From: Candidatus Moraniibacteriota bacterium
GTDB lineage: Bacteria; Patescibacteriota; Minisyncoccia; Moranbacterales; UBA1568
Direction: 5' to 3'
NCBI GenBank assembly: GCA_903859375.1
Contig: CAIOMK010000007.1
Coordinates: 1 to 35,638, forward strand
DNA length: 35,638 bases
The position numbers and the translations under genes were made by a program. Position 1 is the first letter of the stretch. The number at the start of each line of letters is the position of its first letter. Below the pieces are notes generated by a model. That model was not told the origin of the DNA. It saw only the letters and a list, made by a program, of their open reading frames with translations, and searched no databases. Positions 1 through 35,638 of the stretch are shown piece by piece.

Positions 1-11
1 CACACATAACA

Positions 12-725
12 ATCTACAACAGTAGAAATCTTATAGGTGTATTTGGCCAGCGGCTACTGAGAAATATGGAAAAATCTACAACAGTAGAAATCTTATAGGT
101 GTATTTGGCCGAACCACCCTTATTATAGGATAAAATCTACAACAGTAGAAATCTTATAGGTGTATTTGGCAGTAGCAAGCCGTCAATCTGAGTTTTATCT
201 ACAACAGTAGAAATCTTATAGGTGTATTTGGCAAAGCACGGTAACGAGAGAACATTGAATCTACAACAGTAGAAATCTTATAGGTGTATTTGGCCACGGT
301 AACGAGTGAACGAGAACATATCTACAACAGTAGAAATCTTATAGGTGTATTTGGCAACAACCTGTCAAAAAGGCCCGATACATCTACAACAGTAGAAATC
401 TTATAGGTGTATTTGGCACAGGAGATATTCAGACCTACATCAATCTACAACAGTAGAAATCTTATAGGTGTATTTGGCGTTGATATACGAAGAACCAAGA
501 TAAATCTACAACAGTAGAAATCTTATAGGTGTATTTGGCGAACATCGAGACCGCCGACGGCCAAATATCTACAACAGTAGAAATCTTATAGGTGTATTTG
601 GCGAAGAGGCAGCGTTAGCTTATAATAATCTACAACAGTAGAAATCTTATAGGTGTATTTGGCAAATGATAGACTCTCTGAAGCGACTCATCTACAACAG
701 TAGAAATCTTATAGGTGTATTTGGC
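12..725 (-). CRISPR. Type V-A CRISPR array: 12 identical 36-nt repeats and 11 full spacers of 25-27 nt; continues past the left window edge
   Basis: Repeat on + strand ATCTACAACAGTAGAAATCTTATAGGTGTATTTGGC, starting at 12, 74, 135, 197, 259, 320, 382, 443, 504, 567, 628, 690. Reverse complement GCCAAATACACCTATAAGATTTCTACTGTTGTAGAT ends in the Cas12a crRNA hairpin TTTCTACTGTTGTAGAT, so transcription is on the minus strand. Confidence 0.99.
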
Positions 726-874
726 AGGTGAGATGCTTTATCTAAGCCAAAAGTATGCAAATAGCTCACAACGGAGACTACGAACCTTTGGCCTAGACAA
801 GCCTTTCCGATTTCTCGGATACCGTGGTTTTGAAATATAAATAACCCCATATAGATTTTCACTCTTGGAAGTTG
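726..874 (-). promoter_or_regulatory. CRISPR leader between cas2 and the first repeat
   Basis: Non-coding 149 nt directly 5' of the leader-proximal repeat in the crRNA orientation; contains TCCGA-GAAA-TCGGA mini-hairpin. Confidence 0.8.
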
Positions 875-878
875 TCAA
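850..878 (-). promoter_or_regulatory. Putative CRISPR array promoter (-35 TTGACA, 17 nt, -10 TCTATA)
   Basis: Minus strand TTGACA (873-878), 17-nt spacer, TCTATA (850-855); the -35 overlaps the cas2 TGA stop. Confidence 0.6.
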
Positions 879-1153
879 AATACTACTATCTCTTTCTCCT
901 CATTCTCCGCATACCCATATCTGATGGCCTTTTTCTTGCACCCCTCACAGATCTGGAAGATAAGTATGCTGTCCGCTCCGGTAAATTGTTTCCGATACTT
1001 CAATTCTATCTCATCGAGCAGATTATGCAAGACCCTATCGCTATTCCGTATCTCGAACACGGAATACTGGATCCGACGACCGTGTTTTTCCAAAAACCTC
1101 GAAAACCGCGAGCGCGTCCGATTCGATTCAAAGTCATATGAGACGAGCAACAT
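875..1153 (-). CDS. cas2: CRISPR-associated endonuclease Cas2
   Basis: 92 aa, MLLVSYDFESNRTRSRFSRFLEKHGRRIQYSVFEI is Cas2-like; located between cas1 and the array. Confidence 0.95.
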   Translation of the reverse strand: MLLVSYDFESNRTRSRFSRFLEKHGRRIQYSVFEIRNSDRVLHNLLDEIELKYRKQFTGADSILIFQICEGCKKKAIRYGYAENEEKEIVVF

Positions 1154-1156
1154 ACA

Positions 1157-2140
1157 TTATTTCTTGATATCAAAATACGGGAAATCGTCCGTCTCATTCA
1201 GTATGGCATAATAATAATCACGGATGTACGAATAGATGTCCTCTTTCCGTTCAAGAATCGCCTCCGTGAAAAGCTGGGCGTATCTGGTACTTTCCTGATA
1301 TTTCAAAAAGTATTGTTTTCGTTTCGGTGAATATTCGAAGTCCTCCTTCTTTACTTGGCCAAGATGATACATCTTGAGCAGTTTTCGTTCGATAATACAC
1401 CGGAACGGCTCCTCTATATCACATGACAGAGACTTCCGTTGAAAAAACAGTTGATGATACACGCCTCGATACGTATCGAATCCGAATAGACGAAGCAAGG
1501 AATCGACGTAATTGAACAGCATAGAATAACCGATGTCGAGCAGGATATTCTCCGGATCTGTTTTTCCTCTCGGGATCCTCCGTCTCCATCCTATGTCCGA
1601 AAAATATTCGCGAAAGAACCGCCTGCTCATTCCCCCTTCGAGACCAAGAAGAACCTGCCTGTCTTCTGTCACACTGATTTTCCCAAATACCTCATGTTCC
1701 AAATCAGACAGCGCTATGGTAGTCGCTTCGACATCGTCAATCGACCGCTCCTTCAGAAGAGCAATCTGGTTCCCTACCTTATTCCGAACGATATGGCATG
1801 CGATTGCAAGACTTCTGTCCGGAGAGAGTGCGTATTGCTTTTCTCGCAAGAGATAATTCCCATCTGCCGCGGCACCCACAGTCGCATAGGTTTCTAAGTT
1901 ACGTTTCAAAAAGAAAACTGATACGCCATTTTCCATACATTTCCGTAGCAGGACACTCGTGAACGATATTTCGCCAAGCACAAACACGGACAACGCCTTC
2001 CCACAGGCGACCTGATTCACCACTTTCCCGTCACGTTCACACGCGATATTCTGATTCTTGATCCGAAGTCGGACGTCCTTTCCAAATTCCGGTTGAATAA
2101 AAAGGATTTGTTTCTCTCGAAAATCTGGCAGGGTAAGCAT
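1157..2140 (-). CDS. cas1: CRISPR-associated endonuclease Cas1
   Basis: 327 aa; Cas1-like sequence (GVSVFFLKRNLETYATV, SLLRLFGFDTYRGVYHQLFFQRKSLSCDIEEPFRCIIERKLL). Confidence 0.96.
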   Translation of the reverse strand: MLTLPDFREKQILFIQPEFGKDVRLRIKNQNIACERDGKVVNQVACGKALSVFVLGEISFTSVLLRKCMENGVSVFFLKRNLETYATVGAAADGNYLLREKQYALSPDRSLAIACHIVRNKVGNQIALLKERSIDDVEATTIALSDLEHEVFGKISVTEDRQVLLGLEGGMSRRFFREYFSDIGWRRRIPRGKTDPENILLDIGYSMLFNYVDSLLRLFGFDTYRGVYHQLFFQRKSLSCDIEEPFRCIIERKLLKMYHLGQVKKEDFEYSPKRKQYFLKYQESTRYAQLFTEAILERKEDIYSYIRDYYYAILNETDDFPYFDIKK

Positions 2141-2156
2141 ATGTAATTCTCAACGA

Positions 2157-2705
2157 TTATAATGGGCGACAGAGCGTCTGATAAATACATCCTCTACATT
2201 TCGCAAGATTTTCTTCCAATGGCGCGTCGGCGATATTGAATACCCTCATTCTCTCCATGATTTCCTCAAACATACGCAGTTCTTCCCCTTCCGGAATCGG
2301 TATCTCATATCGGCGATTATCCGATAGAGACCTGATAACGAGCCTCTCGACTGGAAACCCCGCCTCTGAGAGCGCGAAGTATTGCGCATATAACTGAAGC
2401 CGATATCCTGGATGTACGACTGATATTTTCGACTTCCGTTCAATGAGCGTTTTATTCTCCTTGTCATACAGGTCTATCTTCCCCACGAGTCCATATTTCT
2501 CTAAATAGACTTCCTCTCCTTGCAGATACTTCTTTTCAGAAGCGTATGTCCCGGTATCGACCGTCACATGATTCAACCGGCCACGGACCTGTGGCGAAGC
2601 ATGGTATGTCACATCCGAAAACGACTCATACACCGAATGGAAGTAGAGTGAGCGCGGACAAAACAGGAAGTCATTGATTTTCGAGATCTGGATGAGTGAT
2701 TCCAT
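2157..2705 (-). CDS. cas4: CRISPR-associated exonuclease Cas4
   Basis: ORF track 2157..2756; likely start is the internal Met at 2705 (MESLIQISKINDFLFCPRSLYFHSVY). C-terminal Cys cluster KCRGCIYQTLC and KYGLVGKIDLYD nuclease motif. Confidence 0.94.
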   Translation of the reverse strand: MESLIQISKINDFLFCPRSLYFHSVYESFSDVTYHASPQVRGRLNHVTVDTGTYASEKKYLQGEEVYLEKYGLVGKIDLYDKENKTLIERKSKISVVHPGYRLQLYAQYFALSEAGFPVERLVIRSLSDNRRYEIPIPEGEELRMFEEIMERMRVFNIADAPLEENLAKCRGCIYQTLCRPL

Positions 2706-2784
2706 AGGATAAAGAAAGAAACAGCCTACGGTATACCCGTAAGCCGTTCCTGTCAACCGTCCGCACCGCGCCTATGTTATCCCG

Positions 2785-5700
2785 CTATTTTTTCATAGCA
2801 TTCTCCCGGGCGAAGTTGTCCCATTCAGCGTGAGAGATGTATAACCCTCCCCATCCCAGTCCTTCACAAGTCCCATTTGTTCTCTTATATTCTGATATCT
2901 TATCAAGAATGACAATCCCTTTCCGCGCGATATTATATGCCCCGTTGTCATCCCCGTTTTTCGGAAGTTTCGCACCGAACTTCTCCGGAGACCGACTGTC
3001 GAAGAATGGCGCAACCGGTGAAAGAATGAAGTCACTTTTATCGGAATCCGTTGTGTCGGGGTCTGTGTTTCGAATCTGAAACATCAGATTGACCAAAAAG
3101 ACAAACTCCCGGAAAAACCGCTCGTTCCCTTCGGGATTGATGTCCGCTATGCGGTTCAAGATATCGCCGTTCAGATCAATGTCGACGGATTCGAATAGCT
3201 CACGGAAATTCACAGTCAAATCTGCATAATGGTCGTACCCGCCCTTCCCGACATTGAGTTTCCGATTCCACCGATACCGTTCAACGCTGGACGATACCGT
3301 CCAATCCGTCCGATTTGGAAATACGATATCCCTTGTATCGCCACTCACAAACTTTTTCAGGTCATACGAGACGTCAAACCGGCCCTCATTCAGCATGATC
3401 GACCCGAACTTCGCGATATCCTCCTTTGCTTTCTTCGCACTCGTATATTTAAGATACAGGTTCGGGCGCCACCCGGTAGCCGGGTCGATCTTGGAGGTGT
3501 AACTCGCTTGCGTATAAAAGACAATTCCGGTCTGCTTACCCATCTTCTGGAACGATTCGAATGGTGCGACGAGTTGATATGCGCGGAGCAGGCTCCCCGC
3601 TGACTCAGGATCCGTTTCTCCCTTTTCAACCAGAAACGACAGTTTGTCGATGAGCGCCTTTTCTAATTGCTGATATGCGCTTTTTTCAATGCCTCCGCGG
3701 ATCTGTTTGAACCGCATATTAAGATCCTCGAGGACGATGATAGCATTATGTTCGATAGCCAAATCCGCGAGCTTCCGGACTACCTGCGAGACATATCCGT
3801 TTTTAAGATCCTTGATTCCCTCTACCGCCTGCCAATCCTTGCGAGCCTGTTCCCGACCTTTGGCGCGCTCGTCCAACTTTCCTGCATAGTCAATACCGTT
3901 GACCGTATTGAGACTCCCGCTTTCCACAACCTCCCCTTTTTGAGTGATGACTGAGTAGTATGCCAGATGCTTTTCCCCTCGATCCACACCGATGATGTTC
4001 ATATCAGGGTTTCCGGCAAGTAGGTCATTAATCTCTTCATTGAACCGAAACCGTATACCTTTGCCACGATTCATCGTCATCGGTACATGAAAAAGAATTT
4101 TATCTTCCGAATATCGCTTTCTGCTCACGACTTTCCTACCGTCTTTTCCGGTCATATTCGACCCGTCAGCGTTCTGTTTGAACCCAAGTTTGTCCGTTGC
4201 CGTCGCCGGACGATAGAACAATTCCGCCTGTCCATTCAGCTTCATAGGAAAATCTGCCTCCGCATTCTCCTCCGAAAACAGCGACTCAAAATAGAGTGTA
4301 TGAAGATTTTTCGCTCCGTCCTTCCGTACACCATCTTTCAAATTCCAATCCTTATTATGGATCTCGAAAAGATACAGTTTTTTTGCTGCATCATTCTCTT
4401 TAAGATTATATATACCCTGTTCCAGATACAGTGATGAAATCGGCACAAACGACACGGTATAGAATGAACCTTTGCTTATATCTCTAGCAAGTGATTTTGC
4501 ATCTTTATATTCACGATCAATTACTTTGTCAAGAATTTTTTGAAGTTCTGGAAAAAATACAGCCCTTGTTTCTAAAACCTTTTTCAACCTATCGATTAAT
4601 TCTTCATCGTTTAAAATATCCTGATCATCGGAATACTTTGATCCGAACAAGCCTTTATATACAGAACCGTAAAGCGTTTTCGCATCAACTTGCTTATAAA
4701 CCATCTTTTCGTAGCATTCGGAGTCTGTCTTATATGCTTCAGGAAATTTCGCCTTATCGAAAATTCTTGAATAATTTGTTACTCCGAGAAAAAACCTACC
4801 TCCTTTCCTAAAAAGATACGAGCAGTATTGCGTATTTCCCTCAGGGCTATCGGGCCAACCTTCAAGAAGCTTTGAATTATCAAAATTCAGTTTCCATTTC
4901 TCTTCAGAATACGGTTTCTTCGTGAGATAGTTTCGTAACGCGTCATATGCCTTGATTATTTCTTCACGGGCATTCTCATGGAATGCCAAATATCCCTGCT
5001 CCGGCTCGGAATAGAACGAGTCCAACTCATATTCCTCGTTCCATACGCCTTTCTTCTCAAGTGAGAAATACTTCGCCATCTGGTAGATCCGCAATACCGA
5101 ATCCGCAAAATTTTTGATGAATACTTTCTCATCAGGTCCAAATTTTGATCCGGTTATGGCGGTCATCTTCTGTGCGAATATCTCATACCCTGTCCTCGTC
5201 CGAATCGTCCGGGTCCCCGCATCCGATGAAAGAACCTCCTCAAAGCGTTCGGCATTTATCAATGCTGTCGAAAAGTCTTCTTTCTCGGCAATCGTACGCA
5301 TAGTTTCCGAGCCGAACAGTCCACGAATTTCGAATGAAAGTATACTCAAAAATTGTTCCCATCTCGATTCATTACCAGTAAGAATACCAGCGCTGTTTTC
5401 CGCTGTATTATAATATCGCTCTTTCCATACTCTATTTTCCTGAGGGTACACCAAAAGCGCCTCCTGAAGATACGACAGAGCGATATGGTCCGGAAACGTA
5501 TACAGATCTTCTGCCTTTTTGTACGACAGTCCGCTCGGCTTGTCAGATTTCATTACTCCATACAAAGCAGACTCAAAGTCGTGTGTATTCTCGCTCCATT
5601 TACGGGTAATGGTATTGAAACCTTCTTTGGAAAGATAGATTTTTGAAAGATCAAACGCATCATTCTCAGATACGAACTTCCCCATAAGCAACCGGAAGAT

Positions 5701-6726
5701 GCCGACCTTCGATCCCGCATTTTTCCGAAACGTTCCCAATACAGATATCAACTCTTCATCATTTTCTATCCCTTCAAGAAACGCGTCTTTTTCGCTTAAT
5801 ATCTGTTTGTCGAGCGGCTTCAAAAACGGCAATCTCTCGCCTTTGTGGTCTTGGAGATATTTATTGATATATTGATTGATACCTTTCTTATTCTGGTCTG
5901 TCGAATCACCGCCGAGAACAGTGTTATATCTGTCTATTCCCTGTTGTAACAGGCACTCGTCATAGAATCTCGGGGAGAATACATTACCGAGAAAGACGTC
6001 AAAATGACCTTCAACCTCGGAAAGATCAAGTGTCTTCCTCAGCCGATCAAACGCTATAATATTGTCGCAAAATCTTTTCAGATTCTCATCGACTATGCGA
6101 GTAGCAATCGCGGAGTGCTTCCCGTCATCCTTGTAAAAATTCTTTCTCGACTCATGAAACTTTGTAAAATAACCAGCAAATCCCTTCCATTGGTCGAAAA
6201 TGGAAATCCGATTTCCTGCATCATCCTCGACAAACGCATCTTCTTCAGTACCATACCGTTCCCTCAAAACACGGAATATCCCCTCCTCAAAAAGAAAATC
6301 GATCCCTGATTTCTTAATTTTTGCAGATGAATATTGTTCCGCCCACACCTTGGCAGTCTCTTCAAAAAATCGGGTAACCTCATTGCGCAATGATTTCTCT
6401 ATGTCCGTCAGTTTCTTCGCCTTCGTTTTATCTTTTTTGTCCGTTCGCCAATCGGAGAATATTGATAAATAATCCGTCAATCCGGACAATGCAACGTTCG
6501 AGAGAGACTCCTGCACAAATTCACGGTGTAATCTATCAAAATACGGTTTTGTCCGTTCGTATTTTTCCTTGATCATCCTGTCCTTTTCAAACACACCAGC
6601 CTCATCAAGCATTTCCTTGGTTTTCCCTACCGGTCGCAATTCGAACCGAAGCGTCTTTGAAAGCTCATACTTTCGTGTAAAGTCACTGAATGCCGAGATC
6701 TGTTTTCCGCTCATCATACAATACAT
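2785..6726 (-). CDS. cas12a: Cas12a (Cpf1) effector nuclease
   Basis: 1313 aa; N-terminus FTRKYELSKTLRFELRPVGKT; RuvC-I IIGVDRGEKHLAYYSV, RuvC-II IIVLEDLNMRFK, RuvC-III DDNGAYNIARKG; bridge helix ARKDWQAVEGIKDLKNGYVSQVV. Confidence 0.99.
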   Translation of the reverse strand: MYCMMSGKQISAFSDFTRKYELSKTLRFELRPVGKTKEMLDEAGVFEKDRMIKEKYERTKPYFDRLHREFVQESLSNVALSGLTDYLSIFSDWRTDKKDKTKAKKLTDIEKSLRNEVTRFFEETAKVWAEQYSSAKIKKSGIDFLFEEGIFRVLRERYGTEEDAFVEDDAGNRISIFDQWKGFAGYFTKFHESRKNFYKDDGKHSAIATRIVDENLKRFCDNIIAFDRLRKTLDLSEVEGHFDVFLGNVFSPRFYDECLLQQGIDRYNTVLGGDSTDQNKKGINQYINKYLQDHKGERLPFLKPLDKQILSEKDAFLEGIENDEELISVLGTFRKNAGSKVGIFRLLMGKFVSENDAFDLSKIYLSKEGFNTITRKWSENTHDFESALYGVMKSDKPSGLSYKKAEDLYTFPDHIALSYLQEALLVYPQENRVWKERYYNTAENSAGILTGNESRWEQFLSILSFEIRGLFGSETMRTIAEKEDFSTALINAERFEEVLSSDAGTRTIRTRTGYEIFAQKMTAITGSKFGPDEKVFIKNFADSVLRIYQMAKYFSLEKKGVWNEEYELDSFYSEPEQGYLAFHENAREEIIKAYDALRNYLTKKPYSEEKWKLNFDNSKLLEGWPDSPEGNTQYCSYLFRKGGRFFLGVTNYSRIFDKAKFPEAYKTDSECYEKMVYKQVDAKTLYGSVYKGLFGSKYSDDQDILNDEELIDRLKKVLETRAVFFPELQKILDKVIDREYKDAKSLARDISKGSFYTVSFVPISSLYLEQGIYNLKENDAAKKLYLFEIHNKDWNLKDGVRKDGAKNLHTLYFESLFSEENAEADFPMKLNGQAELFYRPATATDKLGFKQNADGSNMTGKDGRKVVSRKRYSEDKILFHVPMTMNRGKGIRFRFNEEINDLLAGNPDMNIIGVDRGEKHLAYYSVITQKGEVVESGSLNTVNGIDYAGKLDERAKGREQARKDWQAVEGIKDLKNGYVSQVVRKLADLAIEHNAIIVLEDLNMRFKQIRGGIEKSAYQQLEKALIDKLSFLVEKGETDPESAGSLLRAYQLVAPFESFQKMGKQTGIVFYTQASYTSKIDPATGWRPNLYLKYTSAKKAKEDIAKFGSIMLNEGRFDVSYDLKKFVSGDTRDIVFPNRTDWTVSSSVERYRWNRKLNVGKGGYDHYADLTVNFRELFESVDIDLNGDILNRIADINPEGNERFFREFVFLVNLMFQIRNTDPDTTDSDKSDFILSPVAPFFDSRSPEKFGAKLPKNGDDNGAYNIARKGIVILDKISEYKRTNGTCEGLGWGGLYISHAEWDNFARENAMKK

Positions 6727-6747
6727 GGCTAGTGATTATCTCTTTTA

Positions 6748-6776
6748 ATAATAGGCCTCTAATCCCACAAGGACAA
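6748..6776 (-). promoter_or_regulatory. Putative cas12a promoter (-35 TTGTCC, 17 nt, -10 TATTAT)
   Basis: Minus strand TTGTCC (6771-6776), exactly 17 nt, TATTAT (6748-6753), about 20 nt upstream of the cas12a ATG. Confidence 0.6.
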
Positions 6777-6793
6777 GAGGATTTTTCCCTATC

Positions 6794-6822
6794 TTTACAG
6801 CGCCCGCTGTAAAATCTTTTTT
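6794..6822 (+). terminator. Perfect 9-bp hairpin followed by a T tract on the + strand (terminator-like or operator)
   Basis: TTTACAGCG-CC-CGCTGTAAA then ATCTTTTTTT; lies just upstream of the putative cas12a -35. Confidence 0.55.
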
Positions 6823-7189
6823 TCGATCATATATCGGATATAGAGGTCGATTCAGATGATAGCTATCAGTCGGGAGAAGACCGTTTTGTCCAGCAAAAAG
6901 AAAGACCCACGTGAATCATACCCCCACAAAACGTAAAACAGGTGTATTACGTTTTTAAGTGCCTTTTCAAGCCTTTTTTTGTAAGATATTTTTTGCTCTC
7001 GTTCCTTGGAATCGGACTATTTCGCGCAACGGAATCCGATATTCTCTTCCCGAAAATCCCTGGCATGACCGACTCGGGAAGCCGGCCAGTTCCAGTCTTT
7101 TCCGATTTCAACTCAATTCACCCTCTCTCTCTCGCTTCCCCTCTCAGCTCCGAGATTCCTCTCCGAGGACGGTCCTCGGAGGGAATTTC

Positions 7190-7816
7190 CTATGAGTCGG
7201 TTAGTAGTGGCTTTCTGGCAATCATTCTGACCACGCCATGTTCGTGAGGTTCTGGACTACCAGGATGTCCCGCGTCAGTGACTATTTTTTCTTCATAAAT
7301 AATAATCTCAAAATCATGGAAAATGTTTTTGAGCTCATTTTCTTCGAAAAAACATCGTTTTTCCGGATTGGATTTTTCAAAGAATGAATCCTTGGTCGTG
7401 AAAGAAGCAATCAAAATATATCCGTTGACCTTCACATTCGTTTTGATTGTTTCAAGAATTTTCAATGCATCTTTTTTTGGAAGAAATTGCAAAGAATTGA
7501 AAGCGTTGATCACGGAAAATTTTTCTTTTTCGATTGCAAAATCCTGCATGTCCTCTTCAAATAATTCAATTTTTTCAATTGACAGACCTTTTTCTAAAAT
7601 TTGATTCTTGATGCTGTTGAGCCCACTTGCAGCAGAATCAACGGCAGTCACACGGAATCCATTTTCAAGCATAAACAGACAGTCGCGTCCTTGTCCGCAA
7701 CCCAAATCCAAAAAAGGAAACTCTAATTCAAGTTTTTCAAAAATCATTTGCAGAAGCTTATTTGGCTCCGCTCCCCAGACAGCAGGATTGTTTTTATAGA
7801 GAGTGTTATATTCCAT
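7190..7816 (-). CDS. Class I SAM-dependent methyltransferase (TehB-like)
   Basis: 208 aa; motif I FLDLGCGQGRDCLFMLENGFRVTAVD; C-terminus DAGHPGSPEPHEHGVVRMIARK. Confidence 0.85.
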   Translation of the reverse strand: MEYNTLYKNNPAVWGAEPNKLLQMIFEKLELEFPFLDLGCGQGRDCLFMLENGFRVTAVDSAASGLNSIKNQILEKGLSIEKIELFEEDMQDFAIEKEKFSVINAFNSLQFLPKKDALKILETIKTNVKVNGYILIASFTTKDSFFEKSNPEKRCFFEENELKNIFHDFEIIIYEEKIVTDAGHPGSPEPHEHGVVRMIARKPLLTDS

Positions 7817-7841
7817 ATATCAATAATAAACTAAAGTATCA

Positions 7842-7871
7842 AAAAAATGAACCGTATAAGGTTCATTTTTT
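7842..7871. terminator. Bidirectional intrinsic terminator
   Basis: AAAAAATGAACC-gtataa-GGTTCATTTTTT, overlapping the ftsQ-like stop codon. Confidence 0.75.
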
Positions 7872-8897
7872 CTTACTGTCTCCCGACGTGACGGTGGGTG
7901 TGGGTGTGGGTGTGGCCACAGAGGCCGGTACCAGAGTTGTCGGGGTCGTGGGAGCGACCGGCGGAGGTGTCCAGTCCGTGTATGAGAAGAACGCCTTGTT
8001 CTCGGTACGAAGGTCTATATAGCGAAGCACGGAGCGCCTCTCGACCGGAATCTCTTTCTCCAGCACGAGCTTCAGGGAATCGATTGTCTTGTCCGGGTCG
8101 ATACCAAGGTTCACCAGGAGATCCCATCCCTGCTCCGTCGTGATACGCACCTCGTCGGACACGCGCGACGGGGAATGGAACGGGACGGTGATACCGATAT
8201 CTCCGCGATCGCGGATACTCCGCTCCAACAGCATGATCGAATGGGACGCCTTCACGGAAAGAAGCGGCTCCCCGACAGCCACAAGACGGGCACTCCCGTC
8301 GATGACGCGAAGCAGGAACGGCTCATTCTCAGGCGTCTCCGCGAATCGGGCATCCTGCGCGTTCCCGGCATCATCTACTAGGACACAGGAATTATTTGCA
8401 CACCACAACAGTATCCGGTCACGTTCGGAAATCTCGATATTCACCTTGTCCGGAAACTGTCGGGTGACGGAAGCGCTTTTGAGCTTCGGAAATTCAAGGA
8501 GCAGATCCCTTTCGATCGAAAAGGAAGGCATAAGGAAAAAATTGTCTCCCGGAAGGATTCGGAAACGTTTCCCGGACAGTCGGTCGCGGACAAAGGCGTC
8601 GATCCTCTCCGACGGGATGTCGTGATTGCCAGATATCGAGATCGTGCGTACGGTATGGAAATCGGAAAAGAAAAGAGTGAAAACGATAACGGCGATCACT
8701 ATGCCCCACAAGACGGTTATCCCCCACCCGATGCCGGAACCGGTTTGCTTTTCCCGGACAAGCAACGGTTTCCGAAGCTTCTTATCGGGAAGAAACGCTT
8801 CCCGAAACAGACTCTCTTTCGGGAGTTTTTTCAGCTTCCCGGGTTTCATGGCCGGTGTCACTTTTGTCGTATTGTCTTTTTTTTGTCGTGTGTTCAT
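7863..8897 (-). CDS. ftsQ: FtsQ-like cell division protein (POTRA domain, single TM)
   Basis: 344 aa; N-terminal basic region, TM helix, POTRA-like VRTISISGNHDIPSERIDAFV; FtsQ-type DKVNIEISERDRILLW. Confidence 0.75.
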   Translation of the reverse strand: MNTRQKKDNTTKVTPAMKPGKLKKLPKESLFREAFLPDKKLRKPLLVREKQTGSGIGWGITVLWGIVIAVIVFTLFFSDFHTVRTISISGNHDIPSERIDAFVRDRLSGKRFRILPGDNFFLMPSFSIERDLLLEFPKLKSASVTRQFPDKVNIEISERDRILLWCANNSCVLVDDAGNAQDARFAETPENEPFLLRVIDGSARLVAVGEPLLSVKASHSIMLLERSIRDRGDIGITVPFHSPSRVSDEVRITTEQGWDLLVNLGIDPDKTIDSLKLVLEKEIPVERRSVLRYIDLRTENKAFFSYTDWTPPPVAPTTPTTLVPASVATPTPTPTVTSGDSKKK

Positions 8898-8908
8898 TTC
8901 CCTTTCGA

Positions 8909-9808
8909 TCAGAATGCTACGAGAAACAGCCGGTCGATGAGCAATCGTGCATTCGCGTTGGTGTCCCGGAGCAAGCGCGTCGTTTTCTCGATCTCCTCAA
9001 GACGCCGATACAACAAAACGGTTTCCCTGACAGATGCGTCGAGTGGCTGTCTTTTCCTCAGGCCGGACGTCCACCATTCGAACAGATCGGCCGTCTCCAT
9101 CGGGGACACCGACAATTTCTCCGCATGGGCGATCCGTTCCGAAAAAGAAAGTGCCGATAGTTTGAACAACGGACGAAGCAGATCCTGTCGTTCGATGAAT
9201 TTTTCCGGATCCGTCACCGCACCGGCTATGATACCCGGCCGGCCGAGCGTATAAAAGAACTGCGCTATCGGCGTCTTCCCTTCCGGAATCGACACTCCCA
9301 TGTTCGCCGACATGACGCTTTCCGGAATCAACGAGAACGGCACCCGGAACATGCGGGAGACCACCGTGTCCCGAAGCGCGCCGGGACGTGACACGATAAG
9401 GATGAGTATGGAGGTCGTGTTCGGTTCCTCAAGCGTCTTCAGAAGCGCATTCTGTGCGTTCTCATTCATCCGGTCGGCGTCATCGATCAAGACGACACGC
9501 CGTTTCGACTCCGCCGGAAAACGGCTCAGGAACAGACCGACTTCACGGACATCCTCGACGAATATTCCTTTTTTTGCATTCTTCCCCTTCTTTGCATTCT
9601 TTCTCACATGCGGGACGACCAGGAGAAAATCCTGTTTCAGCGACGGGTCCCCGTTCGGACAACCGAGGAGCGATGCGGCGAACTCACGTGCCACCAGGCT
9701 TTTCCCGACCCCTTCGGGACCGGAAAACAGAAACGCATGATGCGGAAGCATCCCGGAAGCAATCCTTCCGAGCAATTTCCTCGTGTGTTCATGTCCTATG
9801 ATATCCAT
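8909..9808 (-). CDS. holB: DNA polymerase III delta-prime subunit
   Basis: 299 aa; MDIIGHEHTRKLLGRIASGMLPHHAFLFSGPEGVGKSLVAREFA Walker A, RRVVLIDDADRMNENAQNALLKTLEEP. Confidence 0.9.
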   Translation of the reverse strand: MDIIGHEHTRKLLGRIASGMLPHHAFLFSGPEGVGKSLVAREFAASLLGCPNGDPSLKQDFLLVVPHVRKNAKKGKNAKKGIFVEDVREVGLFLSRFPAESKRRVVLIDDADRMNENAQNALLKTLEEPNTTSILILIVSRPGALRDTVVSRMFRVPFSLIPESVMSANMGVSIPEGKTPIAQFFYTLGRPGIIAGAVTDPEKFIERQDLLRPLFKLSALSFSERIAHAEKLSVSPMETADLFEWWTSGLRKRQPLDASVRETVLLYRRLEEIEKTTRLLRDTNANARLLIDRLFLVAF

Positions 9809-9821
9809 GTCTCGTATCGGT

Positions 9822-10961
9822 TCATTTCAAATGATCGGCTTCCCCTTTCCGGACCGTGTCGCGCCATGCCTCGAGGAAACGCGCCTCGGAAAACCGTCCG
9901 GCCGCGTCCTTGTCCGCGTCATAGGCCGGCTCCCCGCGATCGAGGAATCGTCGAACCGCATCGGCAAGCACTTCCGGTGTCGCCGCACCGAAAAATTCTC
10001 CCGTCCGACCCTCTTGTACGATTTCCATGGTCCCGCCCTTTCCGAGCGCGATGACCGGTGTTCCGAACGAGACGGCCTCCGCGGCTGCCATCCCGAAGTC
10101 CTCTTCCGAAGGGACGATGACCGCTTTGGCACGGCGATAGAGCGAGACCAGTTCGGCATCGTCGACACCGCCGAGGAAAGAGATATTCCCTTCCGCAAGC
10201 GATTCGAACCGATTGCGTTCCCTTCCTTCACCCACTATGCGAAGCGGGAGCCTGAGTTTGTTGAATGCCTCGATCGCGACGTCGATCCCCTTGCTCGCAG
10301 TGAGTCGGGAAACGACCAGGAAGAAATCCTCGCGGGCCGGTTTCTTTTCCTTGTTGCTGGTCAGTGTCACCGGAGGATGTATCACGACGGAGTCGCGACG
10401 ATAGTACTTTTCCGCCCGCGCCCGAGTGTATTCCGAATTGGAAATAAGGACATCCGGCCGATCGGCGGCCTCACGATCCCATACCCGGAGATACGACAGG
10501 AGGATACGGCCGAAAAACCGTCGGATTCCGCCCGCACGGACGACATCGAGGTATTGCTCGTTCGCATCCCACAACAGGCGCATAGGCGAATGCAGATAGG
10601 CTATATGAAGCGTGCGCAACCGTGTCACGATTCCCTTGGACCATGCGCCGGACGACGAGATGACGATATCGAATTCACGGAGGTCGAGCGCTTCGGCCGC
10701 GACCGGATACAGCGGGAGCAGCCACCGATATCGCTTCCGGATGAAACGGGGAAGTTTCTGCAGAAATGACGTCCGTATTTCCCGACCGGCGAACCGACCG
10801 TTCATCACATCACCGTCATAGAGAAGCGTATAGATAGGCGCCTCGGGGTCGAGCTTCACGAGACTTTCGAGGACCCGTTCCGCCCCGCCATACGCCACGA
10901 GAAAATCATGGACGAATGCGACCTTCTTCTCGACCTTCTTCTGTGGAGAGAGCTGTTTCAT
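9822..10961 (-). CDS. Glycosyltransferase family 4 (GT-B)
   Basis: 379 aa; KVAFVHDFLVAYGGAERVLESL; ISFLGGVDDAELVSLYRRAKAVIVPSEEDFGMAAAEAVSFGTPVIA. Confidence 0.9.
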   Translation of the reverse strand: MKQLSPQKKVEKKVAFVHDFLVAYGGAERVLESLVKLDPEAPIYTLLYDGDVMNGRFAGREIRTSFLQKLPRFIRKRYRWLLPLYPVAAEALDLREFDIVISSSGAWSKGIVTRLRTLHIAYLHSPMRLLWDANEQYLDVVRAGGIRRFFGRILLSYLRVWDREAADRPDVLISNSEYTRARAEKYYRRDSVVIHPPVTLTSNKEKKPAREDFFLVVSRLTASKGIDVAIEAFNKLRLPLRIVGEGRERNRFESLAEGNISFLGGVDDAELVSLYRRAKAVIVPSEEDFGMAAAEAVSFGTPVIALGKGGTMEIVQEGRTGEFFGAATPEVLADAVRRFLDRGEPAYDADKDAAGRFSEARFLEAWRDTVRKGEADHLK

Positions 10962-11019
10962 TGCTTCATTGTTTCATTGTTCGGAAACGGCTGCGGCGTA
11001 CCGGAAACGACTAGCGTAT

Positions 11020-12147
11020 TCAACGTCGTATCAGTGCGGCGATTTCATCCGCACAAACGCCCCAATCAAACCGATCGGCGTTCGTTTCGCCTTTTTTTAT
11101 TATAGCACTTCGAACCGCCGGCTCGGAAAGGACTTCCCCTATCCGGAGAGCGATGGACTCGACAGACAAGGGATCCGCATACAGTGCCCCGTCACCGCCT
11201 ATTTCCGGCAAAGAGGAGCTATCGGACGTCACAACGGGTATACCCACCGCCTGAGCTTCGACAACCGGCAATCCGAACCCTTCATAAAGCGACGGGAATA
11301 CGAAAACATCCGCATTTCGAAGGAGTGATCCCTTTTCCTCTTCGCACACGTATCCTTTCTCGATGATCTCATCTTGAAAGTCCGACGCCTCGATCGCGTT
11401 CTTCACGTCCTCATATCCATACCCCGGTTTCCCCACGAGCACGAGCCTGTGCGGTATGCCGTTTCTCTTTTTTAAGATATCGAATGCCTCGACGATCCGT
11501 CTCACATTCTTGCGTTCCTCGATCCGCCCGACAAACAGCAGATACGGCTTTTCGATTTCCGATTCCTTGTTTTCAATTTCATTCTTCGTTCCCCGTTCCC
11601 GTGTTTCGATGTGTGACGTGTGACTTTTGACGTGTGACTCCTCCTCCGGCTTCCCCTCATACACCACCCGGATCTTCCCTTCCGTAACGCCGTAGAGGCT
11701 CATCAGATCACGTTTCGTGTTCTCCGATACCGCGATGACCGTCTCCGCGACACGGCATGAGAACCGGATGACGGCACGCATATACAGCCGGTCCCACGAG
11801 GAATAACTTTCCGGAGAGCATTCATATTCGAGCCCGTGCACGGTCACGACCGAGCGACCCGGATGGATGAACGGAATCGTATGGGCCGGGACGAACAGCA
11901 CGTCGGGACGATGGAGAAGCATCTCGATCGACAGACGGATATGTGTCCAGAACCTCGGAGACCGAAGCGTCCGGACCTGCCACGATGCGGGCAATTCGAA
12001 ATCGGGACCCCGGCCTTCCTGGACATACAAAATCACCCGTTCATCTTTGAGCGGGTCACGCAGATGCGAGATGACCTGATACGCATATTCCTCAATGCCC
12101 GTCCTGTTCCGCAGGAATGCCCGCGACGCGTCGATTCCGATAACCAT
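11020..12147 (-). CDS. Glycosyltransferase family 4 (GT-B)
   Basis: ORF track start 12267 overlaps mreB; the likely start is Met at 12147 (MVIGIDASRAFLRNRTGIEEYAYQ). Conserved PYLLFVGRIEERKNVRRIVEAF and VFVFPSLYEGFGLPVVEAQAVGIPVV. Confidence 0.9.
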   Translation of the reverse strand: MVIGIDASRAFLRNRTGIEEYAYQVISHLRDPLKDERVILYVQEGRGPDFELPASWQVRTLRSPRFWTHIRLSIEMLLHRPDVLFVPAHTIPFIHPGRSVVTVHGLEYECSPESYSSWDRLYMRAVIRFSCRVAETVIAVSENTKRDLMSLYGVTEGKIRVVYEGKPEEESHVKSHTSHIETRERGTKNEIENKESEIEKPYLLFVGRIEERKNVRRIVEAFDILKKRNGIPHRLVLVGKPGYGYEDVKNAIEASDFQDEIIEKGYVCEEEKGSLLRNADVFVFPSLYEGFGLPVVEAQAVGIPVVTSDSSSLPEIGGDGALYADPLSVESIALRIGEVLSEPAVRSAIIKKGETNADRFDWGVCADEIAALIRR

Positions 12148-12169
12148 ATCAGTCGGCAGATAACAATCT

Positions 12170-13183
12170 TTATTTCCCGAGCATGATACTCCGTTTGTAT
12201 GCCTCGAGATTCTCAAGCACGATGCCGGTACCGCGTGCGACGCAGAATGCCGGATCGTCCGCGACATAGCACGGCACGCCTATCATCTTGCTGATCAGCT
12301 GGTCGAGAAAACGGAGTTGGGACGTCCCTCCAGACAACACCATGCCCTTGTCCATAATATCCGCCGAAAGCTCCGGCGGCGTCTCCTGCAAGACCTGCTT
12401 CACGACATTGATGATTTCCCGGAGTTCATCTTGGATCGCTTCCGTCACCTCGTTCGAGGAAATAGTCACCGTCCGGGGAAGTCCTCCCATGAGATCCCGT
12501 CCGCGGATGTCCATATGATCCTCCTTGACCTGCGCGATCGCCGCACCGATCTTTATCTTGAGATCTTCCGCCGTCCGCTCGCCGATCGCGAGGCTGTATT
12601 TCCGTTTGATATAGTCCGATATGGCAAGGTCGATCCGGTTCCCACCGACACGTGCCGATGCCGACGCAACCACACCGCCGAGCGAGATGACCGCGATCTC
12701 GGACGTGCCTCCGCCGATATTGATGATCATGTTCCCCTGTGCGGTATGGATCGGGATGCCCGCACCGATCGCCGCGAGGATAGGTTCTTTCACGACATAG
12801 GCCGCGCGTGCGCCTGCCTTGTTCGCCGCGTCGATGACCGCCCGACGCTCGGTCGAGGTGACGCCGGCGGGGATGGACAGCACCACTTCCGGCCGGATGA
12901 GTCGGAATCGTCCGGAAACTTTCTGTATGAAATAACGGAGCATCGCCTCGGTCACACGATAGTCGGCGATCGCCCCGTCCCGAAGCGGTTGGCACGCGAT
13001 GATGGAATCAGGCGTCCGCCCGATCATCTCCTTCGCTTCGTTGCCGACGGCGAGTACCTTGTTCTCGAAGACCGAGACCGCCACAACGGACGGTTCATTC
13101 ACGACGACGCCTTTCCCCGGCACGAACACGAGCGTATTCGCGGTTCCGAGGTCTATGCCGATTTTTCTCACGAATGGATTCAT
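12170..13183 (-). CDS. mreB: Rod shape-determining protein MreB
   Basis: 337 aa; IGIDLGTANTLVFVPGKGVVVNEPSVVAV, INIGGGTSEIAVISLGGVV. Confidence 0.97.
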   Translation of the reverse strand: MNPFVRKIGIDLGTANTLVFVPGKGVVVNEPSVVAVSVFENKVLAVGNEAKEMIGRTPDSIIACQPLRDGAIADYRVTEAMLRYFIQKVSGRFRLIRPEVVLSIPAGVTSTERRAVIDAANKAGARAAYVVKEPILAAIGAGIPIHTAQGNMIINIGGGTSEIAVISLGGVVASASARVGGNRIDLAISDYIKRKYSLAIGERTAEDLKIKIGAAIAQVKEDHMDIRGRDLMGGLPRTVTISSNEVTEAIQDELREIINVVKQVLQETPPELSADIMDKGMVLSGGTSQLRFLDQLISKMIGVPCYVADDPAFCVARGTGIVLENLEAYKRSIMLGK

Positions 13184-13274
13184 AAGATATCACGTGAAAA
13201 ACACGCTGTGAAAAGTAAAAATAATCGTGTCCGATACATACCGGACGCCTCATTTTTCGTTTTATTTTTGTCTG

Positions 13275-14537
13275 TTACGCATCGACGCGCCTGATGTCCG
13301 CTCCGAGCGCCGAGAGTCTCTCCTCTATCCGCTCATATCCGCGGTCGACCTGGTAGATGTCCTCGATGACGGTCTTGCCTTCGGCCACGAGTGCCGCGAT
13401 GATGAGTGCCGCTCCGGCCCGGAGGTCGTAACTGCGGATCGTCGTCCCCCGAAGTTTCGCCGGCCCGCGGAACCGTACCTGATGAGGATTCAATACCGTC
13501 GCATGTGCCCGCATCTTCTCGAGCTCCGCCACATAATTGAAGCGCCCCTCGAAAACGGTATCGAACAGAAGGGTCTCCCCATCGGCCAGTGCCGAAAGGA
13601 CGCCGAACGGCGCCTGCACGTCCGACGGTATGCCGGGATAGGTTCGGGTATCGATCTTCGACACCGCGACGAGCTTCTTGGCCGGGACGACTGTGATGGA
13701 TTCGCCCTCGATACGGAAGTCCGCACCGAACTCGCGGAGTTTCTCGAGTATGATATCGAGATGATGCTCGTGCGCGTTCCGCACGGTGATCGGACTCCCG
13801 GTCGCGACACCGAGGACGAGAAAGGTTGCCGCCTCGTTCGCATCCGATATGACCGTGTGCTCGGCGCCGGACAGGTGATCGGTGCCTTCGATCTCGATCA
13901 CATGCGTCCCGAGTCCGGACACCTTCGCGCCCATCTTCCGCAGAAATTTTCCGAGGTCCTCCACATGCGGTTCCGCGGCCGCGACACGGATGATCGTCTT
14001 TCCGGGCATCCCCGCCGCGAGCATCATCGCATTCTCGGTCGCCGTCACGGACAGCTCCCGCAATGCGATCTCCCCCGGTTTCCGCCCGGTCGCGTCGATA
14101 CGGTATTCTTTGCCGTCGCCCTCGATCTCCACGCCGAGTTTCCGAAGCGCGTCGAAGTGTGTCCCCACGGGACGTGCGCCGATGACACATCCGCCCGGAT
14201 GCGCGAGCGTGAACAGACCGAAACGCGCCGAGAGCGATCCGAGCAACAGTATCGAGGAGCGGATCTTCTTCACGGGCGTCACGTCCATCTTGGACGGATC
14301 CACATCCTTCGGGGTCACCGCGACAGTCCGTTCATCGCGCCACTCGACCGTCACACCCATACTTTCAAGAATTTCAAGCAACCGAAACACGTCCTCGATA
14401 CGCGGTACGTTTCCTATAACGCTCGTTTCGGCAGAGAGAAGCGTCGCTGCCAGGACAGGCAGTGCCGCGTTCTTTGAACCACGCACGTCGATAGCTCCGG
14501 AAAGCCTTTTTCCACCTTCTATTTCGAATCGTTCCAT
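13275..14537 (-). CDS. murA: UDP-N-acetylglucosamine 1-carboxyvinyltransferase
   Basis: ORF track start 14573; better start MERFEIEGGKRLSGAIDVRGSKNAALPVLAATLL at 14537. Active-site loop HPGGCVIGARPVGTHF keeps the Cys. Confidence 0.96.
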   Translation of the reverse strand: MERFEIEGGKRLSGAIDVRGSKNAALPVLAATLLSAETSVIGNVPRIEDVFRLLEILESMGVTVEWRDERTVAVTPKDVDPSKMDVTPVKKIRSSILLLGSLSARFGLFTLAHPGGCVIGARPVGTHFDALRKLGVEIEGDGKEYRIDATGRKPGEIALRELSVTATENAMMLAAGMPGKTIIRVAAAEPHVEDLGKFLRKMGAKVSGLGTHVIEIEGTDHLSGAEHTVISDANEAATFLVLGVATGSPITVRNAHEHHLDIILEKLREFGADFRIEGESITVVPAKKLVAVSKIDTRTYPGIPSDVQAPFGVLSALADGETLLFDTVFEGRFNYVAELEKMRAHATVLNPHQVRFRGPAKLRGTTIRSYDLRAGAALIIAALVAEGKTVIEDIYQVDRGYERIEERLSALGADIRRVDA

Positions 14538-14614
14538 AGGTATAATTCTAGCCCAATATTCGGTTTCAGGCAAGAAAAATAGCCTCAGAAAGCCTTAACG
14601 ACTTTCCACAAAAA

Positions 14615-14642
14615 AAGAAGAACCCTCAATGGGGTTCTTCTT
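14615..14642 (-). terminator. Intrinsic terminator
   Basis: Minus strand AAGAAGAACCC-CATTGA-GGGTTCTTCTT followed by TTTTT. Confidence 0.85.
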
Positions 14643-14812
14643 GTATTCGTGTCTGCCGGGAGCACAAGGCTGCCGTGCAGGAGGAAAGAGGATTCATTCC
14701 TGTGAATTTTGTGTTTGTTTTTGTTTTTCTTTTTTAAAAGTGCTTTTTTCCGTTTTTAGACGGAAGGGAATTTTCGGAATCCGAACGCTCTCTTCCACCG
14801 ACAACGGCATCG

Positions 14813-15598
14813 TCAGGAAAGGTATACTCCATCACGCGTCTCATGGGACAGGACCAGGTGCATCAGGAGGGATATCACGACGACCTGAGCCAGTGTGAAA
14901 ACGACTGTCGATATCAGCTCCACGAATCCGTAACGGTTCTCGGTTTCCGTTTTGGCGAACACATCGATATTCGTCAGGGCGCTGCTTGAGATCGATCCGA
15001 CACTGCCGCCGGAAAACAGGCCGTCGGACTGACGTTCATCGGAAGTTCCTGAGACGGACGGTATTCCCCCTTTGCAAAGAGTGAGGGCGTCTTCTTTGGT
15101 AAGCTTGGTCGCGACCTCACGTCCCGACCGTGTCCCGAACATCGCGACGACGATCATCGTTTCGCGTCCTTCGAAATATGTCTTCTTCACCGCCATACCG
15201 ATTTCACTGAATCGCGGGTCAAGAATATTCTGACAATGTTTCTCACTCTGCATCCACGCGACATGTTCGCTTGTCGGATCATTGAAATGAATGGCGAGAT
15301 TCTCACCAGCATAATGATATTCATATCCGACCTTGTCCATGAAGGACCACGGAGTGAGACCGGTAGGAGACGTGTGGGCAAAGTATCCGCCCTTCTCCAT
15401 GTCGGAGAGCTTCGTCGCCGCAGCCCATTCGAGAGAGGTATTCACCGTAAGTTCGGCGATACCACGCTGCTTCCGTTCCTGGTTCGTGAGCGCAAGCTCC
15501 GCTTCGATCCACGGAGACTGTCCGCCGGATGCGAAAGCCGCACTTGTCGGGACAAGCAGGATCGCGATAATACTGGTTATAAGGATGGACCGTTTCAT
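14813..15598 (-). CDS. Secreted/anchored CAP (SCP-like) domain protein
   Basis: 261 aa; signal peptide; LALTNQERKQRGIAELTVNTSLEWAAATKLSDMEKGGYFAHTSPTGLTPWSFM, YAGENLAIHFNDPTSEHVAWMQSEKHCQNILDPRFSEIGMAV; C-terminal TM helix. Confidence 0.92.
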   Translation of the reverse strand: MKRSILITSIIAILLVPTSAAFASGGQSPWIEAELALTNQERKQRGIAELTVNTSLEWAAATKLSDMEKGGYFAHTSPTGLTPWSFMDKVGYEYHYAGENLAIHFNDPTSEHVAWMQSEKHCQNILDPRFSEIGMAVKKTYFEGRETMIVVAMFGTRSGREVATKLTKEDALTLCKGGIPSVSGTSDERQSDGLFSGGSVGSISSSALTNIDVFAKTETENRYGFVELISTVVFTLAQVVVISLLMHLVLSHETRDGVYLS

Positions 15599-15623
15599 AC
15601 GTTTGTTTCGGTATAAAGAAGGA

Positions 15624-15657
15624 AAAGCGGGTGTTCCACACTGGAAACACCCGCTTT
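15624..15657 (-). terminator. Strong hairpin with T-rich tail, terminator-like, in the putative 5' UTR of the CAP gene
   Basis: AAAGCGGGTGTT/AACACCCGCTTT 12-bp stem; on the minus strand followed by TCCTTCTTT. Confidence 0.7.
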
Positions 15658-15675
15658 CTTCTCACTCACAGGTCT

Positions 15676-15704
15676 ATTATAGCACGAAAAAACGACTCGG
15701 TCAA
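15676..15704 (-). promoter_or_regulatory. Putative promoter for the CAP-domain gene (TTGACC-N17-TATAAT)
   Basis: Minus strand TTGACC (15699-15704), 17 nt, TATAAT (15676-15681); -35 overlaps the trxB stop codon. Confidence 0.7.
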
Positions 15705-16657
15705 TCACCCATATCCGTTTTGCTTTTTCCGGCGGTACCGTTCTTCACGAAGTCGTATGCCGAAAGTGCGGCGACGGCACCCTGACCGGCGGAAATATTG
15801 TTTTGCCGGTACGGCATATCCGTCACATCGCCGGCGGAGAAAATGCCGGGTCGTGATGTCGCGAACGTCCGGGCATCGACGACGATCTCACCGGACCGAT
15901 TGCATTCGACTGTTTCCCGAATCATTTCCGCATTCGGTATCATTCCGATTTCCACGAAGACACCGGAACAGGGAAGTTCTTTTTTTTCTCCGCATGCAAG
16001 GTCCTCATATCGGAGTGCGGTGACTTTCCGTTCACCTATTATTTCCTCGGACTTCGCGAGTCGCACGGCGGTGACTTTGTCGGATGCAAGGACACGATCC
16101 TGCAAGACGGCGTCGGCGGTGAAGTCGGGATCGAGAGTCAGCACGGTGACATCCGTCGCGTACGGCAACAGATCTTCGACTGCCTCGAACGCGCTGTTGC
16201 CTCCGCCCACTACCGCAACCGTCTTGTTGCGGAAGAACGGTGCGTCGCAGGTCGAACAGTATGCGACCCCTTTGCCCCGGAACGTTTCTTCTCCGGGCAC
16301 ACCGAGTGGCCGATGCCGGACGCCGGATGCGACGATGACCGACTTCGCGAGGAAGACCTCCCCTGTCTCCGTCTCAACGGCAAATGAGCCGTCCGAATGT
16401 TCCCGGACCGACATCACCGTCTCATCCATCCGAAGGTCGATTCCTTCCTGCGCACGCAGATGAGACTCGAGGCGCTCAGCGAATTCCGTGCCGGAAATCG
16501 ATTCCGTGCCGATCCAATTGTCTATCGTCGCCGATACCGACGACGATCCGCCGATCGATTTTGCGACCATGAGCGCACGCATTTTTTTACGTGCGACATA
16601 GATGCCGGCGGAAACGCCGGCAGGACCACCACCTATGATGATGACATCGTAGAGCAT
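15701..16657 (-). CDS. trxB: Thioredoxin reductase
   Basis: 318 aa; IIIGGGPAGVSAGIYVARKK, redox motif CSTCD, VAVVGGGNSAFEAVEDLL, IFSAGDVTDMPYRQ. Confidence 0.93.
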   Translation of the reverse strand: MLYDVIIIGGGPAGVSAGIYVARKKMRALMVAKSIGGSSSVSATIDNWIGTESISGTEFAERLESHLRAQEGIDLRMDETVMSVREHSDGSFAVETETGEVFLAKSVIVASGVRHRPLGVPGEETFRGKGVAYCSTCDAPFFRNKTVAVVGGGNSAFEAVEDLLPYATDVTVLTLDPDFTADAVLQDRVLASDKVTAVRLAKSEEIIGERKVTALRYEDLACGEKKELPCSGVFVEIGMIPNAEMIRETVECNRSGEIVVDARTFATSRPGIFSAGDVTDMPYRQNNISAGQGAVAALSAYDFVKNGTAGKSKTDMGD

Positions 16658-16689
16658 AAGTATATCCGTAACGGATCGACACGCCGCGT

Positions 16690-18099
16690 TTATTTCTTCC
16701 CCGTGGCGATACCCGCCACCGCTTCGCGGAATTTCTCACCGCGATCGAATTCATTCTTGAACAGTCCGAAGCTCGCGGCGCCGGGAGACAGGAGTACGAT
16801 ATCACCCGGCTCGGCCGAGCGGAACGCGAACTCGACCGCCTTGCCCATATCCGACACCGTTTCGAACCGCCTCTTCTTATCCTCTTCCGGGAGACGGCTG
16901 CGGATTTCCCGAAGCAGACGCTCCGTCCCGTTTCCCTCCAGGAACACGGCACCCTTCGCACTCCGTATGATCTCTTCGGCAAGCGGTGCGAAGTCGAGAT
17001 TCTTGTCCGAACCGCCGGCAATCATGATGACCGGGGCGTCGAAGGACCGGAGTGCCAGAACCGCGGACTCCGGAACAGTCGCGGCGGAATCATTATAAAA
17101 CGACACGTCACGCTTCTCCGCGATGAATTCGAGCCGGTGTGGCACGCCGCGAAACGTACGCAGACCGGATGCTATTTTGGAAGCGGGAACGCCCGCCATG
17201 AATACGGCCGTCGCGGCGGCGATGGCGTCCGGAAGGATATGACCACCCGGGATCCGTATATCGGACGTGCGGAACAGGACGGTCTCCTTGTCGTCCCGGA
17301 CGATGACGACCTCGTCTCCGCTGAAGAAGACACCCTGGCTCCGCTCGCCTTCCTTTGAAGAGAAAAAGATCTTTTCGGAGGGAACGGAATCTTCCCGTAT
17401 GAAATCGAGTGTCGAATCCGCTATGACGATATCCCCTTTCTTCTGTGACGAATACAGGTACTGCTTGTCACGACGGTATGCTGATATGGATCGGTAGTAG
17501 TTGAGATGATCCGGAAAAAAATTTGTGAACACCGCGATATGAGGACTCCTCTTCAGGCGTCCGAGTGCGGAGAGCCTCCAGCTTGAAAGCTCGAATACGA
17601 CGATATCCTTGGGATGGATCTTCCCGATCATCCCGAGAACGGGAGCACGGCTTATGCCGACTTGTGCCACGCCTCGTCCCGATTCTTTCAGGATGTGGGC
17701 GATCATGCTCGCGGTCGTCGTCTTCCCCTTCGTGCCGGTAACCCCGATGATCGTATTGTCACAGTTGTCGAAGAAGATGCCCGAATCCATCTCGACTTGA
17801 ATCCCGTTCGACTCGGCGAGCCTGACATATTCGTTCGTCCAAGGGATGGCCGGGTTCTTGATGACCAGGTCGGTACGCAAAAAATCCTCCGGGCGATGTT
17901 GCCCGAGGACATAGGTGATATTCCCGTATCGCGCGAGACGGGTCAGAGAAGGAAGAAGTTCTTCCCTGTTCTTCATGTCTGTAACGATGATTTCCTTGAC
18001 GCCCGCGCGCTCAAGAAACTCAACGGTGCCGACACCGCCCTCGTTTACACCGAGCCCGAATACGGTCACTTTTTTCCCTTTGAGATCTTCTTTTTTCAT
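16690..18099 (-). CDS. murD: UDP-N-acetylmuramoylalanine--D-glutamate ligase
   Basis: 469 aa; IIGVTGTKGKTTTASMIAHIL, FYNDSAATVPESAVLALRSF, IMIAGGSDKNLDF. Confidence 0.93.
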   Translation of the reverse strand: MKKEDLKGKKVTVFGLGVNEGGVGTVEFLERAGVKEIIVTDMKNREELLPSLTRLARYGNITYVLGQHRPEDFLRTDLVIKNPAIPWTNEYVRLAESNGIQVEMDSGIFFDNCDNTIIGVTGTKGKTTTASMIAHILKESGRGVAQVGISRAPVLGMIGKIHPKDIVVFELSSWRLSALGRLKRSPHIAVFTNFFPDHLNYYRSISAYRRDKQYLYSSQKKGDIVIADSTLDFIREDSVPSEKIFFSSKEGERSQGVFFSGDEVVIVRDDKETVLFRTSDIRIPGGHILPDAIAAATAVFMAGVPASKIASGLRTFRGVPHRLEFIAEKRDVSFYNDSAATVPESAVLALRSFDAPVIMIAGGSDKNLDFAPLAEEIIRSAKGAVFLEGNGTERLLREIRSRLPEEDKKRRFETVSDMGKAVEFAFRSAEPGDIVLLSPGAASFGLFKNEFDRGEKFREAVAGIATGKK

Positions 18100-18196
18100 A
18101 AGTCCGCGTACTGTCTAATTCAGCTTCCCGTCGACACGGAACTCCGCGCGTCAAGGAAATGACCCGCGCGGCGCATACCGTTATGAAAAAACGATA

Positions 18197-19789
18197 TCAT
18201 CCGAACAGCCCGTATCTTTTTGCACGTATCGTCTCCCCCGCCCGGGTGCCGTTCCATACACCGTCTTCGGCCGTCACTTTGCCGCTGACGATCACCGCAT
18301 GGACACCGACCGGATAGTGGAAAGGATCATCCAATGTGGAACGTTCGGCGATGGTCGCCGGATCGAACACTACGATATCAGCCTTGAACTTTTCGCGCAA
18401 GAAGCCCCGGTCGTTCAGTCCGAATTTGATTGCCGGCTTTCCGGTCATCTTGTATACGGCTTCTTCCCATGACAGCACTTTTTCCTTGCGGACATATTGC
18501 TCGAATACCCGCGGGAACGTCCCGAAGTTTCTCGGGTGGACCGCATTTCCGGTCGCACCGTATTCCGTAGAATATCCGACACCGTTCGAGCTGATGATGG
18601 AAAAGGGATGACGGACGGCTTTCGCGACGTTTTCCGGACTCGACACTTCAAGCGATACGATAGCGCGACCTCCGCTCGCGAGCAACACGTCGATGACGAC
18701 GTCCTCCGGCGACTTCCGTTGCGATTTCGCGATCGACGCGACCGTCTTCGGACCATGAGTCGAACTGATAGCCGTGATCAGCAATCTCATGCCGGAATAG
18801 TCAAGTCCGCTTTCGTGCATATCGCGGACGACGGCTTCCCGAACCTTTGGATCACGAAGCCTATGCAACATCGTATCTCGGCCACTTTCCGTCACCCAAT
18901 CGGGAAGAAACGTATATAAAACCGAACCGCTCGCGGTATACGGGTACACATCGAAGGTTATGTCGAATCCGTCCTGGGCGGCGTTCCGGATGATCCCAAG
19001 CGCGTCCTCGAACAGAGGCCAGTTCCGCTTCCCGACCGCTTTCAGGTGGGAGATGTGAAGAGGCACACCCGAGCCTTTCGCTGAGGAGATCGCCTCCTCG
19101 GTCGCCTTCAACAGGTTCTCGCCCTCGTCTCGCAGATACGTGACATACATACCGTTCCTTTTCGCGACCAGGTCAAGCATTCCGGATATTTCATTGTTCT
19201 CGGCGAGCCGGGCGTGCGTGAATTTGAGAGCGGTCGAGAATCCGATAGCGCCTTCATCGAGAGCACGACGAAGGAGCAGCTTCATCGTGGACAGGTCGCT
19301 GTCGGTCGGTTTTTTGGTCGGGTTACGCAAGACACCACGACGGATCGTCCCATGTCCGGCCAATGTCGCGAAATTCACCGACAACGGCCGGTGTTCCATC
19401 TCTTTCAGAAATTCTTTCATCGAGAGCCAGTTGAATGTCACCGCATCCACATCCGTCCATTTCTGAATGGAGCGGAGACTCTCCGGCTCGACAAGCGGGG
19501 CAAGTGAAGCTCCGGAGTTCCCGCCGATTATCGTCGTCACGCCCTGCAAGAGCATGCCATGCAGTCCCGGGTTACGGAAAATTTCCCAGTACGCGTCTGA
19601 GTGATTGTTGACATCTATGAATCCCGGCGCGACATAACAGCCGTCAGCATTGATGATCTTCTCCGCCGTCTCGCCGGACAGGTTCCCGATCGAAACGATC
19701 ACGTTCTCCTTCACGCCGATATCGGCCCGGAACATGGCGGATCCGGATCCGTCTATCACAATGCCGTTTTTTATAAGGAGATCGTACAT
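18197..19789 (-). CDS. N-acyl-D-amino-acid deacylase-like amidohydrolase
   Basis: ORF track start 19828; likely start MYDLLIKNGIVIDGSGSAMFRADIGVKENVIVSIG at 19789. PGFIDVNNHSD, GFSTALKFTHARLAENNEI, LHISHLKAVG, FKADIVVFDPATI. Confidence 0.88.
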   Translation of the reverse strand: MYDLLIKNGIVIDGSGSAMFRADIGVKENVIVSIGNLSGETAEKIINADGCYVAPGFIDVNNHSDAYWEIFRNPGLHGMLLQGVTTIIGGNSGASLAPLVEPESLRSIQKWTDVDAVTFNWLSMKEFLKEMEHRPLSVNFATLAGHGTIRRGVLRNPTKKPTDSDLSTMKLLLRRALDEGAIGFSTALKFTHARLAENNEISGMLDLVAKRNGMYVTYLRDEGENLLKATEEAISSAKGSGVPLHISHLKAVGKRNWPLFEDALGIIRNAAQDGFDITFDVYPYTASGSVLYTFLPDWVTESGRDTMLHRLRDPKVREAVVRDMHESGLDYSGMRLLITAISSTHGPKTVASIAKSQRKSPEDVVIDVLLASGGRAIVSLEVSSPENVAKAVRHPFSIISSNGVGYSTEYGATGNAVHPRNFGTFPRVFEQYVRKEKVLSWEEAVYKMTGKPAIKFGLNDRGFLREKFKADIVVFDPATIAERSTLDDPFHYPVGVHAVIVSGKVTAEDGVWNGTRAGETIRAKRYGLFG

Positions 19790-19850
19790 AACGGAAAGAT
19801 TCGGGGAGTGAACAGACGGAAACCACAAAAGGAAACCGGCGGAGTGGAGC

Positions 19851-20849
19851 CTAGATTTCTTCGGCCAATTCTACGAGCCGATTCGAATATCCCCATTCAT
19901 TATCATACCACGCCATGACTTTCACGAGATCCCCATCCACCACTTTGGTGAGGGAAAGATCGACGATGCTCGAATACGGATTACCGATGAAATCGGCTGA
20001 AACCAGCTGTTCATGCGTAACGGAAAGGGCGCGGGAATATTCCTTGTCCTTGCTTGCCTCTTCGAGGACGGCATTCACCTCTTCCATGGTCGTCTTTTTG
20101 GCGACAAGGAACGTGAAATCCGTAAGCGAGGCGACGATGGTGGGGACGCGGACGGAAAGGCCGTCGAATTTTCCGGAGAGTTCCGGCATCAGTCGTGCCA
20201 CGGAAATAGCCGCACCGGTCGTGGTCGGAACGATGTTCTGTGCCGCCGCACGTGCGCGACGGAGATCTTTGTGCGGTCCGTCTTCAAGATTCTGATCGGC
20301 CGTGTATGAATGGATCGTCGTCATCATCGCTTTCACGATACCGAATTTGTCCGCGATGATCTTCGCGACGGGCGCTATACAATTGGTCGTACATGACGCG
20401 TTCGAGATGATCGGTTCGCCCTTGTATTCCCGGTCATTCACGCCTATAAGATATGTCGGGATTTCGTTGTCCCCTTTCGGCGGTGCGGACAAGACGACCT
20501 GCTTGGCTCCGGCGGTGAGATGCTGACCGGCGGAAGCGCCGTCGACAAACCGTCCGGTGCATTCCAAAACCACCTCCACGCCGAGTTCTTTCCACGGAAG
20601 ATTCTTCGGATCCGGTTCCGAAAAAACGGGGTAGCGCTTGCCGTCGACGATGATCGCACCTTTCTCCGCAGATACGGAATATCGATACGCCCCATACGTC
20701 GTATCATACTTGAGTAGGTGTGCAAGCGTCTCGGCATCGGTAAGATCATTGATGGCGACGATCTCCGTCCCCTTCCGCTCGAGAGCAATCTTGAATGAGG
20801 CGCGTCCAATACGACCGAATCCGTTTATAGCCATCTTCTTCACTGCCAT
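19851..20849 (-). CDS. gap: Glyceraldehyde-3-phosphate dehydrogenase
   Basis: 332 aa; INGFGRIGRASFKIAL, active site SNASCTTNCIAPVAKI, AWYDNEWGYSNRLVELA. Confidence 0.98.
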   Translation of the reverse strand: MAVKKMAINGFGRIGRASFKIALERKGTEIVAINDLTDAETLAHLLKYDTTYGAYRYSVSAEKGAIIVDGKRYPVFSEPDPKNLPWKELGVEVVLECTGRFVDGASAGQHLTAGAKQVVLSAPPKGDNEIPTYLIGVNDREYKGEPIISNASCTTNCIAPVAKIIADKFGIVKAMMTTIHSYTADQNLEDGPHKDLRRARAAAQNIVPTTTGAAISVARLMPELSGKFDGLSVRVPTIVASLTDFTFLVAKKTTMEEVNAVLEEASKDKEYSRALSVTHEQLVSADFIGNPYSSIVDLSLTKVVDGDLVKVMAWYDNEWGYSNRLVELAEEI

Positions 20850-21089
20850 ATGTTTTTTATTATTGTTTGTCGATTTTTTTATGGTTCGTTTTTCCCGGCG
20901 TCCTTTCCGGACCGGTCATGGAGCACCTCCGGCGCGTCCTATTCCCTCGTGTTTCATCGTACGTTTTTCACATCACCGCTCACATTCCCATAGTATACAC
21001 TTTTCAACTCATTTTTTACACTTTTCTTTTTTCACTTCACCGTTTCTATTCCCAACAGTATATATGTTTCAATTTGTATTTTTCGTTTC

Positions 21090-21947
21090 CTATGCCTTGC
21101 CGTTGCATCCGAACAGGAGAATCTTCCGTTTCACCGTCTCCTTGACCGCATTTCGGGCAGGCTCCAGGATGCTCCTGATATCCGTTTTGTCTCCCGCCTC
21201 AATCGCCCGGGTCACTTCTCCGACGAAGGCAAGTTTGATAGCGGTATCGATGTTGAAGCATGAAATTCCGCGACGGATCACTTCCTCGGCCTTGCCGTCC
21301 TCCCAATCAGACGCCCCATGCAGTACGAGCGGTATGTGCACCTTGTCAGCGATCCTTGAAAGCCTGTCATAATCGGGCTCGGGACGTTCCGCTGCGAATC
21401 CGTGAGCATTGCCAATCGCGACCGCGAGCGTATCGATTCCGGTCTCCATTACGAACCGCTCCGCCTCGTCGGGATCGGTCATGTATTTGTCCCAGTCGAC
21501 GACGCCGTGCACCTCGGAAAGGTACGGGACGTTTCCAAGCTCTCCTTGAACCGAAACGCCTCCGTTCGCACGCGCGTACTCGACGACCTTTGCGGTCACC
21601 CGGGCATTGTCGACATACGGATGTCGTGACCCGTCGTACATCACCGAAGAAAAACCGATCTCGATGGACCGTTCGACGATTTCAAAACTCTTGCCGTGAT
21701 CAAGGTGTATCGCGACCGGCAGATGAGGGTGATAGAACTCGGCCATGTTCCGCACGAGATGGAATATGGACCTGCCTCCGGCATAGTCCATCGTCTTCTC
21801 CGTGACCTGGATGATGACCGGGGAAGAAAGCTCCGCGGCGGCGTCGAGGATCGCCATGGTCGTCTCGAGATTGACCGTATTGAACGCCCCGACGGCGTAC
21901 TTGCCCTCCTTCACCTTGTCCAATATCGCTTTCGTTGTGACGATCAT
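21090..21947 (-). CDS. fba: Class II fructose-bisphosphate aldolase family
   Basis: 285 aa; VGAFNTVNLETTMAILDAAAELSSPVIIQV, VAIHLDHGKSFEIVERSIEIGFSSVMYDGS, LVLHGASDWEDGKAEEVIRRGISCFNIDT. Confidence 0.93.
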   Translation of the reverse strand: MIVTTKAILDKVKEGKYAVGAFNTVNLETTMAILDAAAELSSPVIIQVTEKTMDYAGGRSIFHLVRNMAEFYHPHLPVAIHLDHGKSFEIVERSIEIGFSSVMYDGSRHPYVDNARVTAKVVEYARANGGVSVQGELGNVPYLSEVHGVVDWDKYMTDPDEAERFVMETGIDTLAVAIGNAHGFAAERPEPDYDRLSRIADKVHIPLVLHGASDWEDGKAEEVIRRGISCFNIDTAIKLAFVGEVTRAIEAGDKTDIRSILEPARNAVKETVKRKILLFGCNGKA

Positions 21948-21958
21948 ATGGGAAACGC

Positions 21959-22762
21959 TTAGCTATTATTATCCGACACTTCAGAGTCCGTGGATCCATA
22001 TCCTCCGATATGTCGTGCCATCCGGACCAGCTCGTGCGGATACAGACTTTCCCGACCGACCAGCACGCCGTCCATCCGAGGCTCAAGGCACAACCGATCA
22101 AGGAGAGACTCCTTTACCGATCCTCCATAGAGAACCGGAATCCGATCTGCGACCGATGGCCCGTACGCTTCCGCAAGCGCCCGATGGATGACGATCCTCA
22201 TTTCGAAAATATCCTCCGATTCCGGAATCACGTCCGAACCGATCGCCCAACGGGGTTCATAGGCGACCACTACCCGTTCGGCCATCATCGGTGAGACATC
22301 CCGGAACGCCTCGACAATCTGCCCGGAAACGATATCTGCCGCTACGCCGCGTTCACGGTCCTCGGCCGTTTCGCCGACACACAGTATCGGACGAATGTTC
22401 TCGTGCAATGCGGCGCGGACTTTCCATCCGACTTCTCCGTCGGTCTCATGTGCATAGAGTCGGCGTTCGCTGTGTCCGATGACGACGAAACCGGCATGCA
22501 CATCGTTCAACATCGAAGTCGATATCTGACTCGTATACGATCCTTCCTTTTCCCAAAAGACATCCTGCGCCCCAAGAGAGACGTTCTCCGGAAGCTCACG
22601 GGAAAACCGTTCGAGATATATGGAAGAAGGTGCGACGACTATCTCGACATTCTCGATCCGCTTGCCGAACAGTTCCTTTTTGAGTGCCACAAGATAATGC
22701 TCCGTTTCGGAAACGGAGTTCAGGTTCATTTTCAGATTTCCGACGAGATATCGTTTCTTCAT
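21959..22762 (-). CDS. tpiA: Triosephosphate isomerase
   Basis: ORF track start 22957; true start likely MKKRYLVGNLKMNLNSV at 22762. GHSERRLYAHET, VVAYEPRWAIGS, PVLYGGSVKESL. Confidence 0.94.
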   Translation of the reverse strand: MKKRYLVGNLKMNLNSVSETEHYLVALKKELFGKRIENVEIVVAPSSIYLERFSRELPENVSLGAQDVFWEKEGSYTSQISTSMLNDVHAGFVVIGHSERRLYAHETDGEVGWKVRAALHENIRPILCVGETAEDRERGVAADIVSGQIVEAFRDVSPMMAERVVVAYEPRWAIGSDVIPESEDIFEMRIVIHRALAEAYGPSVADRIPVLYGGSVKESLLDRLCLEPRMDGVLVGRESLYPHELVRMARHIGGYGSTDSEVSDNNS

Positions 22763-22799
22763 AGGAGCATACTGATGTCGCCGGAGAGGCTCGGGAGCA

Positions 22800-23861
22800 T
22801 TATTCCGATTGTATCTGTTCACGAAGGTATTCGGCAGCTTTCTCGGGTTCGATGGTCGAGACTTCGATGCCGGTCGAGAGTTCGAACCCGGCCCAGACGG
22901 ACGTTTTCGGCAGAATCTCCACATGCCACCGATAATGGGGGTATTCACGGCCGTCACACGGCGAAGTATTCAGGAAAAAATTGTATGGAGGATCGCCGAG
23001 ACCTTTCTGAAGTGCCTTGAGGGTCTTCTGGAGGGCATCCGCGAGCGATATTTTCTCCTCTTCGGTAATACGCTCGAAATACGGGTTATCGGATCGTTTC
23101 GGCAGGATCCACAACTCGAACGCGACACGGGAAGCGAACGGACAAAATACGAGGAAGTGTTCGTTCTCATAGACGCGACGCACTCCGGACTCGCACTCGT
23201 GATCAAGAATGGACTGGAACACGTTCGCCTTATGATTCCGGTAGTAGAGTTCCGCGCCTCGGAGCTGAAGCTCGATATACGGCGAGACGACCGGGATCGC
23301 CATCAGTTGCGAATGTGGGTGAGCGATGGACGAGCCAGCTTCCTTGCCGTGATTATGAAATATCTGGATATACTTCACAGACTTTTTCGTCATCAGTGAA
23401 CTATACCGGCTTTGGTACGCATCGACGACTTCGGCCGTCTGCCACAGTTCCAGATCGGCGAGGCTTTTCTTCGCGTCCCTCGTGATGATGACCTCGTGAT
23501 ACCCGACTCCGTTTATCGCAAAATACGGTCCTTCCGAATGGTCTTTCGGCATTCGACCGGCCGCAAACGCCGGGTACAGGTTCGGAATCACCACCAGACT
23601 CCAATCACCGTCCGGTTTGCGATAGACCAATACGGGCTCTTTCTGCCCGCTCGCCACGAGATCCACAAACGGATCGGCGACATTCGGATCTTCCTCGATC
23701 CGCTCCTTCGTAATAAAATCATCCGGACGTTTTGCCCGGCCCGTCGCTATGACGACCCAATCCCCTGTGATGATGTCCTGACGAAGTTCTGATTGGGAAT
23801 CGGTCGGCTTTTTCGCCTGCGCCGGTTTCTTCTCATCTCCGTCACGTATTTCTATGTTCAC
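22800..23861 (-). CDS. galT: Galactose-1-phosphate uridylyltransferase
   Basis: 353 aa; SSIAHPHSQLMAIP nucleotidyl-transfer motif, YPHYRWHVEILPK. Confidence 0.9.
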   Translation of the reverse strand: MNIEIRDGDEKKPAQAKKPTDSQSELRQDIITGDWVVIATGRAKRPDDFITKERIEEDPNVADPFVDLVASGQKEPVLVYRKPDGDWSLVVIPNLYPAFAAGRMPKDHSEGPYFAINGVGYHEVIITRDAKKSLADLELWQTAEVVDAYQSRYSSLMTKKSVKYIQIFHNHGKEAGSSIAHPHSQLMAIPVVSPYIELQLRGAELYYRNHKANVFQSILDHECESGVRRVYENEHFLVFCPFASRVAFELWILPKRSDNPYFERITEEEKISLADALQKTLKALQKGLGDPPYNFFLNTSPCDGREYPHYRWHVEILPKTSVWAGFELSTGIEVSTIEPEKAAEYLREQIQSE

Positions 23862-23900
23862 GATGTTTGTATTTCCTCCTGTTTATCGGTCCCTCTACCC

Positions 23901-24659
23901 TCACAGTTTTTCCTTGAGGCGATATTCACCTTTCCAGAGTCGAACCCGCGTCTTCCATAAATCAATCAGCACTTGGACGAACCCGTTCTTGCCGGTCAGT
24001 GACACGGTCGACCCTTCTTCGTTCATCCAGCGGATCGGCATCTGCGCGACCTTGTATCCGAGTCGCTCCGAGAGTGTCACGAGTTCGAAATCGAACCCGA
24101 ACCGATCGACGACCATCCGATTCGCGATCGCCTCGGCCGCTTCGCCGGTGAGTGCCTTGAACCCGCATTGCGTGTCCGGATACCGCCAGAGCCCGAGAAG
24201 TATACGGATAGCCCAATTCCCCATGTCTCCCATGACTTCCCGATATTTCGGCTGATGCACCTGTATATAGGAATCTTTGTGGTCCCGGGAACCTATGACG
24301 ACATCGAACCCTTTTTCAAATTCCGGTGCGAACGAATCCCAATGGGTGATAGAGGTGGAACCATCGGCATCCATGAATATTCGTATTTTCCCTTTCGCCT
24401 CGAGCAGTCCCTGTCGTACGACATACCCCTTTCCATGATTCTCGGGGTTCTCGATGGTGCGGAGGTTCGGAATCTGTAATGCGTAATTGCGCGCCACTTC
24501 CGCGGTATTGTCAGGTGAACCGTCCACTACGACGATGATTTCGTATGAAAAGTCTTTTCCTTGCAGATATTTGTCAATTTCCAAAAGATTTCTCCCGATG
24601 CGCTCACCCTCCTTGTATGAAGGTATGACGATCGAGAGGTATGGCTGCGTATCTGTCAT
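23901..24659 (-). CDS. Glycosyltransferase family 2 (dolichyl-phosphate glucosyltransferase-like)
   Basis: 252 aa; LSIVIPSYKEGERIGRNLLEI, VVDGSPDNTAEVARNYA, RIFMDADGSTSITHWD. Confidence 0.9.
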   Translation of the reverse strand: MTDTQPYLSIVIPSYKEGERIGRNLLEIDKYLQGKDFSYEIIVVVDGSPDNTAEVARNYALQIPNLRTIENPENHGKGYVVRQGLLEAKGKIRIFMDADGSTSITHWDSFAPEFEKGFDVVIGSRDHKDSYIQVHQPKYREVMGDMGNWAIRILLGLWRYPDTQCGFKALTGEAAEAIANRMVVDRFGFDFELVTLSERLGYKVAQMPIRWMNEEGSTVSLTGKNGFVQVLIDLWKTRVRLWKGEYRLKEKL

Positions 24660-24754
24660 ACAGGGGAACCTAGTGATTACTTTCCGTCATTATAACATGG
24701 AAATTCCGATATCGGAAAGACGTTCCGCTCTCGTCCGTACCGAGGCTACGGACG

Positions 24755-25771
24755 CTATTCCGGCAATATCTTTGCGACGATCTGATCGAGTTCCTCGTCG
24801 GAATAGTACTCGACGACGATACGCCCGCCTCGTCCGGCCGGCTTTACCGCGACCTTGGTCCCCAGAATCGAGGACATCCGCTCCGCCTTCTCGGCAAGCT
24901 CCGGCGAAAGGGAAGCGATATGCCGGACATGTGGTCGAACCTGTGTTTCGCGAACCTTCGCCTCCGCTTCCCGGACTGTCATGCCCGACGTCATGATACG
25001 CTCGAACAAAGCACGTTGCTTCTCGGAATTCTCAAGTGAGAGCAATACCTTCGCATGCCCCTCGGAAAGCTTCCCTTCGGAAAGTGCCCGTTGGATCTCA
25101 ACCGGCAGAGACAGCAGACGGACCATGTTGGCAATCGTGCTCCGAACCTTTCCCATTTTTTTCGCGACCTCTTCCTGGGTCAGACCGAATTCGTCCATAA
25201 GCCGAGAATATGCCTTGGCTTCCTCGATGGGATCCAGGTCATGTCGCTGCACGTTCTCGACGATGGCAAGCTCGAGCTTCTGCTGTTCGTCGGCGTTCCG
25301 TATGATGACCGGAACGTCCGTACGTCCGGCAAGCTTTGATGCCTGCAGGCGACGTTCTCCGGCGATAAGCTCGTACTTCCCGTCGGATACGACCGAGACG
25401 ACCAATGGTTGGAGTATCCCATGTTCCCGGATCGATTCCGATAATTCACGGAGTCTGTTCTCATCGAAGCGGAGGCGCGGCTGATGGGGATTCGGAACGA
25501 TATTCCCGATCGCCACTGTAAGCACCCCGCCGTCCCGGGAAGCAACGGCCCGAGGCTGAGGACTCGCCGGCATCTCCTGTACAGCATGCTTCGCGGCGGC
25601 CGGTATCGTCGCGGCCGGAAAGACATCCGGCACGACACGGTCCGCGGACAGATCGACACCCTGTGCCGTCATCGTCTTGAGCACCATGTCCTTGAACGGC
25701 GAATCCTGTTCGTCTTTTTTCGGCGGTATGAGGGATGAGAGTCCCCGACCCAGCCCGTGTTGCTGTACCAT
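24755..25771 (-). CDS. parB: Chromosome partitioning protein ParB
   Basis: 338 aa; GLGRGLSSLIPPK, GNIVPNPHQPRLRFDENRLRELSESIREHGILQPLVV, YELIAGERRLQASKLAG. Confidence 0.97.
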   Translation of the reverse strand: MVQQHGLGRGLSSLIPPKKDEQDSPFKDMVLKTMTAQGVDLSADRVVPDVFPAATIPAAAKHAVQEMPASPQPRAVASRDGGVLTVAIGNIVPNPHQPRLRFDENRLRELSESIREHGILQPLVVSVVSDGKYELIAGERRLQASKLAGRTDVPVIIRNADEQQKLELAIVENVQRHDLDPIEEAKAYSRLMDEFGLTQEEVAKKMGKVRSTIANMVRLLSLPVEIQRALSEGKLSEGHAKVLLSLENSEKQRALFERIMTSGMTVREAEAKVRETQVRPHVRHIASLSPELAEKAERMSSILGTKVAVKPAGRGGRIVVEYYSDEELDQIVAKILPE

Positions 25772-25836
25772 ATGACCGATGAATCAGAAATACGGAATTA
25801 TGAATCAAGCTTCGGACACCGTTGTCCGCGGCCGGA

Positions 25837-25856
25837 TTCATTCCCTATTCATGATT
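25837..25856 (-). repeat. Copy of a 20-nt inverted repeat flanking parA
   Basis: Reverse complement reads AATCATGAATAGGGAATGAA; partner at 26662-26681 reads AATCATGAATAAAAAATGAA (17/20 identical). Confidence 0.8.
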
Positions 25857-25874
25857 CTTTATTCTTTATTCTTT
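25854..25874. repeat. Heptanucleotide tandem repeat (ATTCTTT)x3 at the parA 3' end
   Basis: ATTCTTTATTCTTTATTCTTT on the + strand, spanning the parA stop codon (25859-25861). Confidence 0.9.
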
Positions 25875-26644
25875 ATTTCCGTAGTCTCTTTCGCCACGAT
25901 CTCTCGGGCGACTGACTTGTACGCTCGGGCGCCCTTGGACATCGCATCAAAATCAAGTATGGACTTGCCATAGCTCGGTGCCTCGGCCAGTCGGACGGAA
26001 CGAGGAATGACCGTCTCGAACACCGGTCCAGGGAAATGGGCCCGGACTTCGTTCACCACCTGCTGAGCAAGCCGGTTGCGCCGATCGAACAGCGTCAGGA
26101 TCGCGCCCATTATCTTGAGATTCGGCTGGAGACGCTCCCGCACGAGCTCTATCGTCCCCAAGAGCTGGGACAGCCCCTCTAAGGCATAGTATTCCGTCTG
26201 CACGGGAATGACGACCTCGTCACTTGCCACGAGTCCGTTCACCGTGAGCAGGCCGAGACTCGGCGGGCTGTCAATCAGGATATAATCATAGAAGGAGCGG
26301 AGCGGACGAAGCACGGAATACAGGCGGAATTCGCGTGCATCGATATGGACCATCTCGATTTCCGCGCCGGCGAGATCTTGTGCCGCAGGTATGATGTGCA
26401 GATTCGGCGTGGTGGTAGACAAGACGATATCTTTGGATGAGGCGGTGCCGATCATCGCATGATACAGGTTTTTCTCGAGTCCCCGGGGGTCGATGCCGAG
26501 TCCCGATGAGGCGTTTCCTTGTGGATCCAGGTCCACCAACAACACGCGCTTGCCGAAATCGGCGAGATAACGTGCGACATTGATGGTAGTCGTGGTTTTC
26601 CCGACTCCCCCTTTCTGATTCACGAACGCGACTATTTTAGCCAT
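25859..26644 (-). CDS. parA: Chromosome partitioning ATPase ParA/Soj
   Basis: 261 aa; FVNQKGGVGKTTTTINVARYLADFGKRVLLVDLDPQGNASSGLG, YILIDSPPSLGLLTVNGL. Confidence 0.97.
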   Translation of the reverse strand: MAKIVAFVNQKGGVGKTTTTINVARYLADFGKRVLLVDLDPQGNASSGLGIDPRGLEKNLYHAMIGTASSKDIVLSTTTPNLHIIPAAQDLAGAEIEMVHIDAREFRLYSVLRPLRSFYDYILIDSPPSLGLLTVNGLVASDEVVIPVQTEYYALEGLSQLLGTIELVRERLQPNLKIMGAILTLFDRRNRLAQQVVNEVRAHFPGPVFETVIPRSVRLAEAPSYGKSILDFDAMSKGARAYKSVAREIVAKETTEIKNKE

Positions 26645-26661
26645 TCCGGAAAAGAATAATA

Positions 26662-26681
26662 AATCATGAATAAAAAATGAA
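26662..26681 (+). repeat. Copy of a 20-nt inverted repeat flanking parA
   Basis: AATCATGAATAAAAAATGAA, partner of 25837-25856. Confidence 0.8.
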
Positions 26682-26759
26682 ACCGAAAACAGAAATGGAA
26701 AACACGGCTCTCCCTGATTCCTTATTCCGCATACTTTATTCTTCCCCTATTATATTCCA

Positions 26760-26788
26760 TTGACACTATCTTTTCAATCGCCTATCGT
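26760..26788 (+). promoter_or_regulatory. Putative tRNA-Leu promoter (TTGACA-N17-TATCGT)
   Basis: TTGACA at 26760-26765, 17 nt, TATCGT at 26783-26788; the tRNA begins at 26860. Confidence 0.45.
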
Positions 26789-26859
26789 AAGTCATATACG
26801 GACGACGGTGTTTTTCGTGCCATTATACGAAAAAATGCCTGACGTACGGGAAAAACGAA

Positions 26860-26946
26860 GGGCGGATGGCGGAACTGGCAGACGCGCTGGACTCAAAATC
26901 CTGTGATGGAAACATCGTGAGGGTTCGACCCCCTCTCCGCCCACCA
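26860..26946 (+). tRNA. tRNA-Leu (anticodon CAA), CCA encoded
   Basis: GGGCGGA...TCCGCCC-A-CCA acceptor; anticodon loop CTCAAAA; long variable arm TGATGGAAACATCG; T arm GAGGG-TTCGACC-CCCTC. Confidence 0.95.
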
Positions 26947-26950
26947 TACG

Positions 26951-26978
26951 AAAACGACACGCCAGACGTGTCGTTTTT
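26951..26978 (+). terminator. Intrinsic terminator after tRNA-Leu
   Basis: AAAACGACACG-CCAGA-CGTGTCGTTTT followed by TCTTTTC. Confidence 0.85.
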
Positions 26979-27002
26979 CTTTTCTACGGATATCAAAAGG
27001 CA

Positions 27003-27827
27003 TCATTTTTCGACTGCCAGCAGCGCGGTTCGACGGAGAAGACAGGCGACAGTTACGGGGCCGACGCCTCCGGGAACAGGGGTGAGAAATATTTCCCTAT
27101 CACTCCCTTCTGACGACACGTCACCACAGACTTTTCCACCCTTTTCGGAGATGCCTCCGTCGATGACGATAGCACCTGATTTGAATATGCTCCGTGCAAA
27201 AAATTCCGGCCGGCCGACGGCGGTCACGACGATGTCGGCCGTCGAAATTTCATTCAGAAACGAACCGGCTTCGGCAGACGATATGACTGTCGGAATAATC
27301 CCCTCATATTCGAACGCCTTTTTCATGATAGAGCCGAACAGTTCCGAATTCACGACTGCGACTCCTTTTTTGCCGGATAACCCGATCCCGCTCGACTTCG
27401 CGAGTTCCATAATCGCCTCCGGAAAAACCGGTATCGCGACACGATTACCAGAAAGGAACGACTGAACCGTCTCAGGATGAAACCCGTCGGCGTCCTTGTC
27501 CGGGTCGATGGATGCGATGATCCGGTCCGTATCGAGCCCGTCCGGAAGCGGAAGCTGAACCAGTATCCCGTGTATGGTCGCATCGACATTCAACGATTCG
27601 ACAGCGTGGATGATTTCCTCCTCCGTCGCGGTTCCCGGAAGCGTCTCTTTCCTGAACGCGAATCCGAGCTCCGATGCGCGACGCTCCTTGATACCGACAT
27701 AGATCCTCGAAGCCGGATTGTCCCCTACCAACACCACGCCGAACCCGGGACGGACCGAAAAACCAGAAACGATACCATTCGCTTCGTCGAGGATCTTTTC
27801 CGCAAGCTGCGTTCCTGAAATTACCAT
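27003..27827 (-). CDS. folD: Bifunctional methylenetetrahydrofolate dehydrogenase/cyclohydrolase
   Basis: 274 aa; VGDNPASRIYVGIKERRASELG, GILVQLPLPDGLD, DKDADGFHPE. Confidence 0.94.
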   Translation of the reverse strand: MVISGTQLAEKILDEANGIVSGFSVRPGFGVVLVGDNPASRIYVGIKERRASELGFAFRKETLPGTATEEEIIHAVESLNVDATIHGILVQLPLPDGLDTDRIIASIDPDKDADGFHPETVQSFLSGNRVAIPVFPEAIMELAKSSGIGLSGKKGVAVVNSELFGSIMKKAFEYEGIIPTVISSAEAGSFLNEISTADIVVTAVGRPEFFARSIFKSGAIVIDGGISEKGGKVCGDVSSEGSDREIFLTPVPGGVGPVTVACLLRRTALLAVEK

Positions 27828-28606
27828 ATTCGAAGTATGACAAAAAGATAGAATGCGACTGCGGCGACAATCCGATAGATGCCGAATCCGGTAAAGGAAT
27901 GCGTCTTCACGAAAGAAAGGAATGACTTGACCGCAAAGAAGGCGACGACGAACGAGACCGCGAAACCGATACCGAGTACCGGCAGATCCGCGATAGAAAA
28001 AGTCCCCGCATTTTTCAAAAGATCCAATCCGGTCGCTGCCGCCATGGTCGGCACCGCAAGTAGAAAGGAAAATTCCGTGATTGCCGTCCGCGACAACCCG
28101 AGTGACAATCCGCCGATAATGGTCGCGCCCGATCGTGACACGCCAGGAATCACCGCAACCGACTGGAACAACCCAATCAACAATGCCTGTTTGTATGTCA
28201 TTTCAGAAGAGGCTGTTTCCAAAAGGGCTTCCGAGTGACCCTTCAGCCACCGTTCGAAGAAAATAATGATCACTCCGCCGAGAAAAAGGGTCACCACGAC
28301 CGTCATCGGCGAATCAAACAGTTGCTTGATGAGACGGTACAGTACGAGCCCGATGAACGCCGTCGGCAGGAAAGCGACCGCGACCCGCTTCATCGTCTCC
28401 CAATCGGTCAGCAAACGACGCCAATACAGCGCGACCACCGCCAGAATCGCACCGAGCTGAATCACCACCTCGAATGATTTCACGAAATCGGTCTGCGCGA
28501 TGTGAAGCAGATCTGCGGTGAGAATCAGATGCCCTGTCGAGGATATCGGGAGAAATTCGGAAAGTCCTTCGACGATACCGAGGATGATTGAATGGAATAT
28601 GGACAT
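27821..28606 (-). CDS. uppP: Undecaprenyl-diphosphatase
   Basis: 261 aa; GIVEGLSEFLPISSTGHLILTADLL, VIPGVSRSGATIIGGLSLGLSRTAITEFSFLLAVPTM; multiple TM helices. Confidence 0.96.
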   Translation of the reverse strand: MSIFHSIILGIVEGLSEFLPISSTGHLILTADLLHIAQTDFVKSFEVVIQLGAILAVVALYWRRLLTDWETMKRVAVAFLPTAFIGLVLYRLIKQLFDSPMTVVVTLFLGGVIIIFFERWLKGHSEALLETASSEMTYKQALLIGLFQSVAVIPGVSRSGATIIGGLSLGLSRTAITEFSFLLAVPTMAAATGLDLLKNAGTFSIADLPVLGIGFAVSFVVAFFAVKSFLSFVKTHSFTGFGIYRIVAAVAFYLFVILRIW

Positions 28607-28612
28607 AGGCTC

Positions 28613-29299
28613 CTAAAATAATGTACCCGTCGACGTCGTAGGAGAAAGCGGGGCATGCTCGTTCTTCGCGGATTCGAGCAGTTTCTTCTGTCCGTTCATT
28701 TCAATAAGTATTTCCCAACTTCGGAACTCCGGATGCTTCTCGAGGATCTTCTCGAGGATCTCGACTGTGACCCGGACATCCCCGGCCCCGGTATGCGCCG
28801 TCACATGCGGTTTCCCACAATAGAGCTTGTATGCCGCCGACAGGTTCCTCGGGGTGAAATTGTCTCGTGGAACGACCTTGTGGTACAGGATTTTCGCATC
28901 AAGAACTTTTTTCTGCGAGAAATCGAAGTTCTTGCCGACGGACGAGAATTCACCGCGAAGAAACGGGAGGTCGAATCCGAGCACATTGAATCCGCCGACA
29001 TCCACGCCCTCGAACACGCTCCAGAGCTCGTAGGAAAGCTTCATGAACGACGGTTTGTCCGCGACGTCCTCGTCACTGATTCCGTTGATACGTGCCGCTT
29101 CTGCAGGAATGGGACGTCCCGGATTGATGCGATAGGACTCCGCTATGATCTCTCCCGACGGCATGATCTTCTCATAGGCTATCTCTATGATACGGTCGGA
29201 GCCGGTCGAAAGGCCTGTCGTCTCGAGATCGAAGATGACGAGCGGCCGATCCAGCTTGAGATAGTCGGTGATGGTCGTACGCATAATTTGAACCAACAA
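28613..29299 (-). CDS. DEDDh 3'-5' exonuclease (DnaQ/Pol III epsilon-like)
   Basis: 228 aa; VIFDLETTGLSTGSDRIIEIAYEKI, GFNVLGFDLPFL, HTGAGDVRVTVEILEKI. Confidence 0.9.
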   Translation of the reverse strand: MLVQIMRTTITDYLKLDRPLVIFDLETTGLSTGSDRIIEIAYEKIMPSGEIIAESYRINPGRPIPAEAARINGISDEDVADKPSFMKLSYELWSVFEGVDVGGFNVLGFDLPFLRGEFSSVGKNFDFSQKKVLDAKILYHKVVPRDNFTPRNLSAAYKLYCGKPHVTAHTGAGDVRVTVEILEKILEKHPEFRSWEILIEMNGQKKLLESAKNEHAPLSPTTSTGTLF

Positions 29300-29461
29300 C
29301 TTATAACTGACAACCTACAGCGGAAACAACGCAACTACAGACTGACACACCATTTAAACAGAATTATTGGTCCCGTTGTCAGTTATTTATTGTTTGTTGT
29401 AAGTCTCTGCCCCATAGTATACCAGTCTAGGCGCGGGACGGGGTTTTGTAAACCCATGTAT

Positions 29462-29505
29462 AAAAAGGGACCTGAAGGAGCTTTCGCTTTCCCTTCAGGT
29501 CCTTT
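29462..29505 (-). terminator. Intrinsic terminator downstream of the 114-aa hypothetical gene
   Basis: GGACCTGAAGG/CCTTCAGGTCC 11-bp stem; minus strand continues CTTTTTA. Confidence 0.8.
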
Positions 29506-29538
29506 ACTATGATTACCATCAATGTGGCTGGATCTCCG

Positions 29539-29883
29539 CTAAAGCCCAAATATAGAACCAAGCCGATAATTGCCAAATGTTTTTTCAAGGTCTTCGACCT
29601 TAATGTACAAGCCCACAGCCTTCGTATCAGGATAAACCGTCAAAGGCATATCCGGATGCACGTAGTCGAAAGCCATCCCTATAAGTGACTCAACACCAAA
29701 ATCGCTAACAAGCTGCTGCGCGCACTGATGCGCCATCGGACCCGACCAGGCTTTCGCATGAACATATTCAACTCCATCGATATTCATCACCGCTCGCAGA
29801 TCACCATTCACCATCCCAGCCTTGATCGTGATATTTGTCGCTTCCACAATACCTCCCTGTTTATTGATTTGTAAATTATACAA
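29539..29883 (-). CDS. Hypothetical protein
   Basis: 114 aa ORF followed by its own terminator; start uncertain; no family recognised. Confidence 0.6.
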   Translation of the reverse strand: MYNLQINKQGGIVEATNITIKAGMVNGDLRAVMNIDGVEYVHAKAWSGPMAHQCAQQLVSDFGVESLIGMAFDYVHPDMPLTVYPDTKAVGLYIKVEDLEKTFGNYRLGSIFGL

Positions 29884-29954
29884 ACTAAAACTTCAGAAGA
29901 CAGCACCATATCTATTAAATATGTCAATGATATCATCGTCAAAACACATAAACA

Positions 29955-29982
29955 AAAAAGTGGCTTTAGATAGCCACTTTTT
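29955..29982. terminator. Bidirectional intrinsic terminator (downstream of leuS)
   Basis: AAAAAGTGGCT-ttagat-AGCCACTTTTT. Confidence 0.85.
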
Positions 29983-30003
29983 ATATTTCAATTTTTCATT
30001 TTG

Positions 30004-32454
30004 TCACACAACGATATTCACCAGCTTGCCAGGAACGACGACGATTCGCTTCGGTGCCATGCCGTCGAGGAACTTCGCGATTTTTTCACTGCCCAACGCC
30101 TTCGCCTTCAGGTCGTCCTCGGTCGCGTCCGAGGAAATCTCAAACGTGTCGCGAACCTTGCCATTCACCGAGACGACGATTTTCACCGTGTCTTCAACGA
30201 GGAAGTCCGGATCGGCTTCGGGCCATGACGAGAGAAATATCGATTCCGTGTTCCCGAGCCCTTCCCACAGCTCCTCGGCGATATGTGGAGCGAACGGGGA
30301 AAGAAGTTTCAGAAATATGGAATACTGCGGAAGGGAAAGGACCGGCTCCTTCTCAAGTGCGTTCACGAGAATCATAAGCGTGCTGACGGCCGTATTGAAC
30401 CGGAAGGAATCGATATCATCCGTCACCTTCACGATGGTCTTGTGAAGCAGTGTCCGGATTTTTCCTTCCGCGTCCTTCGCTCCCGTATCGGCTTTCCTGT
30501 CCAAGACAGACACTTTCTCCAGGAACCGTCGCGTCCCGACGACTCCGTCCGTATTCCAGGAGATATTCTGGTTGAAAGGTCCCATGAACATCTCGTAGAG
30601 TCGCATCGCATCCGCCCCGAAGTCGCCGACCATGTCATCCGGATTGACGACATTCCCCCACCTCTTGGACATCTTGCGTCCATCGGATGCGAGTATGAGC
30701 CCGACGTTGATGAGTTTTTTGAACGGTTCATCTGTCGAGACGGCACCGATATCGAGAAGGAACTTGTGCCAGAACCTTGCATAAATAAGATGTCGCGTCG
30801 CGTGTTCCGCCCCGCCGACATAGACGTCGACCGGCATCCATTTCTTTTCCAGTTCCTTGCCGACGAAGGATTCCTTGTTTTTCGAATCGATATAACGGAG
30901 ATAGTACCACGACGAACCGGCCCACTGAGGCATCGTGTTCGTCTCACGTTTTGCCTTTCCACCACATGAAGGACAGCTCGTGTTCACCCACTCATCGATA
31001 CCGGCAAGCGGCGATTCCCCTGTTCCTGTCGGTTCATAACTGGCGACATCCGGAAGCAGGACCGGCAGTTCATTTTCCGGAACCGGCACGACACCGCATT
31101 TTTCACAGTGCACGAGTGGGATCGGTTCGCCCCAATAGCGCTGACGCGAAAATACCCAATCGCGAAGCTTATATTTCACGACCTTCTTTCCGAGCCCGTC
31201 CGCTTCGAGTCTCGTCGCGATTTTCTCCCGGGCCTGTTCGGAATCGAGTCCGGAAAAATCAGCTGAATCCGCAAGCACCCCGTCGTCGGTGAACGGGACA
31301 TCACCAAGACCGGACACGACCGTCCTCACCGGCAGATTATATTTCTTCGCGAACGCGAAATCGCGGACATCGTGCGCGGGGACAGCCATGACCGCACCGG
31401 TACCGTAATCGCCGAGCACATAGTCCGCGACGAACACCGGCACTTCCTCGCCATTTATCGGATTGATCGCCATGATACCGTCGAGCCGGACACCGGTCTT
31501 CTCCCGTCCTTCCGCAGTCCGCTCCATCTCGGTCTTTCGTGCCGTCTCACTTATATATGTCTCAACCTCTTTTTGATTTTTTATGTCTGATCTTCTCTGT
31601 TGCACGAACGGATGTTCCGGTGCGACTACGACATATGTACAACCATAAAGCGTATCCACGCGGGTTGTGAACACTTCGATACAGCCCTCCTCCGTTTGTG
31701 GTTTTGAATCCGTGTTTTGGGATTTGTTTGGTGATTGTGATTTTGGATGTGGGATGTAGAACCGTATGACGGCTCCCTCGCTCCGGCCGATCCAATTGCG
31801 CTGGGATTCCTTGACGGACTCCGGCCAATCGAGCGAATCGAGTCCTTCCAGCAACCGATCGGCATAGTCGGTGATGCGAAGCACCCACTGTCGCATCGGC
31901 TTCTTCTCGACAATCGTCCCACAGCGCTCGCAGGCATCACCTTCGAGATCTTCCTTTGCAAGGCCGGTCTGACATGACGGGCACCAGAGGATCGGTTCAT
32001 ATGATTCGAACGCGAGTCCTTTTTTCCACATCTCCAAAAACATCCACTGCGTCCATTTATAATATTCCGGATCGGTCGTGTTGATCTCGCGATCCCAGTC
32101 ATACGTGAAACCGAGGCTCCCCAGCTGACGTTTGAAGGTCGCGATGTTTTCCTCGGTCGTCACTTTCGGATGTGTCTTGGTCTTGATGGCATACTGCTCC
32201 GTCGGAAGTCCGAACGCATCCCATCCCATCGGATGCAACACGGAATACCCCTGCAGTTGCTTCATCCGTGCGACCACGTCTGTGGCGATATATCCTTTCG
32301 GATGTCCCACGTGGAGTCCGGCTCCCGAAGGATACGGGAACATATCGAGCACATAAAATTTCCGTTCTCGGCCGTAGTGCCGGAACGTCCCCTGTTCCTC
32401 CCATTTCTTCTGCCACTTTCCCTCGATATTCTCGGGTATATATCGTCCTTCCAT
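30004..32454 (-). CDS. leuS: Leucyl-tRNA synthetase
   Basis: 816 aa; YPSGAGLHVGHPKGYIATDV (HIGH-type), HPMGWDAFGLPTEQYAI, KMSKRWGNVVNPDDM, CP1 editing-domain FTTRVDTLYGCTYVVVAPEHP. Confidence 0.98.
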   Translation of the reverse strand: MEGRYIPENIEGKWQKKWEEQGTFRHYGRERKFYVLDMFPYPSGAGLHVGHPKGYIATDVVARMKQLQGYSVLHPMGWDAFGLPTEQYAIKTKTHPKVTTEENIATFKRQLGSLGFTYDWDREINTTDPEYYKWTQWMFLEMWKKGLAFESYEPILWCPSCQTGLAKEDLEGDACERCGTIVEKKPMRQWVLRITDYADRLLEGLDSLDWPESVKESQRNWIGRSEGAVIRFYIPHPKSQSPNKSQNTDSKPQTEEGCIEVFTTRVDTLYGCTYVVVAPEHPFVQQRRSDIKNQKEVETYISETARKTEMERTAEGREKTGVRLDGIMAINPINGEEVPVFVADYVLGDYGTGAVMAVPAHDVRDFAFAKKYNLPVRTVVSGLGDVPFTDDGVLADSADFSGLDSEQAREKIATRLEADGLGKKVVKYKLRDWVFSRQRYWGEPIPLVHCEKCGVVPVPENELPVLLPDVASYEPTGTGESPLAGIDEWVNTSCPSCGGKAKRETNTMPQWAGSSWYYLRYIDSKNKESFVGKELEKKWMPVDVYVGGAEHATRHLIYARFWHKFLLDIGAVSTDEPFKKLINVGLILASDGRKMSKRWGNVVNPDDMVGDFGADAMRLYEMFMGPFNQNISWNTDGVVGTRRFLEKVSVLDRKADTGAKDAEGKIRTLLHKTIVKVTDDIDSFRFNTAVSTLMILVNALEKEPVLSLPQYSIFLKLLSPFAPHIAEELWEGLGNTESIFLSSWPEADPDFLVEDTVKIVVSVNGKVRDTFEISSDATEDDLKAKALGSEKIAKFLDGMAPKRIVVVPGKLVNIVV

Positions 32455-32494
32455 AGTGCGATAATCACGGTTACTTCCCCCACTCTATCGCACT
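32455..32494 (-). promoter_or_regulatory. Stem-loop abutting the leuS start codon
   Basis: AGTGCGATA (32455-32463) and TATCGCACT (32486-32494), perfect 9-bp inverted repeat with 22-nt loop ending directly at the ATG. Confidence 0.65.
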
Positions 32495-32523
32495 TACCAC
32501 CTTTTTTCAAGCCGAAAAACAGG

Positions 32524-32551
32524 TAGAGACGAGGCGCACCTCGTCTCTACG
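32524..32551. repeat. REP-like palindrome GTAGAGACGAGG-CGCA-CCTCGTCTCTAC
   Basis: Perfect 12-bp stem with 4-nt loop, no U tract; between a hypothetical gene and leuS. Confidence 0.75.
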
Positions 32552-32603
32552 GAATTCAGATGATTGCGATTACCTCGAAACAGTAACGCTGCCACACTAT
32601 CTC

Positions 32604-33248
32604 CTAAATACCCATACCTTCAACATTTTCTGCATTTTTCAATTTTTCGTCACACATTCCCTCATATATGCTTTTATATTTCTTCAACTTCTTTTTCCAT
32701 GTCTCCAATAACGTAATTATCTCTCTTTTCGTATATGATTCCCTTTTATAATCATTACTTACCCCCAAATGATACCTATTGTCATTAAGTTCAATTCGTT
32801 TCAGATGCTCCTCTTTATGCCCAAGCATCTTTTTCAAATTCTCAACCATTTCTTGTGCATCTTCAAAAAGAATTTTCGTTTTCTCAAAATCATCTTCAAT
32901 AGCAGAAACGTCGGGATCTTCTATATCAGCAACAAATTTTTTTGCTCTCCTTGCAAGATATAGGATTTCCCTTTTAATCGTATCTTTGTATTCTTGAGTC
33001 GGGTTGTTGTTACCCCACGAGACAACCGAATCAATAATCTCTCGCTCAGCCTTTCTTTCTTTTATATCCGTGTCACGTTTGTTTTCAAAATCCACCTCAT
33101 TCATCTGCTCCTCTGTCAAATGCAATCGTGCTTCATCTCCATTTTCATTTTTGACATATTCCGCTCCACCTCTGAGAAAATCAGCGTCCGATATAACAAC
33201 TTTTTTCAATCTCGCAAGTTCTTCCGCCGACGGCATTTCCCTACTCAT
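32604..33248 (-). CDS. Hypothetical charged, helical protein
   Basis: 214 aa; Lys/Glu-rich helical pattern; preceded by a strong putative promoter. Confidence 0.75.
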   Translation of the reverse strand: MSREMPSAEELARLKKVVISDADFLRGGAEYVKNENGDEARLHLTEEQMNEVDFENKRDTDIKERKAEREIIDSVVSWGNNNPTQEYKDTIKREILYLARRAKKFVADIEDPDVSAIEDDFEKTKILFEDAQEMVENLKKMLGHKEEHLKRIELNDNRYHLGVSNDYKRESYTKREIITLLETWKKKLKKYKSIYEGMCDEKLKNAENVEGMGI

Positions 33249-33286
33249 ATTTGTTGCAATTATGATAGATTACAAAACCTGACCCC

Positions 33287-33317
33287 ATAGTACCCCCCCC
33301 CCGACAACACGTGTCAA
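33287..33317 (-). promoter_or_regulatory. Putative promoter with poly-G tract in the -35/-10 spacer
   Basis: Minus strand TTGACA (33312-33317), 19-nt spacer that includes G10 (33293-33302), TACTAT (33287-33292). Confidence 0.6.
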
Positions 33318-33419
33318 TATCACATTATTCTAATATTTCAACGTATTTTCGGCATAACAAAATAGTCGAGCCTTCAAATTAAGGTCCGACCTTTTCTGGC
33401 CACTTTCCTATGAACGATA

Positions 33420-34484
33420 TCAGTCTCCTAGTTTGCCGATAGCGATTACCAGTTCGACTCGCTCTTGTTCCCTGTCTGTTTTCGCGAGAAGTTCTTCCAG
33501 TCCATCTCGGATATGTTTCTTCTCAGTTTCGGAGACGCGCTCAAGTATATACGACAAATCACGCGTGTCCTGAGGTCGATTAGCTCTCGCCTTAGCGATC
33601 GCCATATGAACCAAATCGACGACCGGCGCCTCGGCACCATTCGGCAGCCGTACTGTTTCGTTTGCAAAGAGTGCGGTCTCGTCGACCGGCAGTCCGCCGT
33701 ACTCATAAGCACCATTCTTTTCCTTCAGATAGTGCACGTCGATTATCGTCAAGCCGTCGTACCGTTTTAAGTCGGTCGATCCGTCGTCATCCACTGGCAT
33801 CGCAACCAGCATCTCCCTTCCCGTAAACTTCAACTGCTCGTATCGTGAAAAAGACATCATGCCGTTCGTTTTCGCGGCATCTGTGTCCCAAACGAACAAG
33901 CCCCATTTGCTTTCATTATGAGTAGAACGAAGCTGGGCATCCAGCATATCGAGCTCATCGCTAGGAACGAGGATATCGATATCGCGGTGTGTTCTCAAAA
34001 ACGACTTCGTCTCCTCCAACTGACGGAGTGATAACCCGATTGCACCATCTATCGAATATCTGAGACCCGATCCCCTGATGCAGTCAACCAAACCTTCACA
34101 TTCTTCGACCAGTTTCACCATATCCCGCCCTTCTGCTGATTCGATGGGAACCGGCTCGGAGTTACCTTCGAAACTCGCGTTTTGAACCCGGTTCAGGTAC
34201 TTTTTCACCACTTGGGGATCGCTTATCGAAACTGTCTCGTTTCCAATTTCGTTTTGGTCGGTTTCCGAATTCATCAACTTTATTCTGATACTCGATATTT
34301 TCGTCTCGTCCTCTCTCTGCTGCTTTTCTTGATCTGCAACAAGCGCCTCATACTCGCGTTCATAATCAATACCCCTTGTTTCTTTTGATCCATCATTCCC
34401 CGCACCCAACCCTGTCGAGTCGACTTTGATTTCCTTGATTCCCATTTTTCCCTGCGTATTTTCGACGAATTTTGATTCTGGCAT
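33420..34484 (-). CDS. Nucleotidyltransferase-fold protein (resembles the ANT(2'')/LNT-type nucleotidyltransferases)
   Basis: 354 aa; YSIDGAIGLSLRQLEETKSFLRTHRDIDILVPSDELDML resembles G-x-hhD and H-x-DIDI motifs; C-terminal helices VDLVHMAIAKARANRPQDTRDLSYIL. Confidence 0.6.
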   Translation of the reverse strand: MPESKFVENTQGKMGIKEIKVDSTGLGAGNDGSKETRGIDYEREYEALVADQEKQQREDETKISSIRIKLMNSETDQNEIGNETVSISDPQVVKKYLNRVQNASFEGNSEPVPIESAEGRDMVKLVEECEGLVDCIRGSGLRYSIDGAIGLSLRQLEETKSFLRTHRDIDILVPSDELDMLDAQLRSTHNESKWGLFVWDTDAAKTNGMMSFSRYEQLKFTGREMLVAMPVDDDGSTDLKRYDGLTIIDVHYLKEKNGAYEYGGLPVDETALFANETVRLPNGAEAPVVDLVHMAIAKARANRPQDTRDLSYILERVSETEKKHIRDGLEELLAKTDREQERVELVIAIGKLGD

Positions 34485-34618
34485 AAATGTGTATTGAAAC
34501 TCAAGTCCATTTGCAGAGAAAGTATATCATATTCGAATATCAATCTGTTCTAATATTTCTTGCACAAATGGACCTATCGTTCCTCGGGCCGGCAAGAAAA
34601 CAACATATTCGGTATGTC

Positions 34619-34653
34619 AAAAGACTAAACCTTCGTCGAAGGTTTAGTCTTTT
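34619..34653. terminator. Bidirectional intrinsic terminator after atpC
   Basis: AAAAGACTAAACCTTCG-T-CGAAGGTTTAGTCTTTT, 17-nt arms. Confidence 0.85.
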
Positions 34654-34675
34654 CAGTCAAGCTGTTCCACAAAAT

Positions 34676-35119
34676 TTATTGTCCCGGAGCGATGAATCCG
34701 CCTTTGCTTCGATGTTTGCGGGCGACATTGAGACGGGCGAATTCCTTCTCCAAAGACGCCGCGACGCGTGCGTACTCCTCGTCGTCGAGCAAATGACGTT
34801 CAATCTTTGTTTCCTCAGCCTTCTTCTTCGCTTCCTCGGCACGTTCGATGTCGATTTCCTCCGCCCGTTCGGCGGTGTCGACGAGCACGGAAAGGACATT
34901 ACCATGCAATTCCACGAATCCGCCGGATGTCGCGAGACGCTCGGGCTCGGCATCCGCTTCGCGACGGAAGAAAATCTCCCCGGATCGAAGCGAGCCGATA
35001 TACGGGATGTGATCCGGCAATATAGTGATTTCCCCGTCCTCGGCCGGCAACGTCACCGAATACACTTCCTCTTCGAGGACGAGCCGTTCCGGCGTGACAA
35101 TCTTGAGTCTGAGTAACAT
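34676..35119 (-). CDS. atpC: F-type ATP synthase epsilon subunit
   Basis: 147 aa; LKIVTPERLVLEEEVYSVTLPAEDGEITILPDHIPYIGSLRSGEIFF. Confidence 0.93.
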   Translation of the reverse strand: MLLRLKIVTPERLVLEEEVYSVTLPAEDGEITILPDHIPYIGSLRSGEIFFRREADAEPERLATSGGFVELHGNVLSVLVDTAERAEEIDIERAEEAKKKAEETKIERHLLDDEEYARVAASLEKEFARLNVARKHRSKGGFIAPGQ

Positions 35120-35124
35120 ACAAC

Positions 35125-35424
35125 TTACAACTTACAACTTACAACTCGATCAGATAATATTTTTAATCCATTTTTTTCTATTAACCAATGCAAAAAATCA
35201 ATCATCGCATCCGAAATTTCTCCTTCAAACAACATATCGACCTCATTTTTTTGGCCAACTTGATCATTTTTATATCTTTCGCATATTTCACTAAAACTTA
35301 GTCGCTCAATAACGACCTGAATCTCGGACAACAACTGTTTGATTGGCAAATGACAAGTCATCTGATCAAGTTGATCAAATAATATCTGAGTAGTAGTCTT
35401 TTTGACGTTACTTACGTTGTTCAT
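35125..35424 (-). CDS. Hypothetical protein (possible divergent ATP synthase delta-like subunit)
   Basis: ORF track 35125..35436; ATG at 35424 overlaps the upstream stop, suggesting translational coupling. Family assignment is a guess from context. Confidence 0.45.
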   Translation of the reverse strand: MNNVSNVKKTTTQILFDQLDQMTCHLPIKQLLSEIQVVIERLSFSEICERYKNDQVGQKNEVDMLFEGEISDAMIDFLHWLIEKNGLKILSDRVVSCKL

Positions 35425-35638
35425 TGATATAATCATCCATTAACTTTTCAATTATTTGCTGATGATCATCAAGATTAAGCGTTCGACCTGTAAACTGTTG
35501 CATAACCCAACGAATTGTTTCAGCCGATTGGCTTAAGGCTTGCTCGGATGTAGCAGTTGCCTCATTTTTTCCAGCAGCAATAATACGTTGCGCATTAATT
35601 CTGGCTTCCAGCACTATCTTGGATGCTTCTTGATGAGA
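35408..35638 (-). CDS. Partial CDS, C-terminal part of a helical protein (possible ATP synthase b-like subunit)
   Basis: Frame open to the window edge: SHQEASKIVLEARINAQRIIAAGKNEATATSEQALSQSAETIRWVMQQF...; Ala-rich helical pattern. Confidence 0.5.
   Translation of the reverse strand, partial: SHQEASKIVLEARINAQRIIAAGKNEATATSEQALSQSAETIRWVMQQFTGRTLNLDDHQQIIEKLMDDYINEQRK

Follow-up and report, generated by a model that had tools for sequence, protein, structure and literature searches.

Does the G10 homopolymer between the promoter-like hexamers upstream of a 214-aa gene act as a length-dependent switch of transcription? The window analyzed here, 35,638 nt in length, is contig C7 in full, one of the 78 contigs of a 1.03-Mb assembly with 94% completeness, and all homopolymer lengths are those of the assembled sequences. 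The minus strand at 33317-33287 reads TTGACA-CGTGTTGTC-GGGGGGGGGG-TACTAT, in which GGGGGGGGGG is G10, and the sequence, coordinates and 19-nt spacer described in the earlier note were all confirmed. The -35 box TTGACA (33312..33317, minus strand like all elements of this promoter) agrees with the consensus at 6/6 positions, and TTGAC is enriched at this place across the order. A 9-nt core, CGTGTTGTC (33303..33311), leads from the -35 box to the tract (33293..33302), which is a candidate slippage site. The -10 box TACTAT (33287..33292) adjoins the tract and matches the consensus at 4/6 positions only. A 38-nt leader (33249..33286) connects the -10 box to the ATG at 33248; it contains no obvious Shine-Dalgarno sequence, and its length agrees with the class of promoters described below, where the ATG mostly lies about 28-40 nt 3' of the -10 box. 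The G10 is the only G/C run longer than 6 nt in the window. The entire 1.03-Mb assembly contains two G/C runs of 10, and the next longest is a single run of 8. Both long and exceptional in its own genome, the tract has the properties expected of a slippage site.

Promoters of the same architecture were found in many relatives. A survey of 131 genomes of the order with the pattern TTGACA-N(3-12)-G7-N(0-8)-TANNNT revealed 27 distinct sites in 22 genomes, and none for the reversed-pattern control. The earlier note had described the site as an unexpected contingency locus; with at least one such site in 22 of the 131 genomes, it is neither isolated nor unexpected in this group. A relaxed search that required only TTG gave 36 distinct sites in 29 genomes (three for the reversed control), and TTGAC was present at 27 of these 36 sites versus about two expected (1 in 16 by chance). 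The poly-C control, with C8 in place of G8, gave four sites in three genomes, three of them near-identical and from one genus. In a sample of 380 genomes from the phylum, which range from 0.4 to 2.0 Mb throughout, 21 sites were identified in 14 genomes, compared to one in the control. Altogether, site statistics were calculated for 51 collected sites. Their tracts comprise 7-14 Gs with a mode of 9-10, and in nearly all cases the -10 box, a TANNNT hexamer, follows the tract without a gap. The core that separates the tract from the -35 box is most commonly 9 nt long (25/51), and the total spacer ranges from 14 to 21 nt with a mode of 19. The combination observed in the window (9 + G10 = 19) is the single commonest among the collected sites.

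The design extends well beyond the phylum. A GTDB-wide scan with TTGACA-N(8-12)-G9-TANNAT yielded more than 117 stretches among the matches listed, versus roughly 9 expected by our own estimate under uniform composition, and 9 nt was again the mode of the core among the matches listed. These include gut Firmicutes, Treponema, Helicobacter, Streptobacillus and five named Candidatus Saccharibacteria contigs. Because the GTDB-wide matches show the design to be widespread, the candidate promoter in the window is best placed within a known kind and does not represent a new mechanism. The Saccharibacteria poly-G spacer promoters are located in L134, L146, L175, L177 and L178, and signal-peptide-like proteins are encoded downstream of those in L146, L175 and L177.

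Several comparisons between relatives revealed different tract lengths at the same position. An alignment of L073 (genome G085) with L089 (genome G052) that starts at the -35 box and takes in the ORF shows 96% identity in 1535 bp, and one of the two loci carries G10, the other G11; homopolymer A-runs in this alignment carry indels as well, and G10/G11 is a difference between two genomes. In three further genomes (G037, G072 and G043), promoters that are nearly identical to one another (TTGACAACAAGCGTC or TTGACACCAAGCGTC) carry G9, G10 and G10, respectively, and stand in front of different genes; these are likewise between-genome differences.

Homologues of the 214-aa protein point in the same direction. 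In the order, they have only the N-terminal ~45 aa in common, with the consensus MPTPEEMAKIQKERTxSDAELLKGGAEYxxDENGxxRLxxTxEQ, and their C-terminal parts look unrelated; we refer to this module, shared by otherwise unrelated proteins, as family A. Seven homologues came from a search with protein sequence only, from which upstream regions were excluded, and L091 was found via its promoter. In five of the eight first-found members with the N-terminal module, a poly-G (lengths 10, 7, 7, 10 and 12) is followed by a -10-like hexamer with little or nothing in between. These are the window member (G10 before TACTAT), L010 and L011 (two of the seven homologues from the protein search, both TTGACATTTGA-G7-TGATAAAAT), L091 (TTGACAAAAAGCTAC-G10-TATTAT) and L013 (TTACAAAAAGTGTC-G12-ATAGAAT). 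Ordinary promoter-like sequence lacking a tract precedes L014 and L015, and no tract was visible before L009. In the class sample, the module is present in 12 of 384 genomes. None of the four clear members outside the order with readable upstream regions (L301, L303, L304 and L308) has a tract, and the link between module and tract is therefore strong mainly within the order. In L012 (G013:C2:136243-136569) the module occurs twice within a 1103-aa open frame, hence it is not always N-terminal.

Taken as sequence evidence, these observations favor, with a probability of roughly 0.77, a spacer-length phase-variable promoter of the porA/tp0126 kind and of housekeeping-sigma type upstream of the 214-aa accessory gene. 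The poly-G spacer promoter proposed earlier is thereby supported, since the same architecture precedes homologues and many other genes of relatives with varying tract length. Under the proposed mechanism, polymerase slippage with slipped-strand mispairing at the poly-G would add or remove Gs, the distance and rotational phase between the -35 and -10 boxes would be altered, and transcription of the 214-aa gene would be switched or graded. We infer that the promoter would be transcribed in this organism, that tract length would vary within the population, and that certain lengths would be ON.

A functional promoter could also hold the poly-G as a fixed element, for instance through DNA stiffness or twist or as a regulator site by the -10 box, with length changes merely tolerated. 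The position of the tract at the -10 box and the core length are indeed more constant than a pure spacer needs, the spacer mode is 19 rather than 17, and L010 and L011 form a pair without length variation. Nevertheless, tract lengths from 7 to 14 are not compensated by the core (the two are uncorrelated, with a coefficient of 0.04), which is unexpected for a fixed element, and the rest of the genome has few long G runs. We consider this explanation unlikely. A random G10 near promoter-like hexamers, with the true promoter elsewhere, has a much smaller chance of being correct. A regional consensus scan limited to 16-18 nt spacers found hardly more promoter-like sites than chance would give (12 versus 8.1 +/- 3.3), and the site in question is not among them. 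However, when the intergenic region was shuffled with the tract kept, a TTGACA at a usable distance together with a TANNNT abutting the tract arose in only 6 per 100,000 trials (6e-5), and the arrangement recurs before homologues and across the order where the reversed control is zero; chance was rejected on account of the shuffles and this conservation. Finally, it is scarcely credible that the G run belongs to the end of an insertion sequence, transposon or REP-type intergenic repeat marked by GGGGTCAGGT on the 3' side of the -10 box, since GGGGTCAGGT does occur at five places in the genome but the other four copies share AAAGGGGTCAGGTAC or AAAAGGGGTCAGGTAC, absent from both flanks here, one 10-mer match is about the chance expectation for 2 Mb of strand, and the poly-G promoters of relatives lack the motif. 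The AAAGGGGTCAGGTAC intergenic repeat itself has four copies (G000 C3:9915 and 10046, C5:5921, C25:276), and has only the 10-mer in common with the window site.

Three traits of the porA/tp0126 kind are seen at the phase-variable promoter proposed here: the G10 lies between recognizable -35 and -10 hexamers, it is exceptionally long for its genome, and tracts at the same position in relatives differ in length. The activity of both porA and tp0126 depends on the -35/-10 spacing and is best at 17 nt (PMC7864442). Neisseria meningitidis porA resembles the window site in having its poly-G wholly within the spacer (van der Ende 1995, cited by PMC5084427), where tract length sets the spacing (PMC7864442). 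In contrast, porA belongs to another phylum and encodes a surface porin, whereas the candidate switch of the window precedes the gene for a soluble, charged orphan protein. Treponema pallidum tp0126 likewise has its poly-G between the -35 and -10 boxes (PMC7864442). However, it encodes an OmpW homologue, and the length effects measured with reporters are those of tp0126. Of the two Neisseria genes named for comparison in the earlier note, porA is apt, as is tp0126, and opc is not. Homopolymer length controls transcription of opc, as proposed here, but PMC7864442 places its poly-C over the -35 region, not inside the spacer; in the window, 9 nt separate TTGACA from the tract. The tprL arrangement, in which the tract spans the -10 box and the transcription start follows closely, does not apply, with TACTAT following the tract. 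A translational contingency tract was also considered and rejected, as 44 nt separate the tract from the ATG, so that the tract is outside the coding sequence. Within the same broad radiation, rapid local variation has been proposed for a hypervariable repeat gene of Gracilibacterium (PMC6851277); there, 9-mer coding repeats give rise to proline-threonine repeats, and a promoter homopolymer is absent.

By analogy with porA and tp0126, G8 (17 nt) would be the optimal length here. Yet the spacer mode of the class is 19, not 17, and the simple prediction that G8 is ON is unsupported by the length distribution. As promoters of the class most often have a 19-bp spacer, the G10 allele of the window may not be OFF. 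Poly-G DNA may shift the spacing optimum, or most assembled alleles may be weak or OFF. We therefore propose that promoter strength depends on tract length, and propose no direction for the switch.

The 214-aa ORF (32604..33248, minus strand) encodes a soluble, highly charged protein, whose first ~45 aa form the family A module. It has no assignment in Pfam, NCBIfam or PADLOC, and its structure prediction (mean pLDDT 45) was unusable. Homologues were not found in five genomes of the same genus, and a search for related loci with the 214-aa protein among named genomes returned nothing. Upstream of this gene is a 354-aa ORF (33420..34484, minus strand) with a weak nucleotidyltransferase-like match (E 0.03). 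Together, the two genes make up an accessory insert of ~2.2 kb (32532..34620, approximate) between atpC, encoding the epsilon subunit of ATP synthase, and leuS. The insert is absent in four relatives, three from the same genus and one from the same family, where atpC and leuS are adjacent with a gap of about 70-130 bp. A probable terminator at 32523..32550 (minus strand) consists of a 12-bp perfect hairpin followed by CTGTTTTT, a T-rich tail. Given its own candidate promoter and this downstream hairpin, the 214-aa gene looks like an independent monocistronic unit within the insert.

Other features of the window and its surroundings were also noted. Intergenic terminator-like hairpins with the stem GTAGAGACG or a similar one and a varying inner stem occur at window positions 32523-32550 and in L315, L316 and L011. 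In the same genus, the leuS products of L314, L315, L316 and L318 are LeuRS with some 150 aa inserted in frame, which contain a Nudix-like box, GGVEDGEDxVEAAxREVLEETG; this insert is missing from the LeuRS of the window. A Type V-A CRISPR system occupies positions 1-732 and 875-6726; its array has 12 or more repeats (ATCTACAACAGTAGAAATCTTATAGGTGTATTTGGC), and its genes resemble cas2, cas1, cas4 and cas12a, the last encoding 1313 aa with 8qwd as the best sequence match in the PDB. An Rfam search found nothing apart from a tRNA.

Most genes under poly-G promoters encode soluble, highly charged products of 100-350 aa, and a sample of these had few matches in Pfam, NCBIfam or PADLOC. Several are grouped by common N-termini into families A-D. 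A minority look membrane-bound or secreted, for example an ABC exporter (L099) and a substrate-binding-type protein (L129). Other small families under poly-G promoters (L066/L067, L076/L093 and L073/L074/L089/L094) also share short N-terminal modules and have divergent C-termini.

The other G10/C10 run of the genome, at C12:1474-1483 (L001:1474-1483), lies within a diversity-generating retroelement (DGR) with Pfam matches to RVT_1 and bAvd. Its template and variable repeats (L001:1853-1972 and 2293-2412) are 120 nt long and 88% identical, with 14 of the 15 differences at template adenines, and the DGR target gene occupies 2283-3005 on the minus strand. On the avd strand, the C10 starts 16 nt past the first base of the ATG. 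Located within the coding sequence, where its length sets the frame, the tract has the form of a translational contingency tract: avd is out of frame as assembled, and C8 or C11 would restore the frame. Among 90 long G tracts listed for the order, bAvd-family genes carry 15 at their 5' ends, and 13 belong to the promoter class. We read in detail 21 avd genes from this and related genomes, selected for C9-C11 near the start; the frame is kept in 10 of them and lost in 11. One near-identical pair is divided, L300 belonging to the in-frame and L288 to the out-of-frame group. An adjacent RT was confirmed for L001, L100 and L123 only, and bAvd is similar to other four-helix proteins. Judging from reading frames, the C10 in L001 is probably a second, translational phase switch, that of a DGR accessory protein. 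No report of poly-C frame tracts at avd starts was found in the literature.

The best-known cases of simple-repeat phase variation are found in host-associated pathogens, and full-text literature searches revealed no report of it for Patescibacteria/CPR. We lean slightly toward the view that these tiny-genome lineages, which to judge from their genome sizes are probably Patescibacterial (CPR), possess an unrecognized G:C-homopolymer phasome. It would comprise poly-G promoters in front of charged, fast-evolving orphans with short N-terminal modules, together with poly-C frame switches at avd starts, at least some of them in DGRs. If this reading is true, phase variation would extend to the hypermutation machinery itself. 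Should the tracts indeed switch, they would offer nearly clonal, metabolically minimal episymbionts a cheap means of diversification, and the switched genes would be ready candidates for host contact.
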